Source: Actinoplanes sp. NBC_00393 | Lineage (GTDB): Bacteria; Actinomycetota; Actinomycetes; Mycobacteriales; Micromonosporaceae | Reading direction: 5' to 3' | Assembly (NCBI RefSeq): GCF_036053395.1 | Contig: NZ_CP107942.1 | Span: 8,636,001 to 8,700,000, forward strand | DNA length: 64,000 nt | The notes under the pieces: generated by a model | The model's database searches: none | What the model saw: the letters and a program-made list of their open reading frames with translations, nothing else | Told to the model about the DNA's origin: nothing | Program-made: the position numbers and the translations under genes | Part shown: positions 1 through 64,000 of the stretch, in pieces | How the letters are laid out: every line of letters begins with the position of its first letter | Numbering within the stretch: position 1 is the first letter of the stretch

Positions 1-410
1 CGGACCAGGCCGCCCTCCATCCAGTCGTGGTGATCGTAAAGTTCCGGCCGGGTCAGGAGGACCCGGCAGTTGTGCGCCCAGATCTGCATCGGCTCGTCGC
101 CGACCTCCTCGGCGCGCTCCACGAACTTCTTGAGCCGGCGCTTGCGCTGGCTGCTCGCGTTCTGGCGCACGCCGTCGGCGGCGTAGATGTACATGCAGTG
201 CTGCGCGAAACGCCGCGCCGGGCACTGCCGGTCCATGGCCAGCTCGAACAGCGTCGGGCCCAGGACATCGCCGGCGATCAACAGGTCCCAGTTCTTCGGC
301 ATCGTGTGCAGGGGGACCGATTCGGGGTTGTATGCCCAGGACTGCAGCTCATCCGGCCGGGGATCCACGGGATTGCCGAATCCGAGGAATGTCGCTTCTC
401 GCACGCTCAC
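1..410 (-). CDS. Unknown protein, N-terminal part (runs off the left edge)
   Basis: A minus-strand frame stays open from a GTG codon at 408-410 to the window edge, giving about 136 residues without a stop. It reads as an ordinary soluble protein (VSVREATFLGFGNP at the start, later an Arg/Lys-rich stretch RKRRLKKF and IWAHNCRVLL). I do not recognise the family and see no signal peptide or membrane segment. A GGAG-type ribosome site lies roughly 14 nt upstream, so the GTG is plausible, and a second GTG two codons later is possible. The C-terminus is missing because the window ends. The following 411-596 stretch holds no gene that I can support. Confidence 0.6.
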   Translation of the reverse strand, partial: MSVREATFLGFGNPVDPRPDELQSWAYNPESVPLHTMPKNWDLLIAGDVLGPTLFELAMDRQCPARRFAQHCMYIYAADGVRQNASSQRKRRLKKFVERAEEVGDEPMQIWAHNCRVLLTRPELYDHHDWMEGGLV

Positions 411-596
411 GCAGCCGCCTCACTCCACCGTTCACAGCTTGCGCCCGGCTCCTAACGCCGGTCGCAGTGTCGAACATCCCAATACTCTGAGTCGTCGCCG
501 CGCAACGGTAGCGCGCTGAGTGTTCGTAGGGAAGCGTCAAGGCCTCACATTCAGATACTGGACAGTAACTTTAGGCTTCTTCTATGGAGACGCAGG

Positions 597-1808
597 TCAC
601 TCCGTGGTAGGCAGCGGTTTCGCGGCTGCCTGCTGGGCTGCCATCCGGCGTCGCACGAGTTCCTTGAACCATCGGTAGTCGGGCAGTCGTGCCAGCATCG
701 GACCGGTCACCACGGTGATCAACACGTACGCCGTGGCGAGCGGGGCCAGTCGGGGATCCACCCCGTAGACGACCGCCAGGCCGGCGATCACCACCGAGAA
801 CTCGCCCCGGGGCATCAGAGCCAGACCGGCACGCAGCCGACCGGGCAGGGCGATGCCCACCCGGCGAGCGGCCAGATAGCCGGTCACCACCTTGGTGAGC
901 ATGGTCAGTACGGCCAGGCCGAGGGCGGGCAACAGCACCGGGGGCATGGCGGCCGGATCGGTGGACAGACCGAAGAAGACGAAGAACACCGCGGCGAACA
1001 GGTCCCGCAGCGGAGAGAGCATCTGTGTGGCGTGGTGTGCCACCGGGCCGGACAGGGCGATGCCGACGAGGAAGGCGCCGACCGCCTCGGAGACCTTGAG
1101 CTCGCCGGCCACGCCGGCGATGAAGATGGTCAGGCCCAGGACGCTGAGCAGGAGGGCCTCGGGGTCCTTCACCGACATGAACCGGCTGATCTCACCGCCG
1201 TACCGGATCGCCACGACCAGGACCGCGATCACCGTGACCACCGCGACCCCCAGCGTGCTGAGGCCCGGGATCAGCCCGGAACCGGCCAGCACCGCGGTGG
1301 CGATCGGCAGGTAGAAGGCCATCGCCAGGTCCTCGATGACCAGCACGGACAGGATGACCGGGGTTTCCCGGTTACCCACCCGGCCCAGGTCGCCCAGCAC
1401 CTTGGCGATCACGCCGGAGGAGGAGACCCAGGTGATGCCGGCCAGGACCAGGGCGGCCTTCCAGTCCCAGCCGAGCAGTAACGCGAACGCGGCGCCGGGT
1501 ATCGCGTTCAGCAGCATGTCGATCAGCCCGGCCGGTGCGGCCGAGCGCAGGTTGCCGACCAGTTCGTCGGCGGAGTACTCCAGGCCCAGCATGACCAGCA
1601 GCAGGATCACACCGATCTGGGCGCCGATGGCGATGAACTCCTCGCTCGCCGAGAGCGGGATCAACCCACCGTGCCCGAATGCCAGGCCGGCCAGCAGATA
1701 GAGCGGGATCGGGGACAGACCGACGCGGCGGCCCAGGCGACCGAGCATGCCGAGGCCGAACAGGAGCGCGCCGATCTCGATGAGCAGGATCGTCGTGTGG
1801 TGCTGCAC
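597..1808 (-). CDS. khtU: CPA2-type cation/proton antiporter, KhtU-like
   Basis: This 403-residue integral membrane protein has about twelve hydrophobic segments and the layout of monovalent cation:proton antiporters of the CPA2/KefB family. The Na/H exchanger domain fills nearly the whole length, and a short basic tail (KELVRRRM) faces the cytoplasm. No TrkA-N domain is fused. Instead the gene lies 5 nt downstream of a separate regulatory subunit, as in the KhtT-KhtU potassium efflux system of Bacillus. By family it should export K+ (or Na+) in exchange for protons under cytoplasmic control. The start is GTG at 1806-1808. Ion specificity cannot be read from sequence. Confidence 0.85.
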   Translation of the reverse strand: MQHHTTILLIEIGALLFGLGMLGRLGRRVGLSPIPLYLLAGLAFGHGGLIPLSASEEFIAIGAQIGVILLLVMLGLEYSADELVGNLRSAAPAGLIDMLLNAIPGAAFALLLGWDWKAALVLAGITWVSSSGVIAKVLGDLGRVGNRETPVILSVLVIEDLAMAFYLPIATAVLAGSGLIPGLSTLGVAVVTVIAVLVVAIRYGGEISRFMSVKDPEALLLSVLGLTIFIAGVAGELKVSEAVGAFLVGIALSGPVAHHATQMLSPLRDLFAAVFFVFFGLSTDPAAMPPVLLPALGLAVLTMLTKVVTGYLAARRVGIALPGRLRAGLALMPRGEFSVVIAGLAVVYGVDPRLAPLATAYVLITVVTGPMLARLPDYRWFKELVRRRMAAQQAAAKPLPTTE

Positions 1809-1813
1809 GGCGC

Positions 1814-2311
1814 TCAGCCGTCGTCGTCGCCGGCCAGGATGGCGGTGACGCCGTCCAGGCCCTTGCGGGTGCCGACCGCCACCACCACGTCGTTCGCCTC
1901 GAACTTGAAGGCGGGACCCGGTGACGCGATCACCTCCCGATCGCGCAGCACGGCCACGATGGAGGCGCCCGTCCGGCTGCGCGTCCGGGTGTCGCCCAGC
2001 TTGCGGCCCACGAACGGGGAACCGGCGGGCAGGGCGATCTGCTCGGTGAGCAGACCGGCCGCCTGCTGCCGGAGGCCGGCGAGCTGACCGAGCATCAGGG
2101 ACGCGCCGAGGACGTCCGCCAAGGCTTCGGCCTCGTCGTCGGTGAGCGGGATCGAGGCCAGACTCGCGTCGGGATCGTCCACGTCGTACAGGACCAGGTC
2201 GCGGCGGCCGTTGCGGTGCGAGACCACCCCGACCGTCCGCCCGGAAGAGGTCACCAGGTCATGGCGGACGCCGATTCCCGGCAGCGGAGTCTGTTCCACC
2301 CGTACGCGCAC
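1814..2311 (-). CDS. khtT: KhtT-like regulatory subunit with TrkA-C domain
   Basis: This 165-residue soluble protein has a C-terminal RCK_C/TrkA-C domain (about residues 90-160, with GASIVAVLRD and NDVVVAVGT), which in the family binds a nucleotide ligand and gates the partner antiporter. The N-terminal part (RVRVEQTPLPGIGVRHDL) matches the KhtT/YhaT type. It is the first gene of a two-gene unit with the antiporter downstream. The GTG start at 2309-2311 has no ribosome site. A TAACGT hexamer ends exactly 7 nt before it, which suggests a leaderless mRNA. Confidence 0.85.
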   Translation of the reverse strand: MRVRVEQTPLPGIGVRHDLVTSSGRTVGVVSHRNGRRDLVLYDVDDPDASLASIPLTDDEAEALADVLGASLMLGQLAGLRQQAAGLLTEQIALPAGSPFVGRKLGDTRTRSRTGASIVAVLRDREVIASPGPAFKFEANDVVVAVGTRKGLDGVTAILAGDDDG

Positions 2312-2360
2312 GACGCCAACGTTAACCCGCAGATCAGCCGTTTCGTGCCACGAGGTCGGA

Positions 2361-3563
2361 TTACCCCTGGCCCGCTGCGGACTTGTGATCAGATTCAGCC
2401 GGTTCCACGGTGACGGCGGGCGGCCGGAAGGCGACCAGCAGGAGCAGGCCGAGCACGCTCAGCGTCAGATTCAGTCCGTACGCCAGACGGAAGCCGAACT
2501 CCTGCGCCAGCCCGAACAGCGGAGCCGCCAGGATCTGCCCGATCGGGAAGGTGTTGGTGAACATTGTCGTGGCCCGGCCCGGATAGTGCGGCATCATGTC
2601 CTGGAAGTAGGAGATGCCCAGGCCGGAGACCGCGGCGATCAGGATCGCGTTGGGCACCTGGGCCGCCGCCAGCATCCACACGGACGTGGCCGACGAAGCC
2701 AGAGCCTGGTACAGGACGCCGCAGACGGCGCCGGCCAGGATGATCCGGCGCAGCGGCATCCGGGTGGAGAGCCAGCCGAAGCCCAGCATCAGCGGGATCT
2801 CCAGTGCGGCGCAGAGGCCCAGGAGCAGACCGGTGTCGCCGACCGAGCCGCCCAGCTCGGTGGTGACGAACAGCGGCATGGCCTGGACGCTGAGCACCAT
2901 CGAGGTCTGCATCAGGGCGAAACCCAGCAGGATCGGGTAGACCACCCACGGGGCACGGGCGGGGGCCTTCTCGCCGTGCCGGGGCGGTGCCGGCGCCTCG
3001 ATCTCGGGCAGCCAGCGCACCGCCACGAGCGCCGCGATCAGGTACATGACGGATGCGGCGCCGTAGACGTACCGGAAGTCGCCGGCCTCCAGGAGGAACG
3101 CGGCCAGGGTCGGGCCGCCGACCCAGGCGATCGAGAACACGGTGCGGAGCGTGCTGATGCCCATCGCGGCTTTGCTGGGATCGTCACGTTGGAGCACCTG
3201 TCGCGCGTACGCGAAAGATTGGGGGAAGAGTGACCCGGCGATGGCCGTGGCCGTCGCGGTGAGCGCGAGCAGCACCCAGTAATCCCTGATGAATGCGGTG
3301 AGACCGGTGCCGGCGCAGCCGGCGAGGGCGGCGATGATCAGCAGGGTGCGCCGCATCGGCCGGCGGTCCGAGATGCGGCCGATCGCCCAGGACATCGCCA
3401 CGCCGGAGAGCGAGGCGGTCACCAGGAAGAAGGTCACCTGGACCGGACTGGCCTCGACCGCGGTGCTGAGGAACAGGCCGAGAAACGGTCCCACCACCGC
3501 CGTCGCGATGCCGGTGGTGAGGAACATCAGGGCGAGGGGAAGCAACCGCCGCGACAGAGACAC
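2361..3563 (-). CDS. MFS exporter, sugar-efflux (SET) type
   Basis: This 400-residue protein has twelve predicted membrane helices in two six-helix halves. The loop after helix 2 carries the MFS signature in the form GRISDRRPMRR. The segment STLRTVFSIAWVGGP in helix 5 resembles the SET sugar-efflux transporters (SetA/SetB), so sugar or drug export is the best guess. The substrate is unknown. It is a single gene, transcribed toward the khtT start, and divergent from clpB with about 120 nt between the two starts. Confidence 0.8.
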   Translation of the reverse strand: MSLSRRLLPLALMFLTTGIATAVVGPFLGLFLSTAVEASPVQVTFFLVTASLSGVAMSWAIGRISDRRPMRRTLLIIAALAGCAGTGLTAFIRDYWVLLALTATATAIAGSLFPQSFAYARQVLQRDDPSKAAMGISTLRTVFSIAWVGGPTLAAFLLEAGDFRYVYGAASVMYLIAALVAVRWLPEIEAPAPPRHGEKAPARAPWVVYPILLGFALMQTSMVLSVQAMPLFVTTELGGSVGDTGLLLGLCAALEIPLMLGFGWLSTRMPLRRIILAGAVCGVLYQALASSATSVWMLAAAQVPNAILIAAVSGLGISYFQDMMPHYPGRATTMFTNTFPIGQILAAPLFGLAQEFGFRLAYGLNLTLSVLGLLLLVAFRPPAVTVEPAESDHKSAAGQG

Positions 3564-3652
3564 GACTCCTGACGGTACGGGTTCTTGCCGGTTACCTGCT
3601 CTTTCTGGTGGTGACCGTCACCGTGGCGCGGAGCTGGCGGTGGCGCGGTAAA

Positions 3653-3673
3653 GTTGAGCGGAACGCGCTCAAG
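3653..3673 (+). promoter_or_regulatory. HAIR operator (HspR site) upstream of clpB
   Basis: TTGAGC (3654-3659), seven spacer bases and GCTCAA (3667-3672) form an inverted repeat with the N7 spacing of the HspR-associated inverted repeat CTTGAGT-N7-ACTCAAG. One arm base on each side deviates (C/G for T/A). It lies 14 nt before the clpB start codon. HspR is known to repress clpB and dnaK operons in Streptomyces. No hspR gene is visible in this window. Confidence 0.75.
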
Positions 3674-3686
3674 TCTTGGGGAGCTG

Positions 3687-6272
3687 ATGAACACCGAACG
3701 TCTGACCACCAAGAGCCGCGAAGTGATCACCGCGGCGGTCGCCGACGCGGGTCGGCGCGGACATGCCACGGTGGAGCCGTGGCACATGCTGTTGTCGCTG
3801 CTGGACACGGGTGGATCCACCGCGACGGCGCTGCTGAGGGCGGTCGGAGCCAACCCGGCGGACATTCGCCGTGCCGCCGCCCGCGCGATCGAGCAACTGC
3901 CCTCCGCGCGAGGCGCCAGCACCGTCGAGCCCAGCCTGTCCCGTGAGTTCGTCAACGCCATCGGCTCGGCCGACCTGATCGCCAAGCCGCTCGGCGATGA
4001 GTATGTGTCTACCGAACACCTGCTGGCCGGCCTGGCCCGGGTCGGCGGCGCGGTGAGCCAGCTGCTCAAGGACGCCGGCGCCACCGAGGACGCCCTGGTC
4101 GCCGCGTTCCCGCAGGTCCGGGGCGGGGAGCGACGGGTCACCACGGCCGATCCCGAGCAGACCTACCAGGCGCTGGAGAAGTACAGCGTCGACCTGACCG
4201 CCCTGGCCCGGGACGGCAAGATCGACCCGGTGATCGGGCGGGACACCGAGATCCGCCGGGTGGTGCAGGTCCTGTCGCGGCGGACCAAGAACAACCCCGT
4301 GCTGATCGGCGAGCCTGGCGTCGGCAAGACCGCCATCGTCGAGGGCCTGGCCCAGCGGATCGTGGCCGGCGACGTGCCGGAGACGCTGCGCGACAAGAAG
4401 CTGGTCTCGCTCGACCTCGGCGCGATGGTCGCCGGCGCGCAGTACCGCGGTCAGTTCGAGGAGCGGCTGAAGAGCGTCCTCGAGGAGATCCGCAACTCCA
4501 ACGGGCAGGTCGTCACCTTCCTCGACGAGCTGCACACGGTCGTCGGCGCGGGCAAGGGCGAGGGCTCGATGGACGCCGGCAACATGCTCAAGCCCATGCT
4601 GGCCCGGGGTGAGCTGCGGATGGTCGGTGCCACCACGCTGGACGAGTATCGGGAGCACATCGAGAAGGACCCGGCCCTGGAGCGCCGCTTCCAGCCGGTC
4701 GTGGTCGGTGAGCCGACCGTCGAGGACACGATCGGCATCCTGCGCGGGCTCAAGGGTCGGTATGAGGCGCATCACCGCGTACAGATCACTGATGCCGCCC
4801 TGGTGGCTGCCGCCAGCCTGTCGGACCGCTACATCAGCGACCGGTTCCTGCCGGACAAGGCGATCGACCTGATCGACGAGGCCGCCTCCCGGCTGCGCAT
4901 GGAGATCGACTCCCGGCCGGTCGAGCTGGACCAGCTGCAGCGCCAGGTGGACCGGATGCGGGTCGAGAAACTCGCGCTGGAGAAGGAGACCGACCCGGCC
5001 TCGGTGGCCCGGCTGGAACGCCTGGTCGCCGACCTCGCCGACCGCGAGGAGGAGCTCACCGCGCTGAACGCCCGGTGGGAGCGCGAGCGCGGCGGGCTGA
5101 ACCGGGTCGGTGAGCTGAAGAAGCAGCTCGACGAGGCCAAGGCCGCTCAAGAGCGGGCACAGCGGGACGGCGAGCTGCTCGAAGCGTCCCGCCTGCTCTA
5201 CGAGGTGATCCCGGCCCTGGAGAAGGAGATCCGGGTCGCCGCCGACTCGGAGGTCGAGGACACCGAGCCGCCCATGGTCAAGGAGGAGGTCGGCGCCGAC
5301 GACATCGCCGAGGTCGTCTCCTCGTGGACCGGCATCCCGGCCGGCCGGATGATGGAGGGCGAGACCGCCAAGCTGCTGCGCATGGAGGAGTCGCTGTCGG
5401 CCAAGGTGATCGGCCAGCGCGAGGCCGTCGCCGCGGTCGCCGGAGCGGTACGCCGAGCACGCGCCGGAATCGCCGACCCGGACCGGCCCACCGGCAGCTT
5501 CCTCTTCCTCGGCCCCACCGGCGTCGGTAAGACCGAGCTGGTCAAGGCGCTAGCCGGCTTCCTCTTCGACGACGAGCGGGCGATGGTCCGCATCGACATG
5601 AGCGAGTACGGCGAAAAGCACTCGGTGGCGCGACTGGTCGGCGCCCCGCCCGGCTACGTGGGGTACGAGGAGGGTGGCCAGCTAACCGAGGCGGTGCGGC
5701 GCCGGCCGTACAGCGTGGTGCTGCTCGACGAGGTGGAGAAGGCCCACCCGGACGTCTTCGACCTGCTGCTCCAGGTGCTCGACGACGGCCGGCTCACCGA
5801 CGGCCAGGGGCGTACGGTCGACTTCCGCAACGCCATCCTGGTGCTGACCTCGAACCTCGGCTCGGCCAACTCCGACTTCACGATGAGCGACGAGGAGCGG
5901 CACGACGAGGTGCTGGCCGCGGTCCGGGCCCACTTCAAGCCGGAATTCCTGAACCGGCTCGACGACATCGTGGTCTTCCACGCCCTCACCAAGGCCGACC
6001 TGACCGACATCGTCGACATCCAGATCGGCCGGCTGCGTGGGCGCCTCGCCGACCGGCGGCTCGCGCTGGAAGTCGCTCCGTCGGCCGTGGAGTGGCTGGG
6101 TGAGCACGGGTATGACCCGATCTACGGCGCCCGGCCGCTGCGCCGCCTGATCCAGTCGGCGATCGGCGACAAACTGGCCAAGGAACTGCTGGCCGGCGAG
6201 ATCCGCGACGGCGACACCGTGGTGGTCGAGCTGGGCGAGGCCAAGGACGGCCTTACGGTCCGAAGAGGCTGA
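3687..6272 (+). CDS. clpB: ClpB disaggregase (Hsp100)
   Basis: This 861-residue AAA+ chaperone works with DnaK to rescue aggregated proteins in the cytoplasm. The order is a Clp N domain (residues 1-145), a first ATPase with Walker A GEPGVGKT at 208-215 and Walker B FLDELH, a coiled-coil middle domain (about 400-530, rich in Glu/Arg/Lys), and a second ATPase with GPTGVGKT near residue 609 and [10 protein letters not shown], followed by the C-terminal D2 small domain. The ATG at 3687 is chosen because [10 protein letters not shown] is the usual start and a GGGGAG ribosome site precedes it. The length is normal. A HAIR operator upstream implies HspR-controlled heat induction, and a strong terminator follows. 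Confidence 0.97.
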
Positions 6273-6283
6273 TTGGGTACGCG

Positions 6284-6316
6284 AAAAGGGCCCCGGGATC
6301 TCCCGGGGCCCTTTTT
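6284..6316 (+). terminator. Intrinsic terminator after clpB
   Basis: A 15-bp perfect stem (6284-6298 pairing with 6301-6315, core GGGCCCCGGGA) is followed by T residues. Its A-rich left flank lets it also end the small minus-strand gene beside it. Confidence 0.9.
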
Positions 6317-6317
6317 C

Positions 6318-6494
6318 CTACTGTCCTGCTGCCCGTTGCCGGTAGGCCTGGGTCATCAGTACGTCCGTGATGGCGTGCTCGCCCTCGGCGGACCAGATCC
6401 GTATCCCGTCGCGGTGCAACTGGTACCGCACGTCTTTGAACCGTGTCCGGGTGTCGTCATGGTGAACGATCGTCAGGGTGTCGGCGTGGGGCAT
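6318..6494 (-). CDS. Small unknown protein
   Basis: A 58-residue protein starting MPHADTLTIVHHDD. It has no membrane segment or recognised domain and is rich in His, Arg and Asp. An in-frame start 15 codons upstream (6539) exists, but the Met at 6494 fits better because the extra residues are Pro/Arg-rich and unconstrained-looking. It lies tail to tail with clpB, sharing the terminator. Function unknown; it is probably real because its codons have the GC-rich third positions of its neighbours. Confidence 0.5.
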   Translation of the reverse strand: MPHADTLTIVHHDDTRTRFKDVRYQLHRDGIRIWSAEGEHAITDVLMTQAYRQRAAGQ

Positions 6495-6848
6495 GGAAGT
6501 CACCGGTCCTCGAGTCTGGGGCGGCCGCGGTGTGGTCACGCGGCCTGCCTATTGGGAAAGGTGCCATGAGCCGGTCTGCCTCGGCCCCGGCGACATGTGT
6601 GCGGGGCGGGCGACTCGTGCTGGCAAGGCGTGCCGCATCGACGACAGGTCGTTGCTGAGGTCGGCAGGACGCCACGGAATCGAAGTTTAAGGGGCTGCAT
6701 CCATCCACGTCGCCCCCCGAACGAGCGACGTTTTGCGGTTGTTTGGGGCCATCGTCGCCCGATGTTTCCACACCGTCGCCGACAGTGAGGCCCGGTCGCG
6801 GGATATGGCACCAGACCGATACCGTAAATGGATCTAGAGGAGGGCAGC
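6495..6848. other. Divergent intergenic region, no gene seen
   Basis: These 354 bases lie between the small minus-strand gene and the plus-strand membrane protein. The base composition is less GC-rich near 6680-6760. I see no open frame with good codon use. It probably holds the two divergent promoters. An RNA leader was considered and not supported. Confidence 0.5.
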
Positions 6849-8234
6849 GTGAGCGTTCCCACATATTCATCACCAAATCCGGCGCCACCCGCGCGGCCGG
6901 CCACCGTGACGATCTCGTCGCTCCTGCTTTACGGGATCGCGGCCGCGCAGGTGCTGGTCGCCGTCCTCGCGCTCGCCACCCTCGGCGACGTGCAGGAGGC
7001 GTACCGGAACTCGTTCGGCAACACCGAGTTCGACGAGGAGCTGACCGGCGTCGTCGCCGGCACGATGGTCGTCGTCGCGGTGATCTACATAATCATCGCG
7101 GCCGGGCTCGTCGTGCTGTCGATCTTCAACGGGATGGGGAAGAACCCGTCCCGGATCGTCACCTGGGTCTTCGCCGGCCTCGGGCTGTGCTGCAACGGCC
7201 TGTCGCTGTTCGACTCGGTGCCCGGCGCGGTGACCAGCTCGACGACCGAGGGCGGGCCCTCCGAGCAGCAGTTCGAAGCCGACCTGGCGGCCACGCTGCC
7301 CGGTTGGTACCAGCCGGCCACGGTGCTGCTCACCGTGCTGACTGTGGCCGGGCTGATCGCGGTGATCATTCTGCTGGCGTTGCCGCAGTCGAACGCCTTC
7401 TTCCGCAAGAAGGTCGCCTGGAATCCGGCGGCGCCTTATCCGGGGTATCCGGGGGGTTACGGGCAGCCTGGATATCCGGCTTACGGGCAGCCGTATCCGG
7501 GGCAGCCTGGGTCGGCGCCGCCTGGGCAGTACGGGCCTCCCGGTTCTTATGGTCCGCCAGGTTCTTACGGTCCACCCGGCACGGCGCCTGGGCAGTACGG
7601 GCCGCCTGGATCGTCGGCCAGTCCCTACGGGCAGCCGGGGGCATACCCGGGGCAGCCTGGATCGCCCGCCGGCCCGCCTCCTGGGCAGCCGCCGTACCCG
7701 GGTGCGCCGGGTCAGCCGCCCGGCCAGCCGCAGTATCCGGGCGCGCCGGGCCAGCCGCCATATCCGGGTGGGCATGGAGCGCCTGGTCAGTCCGGCCACC
7801 TCGGCTCGCCTGAACAGTACGGACAGCCGGGACAGCCGGCGCCGGGCCTGCCGCCCTACCCGGGCCAGCCTGGCACTCCTGCTTCTGGCGCTCCCGCTTC
7901 CGGTTCCCCTGCGTGGGGTGCTCCTGGCACTCCTGCCTGGGGCGCTCCCACACCTGATGCTCCGGCCTCGAGCCCCCCTGCGCCTGGTGCCCCCGCCTCG
8001 GGTGCACCTGCCTGGGGTGCGCCGGACGCTCCGGCCTCGGGTGCTCCCGCTTGGGGCGCTCCCGCGCCCGGTGCCCCGGCCTGGGGTCCGCCGGCGTCCG
8101 GGGCGTCCTCACCCGACCAGCCGACGTCGAGCGGGGCGCCGGCCAGCGATCCGTGGGCTGCGCCGCCACCCGGCAACGACCAGCCGCCGGCGTCAGACGA
8201 CCGGCAGCACCGGCCGCCGACCGACCCAGCCTGA
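6849..8234 (+). CDS. Membrane protein with long Pro/Gly/Tyr-rich tail
   Basis: A 461-residue protein. After a short Pro-rich head come about four hydrophobic segments (around residues 20-45, 70-100, 110-130 and 155-185). The remaining 270 residues are low complexity: first PGYPGYGQPGQYGPPG-like repeats, then GAPASGAPAWGAP repeats, ending in acidic/Pro sequence. GTG at 6849 is taken as the start because AGAGGAGGG lies 5-6 nt upstream; an in-frame ATG at 6828 has no such site. No family is recognised. The next gene has the same architecture, so the two may be related in function. The tail is probably disordered and cytoplasmic. Confidence 0.75.
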   Translation: MSVPTYSSPNPAPPARPATVTISSLLLYGIAAAQVLVAVLALATLGDVQEAYRNSFGNTEFDEELTGVVAGTMVVVAVIYIIIAAGLVVLSIFNGMGKNPSRIVTWVFAGLGLCCNGLSLFDSVPGAVTSSTTEGGPSEQQFEADLAATLPGWYQPATVLLTVLTVAGLIAVIILLALPQSNAFFRKKVAWNPAAPYPGYPGGYGQPGYPAYGQPYPGQPGSAPPGQYGPPGSYGPPGSYGPPGTAPGQYGPPGSSASPYGQPGAYPGQPGSPAGPPPGQPPYPGAPGQPPGQPQYPGAPGQPPYPGGHGAPGQSGHLGSPEQYGQPGQPAPGLPPYPGQPGTPASGAPASGSPAWGAPGTPAWGAPTPDAPASSPPAPGAPASGAPAWGAPDAPASGAPAWGAPAPGAPAWGPPASGASSPDQPTSSGAPASDPWAAPPPGNDQPPASDDRQHRPPTDPA

Positions 8235-8334
8235 TCGGAACCGGACCGGACCGCCCACCGGGAGGTCCGGTCCGGCCACGGGAAGGCCCCGCAGGCGGTA
8301 GGTTTTTGCCAGCCGACCCTGCGGGAGCCCATCG

Positions 8335-9942
8335 ATGTCCTACGCCGCTCAGCCACCCGTCGCCGCGCCGCCCACCGGCTCCGAGCCGCCGACCGGGTCG
8401 GGGCCGGCGAGCGCTCCAGGGCCGGCTTCCGGTTCGCGGCCACCGGCTGTGACGACAGCCGTCGTTCTGCTCTGGACCATGGCGGTGGCCGGCTTGGCGT
8501 ACGCGATCGGCATGGTCGCAATCGCCCCCGCCACCGTTGATCGTTTCCGGGCCGCGACCAGCGGCACCGACCAGGTCGAGTCGTTCATCGCGGTGATCTG
8601 GATCGATGCCGCAGTCGCCGCCGTGGTGGCCGTCCTGGCGATCGCCCTCTTCGCTGTCCTCGGGGTGGGCCTGCGGCGCGGCAGCCGAGTCGCCCGTGGT
8701 GTCACCCTGGGCGTGTGCGGCCTCGGCGTCCTGGCCGGTTGTGGTTCCCTCCTGACGATCGCCCTGCAGCGATCCGGTGACGCGTTGCCGGGCTCGGTGG
8801 GCGCGGCGCTGGGTGCGGCGTACCCGGACGGCTGGATCAACCTGAACGTCGCTGTGGCGAGCGCTCAGGTGCTTGCGTACGTCGCGGTGGCCGCGCTTGT
8901 GCTGCTGGCCCCGCGGCAGTACTTCGGCCACTGCACGGTGACCGACCAGGCGGGCAACGTCGGCGCGTTCCCCGGCTACGGTCAGCCCGCCTACGGCCTC
9001 GCCTACCCCCAGCCGGGTCACGGCCCGGCTTACCCCCAGCCCGGCTTCAACTCTCAGCCCGGCCCCACCCCTGCCTACCCGCAGCCCGGCCACAGCTCGG
9101 TCCACCCTCAGCCCGGCCACAGCCCTGCCTACCCGCAGCCCGGCCACGGCTCGGTTCACCCTCAGCCCGGCCCGGCTTACCCGCAGCCCGGCTACGGCCC
9201 GACCTACGCCCAGCCCGGCTACAACCCGGCCCACTCCCAGCCCGGCTATGGCTCGGCTTACCCCCAGCCCAACGCTGCTCCCGGTTACGGCCCTATCCCG
9301 TCCTCCGGCGCCGGCGCGCCAGGTTGTGGACCGGCTCCGGCCTATCCCGGTTCAGGCGCCTACCCGCCCGCCTCCCAGCCCGCCTACGGTCCTCCCGCCG
9401 GCTGGGGCTACCCCACCCAAGGCCCACCCGACGACGCGGCTTACATGCGGCCCACGACCCACCAGCCGGGCACCGCCCAGTCACCTGCCACCGACGAGCC
9501 TGCCGTCGGCCAGCCCGCCGCCGCGGGAGCCGGCCAGCCTGCCGCCGCGGGAGCCGGCCAGCCTGCCGATGCCAGTCAGCCCCCCGCCGATGCAGGAGCC
9601 GGCCAACGCGCCGCCAGTGAGCCCACGGCCCACCGCTCCAATGCGGCCCAACCCCAAACCAAATCGCCCACCGACCCCACATCGCACCCCACGCCGACGC
9701 CCCAATCGGACACATCGCCCTCAATCGATGCCGCTCACCAACCCTCCGTAACCGACACCTGGCCGACCCCCGCGCCAGAGTGGGCTGCAGCACATTACGC
9801 CCCCAAACCCCACCCGCAATCCGAACAAACGACCAGATCGTCCGAACAAACTGGAGACACCCCGGCCGAACCCGATCAGACTTCGTCTTCGGGACCCGCC
9901 GAGAACCCGGAAGACGAGAACCGGTCACAACTCCGGGACTGA
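8335..9942 (+). CDS. Membrane protein with Gln/Pro/Gly/Tyr repeat tail
   Basis: A 535-residue protein. A Pro-rich N-terminus of 45 residues is followed by four hydrophobic segments (about 47-70, 88-115, 125-150 and 175-200). A tail then repeats PAYPQPGHG / PQPGYG units (encoded around 8967-9300), followed by AAGAGQP repeats and a charged, Ser/Thr/Pro-rich end. ATG at 8335 has GGGAG 7 nt upstream. The tail has the same flavour as the preceding gene, 100 nt away, and as the DedA and carboxypeptidase-like proteins in this window. I do not recognise a function. Repeat expansion or contraction between strains is likely. Confidence 0.75.
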   Translation: MSYAAQPPVAAPPTGSEPPTGSGPASAPGPASGSRPPAVTTAVVLLWTMAVAGLAYAIGMVAIAPATVDRFRAATSGTDQVESFIAVIWIDAAVAAVVAVLAIALFAVLGVGLRRGSRVARGVTLGVCGLGVLAGCGSLLTIALQRSGDALPGSVGAALGAAYPDGWINLNVAVASAQVLAYVAVAALVLLAPRQYFGHCTVTDQAGNVGAFPGYGQPAYGLAYPQPGHGPAYPQPGFNSQPGPTPAYPQPGHSSVHPQPGHSPAYPQPGHGSVHPQPGPAYPQPGYGPTYAQPGYNPAHSQPGYGSAYPQPNAAPGYGPIPSSGAGAPGCGPAPAYPGSGAYPPASQPAYGPPAGWGYPTQGPPDDAAYMRPTTHQPGTAQSPATDEPAVGQPAAAGAGQPAAAGAGQPADASQPPADAGAGQRAASEPTAHRSNAAQPQTKSPTDPTSHPTPTPQSDTSPSIDAAHQPSVTDTWPTPAPEWAAAHYAPKPHPQSEQTTRSSEQTGDTPAEPDQTSSSGPAENPEDENRSQLRD

Positions 9943-10335
9943 ACTCTCCAGTAACCTCAGTAGACCGGTCCCGTATCGACGACAGTGGGTCACTCGAACG
10001 GGTACGGTCCGTTTCCGACGCCGTCACCCGATCGGCTGTCCGGATAGATCTAGATCGGCCAGACGGTGGTTATTTTCGCCTGGACGGACAGAGGTGTTTT
10101 CGGGTTCTCACAGGACCTTCACAGCCCAGTCACCAGGTGATCCTGGGGGCTGCGCGGGTACCGTACGGTCGTTACCTGCTTTGAGCTGCATCTATGGTCA
10201 CTGGAAAGGTCGAGATCCCTTGTACGATCTGTAAACCTTGTTTACAGAAGCTGGCAAAGCCGTGGGTCAATAGTTCCGTTCCGCCCCGCCGGGGCGAAAG
10301 ATTCCGGTTTCCTTCCAGCCAGTACGCTCGATGTC
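9943..10335. other. Intergenic region with perfect palindrome
   Basis: These 393 bases hold no supportable gene and are distinctly more AT-rich than the surroundings. Two sites stand out: TCACCAGGTGA at 10130-10140 within a CCCAG...CTGGG hairpin, which may end the upstream gene, and TGTAAAC-CTT-GTTTACA at 10230-10246. The downstream gene has TACGCT ending 7 nt before its ATG, a probable -10 of a leaderless promoter. Confidence 0.6.
10230..10246. promoter_or_regulatory. Perfect inverted repeat, candidate operator
   Basis: TGTAAAC and GTTTACA flank a 3-nt spacer, giving 7-bp arms that are AT-rich in a GC-rich genome. It lies about 90 nt before the start of the unknown gene at 10336. The cognate regulator is unknown. 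Confidence 0.5.
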
Positions 10336-10740
10336 ATGGAAGCACGGCACGACCTGCGTAAATTCATCACTGAATTGGCCGTCGCGCAGCGTGGCGTCGT
10401 GCTTTCATCGGGTCGTGAGCTGTTGGGTCCGGAGAGTGGCGGCCAAATGATCGCGCAGTGCCGCGTGATGGTGTCGATGCGTTCTGTGCCGGGTCATCGT
10501 CAGGGGTCGGTGACGCGAAACAATCGACGAATTGACAATGTGGTCCGCCTCACTCCGGAGACGGGGATCGAGAGCTCGACACGGATGGGTAGCGACCAGA
10601 TGGCGGCTGAGGCGTTGCAGGAGGCAGAGACCGAAGTCGGTGTCGCGGTAAAGGTTGATCGGATGAGTGTGTTGGCACAGACGGCCGACTCGCTGCGCCG
10701 ATCGGCCGACCCGGCGATCGAAGTCGGCCTTACGGCCTGA
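10336..10740 (+). CDS. Unknown 134-residue protein
   Basis: The frame opens with ATG at 10336 (MEARHDLRKFITEL) and has no membrane segment. It is rich in Arg, Gln, Ser and Met and contains an acidic stretch AAEALQEAETEVG. Third-position GC is clearly lower than in the flanking genes, which may mean recent acquisition or relaxed constraint. There is no Shine-Dalgarno sequence; TACGCT ends 7 nt before the ATG. It lies 57 nt upstream of an ArsR gene on the same strand, so the two could be co-transcribed. I do not recognise it. Confidence 0.5.
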   Translation: MEARHDLRKFITELAVAQRGVVLSSGRELLGPESGGQMIAQCRVMVSMRSVPGHRQGSVTRNNRRIDNVVRLTPETGIESSTRMGSDQMAAEALQEAETEVGVAVKVDRMSVLAQTADSLRRSADPAIEVGLTA

Positions 10741-10797
10741 AAGTTAGCCGGTTCGTTCCTGCGCACATGCAGGAGAATCGATGCAGTTGGTGGAAGG

Positions 10798-11175
10798 ATG
10801 GAGATCGTGGGAACTGCGTTGGCGGAAATGACGATGCCTCAGATCTCGCCGCTTGCCGGCGAGCCGATTGAACGCGCTGACGCCGAGCGCCTGGCGGGAG
10901 TGCTGAAGGCGCTCGCCGACCCGGCCCGGCTGCGGCTGCTGAGCCTTATCCAGTCCGCTACGGACGGTGAGGCGTGTGTCTGCGACCTGACGGCTCCCCT
11001 GGGCCTCTCGCAGCCGACTGTGAGCCACCACCTGCGGATCCTTACGGAGGCTGGTCTGCTCGAGCGGGAGAAGCGTGGTGTGTGGGCGTACTACCGGCTG
11101 GTGCCGACCGCAATCGCCACCATTGCCGACCTGCTGACGCCGCCTCGTAAGCGGGCCACAAAGAAGGCGCGCTGA
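10798..11175 (+). CDS. ArsR-family metal-responsive repressor
   Basis: A 125-residue winged-helix regulator. The helix-turn-helix LGLSQPTVSHHLRIL is followed by the wing EKRGVWAYYRL. Cys60 and Cys62 in ACVCDL match the CxC metal site on the third helix of As(III)/Sb(III)-sensing ArsR proteins, so a thiophilic metal or metalloid is the likely inducer. The C-terminus is a basic KKAR tail. No arsenate reductase or efflux gene is nearby, so the target is unclear; the upstream unknown gene and the aldolase downstream are candidates. The start could instead be GTG at 10807. Confidence 0.85.
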   Translation: MEIVGTALAEMTMPQISPLAGEPIERADAERLAGVLKALADPARLRLLSLIQSATDGEACVCDLTAPLGLSQPTVSHHLRILTEAGLLEREKRGVWAYYRLVPTAIATIADLLTPPRKRATKKAR

Positions 11176-11260
11176 GGGTTGGACTACGCCTGGCGTCACC
11201 GAGCATGGGGGTCGTGACGCCAGGCCGAGGACCTTCGTCGAAGCGGATCGAGGAGGAACG

Positions 11261-11938
11261 GTGAACTACGTTCCCGGCGACCTGCGTGATCAACTCGCGC
11301 ACGTGGGTTACGACGTGGTCCAGGCCGGCCTTGTGTGTGGATCGGGCGGCAACCTGTCCGCCCGGATCCCTGATGAGGACGCCATCTGGGTCACCGCGAG
11401 CGGCTCGTGGCTCGACCGGCTCAGCCGGAACACTTTTGCGCCGGTTCGGATATCGGACGGCGAACCCGCGATGGTCGGCACCATGCCGCCCCCGCGGATC
11501 GAGCCCACCAGTGAGCTCGCACTGCACCTGGCGCTCTACCGCGCTCGCCCCGACGTCAACGCAGTGGTCCATCTGCACCCGCAGACGGCCCTGCTGCTGG
11601 ACGCACTGGGCGAGCACATCCGGATCGTCACCACCGATCATGCGTACTACTTGAGGCGCGTGTCGATCGTCCCGTTCCGGCTGCCCGGCAGCACGGAACT
11701 GGCAGCACTGACCGCGGCCATGGCCGCGGACGGCACCGACTGCCTGGTGCTCAGCCAGCACGGTTGCGTCGTGATGGGCGACTCCGTCGAGCTCGCTCAC
11801 AAGCGGGCCCGCAACCTGGAAGAGGCCGCCGCGCTCACCTATCGAGCGCTGACCGCCGGCCGGCTGGAGAATCTGCGCGACTGCCCGGAGGAGTTCGTCG
11901 AGCGCCTTCAGGGCACGAGCGGGCCCGTCACGGTCTGA
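11261..11938 (+). CDS. Class II aldolase/adducin-family protein
   Basis: A 225-residue cytoplasmic enzyme of the fuculose-phosphate aldolase type. GSGGNLSAR near residue 27 is the phosphate-binding loop, HLHP (about residue 104) and the later QHGCVVMG supply zinc-binding histidines, and SELALH holds the acidic residue used in catalysis. By family it cleaves or epimerises a sugar phosphate (fuculose-1-P, ribulose-5-P or a methylthio analogue); which one cannot be decided. GTG at 11261 follows the ribosome site AGGAGG. It is preceded by the ArsR gene with 85 nt between them. Confidence 0.85.
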   Translation: MNYVPGDLRDQLAHVGYDVVQAGLVCGSGGNLSARIPDEDAIWVTASGSWLDRLSRNTFAPVRISDGEPAMVGTMPPPRIEPTSELALHLALYRARPDVNAVVHLHPQTALLLDALGEHIRIVTTDHAYYLRRVSIVPFRLPGSTELAALTAAMAADGTDCLVLSQHGCVVMGDSVELAHKRARNLEEAAALTYRALTAGRLENLRDCPEEFVERLQGTSGPVTV

Positions 11939-11981
11939 GCTCCCAGGGTCCAGGCGGGCTTTCCGGTTACGGATTTTCCTC

Positions 11982-12080
11982 GGTACGCCTAGCCCGTCCC
12001 CGGAAATCCACACCGTCCCCGAACTACCACGCGATCACCTGCCCGCTCCAGGCCGCAGCGCGGCCGCCGGGCTTAAGCAG
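11982..12080. repeat. Dispersed intergenic repeat, copy A
   Basis: A 99-base stretch between convergent genes that matches 24649-24748 along its length, roughly 70% identical by eye. Shared blocks include ACCGTCCC, ACTACC, CGCGATCACC, GCAGCGCGG and AAGCAG in the same order and spacing. No open frame uses it. See copy B. Confidence 0.65.
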
Positions 12081-12150
12081 ATGCGTCCGGGGAAAGCTGA
12101 CGATCACCCCACCACTCCGAACCGAGGGTCGGGTTCACCACACAACGCGA

Positions 12151-12180
12151 ACGGCCGGCCCGGTGATTCCGGCCGGCCGT
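12151..12180. terminator. Bidirectional terminator before dedA end
   Basis: ACGGCCGGCC (12151-12160) pairs perfectly with GGCCGGCCGT (12171-12180) around a 10-nt loop. It lies between the convergent aldolase and DedA genes. Confidence 0.75.
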
Positions 12181-12200
12181 TGCTGTGGACGGTGCGCTCG

Positions 12201-13274
12201 TCAGTTACGCGGCCACTGCTGATCGTCGTGAGCCGGCGGCTGCCCATAGCTCTGTTGCTGCGGCGGGTACTGCTGACCGTACTGTTCCTGACCGTACTGC
12301 GGCTGTTGCTCGTACCCCGAATGGGTGGGCTGACCGTAGGTGGGCTGCTGGCCGCCGTAAGGCTGCCCGTAAGCCGGCTGACCATAAGCGGACTGCTGGC
12401 CGTAGGCCTGCGGCTGCCCGTAGGTCCCCGGCTGCTGGCCGTAGCCGGCCGGCTGACCGTAACCGGGCTGCTGGTCCTGGCTGTCGTGGTGGTGGTGGTG
12501 CTTCTCGAACTCGTCGTGCGCGGCGTCCGCGAGGCCCGCCACCGTGGCCGCCGCGACCACGCCGATGGCGGTGGCCGGCTCAGCGATCTTGAGGCCGTGC
12601 TTCTTGGCCCGGCGTTCGCGCAGGATCTCGATGAGGATGGGCAGCACCGAGATCAGGATGATCAGGGCGACCACCGGCAGGATGTAGTGGTCGATCTGGT
12701 CACCGATGGCGGCGTAGATCTGCTCGGCCAGCAGGTAACCGATGAGGATGATGCCGTCGGTCCAGAGGACGGCGCCGACCACGTTCCAGATGAAGAACTG
12801 CTTGGCGGGCATGCCCAGCGTGCCGGCGACCGGGTTGAGGAAGGTCCGGACGATCGGGATGAACCGGGCGAGCACCACGGCCTTGGCCGGGCCGAACTTC
12901 TCGAAGTAGTACTCCGCCTTCTCGACGTACTCCTTCTTGAAGAGCTTCGAATCCGGCTTGTCGAACATCCGGCGCCCGTACTTGGCGCCCAGCCAGTGCC
13001 CGAACTGCGCGCCGGCGATCGCGCAGATCGGCGCGCCGATCAGCAGGCCGGCGATCGACAGCTTGGCGCCCTCGCCGAAGATCGAGTCGGCTACCGAGGA
13101 GGCCGCTACACCTGCCAGGAACAGCAGCGAGTCGCCGGGGAAGAAGAAACCGACCAGCAGGCCGGTTTCCGCGAAGAGGATCGCCAGCACGCCCGGCAAC
13201 CCGAAGGCCTGCAGCAGCTCCTTCGGGTCCATGGGGTTCAGCGCGAGCGGCTCGGTGAGCGCTTGGATGTCCAC
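12201..13274 (-). CDS. DedA-family membrane protein with YGQP tail
   Basis: A 357-residue protein. Residues 1-230 form a DedA/VTT (SNARE-associated) domain with [14 protein letters not shown], the conserved [16 protein letters not shown] and five to six membrane segments; the family is linked to undecaprenyl-phosphate or phospholipid flipping and membrane homeostasis. After a charged linker with a run of five His comes a roughly 95-residue tail of YGQP/QQPAYGQ repeats, absent from typical DedA proteins (about 200 residues). GTG at 13274 is taken as the start; an ATG 15 codons later is the alternative, and neither has a clear ribosome site. It is probably transcribed separately from the RNA-repair operon, from which a hairpin separates it. 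Confidence 0.85.
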
Positions 13275-13283
13275 GGGGAGCCA

Positions 13284-13312
13284 GGGTACCGGCCCTGCGC
13301 AGGCCGGTACCC
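13284..13312 (-). terminator. Hairpin after the pnkp gene
   Basis: GGGTACCGGCC (13284-13294) pairs with GGCCGGTACCC (13302-13312) around a 7-nt loop, just past the pnkp stop codon on the minus strand and before the DedA start. Confidence 0.65.
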
Positions 13313-13350
13313 CGATGAGTGCGGTAGATGCCGAGAACTGGCCGGACGGC

Positions 13351-15846
13351 TCAGAGCCGTGGGTCGACCGGCTCCGACTCGGCGGCCAGGATGGCGAAAA
13401 CCAGCTCGTGCACCCGCCACGGCGGAGAGCCCTCGGACAGCCGGTCCAGCGCCGCCAGACCCAGCCCGTGCTCACGCAGCGCGAGCGCGCGCTTACGGCC
13501 CAGGTTGCGCTGCCGGAGCCGGTCCAGCTGTTCCGGCCGGGTGTACTCGGGGCCGTAGATGATCCGCAGGTACTCCCGGCCGCGGCACTTCACTCCCGGC
13601 TGCACCAGCCGGCCGTTGCTGTCCGTCGCGGCGAGCCCGGCCCACGGTTTGACCACCATGCCCTCGCCGCCGGCCGCGGTCAGCGTCAGCCACCAGTCGG
13701 TGGCGGCCGCTTCGGCGGCCGGATCGGCGAGATCCACGATCATTCGCCGAGTCGGCGTGAACAGCTCCGCGTCTGCCGCGACCAGGCGGTCCGCGAGCGC
13801 CAGGTGCCAGTTGTGGTCCTTTTTCGCGTACGAGTTACCGGCGCCGGCGAGCACCGCGAAGGGAGCGAGCGTGACGCCGGTGAGACCGTCGGTCGGTTTC
13901 ACGTAGGACCGGTACGCCGCCGAGTAGCCGTCGATCTCCGCCGACCGTAGCTCCAGTCGATCCCGCAGCGCAGCGACGTCGAGTCCGCGAGCCGAGGCCT
14001 GGTCGAGCAGCGCCAGCGCGGCCGGCAGAGCGGCCCGTCCGGCGGCGCCGACTCCGGCGTAGTGATCGCGGATCAGCGAACCGGCCTTCGCCGACCAGGG
14101 CAGCAGCTCGGCGTCGAGCAGGAGCCAGTCGCTGCCCAACTCGGTGAAGATCGGCTCGGCCGCTGCCCGGACCCGGGCGAGCAGTGGCTCGTCCAGCTCC
14201 GGTCCGAAGAACGGGCGGCCGGTACGCGTCCAGATCGCGTCCCCCGCTCCGGAGGCGGAGACGCGCACCACGGCCCGCGAGCCCATGTGTTTCTCCTCGC
14301 AGACCACCCGGTCCACACCGGCGGCCCGCAGGTCGGCGAAGGCGGACGACGGGTGCTCGAGGTAGCCGTCCACTGTCGAGCTGGAGCAGGGCGCCATCGT
14401 GGGCGGAAGCCAGATCAGCGTCTCCGGGTCGACCGAGAACCGGCCCATCACCTCCAGAGCGGCGGCGGCATTCTCGGCGGGGACGGTCGTTCGCCCGTAC
14501 CCGTAATCGATGTGCCTGCGACCGGTCACGTCCGCAATGTCCAGACCCTGCTCGGGTTTGGTCGCGACCGTGACCAGCGGTCGCACCGGCGCGTAGTACT
14601 CCTTGGCCGCCGGCACCGGGACCACCTCGCGCTCCGGCCAGCGCAGCGCGGTCAGCGCGCCGCCGAAGACACAGCCGGTGTCCAGGCAGATCGTGTTGTT
14701 GATCCACTCCGCCTGCGGAGTGGGCACGTGGCCGTAGACGACCGCCGCCGAACCGCGGTAGTCGTTCGCCCAGGGATAACGGACCGGCAGACCGTACTCG
14801 TCGGTCTCGCCGGTGGTCTCCCCGTAGAGCGCGAAGCTGCGAACCCGCCCGGACGCCCGCCCGTGGTACGCCTCCTTGAGCCCGGCGTGCGCGACCACCA
14901 ACTTGCCGTCGTCGAGCACATAGTGGCTGATCAGCCCGTCGATGAAGGCGCGGACCTCGGCGACGAACTCGTCGCTCTCGGCGGCGAGCTGCTCCAGGGT
15001 CTCCGGCAGGCCGTGGGTGAGCTGGACGTTGCGGCCGTTCAGCTTGCGGGCCAGCTTCTGCTCGTGGTTTCCCGGTACGCACAGCGCGTGCCCCGCCTTG
15101 ACCATGCCCATGACCAGGCGCAACACCCCCGGCGAGTCCGGACCGCGGTCGACCAGGTCGCCGACGAAGACGGCCTTGCGCCCGTCCGGATGCACCGCGT
15201 CGACAGGCCGGCCCTGCTCGTCCCGGACCAGCTCCCAGCCCAGCTTGCCGAGCAGCACCTCCAACTCGGCTCGGCAGCCGTGTACGTCGCCGACGATGTC
15301 GAACGGCCCGTGCTCGGCGCGCAGATCGTTGAACAGCTTCTCGTAGCGGATCTCGGCGGCGGCGATCTCGTCCACCCCGCGCAACACATGGATCTTGCGG
15401 AAGCCTTCCCGGGCCAGCTGGTTGAGGGATCGCCGCAGGTCACGGTGCATCCGGGCGAGCACCGGACGGCCGAACGTACGGTCCTCGCGCGCCTGCGTCC
15501 GCTCCCAGGCCAGCGGCTCGGGCACGTCCAGCACGATCGCCACCGGCAGCACGTCATGCTCGCGGGCCACCTTGACCAGGCCGGCCCGGGCATGCGCCTG
15601 CAGGTTGGTGGCGTCGACCACGGTGAGTCGCCCGGCCGCCAGCCGCTTCCCGGCCACGTAGTGCAGCACCTCGAAGGCGTCACCCGACGCCGACTGGTCG
15701 TTCTCGTCGTCGGCGACGAGGCCCCGGAAGAAGTCCGAGGAGAGCACCTGGGTGGGCTTGAAGTGGGCGCGGGCGAAGGTCGACTTGCCGGAACCGGAGA
15801 TGCCGACCAGGGCGACGAGGGAGAGCTCGGGAACGTCGAGGATCAT
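13351..15846 (-). CDS. pnkp: Bacterial Pnkp: RNA kinase-phosphatase-ligase
   Basis: An 831-residue three-domain RNA-repair enzyme. The N-terminal polynucleotide 5'-kinase has the P-loop GISGSGKST (15-23). The central metallophosphoesterase has GDVHGC (about 185), [10 protein letters not shown] and GNHEQK and removes 2',3'-cyclic and 3' phosphates. The C-terminal adenylyltransferase/ligase domain has the nucleotidyl lysine in EEKHMGSR (about Lys519). Bacterial Pnkp works with Hen1, whose gene directly precedes and overlaps it by ATGA, implying translational coupling. The ATG at 15846 is chosen for that overlap and because [15 protein letters not shown] opens the kinase fold. Known role: sealing RNAs cut by ribotoxins. 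All catalytic motifs appear intact. Confidence 0.95.
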
Positions 15847-17198
15847 GCGGTCACCTGGAACAGTGCTAGTTGGGTGGGGGAGCCGGTCGTCTCGTCGGGG
15901 TCGCCGACACCACGGATCGTGACGGCGTAGCCGTAGGTTTTCGAAATACTCTCGGCCCACGCCGCGAACTCGGCGCGGGTCCACTCGAAGCGATGATCCG
16001 AGTGCCGCATCCCGGCCAGCCCTTCGTAGTGCACGTTGTACTCCACGTTCGGCGTGGTCACGACGACCGTGCCGGGCCGGGCGTGACCGAAGACGGCGGC
16101 TTCGAGAGCGGGCAGGCGGGGCAGATCGACGTGCTCGATCACCTCCATCAGCACCGCGGCGTCGAAATCGCGCAGCCGGTCGTCACGGTAGGTGAGCGCG
16201 GTCTGGATCAGCCTGATCCGGTCCCGCTGCCGTTCCGGCAGGCGGTCCAGCCGCAGCCGGCGGGCCGCCATCTCCAGCGCGCGGCTGGACACGTCGGCGC
16301 CGACGATCTCGGTGAACTGCCGGTTCTTCACCAGCGCGGTGAGCAGGGCGCCACCACCACAACCCAGATCGAGTACGCGCGCCGCGTTCACCTCGGTCAG
16401 CGCGGCGATCACCGCGTCCCGCCGCTGCTCGGCGAGCGGCGCCTTACGCGCCACCGGCAACTCGGCCTCCTCCTCGGTGGCCGGCTCCTGATCGGCCTCG
16501 AGCAGCTGCAACGCGGTAGTCGTCAGCGCCCTGCGGTGGGCGAGGTAGCGACGGGCGATCAACACCTTCTCCGGGTGGCCGGCCAGCCAGCCCTCACCGG
16601 AGCGCAGCAGCTTCTCGATCTCATCCGGGGCGACCCAGTAGTGCTTGGCGTCGTCCAGGACCGGAAGCAGCACGTAAAGGTGGTTGAGGGCGTCGGCGAG
16701 CCGCAGCTCACCGGTCAGGGACAGCTCGACGTAGCGGCTGCTTCCGCCGATCTCGGGCTCGAGCGGGATCGGGGCCGTGTCGACGGCCCAGCCGAGCGGG
16801 GTGAACAGGCGGGTGACCAGGTCGGTGGTGCCGCGCAGCACGGGCACCCGGATCTGCAAGGGGATCGGGGCGGCGGCCAGCTTCGGCCGATCCTTGGAGG
16901 CGCCGCGCAGGGCGCTGCGGAAGACCTTGGCGAGGGCGCTCGCCAGCAGGCTGGAGGCGGCGTACGGGCGGTCGTTGACGTACTGACTCAGCTCGAACGC
17001 GTCCTTCTGCGCGCGTAGGCGCCGGGGGTCGACGTCCAGCAGCAGGGCCGCGGTGCACCGGTCGTCGGTCGCCTCCGGGTACATGACGTACGCCGTACCG
17101 GTGGGGACGTCGAACGTATGGACCCGGTCTGGATGTTTGACCAGCAGGTATCCAAGATCCGTCGCGGGCCGGTGTGTGGTCGTCACGGTGAGCAGCAC
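15843..17198 (-). CDS. hen1: Hen1 3'-terminal RNA 2'-O-methyltransferase
   Basis: A 451-residue protein. The N-terminal half is the bacterial Hen1-specific domain that binds and activates the Pnkp ligase. The C-terminal half is a Rossmann methyltransferase with the SAM loop VLDLGCGGGALL and the metal-binding EVIEHVDLPRL followed by a downstream His. It methylates the 2'-OH of the 3' end at the break before sealing, so that the repaired RNA resists a second cut. GTG at 17198 gives MLLTVTTTHRPATDLGYLL, the usual start; upstream in-frame residues are not conserved-looking. It is divergent from the sigma factor gene 98 nt away. Confidence 0.95.
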   Translation of the reverse strand: MLLTVTTTHRPATDLGYLLVKHPDRVHTFDVPTGTAYVMYPEATDDRCTAALLLDVDPRRLRAQKDAFELSQYVNDRPYAASSLLASALAKVFRSALRGASKDRPKLAAAPIPLQIRVPVLRGTTDLVTRLFTPLGWAVDTAPIPLEPEIGGSSRYVELSLTGELRLADALNHLYVLLPVLDDAKHYWVAPDEIEKLLRSGEGWLAGHPEKVLIARRYLAHRRALTTTALQLLEADQEPATEEEAELPVARKAPLAEQRRDAVIAALTEVNAARVLDLGCGGGALLTALVKNRQFTEIVGADVSSRALEMAARRLRLDRLPERQRDRIRLIQTALTYRDDRLRDFDAAVLMEVIEHVDLPRLPALEAAVFGHARPGTVVVTTPNVEYNVHYEGLAGMRHSDHRFEWTRAEFAAWAESISKTYGYAVTIRGVGDPDETTGSPTQLALFQVTA

Positions 17199-17296
17199 GC
17201 GGTCGATGGTGTCAGCGCCGGGCCGATCCGGCGATCGATTTGCCATCGGCCGCAATGATTCCGTGGGCCGGTCCCGTCGTAGAAGCGGAGGTGCCC

Positions 17297-17779
17297 GTGA
17301 CCTACGAGGAGTTCGTCGACAGCCGGCTCAGCGCGCTGCTGCGCTATGCCGTGATGCTGACCGGTGACCCGACCACCGCTCAGGATCTGGTGCAGGAAAC
17401 CATGGTCCGGGTCCAGCTGAATTGGCGGCGCGTGGCGCGCAGCGACTCCCCAGACGGCTACGTCCGGAGGATGCTCACCAACCAGTTCATCGACCTGCGC
17501 CGCGGCTCCTGGTGGCGGCGCGTGCTGCTGCGAGCCGATCCGGACCCGGCCGTCGCGTCCCCCTCCGACCATGCCGACCAGAGTGCCGAGCGCGACCGGA
17601 TCTGGGGTCTGCTCGCCCGCCTGCCACGCCGCCAGCGAGCGGCACTCGTCCTGCGTTTCTACGAGGACCTGCCCGATCAGGAGATCGCCGACATCCTCGG
17701 CTGCGCCGTCGGGACGGTCCGTTCGTCCATCTCGCGAGGGCTCGACGCGCTTCGCGCGGAGTTGGTGGAGGCCCGATGA
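17297..17779 (+). CDS. SigE-family ECF RNA polymerase sigma factor
   Basis: A 160-residue sigma-70 factor of the extracytoplasmic-function class. Region 2 covers about residues 10-75 (LLRYAVMLTGDPTTAQDLVQE and a WRRV recognition part) and region 4 about 100-155 (LPRRQRAALVLRFYED, then QEIADILGCAVGTVRSSISRG, the -35 reading helix-turn-helix). GTG at 17297 is chosen because GGAGG lies 6 nt upstream. It overlaps the next gene by ATGA. That next gene has an anti-sigma-like N-terminus, which suggests a coupled regulator pair. Confidence 0.92.
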   Translation: MTYEEFVDSRLSALLRYAVMLTGDPTTAQDLVQETMVRVQLNWRRVARSDSPDGYVRRMLTNQFIDLRRGSWWRRVLLRADPDPAVASPSDHADQSAERDRIWGLLARLPRRQRAALVLRFYEDLPDQEIADILGCAVGTVRSSISRGLDALRAELVEAR

Positions 17780-18786
17780 CCACGATCGAAGAGGAGCTGC
17801 GTGCCGCGTTCGAGCGACACGAGACCCTGACCCCGGCCACCGCCCCGGTGCGGGCTGAGATCGACTTTGCCTGGGGCCGGGCGAAACGCCGCCGCACGTG
17901 GCGCCGGGCTGCCGGTGCAGCGGCCGCGGTGCTGTTCGCCGGCGCCGCCGTGCCCGCGGTGCAGGCCGGTAGGCACGGCGATCGGGCAGCCGTCGCGCCG
18001 GCGGCGATGAGCGGGTCTCTCGACGTCCTGCTGCTCGGCAGCGATCACCGGAGCGGCCGCGCGGCGGACAACCGGCGTGCCGACACCTTGATGCTGCTGC
18101 ACCTGTCAGCCGACCGAAGAAAGGCCTTCATGGTGAGCCTGCCCCGCGACGGCGCGGTGCAGGTCGACGGGCACCCAGGGGCCAAACTCAGTCACACCTT
18201 GCACCTCGGCGGGCCCGAGTTGACCCGCGAGGTGGTGGAGGATCTGTCCGGCGTCGAGGTGGACGCGACCGTGACCGTCGACTTCCGGGCTCTGCGGGCG
18301 GTCACCGAGGCGGTCGGCGGTGTGCCGGTCTGCGTCCGGCAGGGCATCCCCGCGCAGGGCGGTCGCAAGGAGATCAAGCCGGGCTGTCAGGACATCGGCG
18401 CCGACGACGTCGGTCCCCTGCTGCAGGGTCGCTACCGGCTGAAGAGCGGCCCCTACGACCGAGATCGGAACAACCGCGCCTTCCTGCGCGCCCTCGCGGA
18501 AAAGGTGATCTCACAGGGATCGGAGCTGAGCCGGCTGCAGGCGCTGCTCGGCGCGGCGAAAGATGGCGTCGACATCGACGGGGACACGCTCGCACTGCTG
18601 CGAGTGGCCGCCGCGCTCGACAAACCCGAGGTGATCGGCATCGGGGCACCGACGTTCAGCACGATCGACAAACGGCAGATGAGCGAGGAGATCTACCCCG
18701 AGGTCGGTCCGAGCCTGTTCGCGGCGATCCGCGACGACCGGCTGGCCGAGTGGGCCGCAGCCAACCCCGGATACGTGGACGGATGA
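17776..18786 (+). CDS. LCP-family protein with anti-sigma-like N-terminus
   Basis: A 336-residue protein. Residues 1-45 (EEELRAAFERHETLTP, then AWGRAKRRRTWRR) look like the cytoplasmic segment of anti-sigma factors paired with SigE-type sigmas. One membrane helix follows (about 46-65), then an extracellular LytR-CpsA-Psr domain with LLLGSDHRSG, the Arg/Asp pattern RRADTLMLLHL and SLPRDGAVQV. LCP enzymes transfer glycopolymers from polyprenyl carriers to peptidoglycan. The start codon overlaps the sigma stop codon (ATGA). Whether it binds the sigma factor is inference. Confidence 0.85.
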   Translation: MTTIEEELRAAFERHETLTPATAPVRAEIDFAWGRAKRRRTWRRAAGAAAAVLFAGAAVPAVQAGRHGDRAAVAPAAMSGSLDVLLLGSDHRSGRAADNRRADTLMLLHLSADRRKAFMVSLPRDGAVQVDGHPGAKLSHTLHLGGPELTREVVEDLSGVEVDATVTVDFRALRAVTEAVGGVPVCVRQGIPAQGGRKEIKPGCQDIGADDVGPLLQGRYRLKSGPYDRDRNNRAFLRALAEKVISQGSELSRLQALLGAAKDGVDIDGDTLALLRVAAALDKPEVIGIGAPTFSTIDKRQMSEEIYPEVGPSLFAAIRDDRLAEWAAANPGYVDG

Positions 18787-18794
18787 GCCCGCTC

Positions 18795-18980
18795 TCAGCG
18801 GTAATCGTCGTCGAACTCGACGATCCGCCCCTGTTCCTGGGCGTCCCACTCGTTGGCCTCGGTGATCGCCGGGACCACTTCGGCCTCGTCATCCTGCCAG
18901 CTCGGGACAGCGGTCCTAGCCTGCTCCGCGGCGTCGACCTCGGGCGTCTCCACGTCGACTTCGTCCATCGGGCGCGTCAT
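18795..18980 (-). CDS. Small acidic protein, unknown
   Basis: A 61-residue, strongly acidic protein (MTRPMDEVDVETPEVDAAEQ... ending EFDDDYR) without membrane segments. The ATG at 18980 follows GGAGGGAAG at good spacing, so upstream in-frame codons are discarded. It lies tail to tail with the LCP gene, 8 nt away, and divergent from fba. Function unknown. Confidence 0.65.
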   Translation of the reverse strand: MTRPMDEVDVETPEVDAAEQARTAVPSWQDDEAEVVPAITEANEWDAQEQGRIVEFDDDYR

Positions 18981-19297
18981 CTCGGCTTCCCTCCGTTGCC
19001 GGGTCCCATCCATGGTGCGCGTTCCCCGGTTCCGATGCCGCACAAACCGGCATGTGCCAACAATCGGCGGAGTGTCACCACGGAGAGCGAACAGAACAGC
19101 GGCACCACCGGCTGCAATCCGCCCCAGAAGTGTGGACATGCCCCGAGGTCGGCTGTCCCCGGCGAGGCATCTGCCGGGATCGCAGTGCGAAATTCGGGGC
19201 GATTTCCGCTACGCAACGCGACTGCGGAATACTGCCTGCTGGAGGACAGCGCGGTCCTGCCCTCTGCTGCCCGTTCCAAAGAGCAAGGAGCGCACCG
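18981..19297. other. Divergent promoter region of fba
   Basis: These 317 bases carry no gene that I can support. AATACT near 19228-19233, within CTGCGGAATACTGCC, is a possible -10 for the aldolase gene. A GAAAT...ATTTC inverted pair lies around 19190-19210. No attenuator or riboswitch was recognised. Confidence 0.45.
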
Positions 19298-20323
<1,026 letters not shown>

Positions 20324-20332
20324 TCCGAACGG

Positions 20333-20370
20333 CAGCGGCCGGTCCCCGAACGCGGGGACCGGCCGCTGTT
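20333..20370 (+). terminator. Intrinsic terminator after fba
   Basis: A 16-bp perfect stem (20333-20348 with 20353-20368, core GCGGCCGGTCCCCG) closes an AACG loop and is followed by a short T stretch. Confidence 0.9.
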
Positions 20371-20393
20371 GTCTTGCGTGGTTACGCAGCGAC

Positions 20394-20948
20394 ATGGGTA
20401 CGATCGGTCGTCTTGATCAAGGGACGGTGGTCGTGCTCGGTATCGAGGGCTGGAAACCCGAGTGGCATCACGATGCCGAGGCCCTCGCCGCCACTCATCG
20501 ACACATGTTTGTACGGCTCATCGGCCGTAGGCTGCGATCAAGCTGGCTGATGTGGGACGTGGCCCAGCGGGGCTGGTTCGCCGACGGCCCGATCATCCTC
20601 GACTTCGGTTTGAGTCGCGTCGAGGTCACTCACCGTAAGTTCGACGAGTGCGCGATCACCTGGGACCAGATCGACATGTCGGTGCCAATCGACTGGTACG
20701 AACATTTCGACTGGCGCGCCGACCCGCACGCCGCGCTGCGCAAGGCCCGCGGCCGGCCGCTCCGCGCGGTCAACATCATCGAACGGACCACCTCGGCGGA
20801 CTGGCGGCCCCGGGTCCTGCATGCCGTCGAGTTCCTCTTCGACGGGGCCCGCCTTGCCGTCTACAACGCGATGGACGAGAACGGGCTCACCGACGTACCG
20901 GAAGCGGACCTTCCTCGGGTCCACTGGCGACGCGTCCACGTAGCCTGA
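20394..20948 (+). CDS. Conserved-looking protein of unknown function
   Basis: A 184-residue soluble protein from ATG at 20394. GTG at 20433 with AAGGGA upstream is an alternative start that removes 13 residues. It is rich in Trp (GWKPEW, SSWLMWD, GWFAD, TWDQID, IDWYEHFDW), which gives it a beta-rich look reminiscent of DUF402-type nucleotide hydrolases. I could not confirm the Asp/Lys motif of that family, so this is only a suggestion. No membrane segment. It follows fba behind a terminator and is convergent with a small membrane protein gene. Confidence 0.6.
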   Translation: MGTIGRLDQGTVVVLGIEGWKPEWHHDAEALAATHRHMFVRLIGRRLRSSWLMWDVAQRGWFADGPIILDFGLSRVEVTHRKFDECAITWDQIDMSVPIDWYEHFDWRADPHAALRKARGRPLRAVNIIERTTSADWRPRVLHAVEFLFDGARLAVYNAMDENGLTDVPEADLPRVHWRRVHVA

Positions 20949-21106
20949 CCGCCGGCCGGCCCTTGCCCGCCGCTGACCGGACCCGTGCTCGGCTCGGCCT
21001 TGCCTTCCCCGGCCCGGCTCTGCCTTGCCTTGCCTTGCGGGGCAGCTGGTAGGCGGACGCCGCGCGGAAAGCGCCAGCTGATCGCCTGCTGGCCACCCGC
21101 CTCTGC

Positions 21107-21331
21107 TCAGCAGCTGCCGCCTCCGCCGGAGTCGCAGGAGCCGCCACCCCCGCTGGACCAGCCGTCGCCGCCGCCGTAATGCGTCACGCCGGGCTGGTAG
21201 CCGCCGACCCGGTGGTCGTGCGGGCCGGCCCCGATGGTGGCCCGACGGGACACGCGGATCGCGACCGCCACGGCGATCACCAGACCCGCCAGAAACAGCA
21301 TCATCGTCAGCATGGCTGCAGTGTGAGCCAC
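21107..21331 (-). CDS. Small membrane protein with Gly/Ser/Cys tail
   Basis: A 74-residue protein: HTAAMLTMMLFLAGLVIAVAVAI forms one membrane helix, then a basic turn (RVSRRA) and a tail ending GGGGSCDSGGGGSC, with two cysteines in Gly-rich context. The start is GTG at 21331. It looks like a shortened paralogue of the next gene upstream on the same strand (shared HTA-M-hydrophobic start and Ser/Gly tail), 18 nt away. Function unknown. Confidence 0.6.
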   Translation of the reverse strand: MAHTAAMLTMMLFLAGLVIAVAVAIRVSRRATIGAGPHDHRVGGYQPGVTHYGGGDGWSSGGGGSCDSGGGGSC

Positions 21332-21349
21332 GCGCGCCAGCCACGGCTG

Positions 21350-21745
21350 TCAGTCACCGCCGCCACCGCCACCGCCGCCCCCACCGCCGCTGTCGCCTCC
21401 GGAGGAGCCGCCGCTGTCACTCCAGGACGAGCCGCCGCTGTCACCCCAGGACGAGCCTCCGCTGTCACCCCAGGAGGAACCGCCTCGGTCATCCCAGGAC
21501 GAGCCGCTGTCGCCCGAGGACGAGCCGTGGTCATCCCACGACGAGCCGCCGTCGTGCGACGTGTAGTAGAACGGTCCGCCGCTGCTGCGCTGGATGTGCG
21601 GCCGGGGCGCCCCGTAGTCGTTCCGCCCCCGCTTCGCGTTGCGGAAGATGATCAAGGCGGCGATCAGGGCGATCGCGAAGAATGCCAGCACCATCAGCGC
21701 TCCCAGGAGTACGACGAAGGTCACCATGAGCGCAGTGTGCGGCAT
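21350..21745 (-). CDS. Small membrane protein with SSWGDSGG repeats
   Basis: A 131-residue protein: one membrane helix (about residues 6-32), a short basic region (RNAKRGRND), then a tail of SSWDD/SSWGDSGG units ending in a poly-Gly stretch. The units are encoded by tandem DNA repeats of about 24 bp between roughly 21412 and 21540. ATG at 21745 follows AGGTGGCGAGG. It is probably in an operon with its smaller paralogue downstream and the LOG-family gene upstream (stop codon 10 nt away). Function unknown; the repeats may vary in number between strains. Confidence 0.65.
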   Translation of the reverse strand: MPHTALMVTFVVLLGALMVLAFFAIALIAALIIFRNAKRGRNDYGAPRPHIQRSSGGPFYYTSHDGGSSWDDHGSSSGDSGSSWDDRGGSSWGDSGGSSWGDSGGSSWSDSGGSSGGDSGGGGGGGGGGGD

Positions 21746-21755
21746 CCTCGCCACC

Positions 21756-22985
21756 TCACCTGAGCAGGGCCGACATCGCCTCCTCCAGCGAATCGGTGAC
21801 CACGATCAGATCGGACTGGTCGCCGTGCGGCGAACGGGCCAGCAGCGGACCCAGCAACTCCGCCACCGGCAGCGCCGACCAGTGTTCGACGCCGAGGAAC
21901 ACGAACGCCCCGGACGGCCCGTCGGTCCGGTAGAACGTCTTCGTCGCCGCCTGGAAGATCTCCTGGACCGTGCCGGCCCAGCCGGGGGCGAAGACGATGC
22001 CACCTCGGGAGAGGCGCAGGATCGAGTCCTCGCGTACCGCGTTGGAGAAGTACTTGCCGATCTGCCCGGCGAAGAGGTTGGCCGGCTCGTGTCCGTACAG
22101 CCAGGTGGGCAGTGCCAGCCCGCCGTGCTTGAGCCGGCCCGCCACGTCGCTCTCCGGGAGCGGATAGGCCGCGCGAACGGCCAGGGCAGCCGCGGTGTAC
22201 GGGTCGTGGTCCTGGAACCGCGGCGCGGTGGCCAGCTTGTCGATCGCGTCGGACAGTTCGTTCTCCGACCGCGAGGCGAAGTAGGCGCCAAGGTTCGCGG
22301 CCTCCATCACCCCGGGCCCGCCCCCGGTCACGATCAGCCGCCCGACGCCGGCCAGTTGCCGGGTCAGGTCCGCGACCATCCGGTACGCCGAAGCCCCGCG
22401 CAACTCCGCATGCCCGCCCATGATCCCGACCGGTCCCTCGTGACCGTGCACCGCCGCCCACGCGGACAGCGCCTTGCCGAGCGCGTTGTCGATGCCCGCG
22501 TCGTGAAGCCGTTGCGCAAGCGCCTCCCGGATGTCCGGCACCGCACCGCCGTGCGCGACGAAATGGTCGAAGACCACGGTGTCGTACATGCCGGCGAACC
22601 CGCCGTCGGCGAACCCGGCGGCCAGGTCGTCGGCCGTGTAGAGCAGCGCGGGATGGGTGGGGTAGGGCCGGGTCTGGAACGGCGGCACCAGGTGGGCGCC
22701 GCGCCGGATCAGGTCGATCTCCACGTCCGGCCCGGCGAGCCGGCAGCCTACGAAGAGCGTGCCGCGCACGTCGACGCCGGTCAGATCCGGTGGATCGCGG
22801 TCCAGGTGCACGCCGAGGACGACGAGCCCGGCCAGGGTGTTCTTGCGGACGTGGGAGTCGAACTCGGCACGCGACTCGATCTCGAACTCGGTCGCGTCGA
22901 ACGGGGCGTCCCCACCGAGCACTGGTTGCAACGGATCCGGCATGTGGTCCATCTTGCGCGAAACGTGCACGGTGACGTCGGCCAC
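21756..22985 (-). CDS. LOG-family nucleotide-processing protein, long form
   Basis: A 409-residue protein. The C-terminal half has the Rossmann-like LOG/lysine-decarboxylase-like fold: GIMGGHAELRG, the nucleotide loop VTGGGPGVMEAANLGA, and PGWAGTVQEIFQA, a variant of PGGxGTxxE. LOG enzymes hydrolyse cytokinin or purine riboside monophosphates. This protein is much longer than the usual 180-250 residues because of an N-terminal extension of about 190 residues (contains VVLGVHLDRDPPDL and GTLFVGCRLAG). GTG at 22985 is only 36 nt from the divergent ADP-ribosylglycohydrolase start. The Gly-to-Trp change in the second motif is unusual. Confidence 0.8.
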   Translation of the reverse strand: MADVTVHVSRKMDHMPDPLQPVLGGDAPFDATEFEIESRAEFDSHVRKNTLAGLVVLGVHLDRDPPDLTGVDVRGTLFVGCRLAGPDVEIDLIRRGAHLVPPFQTRPYPTHPALLYTADDLAAGFADGGFAGMYDTVVFDHFVAHGGAVPDIREALAQRLHDAGIDNALGKALSAWAAVHGHEGPVGIMGGHAELRGASAYRMVADLTRQLAGVGRLIVTGGGPGVMEAANLGAYFASRSENELSDAIDKLATAPRFQDHDPYTAAALAVRAAYPLPESDVAGRLKHGGLALPTWLYGHEPANLFAGQIGKYFSNAVREDSILRLSRGGIVFAPGWAGTVQEIFQAATKTFYRTDGPSGAFVFLGVEHWSALPVAELLGPLLARSPHGDQSDLIVVTDSLEEAMSALLR

Positions 22986-23021
22986 CCCGCACGCGTTGAC
23001 GTACTACCTAGAGTTGTCCGC

Positions 23022-24011
23022 ATGCGTGCTGCGTCGGGATCGCTCTTCGGGTTGGCGTACGGAGACTCCTTGGGGAAACCCACCGAGTTCCAGGAGTACG
23101 CGCAGATCGTGGCCCGGTATGGTCCCGGTGGCCCACGCCGGCTGGAGGGCGAGCCCGCGCTCGTCACCGACGACACCCAGATGGCCCTCGCCGTCGGTGA
23201 GGCCCTGCTCGAGGTGCACGCGGTCACCCCGGAGACGTTCGAGCCGGTGCTGCGGCGCCGGTTCGTGGAGTGGGCGGCCAGCCCGGAGAACGACCGGGCC
23301 CCCGGCATGACCTGCCTGCGGGCCTGCGCGGCGCTCGCCGACGGGCGTCCGTGGACCCGGGCCACCCAGCCCGACTCCAAGGGTTGCGGGGCGAACATGC
23401 GGGTCACCCCGGTCGGCCTGATGCGCGGGCTGACCGATGACCAGCGGGCCGGGGCCGCGCAACTTCAGGCCGGGCTCACCCACGGTCACCCCACCGGGTT
23501 GGCAGCGAGTGAGCTCACGGCGTACGCGGTCCGGTGGCTCAGCGACGGCCTCCCGCCGGCCGACCTGCTGGATGCGCTCCGCGAACGCTGCGCCTCGCAG
23601 CGCAAGGTCTACCGGGGTGACTGGCTCGGCGAGCTCTGGCAACGCCCCACGGTTTCCTCCCCGGAGGAATTCATCGCCCTGGGCTGGGACGAGTGCGCCG
23701 CCGCCCTCGACCGGGTCGCCGAGGCCCTCGCCGCCGGCGCCTACGAGGGCGACCCGTGCCTGGCCACCGGCGCCGGATGGATCGCCGAGGAAGCGCTGGC
23801 CACGGCCCTCTACGTCTACCTGATCTCGCCCGACGAGCCGGTCGCCGTCCTCGGCCGCGGCGCCGCCTCCTCCGGCGACTCCGACTCCATCGCCTGCCTG
23901 GCCGGCGCCTTCGCCGGCGCCGCGCTCGGCCTGCCGGCCTTCCCGGCCGAATGGCAAACCCAGATCGAGTACGCCGACCGCCTCTTCCGCCTCGGCGCCG
24001 CCTGGGACTGA
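23022..24011 (+). CDS. ADP-ribosylglycohydrolase (DraG/ARH family)
   Basis: A 329-residue all-helical enzyme. The metal-binding motifs are VTDDTQMA (about residues 46-53) and, near the C-terminus, SGDSDSIACLAGAFAGA, with GLAYGDSLG at the N-terminus. Members remove ADP-ribose from modified proteins, nucleic acids or small molecules using Mg or Mn. The target is unknown. The ATG has no Shine-Dalgarno; TAGAGT ends 7 nt upstream, indicating a leaderless transcript. It is divergent from the LOG-family gene. Confidence 0.85.
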   Translation: MRAASGSLFGLAYGDSLGKPTEFQEYAQIVARYGPGGPRRLEGEPALVTDDTQMALAVGEALLEVHAVTPETFEPVLRRRFVEWAASPENDRAPGMTCLRACAALADGRPWTRATQPDSKGCGANMRVTPVGLMRGLTDDQRAGAAQLQAGLTHGHPTGLAASELTAYAVRWLSDGLPPADLLDALRERCASQRKVYRGDWLGELWQRPTVSSPEEFIALGWDECAAALDRVAEALAAGAYEGDPCLATGAGWIAEEALATALYVYLISPDEPVAVLGRGAASSGDSDSIACLAGAFAGAALGLPAFPAEWQTQIEYADRLFRLGAAWD

Positions 24012-24169
24012 CCCCTCCACCGCCGGCGATTCACTTCGGCTTGCGGTACCCCTCCGCGGCCGCCGCCGGCGATCCCACCCGGCCGCCAGCGATCCCTCCC
24101 CGGGCGCCGCCGGGATGGTTTTGGGACGCTGGGCGGAATGATTGCCGGGCGTCCGGGTTGAATGAGGTC

Positions 24170-24592
24170 ATGCAGAACCTCCTTCCCGAGCCCCCGGCCA
24201 CCCTCCTGCCCGCCGACGCCCAGGCGGACAAGGCGCTGGCCGAGGCTGCCGCCACGGGCAACGCCGCGGCCTTCAAGGCGGTCGCCGCCGACTACCCCGC
24301 ATACAGCGCCGCCTGGGCGCCCCTGGCCACCGACGCCCTGGCCGCGGGCGAGCCGGTGACCGCCTACGCCTACGCCCGCACCGGGTACCACCGCGGCCTG
24401 GACTCGCTGCGCCGCAACGGCTGGAAGGGCCACGGCCCGGTCCCGTGGTCGCACGAGCCGAACCGCGGCTTCCTGCGCTGCCTGCACGCCCTGTCCCTGG
24501 CCGCAGCCGCCATCGGCGAGGCCGACGAAGCAGCCCGATGCGCCCAGTTCCTGCGCGACAGCGACCCGGCCGCTGCCGACGCCCTGAGCTGA
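24170..24592 (+). CDS. DUF3151 family protein
   Basis: A 140-residue soluble, largely helical protein matching DUF3151, conserved in Actinobacteria: it opens with NLLPEPPATLLP and contains AYAYARTGYHRGLDSLRR and GWKGHGPVPWSHEPNRGFLR. Function unknown in the family; the helical repeats resemble TPR-like folds. ATG at 24170 has only a weak GAGG site. It follows the glycohydrolase gene after 158 nt of GC-rich spacer and is convergent with the ATPase gene. Confidence 0.85.
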   Translation: MQNLLPEPPATLLPADAQADKALAEAAATGNAAAFKAVAADYPAYSAAWAPLATDALAAGEPVTAYAYARTGYHRGLDSLRRNGWKGHGPVPWSHEPNRGFLRCLHALSLAAAAIGEADEAARCAQFLRDSDPAAADALS

Positions 24593-24648
24593 TTTATCTG
24601 ACGCGGAGCGGTGGTCGCTGCAGGCAGCCACCGTTCCGCATCTTCATC

Positions 24649-24748
24649 GGTACGCGCGACGCCGTCCCCAAAGAATTTGGACCGTCCCGCACTACCGCGC
24701 GATCACCCAGATGGTGCGGGCCCCAGCGCGGGCGCCGGGCGTAAGCAG
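24649..24748. repeat. Dispersed intergenic repeat, copy B
   Basis: One hundred bases matching 11982-12080 at roughly 70% by eye, with blocks GGTACGC, CCGTCCCC, ACCGTCCC, ACTACC, CGCGATCACC, CAGCGCGG and AAGCAG in order. As with copy A, it lies between convergent genes and its right end abuts the stop codon of a minus-strand gene. Confidence 0.65.
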
Positions 24749-24750
24749 CA

Positions 24751-26532
24751 CTAAAGGCCCTCGGCCACGGAGGCTGCGATCTTCAGCCAGGCATCCCTGG
24801 TGTTGGCGGAGAGTTCGCCGTACCGGATCGGCTCGCCCGAATCGATCAACTTCTCATAGGGCGCCAGCAACACCGCCCGGGTACGCGCGGCGAAGTGCTG
24901 CTGGATCGCCGGCAGATCGATGTCCTTCCGGGTCGGCGGCATGGTGACCACGGTGATCGCCTGCCGGACCAGCCGCCGCCGACCGCCCTGCTCCAGGTGA
25001 TCGAGCATGCGGGCAGCAGTCTCGGCCGAATCGTTCCGGGCCGACATCGTGATCACCAGCTGGTCGGTGGCGTCCATGGCGGCCTGCCAATTCTCCGCCC
25101 GCACGTTGTTGCCGGTGTCCACGAAGATCAACTTGTAGAACCGGCTGACCACATCCCGGATCTCCGCGAATGCACCAGCCGTCAGCATCTCCCCGGCCGT
25201 CGCGGACTCGTCCGACGCGAGCACGTCGAACATCCCCTCGCCCTGCGCACGCACATACTGCGAGAGGTCACCGACCCGCCCCTGCGCCCCTTGGAAGAGA
25301 TCCAGGTCGCGCATCATGTCCCGAACCGTACGAGCGTGGAAATCCTGCTGCGCCCGCATCCCCAGGGTGCCCTGAGTCTCGTTGTTGTCCCAGGCCAGCA
25401 CGTACCCGCCGCGCTTCTGCCCAAAAGTCATCGCCAACAGCAGCACCGCGACCGTCTTGCCCGCCCCGCCCTTGGGATTGACCACGGTCACCTGCCGCAG
25501 ACCGCCGAAGTTCCGCCGAACCATCTCGACGTCCTGTTTGTACTCCAGCTCCCGCTTACCCGGCGCCAACTTGACCAGCCCAAGCGTGCCCTTGTGCAGC
25601 ATCGCCCGAGCCCCCATGGTCGCCGTCTGCTGAGCCGGCTTCGCCAGCCGCCGCCGAGCAAACTCCTCCGCCGTCGGCGTCCCGTCACCGATCCACGCCA
25701 GCTCCTCGAACGGATTCCCAGCCTCAGCTCCGGAAGGCGGTGCAGAACCGGGCGGCTGCTGCCCGCCCGGCGATTGCTGCCCGGCCGGTGGTTGCTGCCC
25801 GGCCGGTGGTTGCTGTGCGGCCGGCGGCGGCGCGGCCTGCGGCTGTTGCCGGGCGGGCGGGGCCGCTGCGGGCGTTCCCGGCTGGTGAATGCCGGCGGCA
25901 GGCAGAACCGGCGTGGTGGGGCGCGAACTGGCGGGCGGTGCCGCAGCCTGCGCCGAAGCGGCTGTCGGTTGAGCAGGCTCGGGAGCCACCGGCGCGACCG
26001 GTGCAACAGGCTCGGGAGCCACCGGCGCGACCGGTGCAACAGGCTCGGTCGGCTGCGACCGGCGCGGCGGCTGCGCCCACGGCGAGTCAGCGTTGGCGTG
26101 CCCACCGGCATCCTCGGCCGGCTCGCGCTGGGCCGGCAGGTGGACGCCCGGCGGCAGGACCGCGTCGGTAACTGGCCGGAACACCCCGGGCTCCACCTGG
26201 ATCACGCCGGCAGGCGGGAGGTGAGGTTGCGAGGCCGGGGCCGGGGATCCGGCGGGCGGAAGGGGAGCCGCGGACGCCGAGGCTGAAGGCGGAGGTGGAG
26301 AGGCCGCGGCGAGGTGCGGAGATTGGGCTGCCGGGGGTTCGGCCGGGTGCGGCGATGGGGAGGCCGCCGCCGGGGACTCGGCGCGCGGAAGGTGAGGCTG
26401 GGACGCCGGAGGTCCGGAGCCCGGGAGCGGGACCCCGGAAGGCGGGAGCTGCACAGCCCGCCCGTGCACCGGTGTCTCCGGCTCCTCGGCCCAGAACGGT
26501 TCGACATCCCGGTCGGCGTGCTCGTCCTCCAC
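24751..26532 (-). CDS. MinD/ParA-type ATPase with disordered N-terminus
   Basis: A 593-residue protein. Residues 1-270 are low complexity, rich in Pro, Ala, Gln and Ser. The C-terminal 300 residues form a P-loop ATPase of the SIMIBI class with the deviant Walker A VVNPKGGAGKT, LAWDNNETQGTLG (switch I region) and LIFVDTGNN (Walker B). The architecture resembles EspI-like ATPases of type VII secretion loci and other polar-localisation ParA proteins, but no ESX gene lies nearby, so the cargo is unknown. GTG at 26532 follows GGGAGG. An inverted-repeat element lies upstream of the start. Confidence 0.8.
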   Translation of the reverse strand: MEDEHADRDVEPFWAEEPETPVHGRAVQLPPSGVPLPGSGPPASQPHLPRAESPAAASPSPHPAEPPAAQSPHLAAASPPPPSASASAAPLPPAGSPAPASQPHLPPAGVIQVEPGVFRPVTDAVLPPGVHLPAQREPAEDAGGHANADSPWAQPPRRSQPTEPVAPVAPVAPEPVAPVAPVAPEPAQPTAASAQAAAPPASSRPTTPVLPAAGIHQPGTPAAAPPARQQPQAAPPPAAQQPPAGQQPPAGQQSPGGQQPPGSAPPSGAEAGNPFEELAWIGDGTPTAEEFARRRLAKPAQQTATMGARAMLHKGTLGLVKLAPGKRELEYKQDVEMVRRNFGGLRQVTVVNPKGGAGKTVAVLLLAMTFGQKRGGYVLAWDNNETQGTLGMRAQQDFHARTVRDMMRDLDLFQGAQGRVGDLSQYVRAQGEGMFDVLASDESATAGEMLTAGAFAEIRDVVSRFYKLIFVDTGNNVRAENWQAAMDATDQLVITMSARNDSAETAARMLDHLEQGGRRRLVRQAITVVTMPPTRKDIDLPAIQQHFAARTRAVLLAPYEKLIDSGEPIRYGELSANTRDAWLKIAASVAEGL

Positions 26533-26567
26533 GAATACGACCTCCCGTTAAGGCAGACATCCGGCCG

Positions 26568-26661
26568 ATGAACCCTTTTCCACGTGGCCAGGGCGGCACC
26601 ACCCGGCACCAGCCAACGGCTCGGATGCCTTCGGCCCGATGCCAGGTTGAAAAGGGTTCAT
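26568..26661. repeat. 94-bp element bounded by 13-bp inverted repeats
   Basis: ATGAACCCTTTTC (26568-26580) and GAAAAGGGTTCAT (26649-26661) are perfect reverse complements, separated by 68 bp. They sit in the 153-nt gap between the ATPase start and the stop of the next minus-strand gene. Either a long hairpin, paired operators, or a small insertion remnant; I see no coding frame inside. Confidence 0.6.
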
Positions 26662-26685
26662 TGTCCGTTCAGGGTGGCATAAGTG

Positions 26686-27642
26686 TCAGCCTGCGTACAC
26701 CGCCCAGGCGCCCGGCTCGGTCCACCAGGATCGCTTGCGGCTCGTGGATCCCGCCACCCCGTCGTCGAGGAACTGCAGGTCGCCGTCGCGGGGCAGCACC
26801 GAGACCGCCCGGCCGCGGGCCCGGCGCACCTCGATGCGTACCCGGGTGCCTTTGAAACGCTGCTTGACCACGACCGGGACCGCCACTGCGACCTCGACCC
26901 GGCCGTCGGTGGGGTCGCCGTCGGCGAGCAGCTGCAGGCCGTCGAATTCGGCATAGCCGCCACCGTTACCGACCGCACACGCCAGGACCGGCTCCTCACC
27001 GTCGGTGAGCAACGCGTTGTCCACCTCGACCCGGCCGCGCCACGGAACCGCGCGTCCGTTGTCGTCCGCGCCGCCGAGCAGCGCGCCGTCCAGGGTGACC
27101 GAGCCGCCGTCGTTGCGCAGCAGGTCGAGCCGGCGCACGTCCCCGTTGAGCACGGCCGCCGCGACCTCGGCGGGGGTGCGCGGCAGACCGAGCTGTGCGG
27201 CGAGGTCCGAAGTGTTTCCCGGGTCGAGCGGGAGGATCGCCAGCGGCGGCAGGTCCGGCACGGTCCGGGCGCTGGGCAGGTCGGCCGGTCGTTTGCTGGG
27301 CGGCGGAGCGTACCGCCGGACCAGCCGGCGCACGACGGCGCGCAACTGGCCGTCGGTGGCGCTCGCCACCACCAACCGCAGCTTGGTCTCCGGGTCCGGC
27401 CAGGTCAGGCCGTCCGGCCTGGCCGGACCGTCGAAGCGGGCCAGCACCGCGTCGATCTCCTGATCGGAGCCGGCCATCACCGTTTCGACCCGGGCGCCGG
27501 CGGCACGCAACGCGTCGGCGCAGGTCAAGACGGGGGTACGCGGAGCGCACACCGCCGCCGCAGCGGTCCCGCAGCCGCCACAAGCGGAGCCGCAGGCGTC
27601 ACCCGACCCCTCGGCCAGGCTGAGGAGAACGACGTCGTACAT
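26686..27642 (-). CDS. Diacylglycerol-kinase-like protein with Cys-rich head
   Basis: A 318-residue protein resembling the catalytic fold of lipid/diacylglycerol kinases: LAILPLDPGNTSDLAAQLGLP mirrors the GTGNDFA nucleotide loop, followed by AAAVLNGDVRRLDLLRNDGG. The first 41 residues hold five cysteines (C17, C21, C24, C32, C41) in Gly/Ala-rich sequence, suggesting a metal or redox site not expected in this family. The gene starts 3 nt after the purA stop codon, so the two are probably co-transcribed. Kinase activity and substrate are inferred only from the fold. Confidence 0.65.
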   Translation of the reverse strand: MYDVVLLSLAEGSGDACGSACGGCGTAAAAVCAPRTPVLTCADALRAAGARVETVMAGSDQEIDAVLARFDGPARPDGLTWPDPETKLRLVVASATDGQLRAVVRRLVRRYAPPPSKRPADLPSARTVPDLPPLAILPLDPGNTSDLAAQLGLPRTPAEVAAAVLNGDVRRLDLLRNDGGSVTLDGALLGGADDNGRAVPWRGRVEVDNALLTDGEEPVLACAVGNGGGYAEFDGLQLLADGDPTDGRVEVAVAVPVVVKQRFKGTRVRIEVRRARGRAVSVLPRDGDLQFLDDGVAGSTSRKRSWWTEPGAWAVYAG

Positions 27643-27645
27643 CCG

Positions 27646-30263
<2,618 letters not shown>

Positions 30264-30287
30264 GCTTTCGTACGCGCGACGCGTGCG

Positions 30288-30313
30288 GGTCCGGGTGCGG
30301 TCGCACCCGGACC
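30288..30313. terminator. Bidirectional terminator, purD / SCP2 gene
   Basis: GGTCCGGGTGCG (30288-30299) pairs perfectly with CGCACCCGGACC (30302-30313). It lies between two convergent stop codons. Confidence 0.8.
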
Positions 30314-30324
30314 TCAGCGCTTGT

Positions 30325-30777
30325 TCAGGACTTCGGGATGTCGAAGAGCTTCGCGATGCTGGCGGCCAGGCTCAGGTCACCCTTGGCCTTGATCTTGCCG
30401 GTCATGAACAGCATCATCGGGTTGCCGTCGCCGGCGACGGTCTTCAGGAACGTGACCGCGTCCATGGTCATGGCCAGCTTCGGGTCGCGTACCGGCTGGT
30501 TGGTGACGGTGCAGGCGCCGTTCTCGATCACGGTCTCGTAGGTGTCGCTGCTGCCGCCGGCGCCACCCGTGATGATCCAGTGGATGACGGCCGAGGTGCT
30601 GCCGGCCTTGTCGGCGCGGAACAGCGTGGGCATCCGGTTGAACACCTCGTCGAGGATCTTCGTCCGCGCGTCCGACGCCATCACTTCGGCAATCTTCGAG
30701 TCCGGAGTGGACTTGACGAGCTGAGCGAACTCCTTCGGGCCGATCGACGAAAGCGACTCGGGGTTGAATTCAGTCAT
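30325..30777 (-). CDS. SCP2 sterol-binding domain protein
   Basis: A 150-residue soluble protein with an SCP2-like lipid-binding domain: AVIHWIITGG, YETVIENGACTV, LAMTMDAVTFLKTVAG and MLFMTGKIKAKGDL form the alternating strands and helices of the fold, and IKAKGDLSLAAS is the typical end. It would bind a hydrophobic ligand; which one is unknown. ATG at 30777 follows GAAAGG. It is sandwiched between purD and purB on the opposite strand. A second, different sterol-carrier-family gene lies before purF. Confidence 0.85.
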   Translation of the reverse strand: MTEFNPESLSSIGPKEFAQLVKSTPDSKIAEVMASDARTKILDEVFNRMPTLFRADKAGSTSAVIHWIITGGAGGSSDTYETVIENGACTVTNQPVRDPKLAMTMDAVTFLKTVAGDGNPMMLFMTGKIKAKGDLSLAASIAKLFDIPKS

Positions 30778-30926
30778 CAGTAGACCTTTCGGGATGAGCG
30801 TCGAACCTACTCGCCGGTAACCTTAGCGAGGATGCCGCGTTTTTGTGCAGTGTGCCACCCACAAACAGTCGTTGTACTCCTCAGCGCCGTCGGGCCACTC
30901 CTCCCGACCATGAAACAATCGGCGCC

Positions 30927-32348
30927 GTGACCATCCCGAACGTGCTTGCGGCCCGCTATGCCTCCACCGACCTCGTCACCCTCTGGTCCCCGGAGGAGAA
31001 GATCCGGATGGAGCGCCGGTTGTGGCTCGCCGTCCTGCGGGCTCAGCGTGACCTCGGCGTGGCCGTCCCGGAGGGTGTCGTCGAGGCGTACGAGGCGGTG
31101 CTCGACCAGGTCGACCTGGACTCCATCGCGGCCCGGGAGCGGGTCACCCGGCACGACGTGAAGGCGCGCATCGAGGAGTTCAGCGAGCTCGCCGGCTTCG
31201 AGCAGATTCACAAGGGGATGACCTCCCGCGACCTGACCGAGAACGTCGAGCAGCTGCAGATCCGCGCCTCGCTCGAGCTGGTCCGCAACCGGGTCGTGGC
31301 CACTCTGGCCCGGCTCGCCGCGCTCGCCGTGGAGCACTCCGACCTGGTCATGACCGGGCGCTCGCACAACGTCGCGGCGCAGGCCACCACGCTGGGCAAG
31401 CGGTTCGCCTCGGCCGCCGAGGAACTGCTGATCGCGTACGAGCGACTGGACGATCTGATCAGCCGGTATCCGCTTCGCGGCATCAAGGGCCCGGTCGGCA
31501 CCGCGGCCGACCAGCTCGACCTGCTCGACGCCGACTTCGACAAGCTCGCCCGGCTGGAGGCCAAGGTGGCCGAGCATCTCGGGTTCGCCCGGGTGCTCTC
31601 CAGCGTCGGCCAGGTCTACCCGCGCTCGCTCGACTTCGACGTGGTCTCCGCGCTGGCCCAGGTGGTCGCCGGCCCCTCGTCGCTGGCCACCACGATCCGG
31701 CTGATGGTCGGCCAGGAGCTGGTCACCGAGGGCTTCAAACCGGGCCAGGTCGGCTCGTCGGCGATGCCGCACAAGATGAACACCCGGTCCTCGGAGCGGG
31801 TGAACGGGCTCGCGGTGATCGTCCGGGGCTACCTGTCGATGGTCGGCGAGCTGGCCGGCGACCAGTGGAACGAGGGTGACGTCTCCTGCTCGGTGGTCCG
31901 CCGGGTCGCCCTGCCGGACGCGTTCTTCGCCACCGACGGCCTGTTCCAGACCTTCCTGACCGTGCTGGACGAGTTCGGGGCGTACCCCGCGGTGATCGCC
32001 CGCGAGCTGGACCGGTTCCTGCCCTTCCTGGCCACGACGAAGGTGCTGGTCGCCGCCGTGCGCAAGGGCGTGGGCCGGGAGGTGGCGCACGAGGTGATCA
32101 AGGAGCACGCGGTCGCCGTGGCGCTCGCCATGCGGGAGAAGGGCGCCGCGGTCAACGACCTCTTCGACCGGCTGGCGACCGACGAGCGGCTGCAGCTCTC
32201 CCGGGCCGAGATCGACACCCTGGTGGCCGACCGGGCCGCGTTCGTCGGCGCCGCGCCGGCGCAGGTCAGCGCGGTGGCCGACCGGATCGCCGCGATCGTG
32301 GCCCGGCACCCCGAGGCCGCCGGATACGCGCCCGCGCCGATCCTCTAG
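30927..32348 (+). CDS. purB: Adenylosuccinate lyase
   Basis: A 473-residue enzyme of the fumarase/aspartase superfamily that splits SAICAR and adenylosuccinate, so it acts twice in purine synthesis. Key parts are KGMTSRDLTENVEQ, TGRSHNVAAQATTLGKR (catalytic His region) and the mobile signature loop GSSAMPHKMNTRSSER (about residues 275-290). GTG at 30927 is chosen because MTIPNVLAARYAS is the usual start; there is no ribosome site, and an AACAAT hexamer lies 7 nt upstream. A strong terminator follows. Confidence 0.96.
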   Translation: MTIPNVLAARYASTDLVTLWSPEEKIRMERRLWLAVLRAQRDLGVAVPEGVVEAYEAVLDQVDLDSIAARERVTRHDVKARIEEFSELAGFEQIHKGMTSRDLTENVEQLQIRASLELVRNRVVATLARLAALAVEHSDLVMTGRSHNVAAQATTLGKRFASAAEELLIAYERLDDLISRYPLRGIKGPVGTAADQLDLLDADFDKLARLEAKVAEHLGFARVLSSVGQVYPRSLDFDVVSALAQVVAGPSSLATTIRLMVGQELVTEGFKPGQVGSSAMPHKMNTRSSERVNGLAVIVRGYLSMVGELAGDQWNEGDVSCSVVRRVALPDAFFATDGLFQTFLTVLDEFGAYPAVIARELDRFLPFLATTKVLVAAVRKGVGREVAHEVIKEHAVAVALAMREKGAAVNDLFDRLATDERLQLSRAEIDTLVADRAAFVGAAPAQVSAVADRIAAIVARHPEAAGYAPAPIL

Positions 32349-32359
32349 TACGCGCACTG

Positions 32360-32390
32360 CGCCCGCCCGTTCACGATGAACGGGCGGGCG
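32360..32390. terminator. Bidirectional terminator after purB
   Basis: A 14-bp perfect stem CGCCCGCCCGTTCA (32360-32373) with 32377-32390 and a 3-nt loop, between the convergent purB and protease genes. Confidence 0.88.
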
Positions 32391-32404
32391 TTGTGCGGCA
32401 AGGA

Positions 32405-33079
32405 TCAGACGCCGGCGACTGACGTGATCCAGGCCCGGTTGTAAGCCACACTGCCGTAGTACTGACGGCTCGACCCATCAGCCGTCGAGGCGACACCCAC
32501 CTGGGCGCCGTTGTAGACCTGCGGGCCACCGGAGTCGCCGCGCCACGCGTTGCCGTTGATCCGGGTGCTGCCGATCGCCCGGCCGCCGTACGCGTCGGTC
32601 TGGTTGGTCGAGGTGACCCGGACAGACGCGGTCTTCAGCACGGTCGACGCCGAGCATCCGGAGTAGCAGGTCATGCCCCAGCCGTAGATCGAGTTCGTCG
32701 AGTTGACCGGCGGGTACGCGCTGGACAGCGGCATGTAGCTGGTGGTCACCGGGCTGCTGAGCCGCATCAGCGCCAGGTCGTAGCGGGTCGACGTGCTCGA
32801 GACGGTCCGGGTCACCCCGCCGCTCGTACGGTTCACGCTGCCGACCCGGACCGACATCGTGCCGCTGATGCAGTGCCGTGCGGTCAGCACGTAGTTGGCC
32901 GAGATGATCGTGCCGGAACAGGTGAAGCTGCCGTTGCTCAGCACAGCAGCAGCCCACGGTGCGGACGAGACCGTGCTCCCACCGATGATGTACGGGGTGA
33001 CGTCGTCCGCCTGGGCAGCGGACGGCGCGATCAGACCGGCGGTGAGTCCCGCCAGTGCGGCCAGAAGTCGAATGCGCAC
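32405..33079 (-). CDS. Secreted trypsin-like serine protease (S1)
   Basis: A 224-residue exported protease. A signal peptide (MRIRLLAALAGLTAGLIAPSAAQA) is followed by a short propeptide and the mature start IIGGSTVSS, the trypsin-type activation site. The catalytic triad is visible: His69 in TARHC, Asp101 in YDLALM and Ser183 in GDSGGP; two cysteine pairs are likely (C54/C70 and C138/C142). GTG at 33079 follows AAAGGAA. Substrate preference is not clear because the residue at the S1 pocket base lies in NGNAWRGDSGG rather than a typical Asp context. It stands alone, inserted between purB and purS. Confidence 0.93.
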   Translation of the reverse strand: MRIRLLAALAGLTAGLIAPSAAQADDVTPYIIGGSTVSSAPWAAAVLSNGSFTCSGTIISANYVLTARHCISGTMSVRVGSVNRTSGGVTRTVSSTSTRYDLALMRLSSPVTTSYMPLSSAYPPVNSTNSIYGWGMTCYSGCSASTVLKTASVRVTSTNQTDAYGGRAIGSTRINGNAWRGDSGGPQVYNGAQVGVASTADGSSRQYYGSVAYNRAWITSVAGV

Positions 33080-33369
33080 GTCGAGATTCCTTTCTGGGGA
33101 TGGGTCGACGAGGTGCGCGCGCGGGTGAATCGAATTCGATGGATGCAACCTAGGGCATGGACGGCTGACGGCCCACAACTCAATCGACACCTATCACGGT
33201 GTGATGACCCCTGGTCTGCGCGGTGTCCGAAACGCACGGGTGTGCGAGATCACGGGGAGATTCCCAGCTCAATGACCGTTCCGTCAGCCTGCCGACACTG
33301 GGCCGTGGCTTGCCGACACGCTCCACCAGGTAGGCTTCGCGTGCTTACACCTATCAGTCAGGAGTGCCC
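33080..33369 (+). promoter_or_regulatory. Upstream region of the purSQL operon
   Basis: These 290 bases separate the divergent protease and purS. TTGCCG (33310-33315) and TAGGCT (33331-33336) form a possible promoter, though with a short 15-bp spacer. ACACCTATCA occurs twice in direct orientation (33188-33197 and 33347-33356); the first is part of an ACACC...GGTGT inverted repeat. These could be regulator sites. No gene seen. Confidence 0.45.
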
Positions 33370-33627
33370 GTGGCTCGCGTCGTGGTCGACGTCATGCTCA
33401 AGCCGGAGATCCTGGACCCGCAGGGTCAAGCGGTGGCGAATGCGCTGCCCCGGCTCGGCGTCACCGATGTCTCCTCAGTCCGCATCGGTCGTCGGATCGA
33501 GATCGATTTCGCCGGTGAACCCGACCTCGATCGGGCCCGCGAGATCGCCGACAAGCTGCTCGCCAACCCCGTGATCGAGGACTTCGACGTCCGGATCGTC
33601 GAGGCTGCCGCGGCGGAGGTCGCCTGA
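33370..33627 (+). CDS. purS: FGAM synthase subunit PurS
   Basis: An 85-residue subunit that assembles the PurL-PurQ formylglycinamidine synthase complex. [22 protein letters not shown] is the classic PurS N-terminus, followed by a second strand pair [14 protein letters not shown] and [11 protein letters not shown] at 33370 is preferred to GTG at 33364 because AGGAG (33360-33364) needs the spacing. It is the first gene of a purS-purQ-purL operon, with 2 nt to purQ. Confidence 0.96.
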
Positions 33628-33629
33628 CC

Positions 33630-34337
33630 ATGCGGATCGGTGTGGTCACCTTCCCTGGTTCACTCGACGACGGGGATGCCGCCCGCGCTGCCCGGATCGC
33701 CGGCGCCGAGGCGGTCCGCCTCTGGCACGGCGACCCGGATCTGCACGGGGTGGACGCGGTCGTGCTGCCCGGCGGCTTCTCGTACGGCGACTATCTGCGG
33801 TGCGGCGCCATCGCCCGGTTCGCGCCGGTGATGGAGTCGATCATCGACGCCGCACGTGGCGGTCTGCCCGTGCTCGGCATCTGCAACGGTTTCCAGGTCC
33901 TGTGCGAGGCACATCTGCTGCCCGGCGCGCTGACCCGCAACCAGCACCTGCACTTCCGTAACCGGGATCAGTGGCTGCGGGTCGAGGCGACCGACACCGC
34001 GTGGACCAACCGGTTCACCGCGGGCCAGGAGATCCTCATCCCGGTGAAGAACGGCGAGGGCTGCTTCGTCGCCGACCAGCGCACGCTGGACCAGCTGGAG
34101 GCCGAGGGCCGGGTCATCGCCCGGTACATCCGCGGAAATCCGAACGGTTCGCAGCGCGACATCGCCGGGATCACCAACGAGGCCGGCAACGTCGTCGGCA
34201 TCATGCCGCACCCGGAACACGCCGTGGAGGCGCTGACCGGCCCGTCGCTCGACGGCCTCGGCTTCTTCACCTCCGTCCTGCGGTCCCTGGCGGGGGCGTC
34301 CGCGGACGGTCAGCTCGCAGGGGGACAACAGCGATGA
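33630..34337 (+). CDS. purQ: FGAM synthase glutaminase subunit PurQ
   Basis: A 235-residue class I glutamine amidotransferase supplying ammonia to Pur[17 protein letters not shown], the nucleophile elbow [12 protein letters not shown] (catalytic Cys) and the His/Glu pair in MPHPEHAVE are all present. It starts 2 nt after purS and overlaps purL by ATGA, so the three subunits are translationally coupled. About 15 Gly/Ala/Gln-rich residues extend the C-terminus. Confidence 0.97.
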
Positions 34338-36859
34338 CCACGCAGCCGGAGACGGCCACCAGCGGGGCCGAGGCCTCGCGCGGCGTGCCGAACCAGCCGC
34401 CGGCGGCGGCCGCACCGACGAACAAGCCGAGCGGCTTCGCCGCCACGGATGTGCTGGTCAATGAGTTCGAGGACGGTCCGGACACGGTGCAGCGCGCGGC
34501 GGCCACGCCGGACGAGCTGCAGCCGCACGCCGACCTCGGGCTCAAGGACGACGAGTACGACAAGATCCGTCAGATCCTCGGCCGCCGGCCCACCGCGTCC
34601 GAGCTGGCGATGTACTCGATCATGTGGAGCGAGCACTGCTCCTACAAGTCGAGCAAGGTGCACCTGCGCGAGTTCGTCGCCAAGGTGCCGAAGAACACCC
34701 GGATGCTGGCCGGCATCGGCGAGAACGCCGGTGTGGTGCAGATCTCCGACAAGCTCGCGGTGACCTTCAAGGTCGAGTCGCACAACCACCCCAGCTACGT
34801 CGAGCCGTACCAGGGCGCGGCCACCGGGGTCGGCGGCATCGTCCGCGACATCCTGGCGATGGGCGCCCGCCCGGTCGCGGTGATGGACCCGCTGCGGTTC
34901 GGCGCGGCCGACCACCCGGACACCGCACGGGTGCTGCCCGGCGTGGTGGCCGGCATCGGTGGCTACGGCAACTGCCTGGGCCTGCCGAACATCGGCGGCG
35001 AAATCGTCTTCGACCCGTGCTACCAGGGCAACCCGCTGGTCAACGCGCTGAGCATCGGCGTGCTGCCGGTCGAGCGGCTGCAGAAGAAGGAAGCCACCGG
35101 CGTCGGCAACGTCGTCGTGCTCCTCGGCGCGCGGACCGGGCGGGACGGCATCGGCGGTGTCTCCGTGCTGGCCTCGGCGACCTTCGACGAGGAGGCCGAG
35201 CAGCGCCGTCCGTCGGTGCAGGTCGGCGACCCGTTCATGGAGAAGCTGCTGATCGAGAGCTGCCTGGAGCTGTACGACGCCGGCCTGGTCAGCGGCATCC
35301 AGGACCTCGGCGGCGCCGGCCTGACCTGCGCGCTCACCGAGACCGCCGCGGCGGCCGGCACCGGCATGCGGGTCTGGCTGGAGCGGGTCCCGCTGCGCGA
35401 GGCCTCGATGTCGCCCACCGAGATCCTGGCCAGCGAGTCGCAGGAGCGGATGCTCCTGATCGTCACCCCGGAGAACCTGAAGGCGGTGCTCGACGTCGCC
35501 GAGAAGTGGGGCGTCTGGGCCACCGCGATCGGCGAGGTCACCCCGGCCGCCGAGGACGGTACGCCGGGCCGCCTGCTGATCACGTGGAACGACCACGTCG
35601 TGGTGGATGTGCCCCCGGGCTCGCTCGCCGACGACGGGCCGGTCTACGAGCGCCCGCTGCGCGAGCCGTCCGACCTGATCCTGCTGCAGGCCGACCGGGC
35701 CGAGACGCTGCCCCGCCCGGCGAACGGTGACGAGCTGCGCGAGACCGTCCTGCGGATGGTCGCCTCGCCGAACCTGTGCGACAAGTCCTGGGTCACCGAG
35801 CAGTACGACCGGTATGTGCTCGGCAACACCGTGCTGGCCCAGCCGGAGGACTCCGGCGTGCTGCGCATCGACGAGGAGACGAACCTCGGCGTGGCGCTCT
35901 CGGTGGACGGCAACGGCCGGTTCGCCCGCCTCGACCCGTACGAGGGGGCGAAGCTGGCGCTCGCCGAGGCGTACCGGAACGTCGCCGTGACCGGCGCCGA
36001 GCCGATCGCCGTGACCGACTGCCTGAACTTCGGCTCGCCGGAGGACCCGGCCGTGATGTGGCAGTTCGCCCAGGCCGTACGCGGTCTGGCGGACGGCTGC
36101 CAGCAGCTGGGCACCCCGGTGACCGGTGGCAACGTCAGCTTCTACAACCAGACCGGCGCCGCGGCGATCCACCCCACCCCGGTGGTCGGTGTGATGGGCC
36201 TCTTCGACGAGGTGGCCCGCCGCGTCCCGATGGGCTTCAAGTCCGCCGGCGACGTGCTCTTCCTGCTCGGGGAGACCCGGGTGGAGCTCTCCGGTTCGGA
36301 GTGGGCCTGGGTGACCCACGGGCACCTGGGTGGCCGCCCGCCGAAGGTGGATCTGACGGCCGAGCAGGCGCTCGGTGCGCTGATGGGCCGGGCCTCCAAG
36401 GCCGGGCTGGTCAGTGCGGCGCACGACCTCTCCGACGGCGGTCTGTCGCAGGTGCTGGTGGAGAGCGCGCTGCGCTACAACGTCGGCGCGACGGTGACCC
36501 TGCCGGAGGACGGCAACACGCCGTTCGTCCACCTGTTCAGCGAGTCGGCCGGCCGGGCCCTGGTCGCCGTCCCGCGCGGTCACGAGAAGGCGTTCACGGC
36601 GCTCGCTGCCGAGCTCGGCGTGCCGTGCACCGCGATCGGTGTCACCTCGCAGGAGGCGGCGCTCGAGGTGCAGGGTCAGTTCAGCATCCCGCTCGACGAG
36701 TTGCGTACGGCGTACTCGTCGACCCTGCCGAACCTGTTCGGTGGCACGGCGGAGCTGGTGAGCCGGCACGCCGACACCCCCGCAACGGAGACGGTGCGGT
36801 CGGTCACGCTGGAGATCACCGACCCGCAGGCGCCGGGCGGCCCGATCGGTACCGCCTGA
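34334..36859 (+). CDS. purL: FGAM synthase large subunit PurL
   Basis: An 841-residue ATP-dependent synthase making FGAM in step four of purine synthesis, together with PurQ and PurS. Signatures include [49 protein letters not shown] and, in the second half, [13 protein letters not shown] and [12 protein letters not shown]. The conserved region begins near residue 70. The first 70 residues ([10 protein letters not shown]... to PHADLG) are longer and more Pro/Ala-rich than in many small-type PurL proteins, but the ATGA overlap with purQ supports this start. A 16-bp terminator follows. Confidence 0.97.
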
Positions 36860-36880
36860 TCAGTTCGAAGCCTGACAGCG

Positions 36881-36917
36881 AAAGGCCCCGCGCGATTTCG
36901 ATCGCGCGGGGCCTTTT
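36881..36917. terminator. Terminator after purL
   Basis: A 16-bp perfect stem (36881-36896 with 36901-36916) with a TTCG tetraloop, A tract before and T tract after, so it can serve both purL and the convergent membrane protein gene. Confidence 0.93.
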
Positions 36918-36935
36918 CGTCGTCAGTGCTTCGGG

Positions 36936-38762
36936 TCAGTCGTCCATCCAGTCGCGGTTCGGCCGCTGCTGACCGGGCTGAGGCTGACCCTGCTGGCCGC
37001 CGTAGTAGCCGCCCTGGTCGCGGTAGCCGCCCTGGCCCGGCTGCTGCGGCTGGTCGTACCCACCGCCCTGCTGGGGGGCGTAGCCGTCGTCCTGGCGACC
37101 CCAGCCGCCCTGGTCGTCGTAACCGCCCTGGCCCTGCTGCTGGTCGTACCCGCCGCCGTACTGCTGCTGGTCGTAGCCGCCCGGCTGCCCGTACCCGGGC
37201 TGCTGGCCGTACCCACCCTGCGGAGCGCCGTACCCGTCGTCCTGGCCGCCCCAGCCGCCCTGGTCGTCGTAGCCACCCTGCTGCCCGTACCCGGGCTGCT
37301 GGCCGTAACCACCCTGCTGGCCGCCGTAACCGCCGTCCTGCTCAGGCTGGTACAGGTTGGTGTGCTCGTCGTAGCGCTGCGGCTGCTCGGGCTGATACAG
37401 GCTGGTGTGCTCGTCGTACCGCTGCGGGGCCGCCTCGTTGCCGTAGCCGCCGGCCTGGGTCGCGCCGTACCCGTTGCCCTGCTGCGGGTACTGCTGGTCG
37501 CCGCCGTAGCCGCCGCCCTGGTCGTCCCACTGGTTGCCGCCGCCACCGAAGCCACCCGCGGCCGGCATCGGAGCGCCGTACGGGTCGGGGAACTCGTCCT
37601 CGACCACCGGCCGGTGGATCATCGTCGGGGCGTCGCCGATCCCAGCGGGCATGCCGCCGGCCGGCGCGATCATCGTGGCGTCGCCACCGCGCCCGGCGCC
37701 GACCGGAGCCGCGACCCGGGTGGCGTCGAACGGGCTGCCACCGGCCATCGCGCCGCCCGGCCCGCCGAAGCCGGGGGTCGGTCCGTCGAGCGCGTCGTCG
37801 TCGTTACCGCTGTTCCGCCGGCGCAGCCAGACCAGCACGAAGGCGCCGATACCGGCGGCCACCAGCAGGACGCCCATGATGATCAGCAGCCAGTTGCTGC
37901 CCTCGGACTCGGCGGACGTCTGGTTCGTGTCGAGCGCGGCCGGGGCGCTGGTCGCCTCGTCGGTCGCCTCTTCCTCCTCGGCCGGCGCCTCGGTCGCCGG
38001 GGCCGACGCCGAGGCGCTGACCGACGGGGACGCGGACGGGCTCGCGGCGGCGACCTTCTTCAGGGTGATCGGCACGTTCACCGAGCGGCCGGCCGTGCCC
38101 TGAACGTTGACGGTCTTGCTCTGGAAACCCTCCTTCAGCGCGGCCACGGTGATCGCGCCCGGGCTGATCGGGTTGCTGTCCGACGAGGTGAAGGAGAACC
38201 CGCCGTCGCCGTTCGTGGTGGTCTCGTACCGGTGGCCGCCGCTGTCCTGCATGGCGACCGCGACACCGGAGAGCTTGTCACCCTCGTTGTCCTTGATCCG
38301 GCCGGACACCTGGCGCACCGTCTGCGGCGCTTCCGGCCCGCGGACCGTGATCGTCTGGCTGTCGGTGCCGGGGGCCTCGCCGTTGACCGTGGCGGTGACC
38401 GTCACGGTGATCTGCCGGGTCTCGCCGGCGTTCACGTTCGGCGCGGTGAGGGTCGCCTCGAAATCTTCCGAGCCCTCGAGCTGCCGGCCCTGGCTGCAGT
38501 CACCGCCGGTGCAGGAAATGCCACCGACCGCGATATTCACGAAGCCGGGCTGATTTCCGCCACCATTTCCATTCCCGGGGTTACTAACGGTGTACCGCAT
38601 GGTTACAGTACTTCCGGAGTCGACCTCGGCCGGCGACAGTGACTGGATCTGCACGGTGGGTGGGTCCGCCAGTGCAGCCGTCTGCACACCGGCCACCAGG
38701 CCGATGACCAGCGCCAGGAACGCACCGGCCTGCGTCGCTCGGCCTCTCAGGTGCGTTGTCAC
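36936..38762 (-). CDS. Exported Ig-like/CarboxypepD_reg membrane protein
   Basis: A 608-residue protein. A signal sequence (about residues 1-32, ending AALADPP) leads to a beta-rich CARDB-like domain, then a carboxypeptidase regulatory-like domain (VSGRIKDNEGDKLSGVAV ... DGGFSF). A Ser/Ala/Glu-rich linker, one membrane helix (WLLIIMGVLLVAAGIGAFVLVWL) and a cytoplasmic tail follow. The tail has DATRVAAP, DATMIAP and APTMIHRP, twice YDEHT(S/N)LYQPEQ, and QQPGYGQ repeats. The Thr-containing motifs look like Ser/Thr-kinase substrates, which is inference. GTG at 38762 has GGAAGG 9 nt upstream. Function unknown; possibly an envelope sensor or scaffold. Confidence 0.75.
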   Translation of the reverse strand: MTTHLRGRATQAGAFLALVIGLVAGVQTAALADPPTVQIQSLSPAEVDSGSTVTMRYTVSNPGNGNGGGNQPGFVNIAVGGISCTGGDCSQGRQLEGSEDFEATLTAPNVNAGETRQITVTVTATVNGEAPGTDSQTITVRGPEAPQTVRQVSGRIKDNEGDKLSGVAVAMQDSGGHRYETTTNGDGGFSFTSSDSNPISPGAITVAALKEGFQSKTVNVQGTAGRSVNVPITLKKVAAASPSASPSVSASASAPATEAPAEEEEATDEATSAPAALDTNQTSAESEGSNWLLIIMGVLLVAAGIGAFVLVWLRRRNSGNDDDALDGPTPGFGGPGGAMAGGSPFDATRVAAPVGAGRGGDATMIAPAGGMPAGIGDAPTMIHRPVVEDEFPDPYGAPMPAAGGFGGGGNQWDDQGGGYGGDQQYPQQGNGYGATQAGGYGNEAAPQRYDEHTSLYQPEQPQRYDEHTNLYQPEQDGGYGGQQGGYGQQPGYGQQGGYDDQGGWGGQDDGYGAPQGGYGQQPGYGQPGGYDQQQYGGGYDQQQGQGGYDDQGGWGRQDDGYAPQQGGGYDQPQQPGQGGYRDQGGYYGGQQGQPQPGQQRPNRDWMDD

Positions 38763-38913
38763 GTCCACCGCCCTTCCGGTCGCGGTCACCGGTTTCGGCG
38801 GCCGGTAAGAGCCCGCGACTTTTACACCGTCGGCCACTATGCCTTGCCACACGTCATTTGCGCGACCCAGGGCGGTGTGCCGTTCTCGGCACACCGGGTC
38901 GTATCGTCCCGAC

Positions 38914-39276
38914 GTGTCCCCTGCGCACAATAATTCCGAGTCCGTGACCGAGGCGTTGGACGCGCTGGACCGGGGTGTCGAACCCGAGCGTCCGGCGCTG
39001 CGTGATGCCGTCCGAGCACTGCTGACCGAGTTGTCCCGCCGAGCACCTGGCCGATCGGTCGAGGTCCGGATTCCACCTTTCGGTGCGATTCAGTGTGTTG
39101 CCGGTCCGCGGCACACCCGTGGCACACCGCCCAATGTGGTCGAAACGGATCCGGTGACATGGCTGCTCGTGGCCACCGGGCGGTTGGAGTGGAACGCGGC
39201 GGTTCGTGACGGACGTCTCCGCGCGAGCGGCGTACGGACCGATCTGTCCGAGTACCTGCCGCTCACCGGGCAATGA
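38914..39276 (+). CDS. Sterol-carrier-family protein
   Basis: A 120-residue protein of the sterol carrier family common upstream of purF in actinomycetes. PGRSVEVRIPPFGAIQCVAGPRHTRGTPPNVVE is the hallmark stretch, here at about residues 46-78, followed by DPVTWLLVATGRLEW and a final helix. The ligand is unknown. GTG at 38914 has no Shine-Dalgarno; TATCGT ends 6 nt upstream, consistent with a leaderless mRNA. It is divergent from the preceding membrane protein gene and 130 nt before purF. Confidence 0.8.
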   Translation: MSPAHNNSESVTEALDALDRGVEPERPALRDAVRALLTELSRRAPGRSVEVRIPPFGAIQCVAGPRHTRGTPPNVVETDPVTWLLVATGRLEWNAAVRDGRLRASGVRTDLSEYLPLTGQ

Positions 39277-39408
39277 GCCCGGGTCGGGTACCCGCGGGCT
39301 CGCGTACACTGGGCGATCGGAGCGGACCCGCGAGTTCGAGCAGATCAGCGCTTCGAGCCGTTTATGCAGATCCACTGCGCAGATTTAACAACGCGAGGGA
39401 GCGAGCAG
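39277..39408 (+). promoter_or_regulatory. purF promoter and leader
   Basis: TACACT at 39305-39310 is a strong -10 candidate. A start about 39317 would give a leader of some 90 nt before GTG 39409. An AGCCCG...CGGGCT pair just upstream may end the preceding gene. I recognise no purine riboswitch fold in the leader. Confidence 0.5.
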
Positions 39409-41019
39409 GTGCCCCGAGGCGACGGCCGGTTGACCGACGATCTCGACCCCCAGGAACGCGGCCCCCAGGATGCCTGTGGCGTCTTCGGCGTCTGGGCCCC
39501 CGAGGAAGAGGTTTCCAAACTCACCTACTTCGGGCTTTACGCTCTCCAGCACCGCGGCCAGGAAGCCGCCGGCATCGCGGTGAGTGACGGCTCGGGAGTC
39601 GTCGTCTACAAGGACATCGGCCTGGTCTCCCAGGTCTTCGACGAGCCGACGCTGGCCAGCCTCCGCGGTCACCTCGCGATCGGCCACGCCCGCTACTCCA
39701 CCACCGGCGGGTCGAACTGGGAGAACGCGCAGCCCACGATCCGGGCCACGCCGGCCGGGACGACCATCGCGCTGGCTCACAACGGCAACCTGGTCAACAC
39801 CGCCGAGCTCGCCAAGGAGGTTGCGGATCGCGGCCTCGAGGTGGGCGACGCCACATCCGACACCGCTCTGGTCACCACTCTTCTCGCCAGCCGCCCCGAC
39901 CTTTCGGTCGAGGCCGCGGCGCTGGAGCTGCTGCCGACTCTGCGCGGCGCCTTCAGCTTCGTCTTCATGGACGAGAACACTCTGTACGCGGCACGCGACC
40001 CGCAGGGCGTACGTCCTCTGGTCCTCGGCCGGATGGAGCGCGGCTGGGTCGTCGCCAGCGAGACCGCCGCGCTCGACATCACCGGCGCCAGCTTCGTCCG
40101 TGAGGTCGAGCCGGGCGAGATCATCGCGATCGACGAGCACGGCCTGCGGTCCAGCCGCTTCGCCGCGCCCGAGCCCAAGGGCTGCCTGTTCGAGTATGTG
40201 TATCTGGCCCGGCCGGACACCACGATCGCGGGCCGCAACATCTACTCCGCGCGCGTCGAGGTCGGCCGCAAGCTGGCCCACGAGCACCCGGTCGAGGCCG
40301 ACCTGGTGATCGGCGTGCCCGAGTCGGGGATCCCGGCCGCGATCGGCTACGCCGAGGCCTCCGGTATTCCGTACAGCGCGGGCTTCATGAAGAACGCGTA
40401 TGTCGGTCGCACCTTCATCCAGCCCTCGCAGACGATCCGCCAGCTCGGCATCCGGCTGAAGCTGAACCCGTTGCGCGAGGTCGTGCGCGGCAAGCGGATC
40501 GTGGTGATCGACGACTCGATCGTGCGGGGCAACACGCAGCGGGCCCAGATCCGGATGCTGCGGGAGGCCGGAGCGCTCGAGATCCACGTCCGGATCTCCT
40601 CGCCGCCGGTGAAGTGGCCCTGTTTCTACGGCATCGACTTCGCCACGCGCGCCGAGCTGATCGCCAACGGCCTGGAGATCGACGGCATCCGCCGCTCGAT
40701 CGGCGCCGACAGCCTGGGCTATGTTTCGCTGGACGGCCTGGTTCAGGCGACCGAGCAGCCGAAGACGCGTCTCTGCATGGCCTGCTTCGATGGGCAGTAC
40801 CCGATCGAGCTCCCGGCCGGGGATCTCATCGGTAAGCACGTGCTGGAGGGTGTCGGGCGGCGGGCCAGCATGCCGGGCGCCTCACCGGAGGCGACCGACG
40901 CGGCCGTCGCCGAGCTCGAGTCCGACTACGAGGCCCGTGAGTACTCGGAGGAAGACCGCCCGGTGTCGACTCCGCTGGTCGGCAGCCCCGGTGGCGCCGG
41001 CGCGCTGCACCGCCCGTGA
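39409..41019 (+). CDS. purF: Amidophosphoribosyltransferase
   Basis: A 536-residue enzyme catalysing the committed first step of purine synthesis, PRPP plus glutamine to phosphoribosylamine. The Ntn-type glutaminase begins at Cys23 in DACGVFGVW after a 22-residue propeptide that is probably removed. ALQHRGQEAAGIAV and GHARYSTTGGSNWEN belong to it. The PRPP loop is RIVVIDDSIVRGNT (about residue 365). Cysteines suited to a 4Fe-4S cluster occur at CLFEYV, CFYGID and CMACFDG. GTG at 39409 follows GAGGGAG at 8 nt. The long acidic tail (about 50 residues) is typical of actinomycetes. purM follows after 34 nt. Confidence 0.97.
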   Translation: MPRGDGRLTDDLDPQERGPQDACGVFGVWAPEEEVSKLTYFGLYALQHRGQEAAGIAVSDGSGVVVYKDIGLVSQVFDEPTLASLRGHLAIGHARYSTTGGSNWENAQPTIRATPAGTTIALAHNGNLVNTAELAKEVADRGLEVGDATSDTALVTTLLASRPDLSVEAAALELLPTLRGAFSFVFMDENTLYAARDPQGVRPLVLGRMERGWVVASETAALDITGASFVREVEPGEIIAIDEHGLRSSRFAAPEPKGCLFEYVYLARPDTTIAGRNIYSARVEVGRKLAHEHPVEADLVIGVPESGIPAAIGYAEASGIPYSAGFMKNAYVGRTFIQPSQTIRQLGIRLKLNPLREVVRGKRIVVIDDSIVRGNTQRAQIRMLREAGALEIHVRISSPPVKWPCFYGIDFATRAELIANGLEIDGIRRSIGADSLGYVSLDGLVQATEQPKTRLCMACFDGQYPIELPAGDLIGKHVLEGVGRRASMPGASPEATDAAVAELESDYEAREYSEEDRPVSTPLVGSPGGAGALHRP

Positions 41020-41053
41020 CTTTCAGATACACAGAACCGCTAAGGGGAGAACC

Positions 41054-42205
41054 GTGACGCACGTGTCCGAGCGCAACAGTGCCGGATCGAACGGCGCCGA
41101 AGGCGCGGACCGCCAGCTGTGGACAGCGGGTGGCGGCCGCGGCACTCGTAAGCGCTCGGCGACGTACGCGGAAGCGGGTGTCTCGATCCACGCCGGTGAC
41201 CGTGCCGTCGAGCTGCTCAAGTCGAAGGTGAAGAAGACCACCCGGCCCGAGGTGATGGGCGACCTGGGCGGCTTCTCCGGCCTGTTCCGGTTGAACACGC
41301 AGAAGTACAAGAGCCCGATCCTGGCCTCGTCCACCGACGGTGTCGGCACCAAGCTGGTGATCGCGCAGCAGCTGGACATCCACGACACGATCGGCATCGA
41401 CCTGGTCGCCATGGTCGTCGACGACCTGGTGGCCTGCGGCGCCGAGCCGCTGTTCCTGCTCGACTACATCGCCTGCGGCGAGGTCGTCCCGGACAAGGTG
41501 GCCGAGATCGGCGCCGGCATCGCCGACGGCTGCCGCTACGCGGGTTGTGCCCTGCTCGGTGGCGAGACCGCCGAGCACCCCGGCGTGCTCCGCCCCGATG
41601 AGTACGACGTGTCGGCGACCGGTGTGGGCGTGGTCGAGGAGAGCGAGATCCTCGGCAAGGAGCGGGTCGAGGTCGGCGACGCGGTCATCGCGATGCGCTC
41701 GTCGGGTCTGCACTCCAACGGCTACTCCCTGGTCCGGCACGTGCTCCTCGGCGCCGGCCGGATGCGGCTGGACACCGTGGTCGACGACTTCGGCACCCAG
41801 CGGACCCTGGGTGAGGAGCTGCTCACCCCCACCAAGATCTACGCCAAGGACTGCCTGGGCCTGATCGAGGAGACCGACGTCCGGGCGTTCTCGCACGTCA
41901 CCGGCGGCGGCATCCCCGGCAACCTGGTGCGGATCCTGCCCGACCACGTGGACGCGGTCGTCGACCGGTCCACCTGGCGCCCGCAGCCGATCTTCGACCT
42001 CATCCAGGCGAAGGGCCGGATCGAGGACTCCGAGATGGAAGCCACGTTCAACATGGGCGTCGGCATGTTCGCGATCGTCTCCTCGGACGATGCGGATCGT
42101 GCGATGGCCTACCTGACCGGCCGCGGTATCGAGGCGTGGCAGGTCGGCGAGGTCCTGGAGGGCACCGGCGAGGTGCAGATGATGGGCTCCTACACCCGCG
42201 GCTGA
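41054..42205 (+). CDS. purM: AIR synthetase (phosphoribosylaminoimidazole synthase)
   Basis: A 383-residue ATP-dependent cyclase acting after PurL. After a roughly 35-residue variable head come SATYAEAGVSIHAGD, LASSTDGVGTKL (ATP and metal), DLVAMVVDDLVACGAEPLF, ALLGGETAEHPGV and SSGLHSNGYSLVR, all family signatures. GTG at 41054 is 4 nt from GGGGAG; GTG at 41063 is an alternative. It is co-directional with purF. A large imperfect hairpin lies 35 nt after the stop codon. Confidence 0.97.
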   Translation: MTHVSERNSAGSNGAEGADRQLWTAGGGRGTRKRSATYAEAGVSIHAGDRAVELLKSKVKKTTRPEVMGDLGGFSGLFRLNTQKYKSPILASSTDGVGTKLVIAQQLDIHDTIGIDLVAMVVDDLVACGAEPLFLLDYIACGEVVPDKVAEIGAGIADGCRYAGCALLGGETAEHPGVLRPDEYDVSATGVGVVEESEILGKERVEVGDAVIAMRSSGLHSNGYSLVRHVLLGAGRMRLDTVVDDFGTQRTLGEELLTPTKIYAKDCLGLIEETDVRAFSHVTGGGIPGNLVRILPDHVDAVVDRSTWRPQPIFDLIQAKGRIEDSEMEATFNMGVGMFAIVSSDDADRAMAYLTGRGIEAWQVGEVLEGTGEVQMMGSYTRG

Positions 42206-42239
42206 CTCTGGCCGTTTGTGAGCCTGGTTCGCGATAGCG

Positions 42240-42295
42240 CAAGCGTGAAATGATCCGCGTGTGTCGATGTCCGGCACATGCGGATCTTTCGCTTG
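42240..42295 (+). other. Imperfect hairpin between purM and the maturase gene
   Basis: CAAGCG (42240-42245) pairs with CGCTTG (42290-42295), and GATCCGC (42252-42258) with GCGGATC (42280-42286), with a small A/T-rich internal loop between and a 21-nt apical loop. There is no T tract. It could end purM transcripts or act in the leader of the downstream operon. Confidence 0.55.
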
Positions 42296-42326
42296 TGTGC
42301 TGGACTGCGAAGCCTAACCTGACCGG

Positions 42327-42371
42327 GCGGCTGGCGCCGCACGGTCCGACCGCGCGGCTGGCGCCGCACGG
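42327..42371. repeat. Two-copy 18-bp direct repeat upstream of the maturase gene
   Basis: GCGGCTGGCGCCGCACGG occurs at 42327-42344 and exactly again at 42354-42371 (27-bp period). Each copy can fold as GCGGC-TGGC-GCCGC. They lie 58-103 nt before the radical SAM start codon, where an operator or RNA structure could act. Confidence 0.7.
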
Positions 42372-42429
42372 GTCACCAGCTCGAGGTGTCCACCGGCCTT
42401 AACTGGGTGGGTACTGGACGGGAGTAGAC

Positions 42430-43554
42430 ATGGCGGATGCGTGGAGTGGGATGCGGGGCATCTCGGCGATACCCAGCTACGTCGTCATGCAGCCCACCAC
42501 GCTGTGCAACCTCGCGTGTGACTACTGCTATCTCCCGTTCCGGCGGGAGAACCAGAAGATGCCGGTCGAGGTGGCGGCCGCTGTGGCGGACGGGGTTGCG
42601 GGCTTCGCGCGTACCGGAAGGTTTTCTGTGGTGTGGCACGGCGGTGAGCCGCTCGCCGCAGGTCTCTCCCACCTGGCCGCGCTCTTCGCGCCGTTCGGGG
42701 CGGGCATCGAGCACCACGTGCAGACGAACGCGACGCTGATCGACGACGCCTGGTGCGAGTTCTTCATCGAGCACGACGTGCGGGTCAGCGTGAGCGTGGA
42801 CGGGCCCCGGGAACGTAACGGCGACCGGGTGGACCGGGGCAACAAGCCGGCCTACGACCTGATCATGCGCGGCGTCGAAGCGCTACGCCGGCACAACATC
42901 CCCTTCTCCACGCTGTGCGTGGTCGGCGACCCGCAGCCGGGCGTCGCGACTGAGCTGTACGAGTACTTCCTCGACCTCGGCTGCGAAGTCCTCGGCATCA
43001 ACGTCGAGGAGCTGGAGGGCGTCAACACCCGGGCGAACCGCCACGATCCGGCAGCGGTGAGCGCCTTCTGGGCCGAGCTGGTGGGTGCTTGGCGCCGCAA
43101 CCCGACGATCCATCTGCGCGAGATCGAGTGGTCCCTGCGATACGCCTCCGCAGTCCTCGACGGCACCGCGGACGACCTGCTGCCCCGCCAGCTGGACCCG
43201 ATACCCACGGTCGCCTTCGACGGCTCGGTCGTCCTGCTCTCACCCGAGCTGGCCGGCTTCCGCGACCTCCGGTACGGCGACTTCAGCAGTGGGAACGTGC
43301 TGACCACCGCCCTGCCCGAGATCCTGGCCGGCGCCGAGGACACGGCCTGGATCGGCGAGTTCCTCCGCGGGATCGAGTCGTGCCGGCAGACCTGCCCCTA
43401 CTTCGGCTTCTGTGGCGGAGCGCACGCCGCAAACCGCTACTTCGAACACGGCCGGTTCGACGTCACCGAGACGGACCACTGCCGTAACAGCAAGATTCGC
43501 CTATTGGAGGGAGTGCTGGACCATGCCCGAGATCACGAAGCCACGGCTGTCTGA
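42430..43554 (+). CDS. amcB: Radical SAM/SPASM cyclophane-forming peptide maturase
   Basis: A 374-residue enzyme. The radical SAM core has the CxxxCxxC cluster site at C26, C30 and C33 (PTTLCNLACDYCYLPF), then WHGGEPLAAGLSHL and SVSVDGPRERN. The C-terminal SPASM region (CRQTCPYFGFCGGAHAANR and a final Cys in TDHCRNSK) would bind auxiliary Fe-S clusters. It overlaps the small precursor gene by 32 nt, as in ribosomal peptide (RiPP) cassettes. I recognise the pair as the AmcB/AmcA type, which joins aromatic rings to residues two positions later. The identification is from memory; a generic FxsB-like maturase is the alternative. ATG at 42430 follows GGGAG. Confidence 0.8.
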   Translation: MADAWSGMRGISAIPSYVVMQPTTLCNLACDYCYLPFRRENQKMPVEVAAAVADGVAGFARTGRFSVVWHGGEPLAAGLSHLAALFAPFGAGIEHHVQTNATLIDDAWCEFFIEHDVRVSVSVDGPRERNGDRVDRGNKPAYDLIMRGVEALRRHNIPFSTLCVVGDPQPGVATELYEYFLDLGCEVLGINVEELEGVNTRANRHDPAAVSAFWAELVGAWRRNPTIHLREIEWSLRYASAVLDGTADDLLPRQLDPIPTVAFDGSVVLLSPELAGFRDLRYGDFSSGNVLTTALPEILAGAEDTAWIGEFLRGIESCRQTCPYFGFCGGAHAANRYFEHGRFDVTETDHCRNSKIRLLEGVLDHARDHEATAV

Positions 43555-43750
43555 AGGCGTGGAGACGGATCCGGTGACGGCACGGGTGCACGGCGCTCGG
43601 GCCGGCCTGGCCGCGCTCATCGCGGAGGCGGAAGCCGCCAGGGTACGACGAGCCGAGGAAGCGCCGCAGGACGGCGGCTCGGCGGTCTGCGCCTGGAACC
43701 ACTTCGAAAACATCCCCACGTTCTACAACTGGAACAACCGGCCGCGCTGA
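43523..43750 (+). CDS. amcA: RiPP precursor peptide, multiple-cyclophane type
   Basis: A 75-residue peptide. Residues 1-54 form a probably helical leader (RAGLAALIAEAEAARVRRAEEA), and the C-terminal 20 residues are packed with aromatics and Asn: AWNHFENIPTF then YNWNNRPR. Candidate crosslinked triplets are W58-N-H60, F61-E-N63, F67-Y-N69 and W70-N-N72. ATG at 43523 lies inside the end of the maturase gene, with GGAGG 12 nt upstream; GTG at 43559 is an in-frame alternative. No protease or transporter gene follows, so maturation and export are unknown. A perfect hairpin ends the unit. Confidence 0.82.
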   Translation: MPEITKPRLSEGVETDPVTARVHGARAGLAALIAEAEAARVRRAEEAPQDGGSAVCAWNHFENIPTFYNWNNRPR

Positions 43751-43764
43751 AGAGCGGCTCGGTC

Positions 43765-43798
43765 GAAGCCCACGCGGCAGACAGCCCGCGTGGGCTTC
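43765..43798 (+). terminator. Terminator of the maturase-precursor operon
   Basis: GAAGCCCACGCG (43765-43776) pairs perfectly with CGCGTGGGCTTC (43787-43798) around a 10-nt loop, 15 nt after the precursor stop codon. Confidence 0.85.
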
Positions 43799-43878
43799 AT
43801 CGTTGTAACCGTTGGATGTGGGGTGACACCGACACACGGGAGCACGCGGTCAGTCCGCGTGCTCTGTGCAGAACGGGG

Positions 43879-44094
43879 TCAATGCCGCCTTGTCGGCGAC
43901 CAGGAATCCTGGTCGTCCTCAGCGTCATCCTCGTCATCGTCGACGAACTCATCGTTGTCGTCGTCGAAATGACCGTCGGATTGACGGGCACCCGCCAATT
44001 CGCGCTGCAAGGCGGTGAGGTCGGTGTTCGGGGAGTGATACTTCAACTCCCGGGCCACCTTCGTCTGCTTGGCCTTAGCACGGCCGCGCCCCAT
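43879..44094 (-). CDS. DUF3073 family protein
   Basis: A 71-residue protein. MGRGRAKAKQTKVARELKY is the strongly conserved basic N-terminus of DUF3073, followed by a tail that is almost all Asp/Glu (DDDNDEFVDDDEDDAEDD). The charge split suggests nucleic-acid or ribosome interaction, which is inference. The ATG at 44094 is chosen because the conserved sequence begins there; upstream codons are unrelated. It is usually found between purM and valine dehydrogenase in actinomycetes, as here. Confidence 0.88.
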   Translation of the reverse strand: MGRGRAKAKQTKVARELKYHSPNTDLTALQRELAGARQSDGHFDDDNDEFVDDDEDDAEDDQDSWSPTRRH

Positions 44095-44219
44095 GGCTCG
44101 ACCCCCTCGCACAGAATTCGGGGCAGCCCGAAGGCGGGCCCCGATGACGTCAGGCATCTCTCGTGGGTCTTACGGTACATGGACGACGCCGCGTTCGGCA
44201 CCTCGGGTTGCGTGTGACA

Positions 44220-44262
44220 CTGCCGCGCGTCGCAGTTCATTCATTCCAGCGCCGCGCGGCAG
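44220..44262 (-). terminator. Hairpin after valine dehydrogenase
   Basis: CTGCCGCGC (44220-44228) pairs with GCGCGGCAG (44254-44262) around a 25-nt loop, just past the vdh stop codon on the minus strand. Confidence 0.55.
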
Positions 44263-44275
44263 CTACTTAACCGCC

Positions 44276-45355
44276 TCAGTTGAGGTAGATCGAGCGCAGA
44301 CGTCCGACTTCCGCCATCCGCCTCTCGGCGAGCCGGTCGGCTGCGACCGCGGGCGGGACCCCCTCGTCCCCGGCAAGGTGCAGGATCCGCTGGGTGGTCT
44401 CGAAGATGCCGGTCGCCCGGTGCTTGGCCCGCTCGAAGTCGAAGCCGTGGATCTCGTCGGCCACCTGGATCACGCCGCCGGCGTTCAGCACGTAGTCGGG
44501 GATGTAGAGGATCCCGCGGTCCTCGAGCAGTTTGCCGATGCCGGGGTGGGCCAGCTGGTTGTTGGCGCCACCGGCCACCACCTTGGCGGTCAGGGCCGGC
44601 ACGGTGTCGTCGTTCAGCGCGCCACCGAGCGCGCAGGGCGCGTACACGTCGATGTCGGCGGTGATCAGCGCCTGGGTGTCGGCCACCAGGTGGATCTCCG
44701 GGTGGGTAGCGCGGGCCCAGGCCAGGGCGGCCGGGCTGACGTCGGTGGCGACCACGGTGGCGCCGTCGGTGAGCAAGTGGCCGGCCAGGTACTTGCCGAC
44801 CTTGCCCAGCCCGGCGATGCCGACCGTGCGGCCGTTCAGCGACGGGCTGCCCCAGGTCTGCTCGGCGGCGGCACGCATGCCCTGGAAGACGCCCCAGGCG
44901 GTGAGCACCGACGAATCGCCGGCGCCGCCGTTCTCCCGGCTGCGGCCGGTCACGTACCGGGTCTCGCGGGCGATCACGTCCATGTCCGGCACGTAGGTGC
45001 CGACGTCGCAGGCGGTGTAGTAGCGGCCGCGGAGCGACTCGACGAACCGCCCGTACGCGCGCAGCAGCGCCTCGTTCTTGTCGCGCCCCGGGTCGCCCCA
45101 GATCACTGCCTTGCCGCCGCCCAGGTCCAGGCCGGCGATGGCGTTCTTGTAGGCCATGCCGCGGGACAGCTTCAACACATCGGCGAGGGCGGCTTCTTCG
45201 CTCTCGTACGGGTAGAAGCGGGTCCCGCCCAGCGCCGGTCCGAGCGCGGTCGAGTAGATGCCGATGATCGCCTTCAGTCCGGACGCCCGGTCCTGGCAGA
45301 AGACGACCTGTTCGTGCCCGGTGGCTTCGTTGCCGTCGGTGTCGAACACACCCAT
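44276..45355 (-). CDS. vdh: Valine/leucine dehydrogenase
   Basis: A 359-residue Glu/Leu/Phe/Val dehydrogenase. The catalytic lysine lies in [19 protein letters not shown] (about residue 80), and the NAD-binding Rossmann loop is [16 protein letters not shown] (about 180). It deaminates branched-chain amino acids to 2-oxo acids, feeding branched fatty-acid and polyketide starters. ATG at 45355 ([16 protein letters not shown]) has AGGAG upstream; the longer frame is discarded. The gene order DUF3073-vdh-unknown-bldC matches Streptomyces. Substrate preference among Val, Leu and Ile is not decided by sequence. Confidence 0.93.
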
Positions 45356-45505
45356 CTTGAGTTCTCCTGATCTGGTACGGCCTTCGTGGGGCCACGGCGC
45401 CCGGCGGGGTGTGCCGGACACCGCCGAGCGTAGTCGCGGGAATGCCACGGGGATTACGTCCGCGCGGGAAGTTCCACCCGGCCGATTTCGTGAAAGGATC
45501 GCGCC

Positions 45506-46345
45506 GTGCCGTCACTGTTCGCGTCGTACCTACGGGTTTACGAACCGCTGACCGCCTTCGACCGGGACCGGCAGGTCTTCTGGCGCCAGTACGCGCGGGA
45601 GGGCCGCGATCTGGGCCCGATCGAGGGTCCGGTCCGGCAGCGCACCGCTGTGCTCGAGGCGCTCGGCGCGGGCTGGACCCGGCTGCCCGATCTGCCCGAC
45701 GAGGCGTACGTGCTGGAGTGGGACAACTCCATCCTGGTGTGCCCGTGGAACCTGCGCTTGCGGGTCGCCGAGGCCGCCCTGAACGCGCGGGACGGCGTGC
45801 CCGCGGTGCTCGCCGACGCCTTCGTGCCGCCGGTGCTGGCCGGTCAGGCCAAGGCCGTGGTGGAGGACTGGCGCAGCGGCGCCAAGGTTCTGGAGCAGGG
45901 CGTGCCGCGGGTGCACGAGCAGATCGCCACCTGGGGTGTGCCGCTGCGCTGGTTCGCCTTCGTCGACCTGGAGGAGCGGGAGATCTCGCTGTCCGGGCGC
46001 CGGCGCACGCTGCGCTACCGCACCGAGATCTCCAAGGCGCGCCGGCGGGCGCACCGAGCGGTGTCGGTGCTGCGCAAGGCCCTCGGCGATGCGCCGATCA
46101 CCGAGGCGGTCGAGGAGGGCACCCGCTGGCTGGAGGAGTTCCACCCCCGTTCGGTGGTGGAGCTCGACTACGGCGGCCTCGTCAACCTCCTCCCGGAGGA
46201 CAACCTCGCGGAGGACGATTCCCCCGGACTGGTGGCGGCCGGACTCTCGGCACTTTCTCGCGGTGACGCTGAGTCAGCCAGTGAGGCGTACGAGAAGTTG
46301 GTCGCGAGGTGGCGTCTGGTCCAGCTTCTGGAGCGATGCAACTGA
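45506..46345 (+). CDS. Conserved actinobacterial protein of unknown function
   Basis: A 279-residue soluble protein starting [21 protein letters not shown]. It contains [37 protein letters not shown] and a basic segment [17 protein letters not shown], and ends in a helical region with [23 protein letters not shown] at 45506 follows AAAGGA. It lies between vdh (divergent) and bldC (same strand), the position of a conserved unknown gene in streptomycetes. No enzymatic motif or membrane segment is visible. Confidence 0.75.
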
Positions 46346-46574
46346 CCTGCGGAAATAGGACAGACGCATACTAATCACTGTCCTGGAGAGCGCTCCCGAA
46401 GCGAACACTCTTCGTAATCGGCGGTCCGCGAAGCGTGATAATCGGACTAAACGAGACACTATCTGGCGTAGAAAACGCGTAAAAATCGGGCATGCTTCAT
46501 CCGTCTATCTGGGGACGTTCGTCCGTTCGGCCCATGTCGGACATCGGGGACTAGCCGGACCATGAGAGACGCAC

Positions 46575-46603
46575 CGGCCGGCGGGACCCCGGCCGATGTT
46601 TTT
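46575..46603 (+). promoter_or_regulatory. Terminator-like hairpin in the bldC leader
   Basis: CGGCCGG (46575-46581) pairs with CCGGCCG (46589-46595), followed by a T5 run (46599-46603), only 11 nt before the bldC ribosome site GGAGGAG. It may end transcripts from upstream or attenuate bldC. The preceding 46346-46574 region is AT-rich and probably holds the bldC promoter. Confidence 0.6.
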
Positions 46604-46626
46604 AGGCACCTGTGGAGGAGTGACCG

Positions 46627-46836
46627 ATGGCATCGCGTACGCACGATCCTGAGCCGCTACTAACGCCGGCCGAGGTGGCGTCGATGTTCCGTGTCGACCC
46701 GAAAACCGTTACTCGGTGGGCGAAGGCGGGCAAGCTCAGCGCAATTCGCACGTTGGGTGGCCACCGTCGCTACCGTGAGTCGGAGGTTCGCGCCCTGCTG
46801 CAGGGGCAGATCCCCACGCAGCGCCAGGGCGACTGA
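46627..46836 (+). CDS. bldC: Developmental regulator BldC
   Basis: A 69-residue MerR-like DNA-binding protein without effector domain. LLTPAEVASMFRVDPKTVTRWAKAGKLSAIRTLGGHRRYRESEV is the complete winged-helix, essentially as in Streptomyces BldC (68 residues), where it binds direct repeats cooperatively and delays sporulation. ATG at 46627 follows GGAGGAG. The unusual hairpin in the leader and a hairpin after the gene suggest a monocistronic mRNA. In this lineage the target process would include aerial growth or sporangium formation, which is inference. Confidence 0.97.
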   Translation: MASRTHDPEPLLTPAEVASMFRVDPKTVTRWAKAGKLSAIRTLGGHRRYRESEVRALLQGQIPTQRQGD

Positions 46837-46859
46837 CCCAAGTCGACCGAGATCGTGGT

Positions 46860-46893
46860 AAGGGGCGAACGCTGGGGAAGGCGATCGCCCCTT
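46860..46893 (+). terminator. Terminator after bldC
   Basis: AAGGGGCGA (46860-46868) pairs with TCGCCCCTT (46885-46893) around a 16-nt loop. Confidence 0.7.
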
Positions 46894-46969
46894 CTACGTT
46901 CTCCGATCATGTCAGTACGGCGCCGGCAACAGCCGGCGCCGTCTGTCGTTTTCCGGGGTGGACCCGGCG

Positions 46970-47341
46970 TCAGTTGACGAGGACCGCGACCGTCCCGTCG
47001 ACTCCGCGGCGGAGCCGGCTGCCGAGCATCGTCAGGCGGCCGACGATGCCGTACTTCTTCTTGATCCCGTCGCCGACGCGCAACCGGTCGGCGTGGTCGC
47101 CGATCCGGGCGGTGGCTTCGATCGCCTCGCCGGTCGGGTTGCCCTTCATGTCGCAGGCGGCCACGGTGACCCGCCCGCTGTTGCGGATCCGCTTGAGCTT
47201 TCCGCTTCCGGCGACGGTCCAGAACGCCAGACCCGCGCCGTCCGGGACGACCCACAGCGGGGTCGGCACCGCGCGCCCGTCCCGGCGGAACGTGGTGAGC
47301 AGGACGTACTTCTCCGACCCGAGTTGCTCCAGTGCGGCCAT
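46970..47341 (-). CDS. PPOX-class F420-dependent oxidoreductase
   Basis: A 123-residue split-barrel flavin/F420-binding protein: EKYVLLTTFRRDGRAVPTPLWVV at the start, FWTVAGSGKLKRIRNSGRVTVAACD (cofactor phosphate region) and GEAIEATARI later are typical of the PPOX-class F420 family. The reaction is unknown; relatives reduce biliverdin or enoates. The start is uncertain: Met at 47341 (MAALEQLG) fits family starts, while ATG at 47362 would overlap the divergent methyltransferase start. No good ribosome site precedes either. Confidence 0.82.
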   Translation of the reverse strand: MAALEQLGSEKYVLLTTFRRDGRAVPTPLWVVPDGAGLAFWTVAGSGKLKRIRNSGRVTVAACDMKGNPTGEAIEATARIGDHADRLRVGDGIKKKYGIVGRLTMLGSRLRRGVDGTVAVLVN

Positions 47342-47360
47342 GTCCTCAAGAGTAGTGACC

Positions 47361-48137
47361 ATGGATGAGCCGAAGATCGGCGACGCCTTCGGCGAGATGA
47401 TCAGGGATGCGTACGCGGTGCGCACCGGGATCGGACCCAGGCCCCTGGCCGGCGGGCGACTGCCCCGGCCGGTCATCGAGGTGATCGAGCGGGACGACGG
47501 GTTGATCAACGGCGCGCCGGCGGATCACTACCTGGACGAGCCGGACGACTGGCAGCCGTACGACCATCGAGCCCTGAAGCTGTGCCGGGGCCGGGTGCTC
47601 GACGTCGGGGTCGGCGCCGGCCGGTCCGCGCTCGAGCTGCAGCGCCGCGGTATCGCGGTGACCGGCCTGGACACCTCGCTCGGCGCGATCGAGGTGGCCC
47701 GTAAGCGGGGTCTGCGCGACACGGTGCTGGCGACGGTCGACGAGTTCTCCCGGGCTGCGGTCCGCTACGACACGTTCCTGCTGCTCGGCAACAACCTGGG
47801 CCTGCTCGAGAGCCCCGAGCGGGCGCCGGTGTTCCTGGCCGCCCTGGCCCGGCTGGCCGCCCCGGGCGCCCGGATCGTGGCCCAGGGCTCCGATCCGTAC
47901 GGCACGCGGGACCCGCTGCACGCGGGGTACCACCAGCGGAACCGGGAGCGCGGTCGGCTCGGAGGCCAGCTTCGGCTGCGGCTGCGGTACCGGGAGCTGG
48001 CGACCGAGTGGTTCGACTACCTGAACTGCTCCACAGCCGAACTGGAAGGCCTGCTGGCGGGCACCGCGTGGCGTCTGAAATCGATCGACGACCGGGACCG
48101 GCCGTACTACCTTGCGGTCATGGAGTTGACCGGATGA
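47361..48137 (+). CDS. Class I SAM-dependent methyltransferase
   Basis: A 258-residue Rossmann methyltransferase. The SAM loop is VLDVGVGAGRSALELQRRG (about residues 79-97), followed by the acidic VTGLDTS and the later LLLGNNLGLLE. An N-terminal segment of about 70 residues (DAYAVRTG, VIERDDGLINGAPADHYLDEP) precedes the fold. The substrate is unknown. It overlaps kptA by ATGA, so a role connected to RNA ends or NAD-derived products is possible but unproven. Confidence 0.82.
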   Translation: MDEPKIGDAFGEMIRDAYAVRTGIGPRPLAGGRLPRPVIEVIERDDGLINGAPADHYLDEPDDWQPYDHRALKLCRGRVLDVGVGAGRSALELQRRGIAVTGLDTSLGAIEVARKRGLRDTVLATVDEFSRAAVRYDTFLLLGNNLGLLESPERAPVFLAALARLAAPGARIVAQGSDPYGTRDPLHAGYHQRNRERGRLGGQLRLRLRYRELATEWFDYLNCSTAELEGLLAGTAWRLKSIDDRDRPYYLAVMELTG

Positions 48138-48697
48138 CGCTCAGCCGCGACCAGGTCCGCCTCAGCAAGCGGATGTCCCTGGTGCTGCGGCACCGGCCCG
48201 AGGTGGCCGGCCTGACGCTCGACGCGAACGGCTGGGTGCCGGTCCCGGTTCTGCTCGCCGCGCTGGGCATCAGCCGGGCCGAGCTCGACGTCGTGGTGGC
48301 GGGCAACGACAAGGCGCGGTTCGCGGTCGCGGCCGGTCCGGACGGGGTGGACCGGATCCGGGCGAGCCAGGGCCACTCGCGCCGGGTCGTCGTCGACCTG
48401 GACCTGCCGCCGGCCGTGCCCCCGGGCGAGCTGTTCCACGGGACCCCGCGGGCCAACCTGGAGGCGATCCTCCGCGAAGGGCTGCGCCCGCGGAGCCGGC
48501 ACCATGTCCACCTCTCGACGGACCTGCCGACAGCGATCACTGTCGGTCGCCGCCGCTCGCCCGATGTGGTGGTGTTCAGTGTCGCGGCCGGGGTGATGGC
48601 CGACGAGGGACACGTCTTCCATCGCAGTGACAACGGGGTATGGCTTACCGCTATCGTGCCGTCACAGCACCTGTCGGTAAAACGGACAAACGCGTAA
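48134..48697 (+). CDS. kptA: RNA 2'-phosphotransferase KptA/Tpt1
   Basis: A 187-residue enzyme that removes an internal RNA 2'-phosphate with NAD+, releasing ADP-ribose 1'',2''-cyclic phosphate. LSKRMSLVLRHRPEVAGLTLDANGWV carries the first Arg-His pair of the catalytic tetrad; ELFHGTPRANLEAILREGLRP and HVHLSTD carry the NAD-binding part. The ATG overlaps the methyltransferase stop codon. It is a second RNA end-healing enzyme in this window beside hen1-pnkp. Its natural RNA substrate in bacteria is unknown. Confidence 0.93.
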   Translation: MTLSRDQVRLSKRMSLVLRHRPEVAGLTLDANGWVPVPVLLAALGISRAELDVVVAGNDKARFAVAAGPDGVDRIRASQGHSRRVVVDLDLPPAVPPGELFHGTPRANLEAILREGLRPRSRHHVHLSTDLPTAITVGRRRSPDVVVFSVAAGVMADEGHVFHRSDNGVWLTAIVPSQHLSVKRTNA

Positions 48698-48779
48698 TCT
48701 GCCAGGTTGATCGACCATCCACAGTGGCCGGCCACCGGTTCGCCGGACATCGGCCGGGAACCGCCGTTAACTTGGACGG

Positions 48780-49361
48780 ATGGGGAGGGTTACGCGGAGT
48801 CAGGTCAGCGATCTCCCCCATATCGTGGGGCTGCCCTTCGCGTTCGTCGTCGTCCTGATCCTCGCCGGTCTCGCTTTCGGTCTGCCGTGGCTCGACCGGG
48901 CCGTGCCGGCCGAGCGCCCGGTCGCCGCCGGCGAGCCGTACGCGGTGGGCGCGGGCGCCACGATCGTCCCGCCGCCGGGCGCGACCCTCGACCTGACCGG
49001 CGCGCGACCCGGCCGGGAGCGCGGCTCGGCCCTGTTCCACCTCGGCCCGGTGCAGTACGCGATCGCCGTCCAGCCGTTCGACGGCGACCTGACCGCCGCC
49101 GCCGTACGCCTGCGTCAGCGCATCACCGGCACGTCCGGCCACCAGGTCTCCGGCACCCAGCTCGCGGTCTCGACGGCCGGCGGGCTGGCCGGGATCCAGG
49201 GCGGGTACACCGCCGGTGACCAGGGCGGCCGGTACGCGGTCTTCGTCGCGCACGGCTTCACCATCGAGGTCACGGTCACCGGGGCGGACCCCGATCTGGC
49301 ACGCGCTCTGCCGGCGATCGACTCGAGTATCCGTACCCTTCGATTCGAGGGTCGCCGGTGA
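48780..49361 (+). CDS. Membrane-anchored extracytoplasmic protein, unknown
   Basis: A 193-residue protein: a short cytoplasmic head, one membrane helix (LPFAFVVVLILAGLAFGLPWL, about residues 18-38), then a roughly 150-residue exposed domain with GATIVPPPGATLDL and an alternating strand pattern ending IDSSIRTLRFEGRR. No family recognised. ATG at 48780 is preceded by TTAACT 7 nt upstream rather than a ribosome site. It overlaps the PrsW-type protease gene by GTGA, so it may be that protease's partner or substrate. Confidence 0.7.
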   Translation: MGRVTRSQVSDLPHIVGLPFAFVVVLILAGLAFGLPWLDRAVPAERPVAAGEPYAVGAGATIVPPPGATLDLTGARPGRERGSALFHLGPVQYAIAVQPFDGDLTAAAVRLRQRITGTSGHQVSGTQLAVSTAGGLAGIQGGYTAGDQGGRYAVFVAHGFTIEVTVTGADPDLARALPAIDSSIRTLRFEGRR

Positions 49362-50617
49362 GCGAGCCGGTCCGTCCCGGCGTCGCCCGGGCGGCCGCGC
49401 TCACCCGCCAGCCCGCGTTCTGGGTGGTCGCCACGCTGCTGGCGGCCGGGGCGGTGCGGATCTCCCAGATCACCGGCCGGTTCTTCAGCGTGTACCCGGT
49501 CGCCACGATCACCGCTATCGCGATGTTCGCGCTGCTGGCCGTACCCTTCTGGCTCTTTGTCTCGGAGCTGGACTTCCTGGAGCGCGAGCCGCCGAGCCTG
49601 CGGGTGCTGGCCTTCGCCTGGGGCGGCCTGGTCGCCACCAGCGTGTCGATCCCGGGCAGCACCGCGCTGGACAACCTGATCGCGAAGCTTGGCTCGCCGG
49701 CCCTGGCCGCGGACTGGGGCGCCGCCCTGGCCGGGCCCACGGTCGAGGAGATCGCCAAGACGCTCGGCGTGGTGGCCATCGTGCTGATCGCCCGGGCGCA
49801 GGTGAACAGCGTGCTGGACGGCGTGGTCTACGGCGCCCTGGTCGGGCTCGGTTTCCAGATCGTCGAGGACGTGGTCTTCGCGATCGGTGCGGTGGCGATG
49901 GCCGGGCAGGGCGACCAGGTCCAGCCGGTGGTCACCACGTTCCTGGTACGCGGATTCCTGGCTGGCGTCTGGAGCCACACCCTGTTCGGTGCGCTGGCCG
50001 GTGCGGGCATCGGCTACCTCGTGGTCAATCCGGACCGCTCCCGCGGGCACCGGCTCGCGATGGCCGGGCTCGCCCTGTTCGGCGCCTGGGCCTCGCACGT
50101 GCTCTGGAACTCGCCGCTGTTCCGCGACGGGCTCGGCGACGGCGCGCTGGCCCTGCTCGCGGTGCTGGTCTTCAAGGGTCTGCCGCCGCTGCTGCTGATC
50201 CTCTTCCTGGTGCGGCGCGCGCACGACCAGGAGGCGGCCTACTACGTGGCCAAGCTGGCCACGCTGCGGGACCCGGAACTGATCACCACGGCGGAGCTGC
50301 GGGTGCTCGGTTCCGGGTCACGCCGGGCGGCGGCCCGGCGGTATGCCGCGGCGCGTGCCGGTCGCCGGGGCCGCACGGCGGTGCGGCGTCTCCAGCGCGC
50401 CCAGGCACGGTTGGCTGTCGAGCTCAGCCGGGCATCGGGGTCGGCGACGGCGGACTGCGCGGAGGTACGCGTACAGCGCGCCGTTCTCATCGACCTGGGC
50501 CACCCGGAAGCGGTGGAGGGCACCCGTTCCTGGCGGCACACCGCCTCGACGGTCGGCACCACCGCCGTGGCGATCGCCGTCCTCTGGGTCGCGCTCTCCG
50601 CGCTGGGCGGATCGTGA
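49358..50617 (+). CDS. PrsW-family intramembrane metalloprotease
   Basis: A 419-residue membrane protein with eight to nine helices. The PrsW motifs are PTVEEIAKTL (EExxK, residues 130-134), GFQIVEDVVF and WSHTLFGALAGAGIG, which supply the glutamates and histidine of the presumed zinc site. In Bacillus PrsW clips an anti-sigma factor. A basic cytoplasmic region (SRRAAARRYAAARAGRR) and one more C-terminal helix follow. It starts with GTG overlapping the stop of the preceding membrane protein. The SigE/LCP pair lies 31 kb away, so a link is speculative. Confidence 0.88.
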   Translation: MSEPVRPGVARAAALTRQPAFWVVATLLAAGAVRISQITGRFFSVYPVATITAIAMFALLAVPFWLFVSELDFLEREPPSLRVLAFAWGGLVATSVSIPGSTALDNLIAKLGSPALAADWGAALAGPTVEEIAKTLGVVAIVLIARAQVNSVLDGVVYGALVGLGFQIVEDVVFAIGAVAMAGQGDQVQPVVTTFLVRGFLAGVWSHTLFGALAGAGIGYLVVNPDRSRGHRLAMAGLALFGAWASHVLWNSPLFRDGLGDGALALLAVLVFKGLPPLLLILFLVRRAHDQEAAYYVAKLATLRDPELITTAELRVLGSGSRRAAARRYAAARAGRRGRTAVRRLQRAQARLAVELSRASGSATADCAEVRVQRAVLIDLGHPEAVEGTRSWRHTASTVGTTAVAIAVLWVALSALGGS

Positions 50618-50866
50618 TCAGATCTTCGGCGGCAGACCACCGTCGCCGTCGACGACCACGTCCGGGTTGCCGTCCTCGTTCAGGTCGACCATCGTGATGT
50701 CGACCTTCCCGTCGCCGTCGGTGTCGAACTGGTACAGGTCCGGCTTGCCGTCGCCGTCCGTGTCGGAAACCCAGACATCGGGACGGCCGTCACCGTTCGC
50801 GTCGCTGGTCACCAGGTCGACGCGGTCGTTCCCGCGGGTCTCGATGATCTCCTGCGGCTCGCTCAC
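50618..50866 (-). CDS. Small protein made of Ca-binding DxDxDG repeats
   Basis: An 82-residue acidic protein. After MSEPQEIIETRGNDRVDLV it is built of about five loops such as DANGDGRPD, DTDGDGKPD, DTDGDGKVD, DLNEDGNPD and VDGDGG, spaced 12-14 residues apart as in dockerin, thrombospondin type 3 or VCBS-type calcium loops. There is no signal peptide, so it is predicted to be cytoplasmic or exported non-classically. It lies tail to tail with the PrsW gene with zero spacing. Function unknown; calcium binding is inferred from the motifs. Confidence 0.75.
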   Translation of the reverse strand: MSEPQEIIETRGNDRVDLVTSDANGDGRPDVWVSDTDGDGKPDLYQFDTDGDGKVDITMVDLNEDGNPDVVVDGDGGLPPKI

Positions 50867-50996
50867 GATGCTCCTCCCCTGAGCCGGTCGGTCCGACCCG
50901 ATCGCCCGTCAGTACCCGAATGATCGCTGGATCAGTCAATCCCGGTGTGACGGTTGTCGCTGGTGCGGCCGTGACTCGCCGGTAACGTACGCCGAC

Positions 50997-51416
50997 GTGG
51001 ATATCGCGGAGGACGGCATGCAGCACCTGTTCACCAGCAGCGGTGGGGGTGCGCTCGCCGAGCGGATGGGCATCGAGATCACCGAGGCCGGCGCGGACCG
51101 GGTCGTCGGCACGATGCCGGTCGAGGGCAACACCCAGCCGTACGGGTTGCTGCACGGCGGAGCCTCCTGCGTGCTCGCCGAGACACTCGGATCGGTCGGG
51201 GCGGTGCTGCACGGGCAGACCGTGGACCGGCCGTTCGCGGTCGGCGTCGACATCAACGCCACCCACCACAAGGCCGCCCGTTCGGGTCTGGTGACAGGTG
51301 TCGCACTGCCGGTGCACCGGGGGCGGGCCGTGGCGACGTACGAGGTGGTCATCACGGATGAGGGCGGCGACCGGGTCTGCACGGCGCGGATCACCTGTCT
51401 GCTCCGTGGTGCCTGA
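50997..51416 (+). CDS. Hotdog-fold thioesterase (PaaI/4HBT family)
   Basis: A 139-residue enzyme of the phenylacetic-acid degradation-type thioesterase group. GNTQPYGLLHGGASCVLAETLGS is the conserved helix with the HGG turn, followed by strands VGVDINATHHKAARSG and RGRAVATYEVVI. It probably hydrolyses an acyl- or aroyl-CoA. GTG at 50997 has TAACGT ending 8 nt upstream and no ribosome site, suggesting leaderless translation. It is divergent from the Ca-repeat gene. Confidence 0.88.
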   Translation: MDIAEDGMQHLFTSSGGGALAERMGIEITEAGADRVVGTMPVEGNTQPYGLLHGGASCVLAETLGSVGAVLHGQTVDRPFAVGVDINATHHKAARSGLVTGVALPVHRGRAVATYEVVITDEGGDRVCTARITCLLRGA

Positions 51417-51466
51417 AAAGCCTCGTCGACGAGCATTCCTTGACGGTTGGACGTACCTTTTCTGAC

Positions 51467-51856
51467 GTGACCGAAGTACCACAGGACGCGTTCGAGGACG
51501 CCGCGCAGATCCTGCGTTGTGCGCTCACCGGCGACAGCGCTGCCGTTGCCGACACCTTCGACGCCGTCGTCGACCGGGAGGGCGTCGTCGGAGCGTGGGA
51601 CGTGGCCTGGTGCCTCGCGGCGACCATGGTCGGCCAGGTGCCACCGGGCGGCGCCTGGACCCTGGAGTTCCCCGGCATCGACGATGCTCGCTACGACAAG
51701 CGGTGGGTGGCCCGGTTCGTCAGCGCCTATGTGAACGGGGACTTCCCGACCGGGGAGGCACTCTTCGGCGCCGCGATCGCGGACGGGCGACTGCCCGACT
51801 GCCTGCTCGCCCTCGCCGGATCGACGGTCGCCACCCTGCGTCATCGGGCGGCGTGA
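51467..51856 (+). CDS. Small unknown protein upstream of DUF2786 gene
   Basis: A 129-residue soluble protein (MTEVPQDAFEDAAQILRCAL...), rich in Ala, Asp and Val, with helical character (WDVAWCLAATMVG, YDKRWVARFVSAYVNGD). No recognised motif. GTG at 51467 is preferred because TACCTT ends 7 nt upstream; a TTG at 51440 would add nine residues. It overlaps the next gene by GTGA, implying coupled translation with the DUF2786 protein. Confidence 0.6.
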   Translation: MTEVPQDAFEDAAQILRCALTGDSAAVADTFDAVVDREGVVGAWDVAWCLAATMVGQVPPGGAWTLEFPGIDDARYDKRWVARFVSAYVNGDFPTGEALFGAAIADGRLPDCLLALAGSTVATLRHRAA

Positions 51857-52557
51857 GCGGGCTCTACGCGTACTTTCTGATGTCTGATGCCCTGCTGGCC
51901 CGCGTGCGCAAGCTGCTCGCCATGGCCGAGGACCCGGCCTGTACCCCGGACGAAGCCGAAGCCTTCACCGAGAAGGCCGCCGAGCTGATCGCGAAATACG
52001 GCGTCGACCAGGCGATGCTCGCCGTCGCCGATCCGGCGGCCGACCCGGTCGGGGACCGCGTCATCACCATCGACCCGCCGTACGCGCGGGACAAGGCCGG
52101 CCTGCTCGCGGCGGTGGCGGCGCCGATGCGCTGCCGCGTCGTGCACCTCGACCGGCGCAGCCTGGCGCGCAGTCATCTGTTCGGGCACGCGGCCGACCTG
52201 GCCCGGGTCGAGCTGCTCTTCACCTCGCTGCTGGTCCAGGCGGCGCACGGCCTGGCCGCCAGCCCGGTGCCGTGGGGCGAGCATCCGGCCGCCTACCGGC
52301 GGTCCTGGCTGGTCGGTTACAGCCAGGCGGTCAGCGCCCGGCTCTGGGCGGCGGAACGATCTGCGGCCGCCGAGACACCCGGCGCCGAACTGGTCCTCGT
52401 CGACCGCACCGACCTGGTCGAGCGGCGGCGCGACGACCTGTACCCGCAACTGGCCAAACTGCCGCCACGCCGGTTGCAGGGCAGTGGCCGGATCCGTGGT
52501 TACCGGGCCGGTCAGAACGCCCATCTGGGCGGCGGCGACGCGGTCACTTCATCCTGA
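51853..52557 (+). CDS. DUF2786 domain protein
   Basis: A 234-residue soluble protein. The DUF2786 region is MSDALLARVRKLLAMAEDPACTPDEAEAFTEKAAELIAKYGVD, a helical pair also seen at the start of SprT-like and phage-associated proteins. The remainder (HLFGHAADLARVELLFTSLL, WLVGYSQAVSARL) is helical. Role unknown. The start is either GTG at 51853, overlapping the previous stop codon, or ATG at 51880, which begins at the domain. Its end overlaps the convergent gene by 14 nt. Confidence 0.78.
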   Translation: MSGLYAYFLMSDALLARVRKLLAMAEDPACTPDEAEAFTEKAAELIAKYGVDQAMLAVADPAADPVGDRVITIDPPYARDKAGLLAAVAAPMRCRVVHLDRRSLARSHLFGHAADLARVELLFTSLLVQAAHGLAASPVPWGEHPAAYRRSWLVGYSQAVSARLWAAERSAAAETPGAELVLVDRTDLVERRRDDLYPQLAKLPPRRLQGSGRIRGYRAGQNAHLGGGDAVTSS

Positions 52558-52852
52558 GGTAGAGCGCCTTCGCGTACTGCGCGGCGGCGGCATTGTTGTA
52601 CATCGTCGCCTGCGACATGAAGAAATCGTTGTCGGCGATCGAGCGGGACGCCTGCGAGGTGCCCTTCCAGCGGATGTCGGCCTCCGCTTCGGACAGTCCG
52701 CGTGATTTGAACTGCCGGCGCATCGCGATCCGGCCGCTGCGGAATGCCTCGGCCGCCTCCTCCGCGTACCTCATGCAGGTCATGGCCTTCTCGCTCAGCG
52801 CCTCCGCCAGCTTGAAGGCCGCCTGCTCCGCGTCGTTCGTGAAGGTCTGCAC
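52544..52852 (-). CDS. Small helical protein, unknown
   Basis: A 102-residue all-helical protein (MQTFTNDAEQAAFKLAEALSEKAM... KALYLRMK), with many Ala, Met and charged residues in a heptad-like spacing. There is no signal peptide or membrane segment. GTG at 52852 follows GAGGAGACG; the long upstream open frame is discarded because its codon use is poor and it opposes another gene. Function unknown. Confidence 0.6.
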   Translation of the reverse strand: MQTFTNDAEQAAFKLAEALSEKAMTCMRYAEEAAEAFRSGRIAMRRQFKSRGLSEAEADIRWKGTSQASRSIADNDFFMSQATMYNNAAAAQYAKALYLRMK

Positions 52853-52976
52853 GACGTCGTCTCCTCGCCACGGTGCTAGTGACCGATCTCGATAACACTC
52901 TGATAGACGAGACGGCTCCCCTTCAAGAGGCCCGCAATTCCTCAAGCCCGCTGTTCGGCGCCCGATCAACGTTTCC

Positions 52977-53351
52977 ATGAGCGACACGACCGTGCCCGCC
53001 GGCTGGTACGCCGACCCGGCCGGGACACCCCAACAGCGGTGGTGGGACGGTTTCCGGTGGACGAACCATCTGCAGCCGGCACCGTTCGTGATGTCACTCA
53101 CGCCACCCTCCGTGGCGAACCGTCGGTTCCGGTGGGGGCTGGGCGACGCCGAGACCGACCGGGCCGAGGGCCGGAACTCACCGGCTCTGCACGCTTTGAT
53201 CTTCGGCATCGTCGGGCTGGTGTTCAACCCGCTGCTGCTCGTCTCGGTGGCTGCTCTGGTCTGGGGAGTAATTGGCCTGCGGCGTTCCACCGTCGGTCGC
53301 GTTCAGGCGATCTGCGGGATGACGCTGGGCCTGGTATCGGTGCTGCTCTGA
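52977..53351 (+). CDS. DUF2510/DUF4190-type membrane protein
   Basis: A 124-residue protein. Residues 6-33 form a DUF2510 motif, VPAGWYADPAGTPQQRWWDGFRWTNH, whose paired Trp residues bind an unknown partner near the membrane. Two hydrophobic helices follow (LIFGIVGLVFNPLLLVSVAALVWGVIGL and a C-terminal one), the second preceded by a basic turn (RRSTVGR). Such proteins are common in actinomycetes and of unknown role. ATG at 52977 has no strong ribosome site. Confidence 0.75.
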   Translation: MSDTTVPAGWYADPAGTPQQRWWDGFRWTNHLQPAPFVMSLTPPSVANRRFRWGLGDAETDRAEGRNSPALHALIFGIVGLVFNPLLLVSVAALVWGVIGLRRSTVGRVQAICGMTLGLVSVLL

Positions 53352-53438
53352 ATTCCGGGGCGGCGCGTCGGGACCGTATCGTTCTATGATCCTCGGGTCG
53401 CGGTGATCTTCGATGCCGCATCCCCCGGAAGGATCTCG

Positions 53439-54569
53439 ATGGCCCGTTCCGCCTGGCCCACCCGTGCCGGCCTCGCTCTGCTCGCCACCATCTCCGTGGG
53501 AGCGCTTGCCGCGCCCGCCCAGGCCGCCACCACCGGCGTCGCCACGGTCAGCGGCACCAAGGTGCAGTACAAAGCCGCCTCCGGCAAGCAGAACAAGGTC
53601 CTGATCACCCGCAGCGGCAACACGATCACGATCGACGACCAGGTGGCGGTCAAGGCGGGCAAGGGATGCAAGGCGGTCGCCGGCGACAAGAGCAAAGTCC
53701 GGTGTACGCCCAGCGCGGCGCCCACCCGGGTCACGGTCTACACGTACGACCGGGTCGACACGATCGTGAACAGCACCGACGTGCGGATGACGGCCGACGG
53801 CGGCACCGGCGGCGACCGGATCACCGGCGGATCCCGCGGTGACAAGATCAAGGGCGGCTCCGGCGCCGACCGGATCTCCAGCCTCGCCGGCAACGACTAC
53901 GTCGACGGCGGCACCGGCAACGACACGATCGCCGCCGGCGACGGCGCCGACACCCTGCACGGCGACACCGGCAACGACACGCTGCGCGGCGGCAACGGCG
54001 ACGACACCATCTTCGGCGAGGCCGGCCACGACAAGCTGTACGGCGACGCCGGCTCCGACATCCTGCTCGGCTACCAGGGCCGCGACCGCATTTCAGGCGG
54101 CGCCGACAACGACATCCTGTACGGCGACATGTCCTCCGACGCGGTCTCGGCCGACATCCTGCTGGGCGGTTCCGGTGTGGACACTGCCGACTACAGCAAC
54201 TACCGCAAGGCCGTCCGCGTCGACCTGGACGGCGTCGCCGACGACGGCCGCCCCGGCGAGAAGGACCGGGTAGGCGCCGACATCGAGGCCATCGAGGGCG
54301 GCCTCGGCGACGACACCCTGACCGGCAACAGCAGTTTCAACTTCCTCACCGGCGGCCTGGGCGACGACGTCCTCCGCGGCGGCGCCGGCAACGACTCGCT
54401 GGACGGCTCGGCCGGCCGCGACAAGCTCTACGGCGAATCCGGCGACGACATCCTGTACGGCGTCGACGAGCCGGCCGGAGCGGACCGCCTGGACGGTGGC
54501 ACCAACGGAGCCGTGGGCGACGACTGCTTCCGGGGCCGCGGCGACACGGCAACCGCCTGCGAGCCCTGA
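53439..54569 (+). CDS. Secreted RTX-type calcium-binding protein
   Basis: A 376-residue exported protein. The signal peptide (LALLATISVGALAAPAQA) is followed by a 90-residue beta domain with two cysteines (GCKAVAG and VRCTPS), then a stack of hemolysin-type nonapeptide repeats such as GGSGADRIS, GGTGNDTI, GGNGDDTIF and GGAGNDSLD that form a calcium-dependent beta roll. It ends with a Cys pair (DDCFRGRGDTATACEP). There is no type I secretion gene nearby and no toxin domain, so it is probably a Sec-exported surface or matrix protein. ATG at 53439 follows GGAAGGA. Confidence 0.88.
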   Translation: MARSAWPTRAGLALLATISVGALAAPAQAATTGVATVSGTKVQYKAASGKQNKVLITRSGNTITIDDQVAVKAGKGCKAVAGDKSKVRCTPSAAPTRVTVYTYDRVDTIVNSTDVRMTADGGTGGDRITGGSRGDKIKGGSGADRISSLAGNDYVDGGTGNDTIAAGDGADTLHGDTGNDTLRGGNGDDTIFGEAGHDKLYGDAGSDILLGYQGRDRISGGADNDILYGDMSSDAVSADILLGGSGVDTADYSNYRKAVRVDLDGVADDGRPGEKDRVGADIEAIEGGLGDDTLTGNSSFNFLTGGLGDDVLRGGAGNDSLDGSAGRDKLYGESGDDILYGVDEPAGADRLDGGTNGAVGDDCFRGRGDTATACEP

Positions 54570-54580
54570 TCAACCACAGC

Positions 54581-54608
54581 GCCGGGCCCGCACATCCGCG
54601 GGCCCGGC
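54581..54608 (+). terminator. Terminator after the RTX gene
   Basis: GCCGGGCCCGC (54581-54591) pairs with GCGGGCCCGGC (54598-54608). The rest of 54609-54918 holds the tRNA-side hairpin and no gene I can support. Confidence 0.8.
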
Positions 54609-54714
54609 AATGAATCTCTGCCCAGTGCGCCGCCCACCTTCGCGGCACCGAGCCACGAGCGGGACACGCCGCACGCGGACACGGCCGAGACCGACCCAGC
54701 AGAGAGCTGAGGTA

Positions 54715-54744
54715 CAAGAAAGGCCCGCGGCGTCTCCCCGGGCC
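54715..54744 (-). terminator. Terminator of the tRNA cluster
   Basis: On the minus strand GGCCCG (54744-54739) pairs with CGGGCC (54727-54722) and is followed by TTTCTTG, an intrinsic terminator for transcripts leaving tRNA-Phe. Confidence 0.55.
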
Positions 54745-54921
54745 GGATCCTTGTCCTGGGCTGCGCCCGGCGCGGGCCGGCGGGCGACTCGCGACGGCGA
54801 TCATGGGGAATCTGCGGTCACCAGAGGGTGACTTCGAGAGGGCGAAACGGCCCCGGAAAGCAGAACGTCCACCGTACGTTTCCGCAGGTGGACGACGCTC
54901 AAAGCCCGGCGAAGAGCTTGG

Positions 54922-54995
54922 TGGCCAGGGGCGGGGTCGAACCGCCGACCTTCCGATTTTCAGTCGGACGCTCGTACCAACTGAGCTACCTGGCC
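54922..54995 (-). tRNA. tRNA-Phe (GAA)
   Basis: The acceptor stem GGCCAGG pairs with CCTGGCC, the discriminator is A, and CCA is encoded next (54921-54919). The D arm is GCTC...GAGC, the anticodon loop CTGAAAA carries GAA, and the T arm is GGCGG-TTCGACC-CCGCC. All four arms pair. Confidence 0.97.
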
Positions 54996-55009
54996 GTGAG
55001 GTGGTGTTG

Positions 55010-55083
55010 CGGTCCTGACGGGACTTGAACCCGCGACCTCCGCCTTGACAGGGCGGCGAGCACTCCAACTGCTCCACAGGACC
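55010..55083 (-). tRNA. tRNA-Asp (GTC)
   Basis: The acceptor stem GGTCCTG pairs with CAGGACC with discriminator G, as expected for tRNA-Asp. The anticodon loop CTGTCAA carries GTC and the T arm is CGGGTTCAAGTCCCG. CCA is not encoded. Confidence 0.97.
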
Positions 55084-55140
55084 TTGCTACGTAACTGTCT
55101 TGCTCCGGTTTGTCAGCCGCTTGCGCCACTAACTTACCAG

Positions 55141-55213
55141 TACCCCCAACGGGATTCGAACCCGTGCTACCGCCTTGAAAGGGCGGCGTCCTAGGCCACT
55201 AGACGATGAGGGC
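55141..55213 (-). tRNA. tRNA-Glu (TTC)
   Basis: The anticodon loop CTTTCAA carries TTC, and the D arm and T arm (CGGGTTCGAATCCCG) are standard. The acceptor GCCCTCA pairs with TGGGGGT including G-U wobbles at the first and fifth pairs. Discriminator A; no encoded CCA. It is first in transcription order of the Glu-Asp-Phe cluster. Confidence 0.96.
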
Positions 55214-55396
55214 AACTCCGCCATCATTGCATATCGCGCTGGCTGTGCGATCAGCAGTGCTTGGTGGCTTGCCTGCCTTGATGGCTTTGGGCCCGCCCCG
55301 CTTGAGGCCTGCAAAGCATATGTGATCCCCCGAGCGGTCTCCAAATCGGTACCCCCTTTTCTTGCCACGCGTCTCTGACCTGCGGAAACGCGTCGG

Positions 55397-56389
55397 CTAT
55401 CCGGCGGCGGCAGCGGTGACGGCCCGGACCGCGTCCCCTAGATTGCCGAGCGGGGTCACTTCGGGGGGCAGGTTGGCGAGGGGCCAGCCGGGGCCGGCGG
55501 CCGCGATCAGGAGCGGGGGACGGGGTACGCCGAGCAGCCGCGCCAACTGTTCGACCCCGCCCGTGGCCGGCAGTTGGGACCACAGCACCACAACGGCCGG
55601 CCCGGTTCGATTCACAGCGTCCAGCAGCGCCCGAGACGGCACCCGGGCGCCGAACAGCCGGCTGGGCACCCCGTTCTCGGCCAGCGCGGCGGCGAGCGCC
55701 TCCAGGGGCAGCGTGTGCTGTTCCTCGTCGGCGGCGGCGAGCAGGACGCGGGGGGCCCGGTCCCGGGGCGGCCTCGGTACGCCGGCGAGCACCTCGGTGA
55801 CCGTGCGGGACAGCAGGTGCTCGACCTCGACGTAACGTTCGGTGGCCTGATAGCGGTCGCCGATACCGATCAGCACCGGCATGATCACGCGATCCCAGGC
55901 GAGGACGACGCCACGGCCGGTGACCGCGCCCTCGATGATGTAGCGCATCGACGGCGCGTCCAGGCGCATGGCGGCGCGCGCCAGCCCTCGGGCAGCGGGA
56001 TCAGCCCGGCCACCCAGGGCGATGGTCGGTCCCCCGCCGGCCGGCGCCTGCGGAAAAGCCGGACCGGAAGCCAGTCCGTCCGGAGAACCGGCACCGGAAG
56101 CCGGGCCATCCAGAACATCGGGATCGGAAGCCGAGCCCTCCGGAAGACCGGGACCAACGGCGTCCGAGCGCCGAGCCCACGCAGCCGCCTCTGCCGGTGC
56201 GATGCCCTGCGCGGTGAGCCGCTGCATGACCTGCAGACGGACCATGTCCTCGACGGTGTACCGCCGATGATGTCCCGGCTCGTGGCGGCTCGGGCCCAGC
56301 CCGTACCTCTGATGCCACGTGCGCAGCGTGGTCACCGCGACGCCGAGGCGGCGTGCGGCCGCGCCCGCGCTCAGCCCGTCATTTGCCAC
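55397..56389 (-). CDS. CarH/LitR-like B12-binding MerR regulator
   Basis: A 330-residue light-sensing type repressor. The MerR winged helix is LSAGAAARRLGVAVTTLRTWHQRYGLG (residues 6-32). A roughly 50-residue Gly/Ser/Pro-rich linker follows, then a helical cobalamin-capping domain and a Rossmann B12 domain with DEEQH (His225, presumed lower axial ligand). In CarH the adenosyl group is capped by W-x9-EH; here the spacing is kept, but Tyr180 replaces Trp (Y180, E190, H191). It is last in a crtE-crtI-idi-carH run and overlaps idi by 11 nt, so it likely controls these and the divergent crtB-photolyase genes, released by light. Confidence 0.85.
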   Translation of the reverse strand: MANDGLSAGAAARRLGVAVTTLRTWHQRYGLGPSRHEPGHHRRYTVEDMVRLQVMQRLTAQGIAPAEAAAWARRSDAVGPGLPEGSASDPDVLDGPASGAGSPDGLASGPAFPQAPAGGGPTIALGGRADPAARGLARAAMRLDAPSMRYIIEGAVTGRGVVLAWDRVIMPVLIGIGDRYQATERYVEVEHLLSRTVTEVLAGVPRPPRDRAPRVLLAAADEEQHTLPLEALAAALAENGVPSRLFGARVPSRALLDAVNRTGPAVVVLWSQLPATGGVEQLARLLGVPRPPLLIAAAGPGWPLANLPPEVTPLGNLGDAVRAVTAAAAG

Positions 56390-56930
56390 CCGACCGCTCC
56401 GATGCCAGGAGCCGGGCGGCGACTCCGGCCAGCCAGGGCGCGTACGACCCGGGGTCGCCCGCCACCCGTTCCGGCAGTTCGGACGGCGTCACCCAGAGCA
56501 GTCGCGACACCTCGGCCGGGTCGGGCTGGAACTCGATGCCGTCGGGTACGCGGCCGAGGAGCACGTGGTCGTATTCGTGCTCGACCCGTCCGGTGATCGG
56601 GTCCTCGGCGCGGTACGTGTAGACCCCGACCTCGGTCAGCGGCACCGCGTCGATCCCGAGCTCCTCGGTGAGCCGGCGGCCCGCGGCGACCGTCAGGTCC
56701 TCGCCCGGCGCCGGGTGCCCGCAGCACGTGTTGGCCCAGCGCAGCGGGAAGCGGGTCTTCGCCGCGGCCCGTTGTTGCAGCAGCACCCGCCCGGTGTCGT
56801 CGGCGAGGAAGACCGAGAAGGCGCGGTGCAGCCGCCCGGGAGCGTCGTGTGCCTCCTGCACGGTCAGCGAGCCGATAGCGGTGCCGACTTCGTCGACGAG
56901 TTCGACCAGATGGGATTCCCGTGCCGTCAC
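56379..56930 (-). CDS. idi: Isopentenyl-diphosphate isomerase, type 1
   Basis: A 183-residue Nudix-type enzyme interconverting IPP and DMAPP for isoprenoid supply. TCCGHPAPGED includes the catalytic Cys and a metal-binding His, RRLTEELGI is the Nudix helix, and EHEYDHVLLG holds further metal ligands. GTG at 56930 overlaps the crtI stop codon; its own end overlaps the regulator. Length and motifs are complete. Confidence 0.96.
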   Translation of the reverse strand: MTARESHLVELVDEVGTAIGSLTVQEAHDAPGRLHRAFSVFLADDTGRVLLQQRAAAKTRFPLRWANTCCGHPAPGEDLTVAAGRRLTEELGIDAVPLTEVGVYTYRAEDPITGRVEHEYDHVLLGRVPDGIEFQPDPAEVSRLLWVTPSELPERVAGDPGSYAPWLAGVAARLLASERSGGK

Positions 56931-58414
56931 GCGTTGCTCCGAGAGGTGATCCGGGAGGCGGCCAGTTTGCCGGAGATCAGGACCATCGGCACACCCACCC
57001 CGGGCTGGGTGCCGGACCCGGTGAAGACCACGTTCCCCAGCGTCGGGTGCAGGTTCGACGGGCGGAACGGGCCGGTCTGGGCGAAGGTGTGCGCGGCGGC
57101 GAACGGCGTGCCGGCGGCCATGCCCTCGTCCGCCCAGTCGGCCGGAGTGATGATCCGCTGCACCTCGACCCCGTCGCGGAATCCGACGTACCCGCGGCGT
57201 TCCAGCACCCGCAGCAGCTCGTCGGCGTAGCGCCGGTCCAGTCCGCCGCGCCAGTTCATCGGGCCGGCCTGCAGGTTCGGCGCGGGCGCGAGAACGTAGT
57301 ACGACTGCTTGCCGTCGGGCGCCGCGGTCGGGTCGGTGTGCGACGGATTCGTCACGAGCAGGGACGGGTCACTCATCAGCAGACCCTTGTTGATCACTTC
57401 GTCGAAAGTGCCCTTCCACGCCGTACCGAAATGGATGTTGTGGTGGGCGATCTTGGAGTAGGCCTGGCTGGAGCCGATGTGCAGGACCACACACGACGGT
57501 GAGTAACGCAGCGGGCGCCATTGGCGCCGCTGCGGAAGCAGATCGCGATACGCGATCGGCAGATCCGGATTGAGTACGACCACGTCAGCCTGGATGTGCT
57601 CGCCACCCGCCGTGATCACGCCGGTCGCGCGGCCGTTCGCCGTGGTGACCTTCTCCACCGTCGTGTCGTAGCGGAAGGTGACGCCGTGCTTCTCGGCGGC
57701 GCCGGCCAGCGCGCGCGGCACGGCATGCATGCCTCCGACCGGGAAGTAGACCCCGGCGACCGAGTCGAGGTACGCGATGACGGCGTAGATCGCGAGGGCG
57801 TCGTGCGGAGCCAGCCCGGCGTACATCGCCTGGAACGAGAAGATCCGCTGGGTACGGGGATCCCGGAAGTACTCGTTGATCTTCGGCTGGAGCCGCCGGA
57901 ATCCGCCCATCCCGAGCAGTTTCAACAGGTTCAGGTTCATCAGGTCGACCGGGGTGTCCAGGTTCCGGTCGATGAAGTGGTTCCGCTCGAGCTGCCACAG
58001 CTTCCGGGCGAAGTCGACGAACCGCAGATATCCGTCGGCCTCCCGGGCGCCGCAGACCCGGGCGATCTCGGCCGCCATCCGGGTGGTGTCGGTGCGCACG
58101 TCCAGAGTGGACCCGTCCGGGTAGTACGCCCGGTATGCCGGGTCCAGCGGCGTGAGCTCGAGCCAGTCGCTCAGTTTCTCGCCGACCGCCTCGAGGGGTT
58201 CGGCGATCAGTTCCGGCATGGTCAGCACGGTCGGTCCGGTGTCGAACTCGTAGCCGCTGATCGAGAGACGGCCGGCCCGGCCGCCCGGTATCGGCTCGCG
58301 TTCGACAACGGTGACCTGGCGTCCGGCCGCGGCGAGATGCAGCGCACAGGCCAGTCCGGCCAGGCCGGCACCGACCACGACGACACGGTCGGTGGGTCCG
58401 GTCACGGTACGCAC
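56927..58414 (-). CDS. crtI: Phytoene desaturase
   Basis: A 495-residue FAD-dependent desaturase that turns phytoene into coloured polyenes, lycopene in most relatives. The FAD dinucleotide-binding motif is VVVVGAGLAGLACALHLAAAG (11-31), followed by EREPIPGGRAG. FDTGPTVLTMP and, at the C-terminus, TGSGTQPGVGVPMVLISGK are CrtI signatures. It is co-transcribed with crtE upstream (37 nt) and idi downstream (overlap). The number of desaturation steps is not evident from sequence. Confidence 0.95.
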   Translation of the reverse strand: MRTVTGPTDRVVVVGAGLAGLACALHLAAAGRQVTVVEREPIPGGRAGRLSISGYEFDTGPTVLTMPELIAEPLEAVGEKLSDWLELTPLDPAYRAYYPDGSTLDVRTDTTRMAAEIARVCGAREADGYLRFVDFARKLWQLERNHFIDRNLDTPVDLMNLNLLKLLGMGGFRRLQPKINEYFRDPRTQRIFSFQAMYAGLAPHDALAIYAVIAYLDSVAGVYFPVGGMHAVPRALAGAAEKHGVTFRYDTTVEKVTTANGRATGVITAGGEHIQADVVVLNPDLPIAYRDLLPQRRQWRPLRYSPSCVVLHIGSSQAYSKIAHHNIHFGTAWKGTFDEVINKGLLMSDPSLLVTNPSHTDPTAAPDGKQSYYVLAPAPNLQAGPMNWRGGLDRRYADELLRVLERRGYVGFRDGVEVQRIITPADWADEGMAAGTPFAAAHTFAQTGPFRPSNLHPTLGNVVFTGSGTQPGVGVPMVLISGKLAASRITSRSNA

Positions 58415-58451
58415 GTCACGGCTCCAAAGGATCGGGGGGAGGGGATGTTCA

Positions 58452-59564
58452 TCATGCCGGGCGTTGCGTCGCGGTGGTGGCCAGCTCTATCAGGGCAGCT
58501 CGCGCGTCCGGGCGTATCGGGGCGTCGGCCAGGGCCGCGACGCCCTCGGCGACCCGGGCCCGGATCATCTCCTCGATCCGGGCCGGCGCGCCCGTCTCCG
58601 CGATGAGACGGGCGCGCCGGGCCAGGGCGGTCAGCTCGCCGGAGCCCTCGGCGGGGATGACGGCTCCGGCGAGGTCTGTGGTGAGCTCGGCCCGTTGCTC
58701 GGGGGTGGCGAGCTGGTGGGCGAGCATCAGAAGGGTGGTCGGCTTCCCGGTGCGCAGATCGTCGGCCGCGGGCTTGCCGGTGACCGCCGGGTCCCCGTAG
58801 ACGCCGAGCAGGTCGTCGCGCAGCTGGAAGGCTTCGCCGACCGCGAGTCCGTACCGCCGGTACGCCTCCTCGATCCGGGCGTCACCGCCGGCCATGGCCA
58901 GCCCGAAGCTGAGCGGCCACTGCACTGTGTAGCTCGCCGTCTTGTGCCGGGCGACGACCAGTGCGCGTTCCACCGACCAGCTGCCGGGATCGGTCTCGCC
59001 GAGGACGTCGAGGTACTGCCCGGCGATCGCCTCGACCCGCATCCGGTCGTAGCGGTTGCGGACCTCCAGCAGGGTCGCGGCGGGCAGCGGGGTACGCGCC
59101 AGCAGCTGATCCGCCCAGACCAGGCAGAGATCGCCGACCAGGATCGCCGCCGACCCACCGAACTTGGCGCCGTGCTGCGCCGCGAACAACCGGTGTGCCG
59201 TGGGCCGCCCGCGCCGGGTGTCCGACTCGTCCATCAGGTCGTCGTGCACCAGAGCGAACGTGTGCATGAGTTCGAGCGCGCCGAGCGCGGGTAGAACAGG
59301 CTCGAGCTGTTCAGCGGGGCCGGCGGCACCCCGCCACCCCCAGTACGCGAACGTCGGCCGGATCCGCTTGCCGCCGGCCATGACCAGGTCACGGGTGGTG
59401 CGGGCGAATCCGCCGAGGGCGGGGTCGACGGCGTCCAGGGCGGCGATCTGGCAGGTGAGGAAGTCGGCCAGCGTCCCCTCGACGGCATTGATCAGCGCAT
59501 GGTGTGAAACCGCCTGACGCGGGATCGCTTCGAGACGATTTCCCTCGAGGGTGTGATTGGCCAC
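58452..59564 (-). CDS. crtE: Geranylgeranyl diphosphate synthase
   Basis: A 370-residue trans-prenyltransferase. The first Asp-rich motif is LVHDDLMDESDTRRG (about residues 105-119) and the second QLRDDLLGVYGD; GGKRIRP binds IPP. It makes the C20 precursor for carotenoids; a longer chain cannot be excluded. GTG at 59564 has no ribosome site. TACGGT ends 7 nt before it on the minus strand, so the mRNA is probably leaderless. It heads the minus-strand carotenoid operon. Confidence 0.93.
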   Translation of the reverse strand: MANHTLEGNRLEAIPRQAVSHHALINAVEGTLADFLTCQIAALDAVDPALGGFARTTRDLVMAGGKRIRPTFAYWGWRGAAGPAEQLEPVLPALGALELMHTFALVHDDLMDESDTRRGRPTAHRLFAAQHGAKFGGSAAILVGDLCLVWADQLLARTPLPAATLLEVRNRYDRMRVEAIAGQYLDVLGETDPGSWSVERALVVARHKTASYTVQWPLSFGLAMAGGDARIEEAYRRYGLAVGEAFQLRDDLLGVYGDPAVTGKPAADDLRTGKPTTLLMLAHQLATPEQRAELTTDLAGAVIPAEGSGELTALARRARLIAETGAPARIEEMIRARVAEGVAALADAPIRPDARAALIELATTATQRPA

Positions 59565-59633
59565 GAGCAGTACCGTACCCTAACTTCCAGAAGTTGCGTC
59601 GATTCGTGCGTCGATTCTGCCGGGAGGCTCGGG
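59565..59633. promoter_or_regulatory. Divergent crtE-crtB control region
   Basis: Only 69 bases separate the two starts. AACTTC-CA-GAAGTT (59582-59595) is an inverted repeat, and TGCGTCGATTC occurs twice in tandem (59595-59605 and 59607-59617) at 12-bp spacing. TACGGT on the minus strand is the crtE -10. CarH-type regulators are known to bind direct repeats, so this is the likely operator. GGGAGG at 59622-59627 is the crtB ribosome site. Confidence 0.6.
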
Positions 59634-60521
59634 ATGAGTACCGATTTGGCGGCGGCCTATGCGCGCTGCCGTGAGCTACATCGCGAGCATGGCCGGACCT
59701 ACTACCTCGCGACCCGGTTGCTACCGGCGTGGAAGCGACGGCATGTGCATGCCCTCTATGGATTCACTCGATATGCGGACGAAATCGTCGACCGCACCGA
59801 GTCGCGGCCGTCCGCCGAGCGGGCCGCGCTGCTGACCGCGTGGTCCGAGCGGTTCCTGGCCGGCCTGCGCGGTGAGCCGACCGACGACGAGTTGCTGCCG
59901 GCGGTCCTGCACACCATCGCGGTCTTCGACCTGGACCTGGTGGACTTCGAGAAGTTCCTGCACAGCATGGCGATGGACATCACCGTCACCAGCTACCGGA
60001 CCTACGACGACCTGCTGGAGTACATGGAGGGTTCGGCAGCGGTGATCGGCACCATGATGCTGCCGATCCTCGGCTCGTCCGACCCGGTCGCGGCCCGCGA
60101 ACCGGCTCGCCAGCTCGGCTTCGCCTTCCAGCTCACCAACTTCATCCGGGACATTGCCGAGGACCTCCAGCGCGGCCGGATCTACCTGCCCGAGGAACAC
60201 CTCGCCGAGTACGGGGTGACCCGCCGGATCCTGCAGCGCGGTGTCGCCACCCCGGCGATCAAGGAACTGATCAAGGCCGAGGTGGCCCGGGCCCGCGAGC
60301 ACTACGCGGCCGCCGCACCCGGCATCCCGCTGCTCGAGCCGGCCTCCCAGGCCTGCATGCGCACCGCCTTCCAGCTCTACGGCGGCATCCTCGACGAGAT
60401 CGAGGCGGCCGGATACGACGTCTTCAGCCGGCGGGCCACCGTGCCGAACCAGCGCCGGGTCGCGGTCGCCGTCCGCAGCCTGCTCACCCGGCCCGGCACC
60501 CCGGTCCGGACGGCCGCCTGA
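59634..60521 (+). CDS. crtB: Phytoene synthase
   Basis: A 295-residue squalene/phytoene synthase condensing two GGPP to phytoene. Asp-rich motifs are ADEIVDRTES (about residue 43) and, later, FIRDIAEDLQRGRIYLP; YLATRLLPAWKRRHVHALYGFTRYADEI is the typical N-terminal region. ATG at 59634 has GGGAGG 6 nt upstream. It is divergent from crtE and followed after 1 nt by photolyase, so both are probably light-induced together. Confidence 0.95.
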   Translation: MSTDLAAAYARCRELHREHGRTYYLATRLLPAWKRRHVHALYGFTRYADEIVDRTESRPSAERAALLTAWSERFLAGLRGEPTDDELLPAVLHTIAVFDLDLVDFEKFLHSMAMDITVTSYRTYDDLLEYMEGSAAVIGTMMLPILGSSDPVAAREPARQLGFAFQLTNFIRDIAEDLQRGRIYLPEEHLAEYGVTRRILQRGVATPAIKELIKAEVARAREHYAAAAPGIPLLEPASQACMRTAFQLYGGILDEIEAAGYDVFSRRATVPNQRRVAVAVRSLLTRPGTPVRTAA

Positions 60522-60522
60522 G

Positions 60523-61836
60523 ATGGCCGTCACGATCGCCCTGCTCACCCGTGACCTGCGGGTGCACGACAACCCGCTGTTCGCCGGCGACGGCCCGATC
60601 GTTCCGCTCTACGTGCTGGACCCGGCGCTGAGCGAGCTCTCCACGAACCGGTCGCGGTTCCTGCACCAGTCGCTGGCCGATCTGCGCGGGTCGCTGCGCG
60701 GCCTCGGCGGCGACCTGGTGGTCCGGCAGGGCGATCCGGTCACCGAAGCGATGCGGTTGGCCGGCCAGGCAGGCGCGGAACGGATCATGGTGGCCGGTGA
60801 CGTCTCCGGGTACGCGCGCCGCCGCGAACGCCGCCTGCGAGCCGAGTGTGACCGGCACCGGATCGAGTTGCAGATCACCCCGGGCGTCACCGTGGTGCCG
60901 CCCGGCCAGGTGCGACCGGGCGGCGGCGGCAGCGCGTACCGGGTCTTCTCGCCCTACTATCGCGCCTGGTCAGCGACTGATTGGCGGGCCGAGGTGCCGG
61001 CACCGCGACGGATCACCCTGCCGGAGGGCATCGCGGCCGGGGAGCTGCCGGCGATCCCCGAGGGCGAGTCACCGCATGCCGCCGAGGGCGGCGAGACCAT
61101 CGGACGGCGCCGGCTGAGCGCCTGGTTGCGGCAGATCGGGGGGTACGCCGACGCGCACGACGATCTGCCGGCGGACGGGACGAGCCGGCTCAGCCCGTAC
61201 CTCAGATGGGGTTGTGTCTCGCCACTGGCTGTCGCCGCGGCAGCCAGATCGAGTGGCGCCGAAGCCTTCGTCCGCCAGCTCTGCTGGCGCGACTTCTACT
61301 ACCAGGTCGCGAGCGCTTTCCCGAAGCTCTCCACCGAGCCGTTGCGGCAGTCCGGCGACACCGGCTGGCGCTACGACGAGGATGCGCTGCAGCACTGGAA
61401 GGACGGGCTCACCGGGGTGCCGGTGGTCGACGCCGGCATGCGCCAGATGCGTGCCGAGGGCTGGATGCACAACCGGGCCCGGCTGATCACCGCCGCGTTC
61501 CTCACCAAGCACCTCGGCCTGGACTGGCGGCTCGGTGTGGACTGGTTCTTCCGCTGGCTGCTCGACGGGGACGTCCCGAACAATTCCGGCAACTGGCAGT
61601 GGGTGGCCGGCACCGGCAACGACACCCGTCCCTACCGGCGGTTCAACCCGATTCGGCAGGCGCTCCGATTCGACCCCGAAGGCGTGTACGTTCGTCGCTA
61701 CGTACCGGAGTTGAAAGGGATCGACGGCGCCGCCGTTCACCAGCCCTGGCGCCTCCCGGATCCGGTGCGCAGCAGCCTCGACTACCCCGGGCCGTTGGAG
61801 TCGCACCGGGACGAGGCGGTCTGGCTGCGGCCCTGA
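60523..61836 (+). CDS. phr: Deoxyribodipyrimidine photolyase (class I)
   Basis: A 437-residue cryptochrome/photolyase-family flavoprotein. The N-terminal Rossmann antenna domain begins MAVTIALLTRDLRVHDNP. The C-terminal FAD domain has TSRLSPYLRWGCVSP, RQLCWRDFYYQ, GMRQMRAEGWMHNRARLITAAF and DGDVPNNSGNWQWVAGTGNDT, typical of CPD photolyases, with conserved Trp residues for electron transfer. It repairs UV dimers using light. Its linkage with crtB and a CarH-like regulator forms a coherent light-protection unit. Confidence 0.95.
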   Translation: MAVTIALLTRDLRVHDNPLFAGDGPIVPLYVLDPALSELSTNRSRFLHQSLADLRGSLRGLGGDLVVRQGDPVTEAMRLAGQAGAERIMVAGDVSGYARRRERRLRAECDRHRIELQITPGVTVVPPGQVRPGGGGSAYRVFSPYYRAWSATDWRAEVPAPRRITLPEGIAAGELPAIPEGESPHAAEGGETIGRRRLSAWLRQIGGYADAHDDLPADGTSRLSPYLRWGCVSPLAVAAAARSSGAEAFVRQLCWRDFYYQVASAFPKLSTEPLRQSGDTGWRYDEDALQHWKDGLTGVPVVDAGMRQMRAEGWMHNRARLITAAFLTKHLGLDWRLGVDWFFRWLLDGDVPNNSGNWQWVAGTGNDTRPYRRFNPIRQALRFDPEGVYVRRYVPELKGIDGAAVHQPWRLPDPVRSSLDYPGPLESHRDEAVWLRP

Positions 61837-61865
61837 GCTCCGCCCGGCGCCCCGGGCGGCAGTGG

Positions 61866-61917
61866 GCGAGGCCCGTCGGAGGTTGCGTCCGTCAAAACGT
61901 TCACCGGCGGGCCTCGC
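61866..61917 (+). terminator. Stem-loop after photolyase
   Basis: GCGAGGCCCG (61866-61875) pairs with CGGGCCTCGC (61908-61917) with a 32-nt loop. No T tract, so termination efficiency is uncertain. Confidence 0.45.
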
Positions 61918-61963
61918 GCCCCTGGGCTTTCTCGGCGCCGGTCCGCTTGCTTAGGTGGACAGC

Positions 61964-63331
61964 ATGGGCACAGAACAGCAAGTGGACGTGGTGGTCGTCG
62001 GTCTCGGGGTCGGCGGCGAGGAGGTTGCCGGCCGGCTCGCCGCGGCCGGCCTGAACGTGATCGGCGTCGAGAACACCCTGGTCGGGGGCGAGTGTCCGTA
62101 CTGGGGATGCATTCCTACGAAGATCATGGTCCGGGCCGGCACCGCGCTGGCCGAGGCGCGGCGGATCCCCGGTCTGGCCGGATCCGCCACCGTCGAACCG
62201 GACTGGGCACCGGTCGCGAAGCGGATCCGGGACGAGGCCACCGACGACTGGAACGACAAGGTCGCGGTGGATCGCTTCACCAGCAAGGGCGGGACTTTCG
62301 TACGCGGCACGGCCACCATCACCGGCCCGGGCCGGATCCGGGTCGGCGATCAGGAGTACGCGGCCTCCCGCGGCCTGGTCCTCGCCACCGGCACCGTGGC
62401 CGTGATCCCACCGGTCGACGGTCTCGCCGGCACGCCGTACTGGACCAACCGCGACGCGGTCGAGACCCCCACCCTGCCCGCCTCCCTGCTGGTCCTCGGC
62501 GGCGGTGCGATCGGCTGCGAGTTCGCCCAGGCGTTCGCCCGCTTCGGCGTCCAGGTCACGATCATCGAGGGCTCCGACCGGGTGCTCGCCATGGAGGAAC
62601 CGGAATCCTCCGAAGTCGCCGCCAAAGCCCTGACCGCCGACGGGGTACGCCTGCACACCGCCGTCCGCGCCACGAACGTCCAGTACGACCACGGCTTCAC
62701 GGTCACCCTGAGCGACGGCACCGTTCTGACCGGCGAGAAGCTGCTGGTCGCCACCGGCCGCGCCGCCCGCCTGCGGGACCTCGGCGTCGACCGGGTCGGG
62801 ATCGACCCGTCGGCCCGGTTCGTCGCGACCGACGACCGGATGCGCGCGGCTGACGGCGTATGGGCGGTCGGCGACGTCACCGGCAACGGCAACTTCACCC
62901 ACATGGCCATGTACGAGGCCGACATCGCGGTCCGCGACATCCTCGGCCAGGGCGGGCCCGGCGCCGACTACCGGGCGCGGCCGCGGGTCACCTTCCTCGA
63001 CCCGGAGATCGGTGCTGTCGGCCTTACCGAGAAGCAGGCCGTCGACGCCGGTCTGAACGTGCGCGTCGGATTGGTGCCGCTCTCAGCGACCTCACGGGGC
63101 TTCATCCACGGGCCGGGCAACGAAGGGCTGATCAAGGTGGTCGCCGATCAGGACCGTGGCGTGCTGGTCGGCGCGACCACGGCGGGGCCGGCCGGTGGGG
63201 AGATGATCGGAGCCCTGTCGGTGGCGGTGCACGCCGAGGTGCCGGTCTCGACACTGCTCAGCAACATCTGGGCGTACCCGACCTTCCACCGCGGCATCGG
63301 CGACGCCCTGAAAGCCCTCAACCTCGGATAG
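61964..63331 (+). CDS. Pyridine nucleotide-disulfide oxidoreductase
   Basis: A 455-residue flavoprotein of the dihydrolipoamide dehydrogenase/mercuric reductase/mycothione reductase group. The FAD motif is VVVVGLGVGGEEVAGRLAAAG; the redox-active disulfide is CPYWGC in GGECPYWGCIPTK. The NAD(P) motif is LVLGGGAIGCEFAQAFARFG, and a dimerisation domain ends in NIWAYPTFHRGIGDAL. The catalytic His-Glu pair of lipoamide-type enzymes (HPT-E) reads YPTFHR here, so the exact substrate is uncertain. ATG at 61964 follows AGGTGG; GTG at 61955 is possible. Confidence 0.88.
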   Translation: MGTEQQVDVVVVGLGVGGEEVAGRLAAAGLNVIGVENTLVGGECPYWGCIPTKIMVRAGTALAEARRIPGLAGSATVEPDWAPVAKRIRDEATDDWNDKVAVDRFTSKGGTFVRGTATITGPGRIRVGDQEYAASRGLVLATGTVAVIPPVDGLAGTPYWTNRDAVETPTLPASLLVLGGGAIGCEFAQAFARFGVQVTIIEGSDRVLAMEEPESSEVAAKALTADGVRLHTAVRATNVQYDHGFTVTLSDGTVLTGEKLLVATGRAARLRDLGVDRVGIDPSARFVATDDRMRAADGVWAVGDVTGNGNFTHMAMYEADIAVRDILGQGGPGADYRARPRVTFLDPEIGAVGLTEKQAVDAGLNVRVGLVPLSATSRGFIHGPGNEGLIKVVADQDRGVLVGATTAGPAGGEMIGALSVAVHAEVPVSTLLSNIWAYPTFHRGIGDALKALNLG

Positions 63332-63371
63332 GCCGTGTTTGGCCGGGCCCCGTCGGGGAACGGCCAAAGAC

Positions 63372-64000
63372 ATGTTGCGGCAGGCGATTTCCCGGCTCGA
63401 ACAGGCGGACGCCCTCGACGGCGCGAGCGACAAGATTCAGGCGGCAGTCACCACCGTGGTCCGGCCACGGCGGCTGCGTGACCTGCTGCACGGGACCTGG
63501 CTGGGGCATCCCCTGCACCCGGTCCTGGTGCAGGTGCCGGTCGGCGCCTTCATGTCGGCGGCCGTCCTCGACCTGCTCCCGGAACGCCTCGTACCCGGCA
63601 CCCAGAAGGCGGCCACCGCGCTGATCGCGGCCGGCACCGCCGGCGTCGCCCCCGCAGCGATCGCCGGCTGGGTGGACTGGTCCGACCTCACCAAGGACCG
63701 GCGGCGAGTCGGTCTGGTCCACGCGGTGACCAACGCGATCGCGGTCGGTCTCTACGCGGGGTCGCTGGTGGCCCGGCTCCGAGGGCGGCAACAGCAGGGC
63801 AAGGTGCTGGCCTTCGCCGGCCTGTCGGTCGCGGGAGCAGGTGCCTATCTGGGCGGCCATCTCTCGTACGCCCAAGGCGCCGGAATCAGCCACGCGGCGA
63901 CCGAGGTGTCGCGTCTCCCGGAGGAGTGGACCGAAGTCAGCTCGCTCGCGTCGCTGCCCGAGGGCAAGCCCGCGGTGCGGCGTGCGGGTGAGGTGCCGGT
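63372..64000 (+). CDS. DUF2231 membrane protein, partial (right edge)
   Basis: The frame from ATG 63372 stays open to the window edge (209 residues). After a 30-residue head, LRDLLHGTWLGHPLHPVLVQVPVGAF begins the DUF2231 domain, with four membrane helices and a His-rich motif (GHPLHP) resembling haem-binding membrane proteins. In many actinomycetes this domain is fused to a C-terminal Rieske [2Fe-2S] domain, which would lie beyond the window; that is inference. GGGGAA lies 12 nt before the ATG. Confidence 0.8.
   Translation, partial: MLRQAISRLEQADALDGASDKIQAAVTTVVRPRRLRDLLHGTWLGHPLHPVLVQVPVGAFMSAAVLDLLPERLVPGTQKAATALIAAGTAGVAPAAIAGWVDWSDLTKDRRRVGLVHAVTNAIAVGLYAGSLVARLRGRQQQGKVLAFAGLSVAGAGAYLGGHLSYAQGAGISHAATEVSRLPEEWTEVSSLASLPEGKPAVRRAGEVP

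Follow-up and report, generated by a model that had tools for sequence, protein, structure and literature searches.

A radical SAM gene that overlaps the gene for a short peptide with closely spaced aromatic residues raises the question of what the enzyme makes of the peptide and why the product is kept. The pair was examined here in a window of 64,000 nucleotides (the whole stretch of DNA analysed) from Actinoplanes sp. NBC_00393 and in related genomes. The best explanation as a whole, to which we give a probability of roughly 0.7, is that the enzyme, AmcB, forms cyclophanes on a fixed core of the peptide, AmcA, and that the product acts on a conserved target of the producer itself and is not an antimicrobial shaped by an arms race.

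The amcB-amcA pair

The genes and segments of the locus are as follows, with positions counted in the window.

40721..42205, + strand: purM, the upstream neighbour (open reading frame as listed, start provisional; PF00586/PF02769 on the 41006-42205 part)
42430..43554, + strand: amcB, radical SAM/SPASM peptide maturase of 374 aa (NF041718 and PF04055 matches, conserved Cys)
43506..43513, + strand: likely ribosome-binding site of amcA, GGAGGGAG, inside amcB and 9 nt before the ATG (read from the sequence)
43523..43750, + strand: amcA, precursor peptide of 75 aa (NF041722 match), overlapping amcB by 32 nt (43523-43554)
43583..43657, + strand: conserved leader segment, residues 21-45 (alignment of 81 AmcA)
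43682..43747, + strand: core AVCAWNHFENIPTFYNWNNRPR, residues 54-75 (identical in 77 of 81)
43879..44100, - strand: DUF3073, the downstream neighbour on the opposite strand (PF11273)

The initial annotation had described a 374-residue radical SAM/SPASM protein with C26, C30, C33 and a C-terminal Cys cluster, overlapping by 32 nt a 75-residue peptide with the units W58-N-H, F61-E-N, F67-Y-N and W70-N-N, and all of these lengths and positions proved exact. Its assignment of the two genes to AmcB/AmcA, for which it had proposed a search with the NCBIfam models, was borne out by scores above both cut-offs: 519.2 bits for AmcB against NF041718 (cut-off 425, E = 5e-156) and 113.3 bits for AmcA against NF041722, "AmcA_3a" (cut-off 65, E = 6e-33). 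These E-values, together with the fact that amcB is followed by an AmcA in all 80 loci considered (the best 80 of 111, see below), confirm that the pair is real and beyond chance. The interpretation built on it was supported in part, since the family, described as a "multiple cyclophane-containing RiPP" system (NF041718/NF041722), is already catalogued and the window pair is no different from it at the family level; what is unusual, and added by the present analysis, is a near-invariant core and a fixed site between purM and DUF3073. The result listings of a full-text literature search included no paper devoted to the AmcA/AmcB peptide system. He et al. 2022, cited in PMC11002830, is probably the primary paper on the AMC peptides.

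AmcB carries the motif C26-x3-C30-x2-C33 and the C-terminal cysteines C318, C322, C328 and C351, as expected of a radical SAM protein with a SPASM-type region, and the radical SAM domain (PF04055) was its sole match in the Pfam search. Among 119 aligned relatives, some of them identical, C318, C322 and C328 are kept in all and C351 and C109 in 118; C26, C30 and C33 are kept in 119 of 119 by construction, because sequences lacking CxxxCxxC in the chosen reading frame (L046, L104) were dropped, together with two that were cut (L162, L171). The four C-terminal cysteines presumably fit one auxiliary cluster, as in anSME. An AlphaFold2 model based on 29 sequences (mean pLDDT 88.9) has as its nearest solved folds ChlB and anSMEcpe (TM about 0.7, 20-22% identity), and ChlB was crystallised together with its precursor or leader. 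The next-best NCBIfam match of AmcB, and the closest characterised family, is GrrM/OscB (TIGR04261; 239.6 bits), which differs in that the score stays under its cut-off of 310; the anaerobic sulfatase maturase (TIGR03942; 112.1 bits, cut-off 349) and FxsB (TIGR04269; 89 bits, cut-off 370) also score below their cut-offs. In the host genome, a single AmcB and a single AmcA exceed the NCBIfam cut-offs. Four other radical SAM proteins of the same genome (L002-L005) give low scores with the AmcB model (85-97 bits) and are perhaps other peptide maturases.

For the window AmcA, which scores 40.7 bits against AmcA_3b (NF041723; cut-off 65), no domain match was found in a local copy of Pfam; a total of 1083 homologues was found, and among the matches listed (120 of 1083) the Pfam label is PF28164. 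In the leader, residues R21, L29, L32, E35, A36, A39, R40, R43 and E45 are kept in at least 96% of 81 AmcA sequences (the window and 80 loci), and the segment 21-45 is the probable recognition segment through which AmcB would bind its substrate.

The conserved core and the predicted rings

Of these 81 AmcA sequences, 77 share one and the same core (residues 54-75), and the remaining four differ by Y68F. The core is coded by 69 distinct DNA sequences that vary at synonymous sites, which argues that the constraint acts on the peptide. Mean pairwise identity is 99.6% for the core and 54% for the leader (3240 pairs), and 76% for AmcB (3160 pairs); residues 1-52 are on average 57% identical to those of the window, with gaps counted as mismatches. 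As the loci were picked by AmcB, the invariance is no selection effect on the core itself, within a sample in which close AmcBs only were retained.

Two further core types show that the peptide can change in other genera. Type B, WRPFEDAFPTFYQFTNRPR and relatives, was found in 11 loci (L116, L155, L159, L160, L161, L165, L166, L168, L169, L171 and L177) and corresponds to AmcA_3b, the two peptides tested scoring 104 and 101.7 bits. It resembles the window type, here type A, in locus, leader, aromatic-x-x units and an NRPR-like tail, and differs in having an extra F-P-T and no Cys56. Type C, RWTDVFTTQFTEFSNRPR, was found in three purM-linked loci (L163, L164, L167), and the one peptide tested reached 21.5 bits against a cut-off of 65 and was below the cut-offs of all AmcA models that it matched. 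The purM gene lies upstream in 12 of the 14 type-B and type-C loci; in the other two, L116 and L171, the available stretch ends within amcB, with DUF3073 on the downstream side, and four type-B loci (L155, L159, L160, L177) have bldC downstream instead of DUF3073. In an AmcB tree made by a quick method from 73 of 119 rows, with type A thinned, types B and C group in a single starred branch; some branches in other parts of the tree are long.

By hand alignment, all three types have in common [F/W]-x-[N/D], F-x-[N/Q/E] and [W/F]-x-N, followed in most by RP, and the middle and third residues of the three units vary in divergent cores of the same locus. The rings predicted for the window peptide are as follows.

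43703..43711, + strand: F61-E62-N63, predicted three-residue cyclophane (aromatic-x-N/D kept in types A, B and C)
43721..43729, + strand: F67-Y68-N69, predicted three-residue cyclophane (F-x-[N/Q/E] kept in types A, B and C)
43730..43738, + strand: W70-N71-N72, predicted three-residue cyclophane ([W/F]-x-N kept in types A, B and C)
43694..43702, + strand: W58-N59-H60, possible, weak fourth cyclophane (type A only)

The earlier expectation of three or four macrocycles thus appears sound for F61-N63, F67-N69 and W70-N72, as judged from conservation in the divergent cores, and weaker for W58-N-H, which is not kept in types B and C: the Trp is absent in four of the 11 type-B cores (L155, L159, L160, L177), the other seven have Pro or Ala at +2 of the Trp, and the hand alignment shows no comparable additional unit in type C. 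At the place of I64-P-T in type A, both other types have an additional F-P-T or F-T-T, so that ring numbers may vary from type to type. Since position 68 can be occupied by Y, F, W or T across core types, F67, not Y68, is the likely ring donor.

The chemistry itself is deduced from homology. OscB links C7 of Trp or C4 of Phe to the beta carbon of Asn at i+2, and Trp also to Asp (PMC11002830); as a homologue of GrrM/OscB, AmcB should likewise couple an aromatic ring to the beta carbon at i+2. In every aromatic-x-polar unit, radicals derived from SAM would serve to link the first residue, through its ring, to the beta carbon of residue three, and the product would contain three cyclophanes (F61-N63, F67-N69 and W70-N72), perhaps a fourth (W58-H60), with a loss of 2 Da for each. 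The natural series of types A, B and C indicates which rings the enzyme family may need.

Location and distribution of the pair

A genome scan with AmcB gave 111 confirmed loci, and the counts given here use the best 80 of the 111, the 31 weaker ones being left out. These 80 include loci of Actinoplanes, Micromonospora, Salinispora, Asanoa, Dactylosporangium and others, the five named genera being members of Micromonosporaceae. The overlap of amcB and amcA is 32 nt in 64 of the 80 loci under our start rule, DUF3073 follows on the opposite strand in all 80, and purF-purM lies upstream on the same strand in 76. In the other four (L078, L080, L081 and L085, of Catellatospora/Catelliglobosispora) purF-purM is inverted, as though the entire segment had been flipped, and a long open reading frame with a signal-like start is found between it and amcB. 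The gap between purM and amcB ranges from 18 to 393 bp (median 149; 74 loci, with the match start taken as the start of amcB), and that between amcA and DUF3073 has a median of about 142 bp (80 loci), five loci having 542-993 bp. No protease or transporter gene was found between purM and DUF3073 in the window. An exact 16-nt direct repeat, GGCTGGCGCCGCACGG, was seen by eye in the purM-amcB gap of the window, at 42329 and 42356 (42329-42371).

Outside the host's family, in 28 best-scoring loci from the 118 class genomes searched, purM adjoins DUF3073 in 24, on opposite strands in 23 of the 24, and no amc genes were found within reach. The purM-DUF3073 site thus seems to be an old arrangement of the class that predates amcBA, and this suggests that amcBA was inserted between the two genes in the family ancestor. 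DUF3073 is present in 116 of the 118 class genomes; a dependence of amc on DUF3073 is disfavoured, as the latter is present in all 19 AmcB-less family genomes tested (19 of 41).

Among 200 family genomes sampled evenly, 159 gave an AmcB match at E <= 1e-80; 138 of these 159, and no others, encode the exact core, counting both Y and F at position 68. Of the remaining 21 AmcB-bearing genomes, five have a type-A core lengthened by a single residue near the end (NNRPPR/NNRPSR), ten have type B (G401 and nine more), three type C and one (G433) a WDN-type precursor; one (G485) is cut by the contig end and one (G425) is without detectable AmcA. The 41 genomes without an AmcB match at this threshold, 22 of which belong to one genus (g148), indicate that AmcB is dispensable somewhere. 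A search for AmcA in 19 of these 41 found it absent in 18; in the exception (G435), AmcB is truncated by the contig end and the AmcA is of type B, with a score under the AmcA_3a cut-off. In G425 an AmcB of 59% identity (L170, 1444-2730) stands at the purM-DUF3073 locus, at which no recognisable AmcA was found, possibly representing a decayed amc pair. A mobile or viral origin was rejected: one scan of viral contigs with AmcA gave no relative, and the five plasmid matches to AmcB at E <= 1e-40 were all GrrM, with 31-32% identity. In a phylum sample, 0 of 396 were over the AmcA_3b cut-off, the sample being uninformative.

Role of the product and a second AmcB branch

RiPP cores often diversify quickly, and antimicrobial RiPPs usually do. 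A near-fixed 22-residue product over many genera, with little room for export or immunity genes and no plasmid or viral copies found, points to a conserved self target; the absence of an AmcB match from 41 of 200 family genomes argues against it. The rigid C-terminal peptide would then be a product of the host's family that has a fixed place on the chromosome and is probably passed on vertically, and the mature peptide would most likely act on a conserved self-encoded target in a signalling, regulatory or cofactor-like role. A fuller scenario, advanced tentatively and at slightly less than an even chance, is that of a housekeeping RiPP: amc entered the purM-DUF3073 interval a single time in the family ancestor, the core split into A versus B/C, and the mature type-A multicyclic peptide of 22 residues froze because, as a signal or cofactor-like ligand, it binds a single partner that is conserved and encoded by the producer. 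A near-unchanged multicyclic peptide at one locus beside a purine gene, in much of a family noted for its antibiotic producers, suggests a physiological role for cyclophane peptides, a question that is approachable in culturable species of the host's family.

The same chemistry could instead yield a secreted antimicrobial, a triceptide-like bacteriocin whose core is kept by a conserved target in competitors, and some radical-SAM peptides with related cross-links, such as darobactin and dynobactin, are antibiotics (PMC11002830). The short gaps on both sides of the pair leave little room for export, protease and immunity genes, the near-invariance of the core over many genera contrasts with the usual diversification of antimicrobial RiPPs, and the plasmid search gave no AmcB-like match; we consider this reading unlikely. 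Somewhat less likely still is a different AmcB chemistry on the type-A core, for instance a bond to Cys56 or fewer rings than predicted. Cys56, which has no role in the preferred model, is present in all 81 type-A sequences and missing from the type-B and type-C cores seen, and the four conserved C-terminal cysteines of AmcB, presumably for one auxiliary cluster, also count in favour of this reading; against it, the window AmcB is 61-68% identical to the AmcBs of these Cys56-less types, and the aromatic-x-polar units are what the core types have in common.

That the C-terminal conservation represents a DNA or RNA element, such as a regulator or terminator, is suggested by the core stopping shortly before the opposite-strand DUF3073; the 69 DNA versions among 81 sequences, with their synonymous-site variation, give just two peptide versions and render this reading highly improbable.

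More distant AmcBs, found in another family of the class (f19) and as second copies in the host's family, share 38-44% identity with the window AmcB. Precursors were readable in six loci of this second branch (L088, L089, L090, L093, L107, L178), all with FDN/WDN repeats, and the three tested match AmcA_1 (NF041721); in the remaining loci of the branch no precursor was identified, and none was found beside two AmcBs from other families (L094, L095). AmcA_1 resembles the window system in its AmcB-homologue partner and in the aromatic-x-N-x3-aromatic-x-N spacing, and differs in its repeated [F/W]DNRxxWDN units. The equal spacing of FDNRPTWDNW in AmcA_1 and FENIPTFYNW in the window supports one shared substrate logic. 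Pentapeptide-repeat proteins, a further difference from the window system, adjoin both second-branch members tested (L089, L098) and are possible functional partners of the second-branch AmcB.
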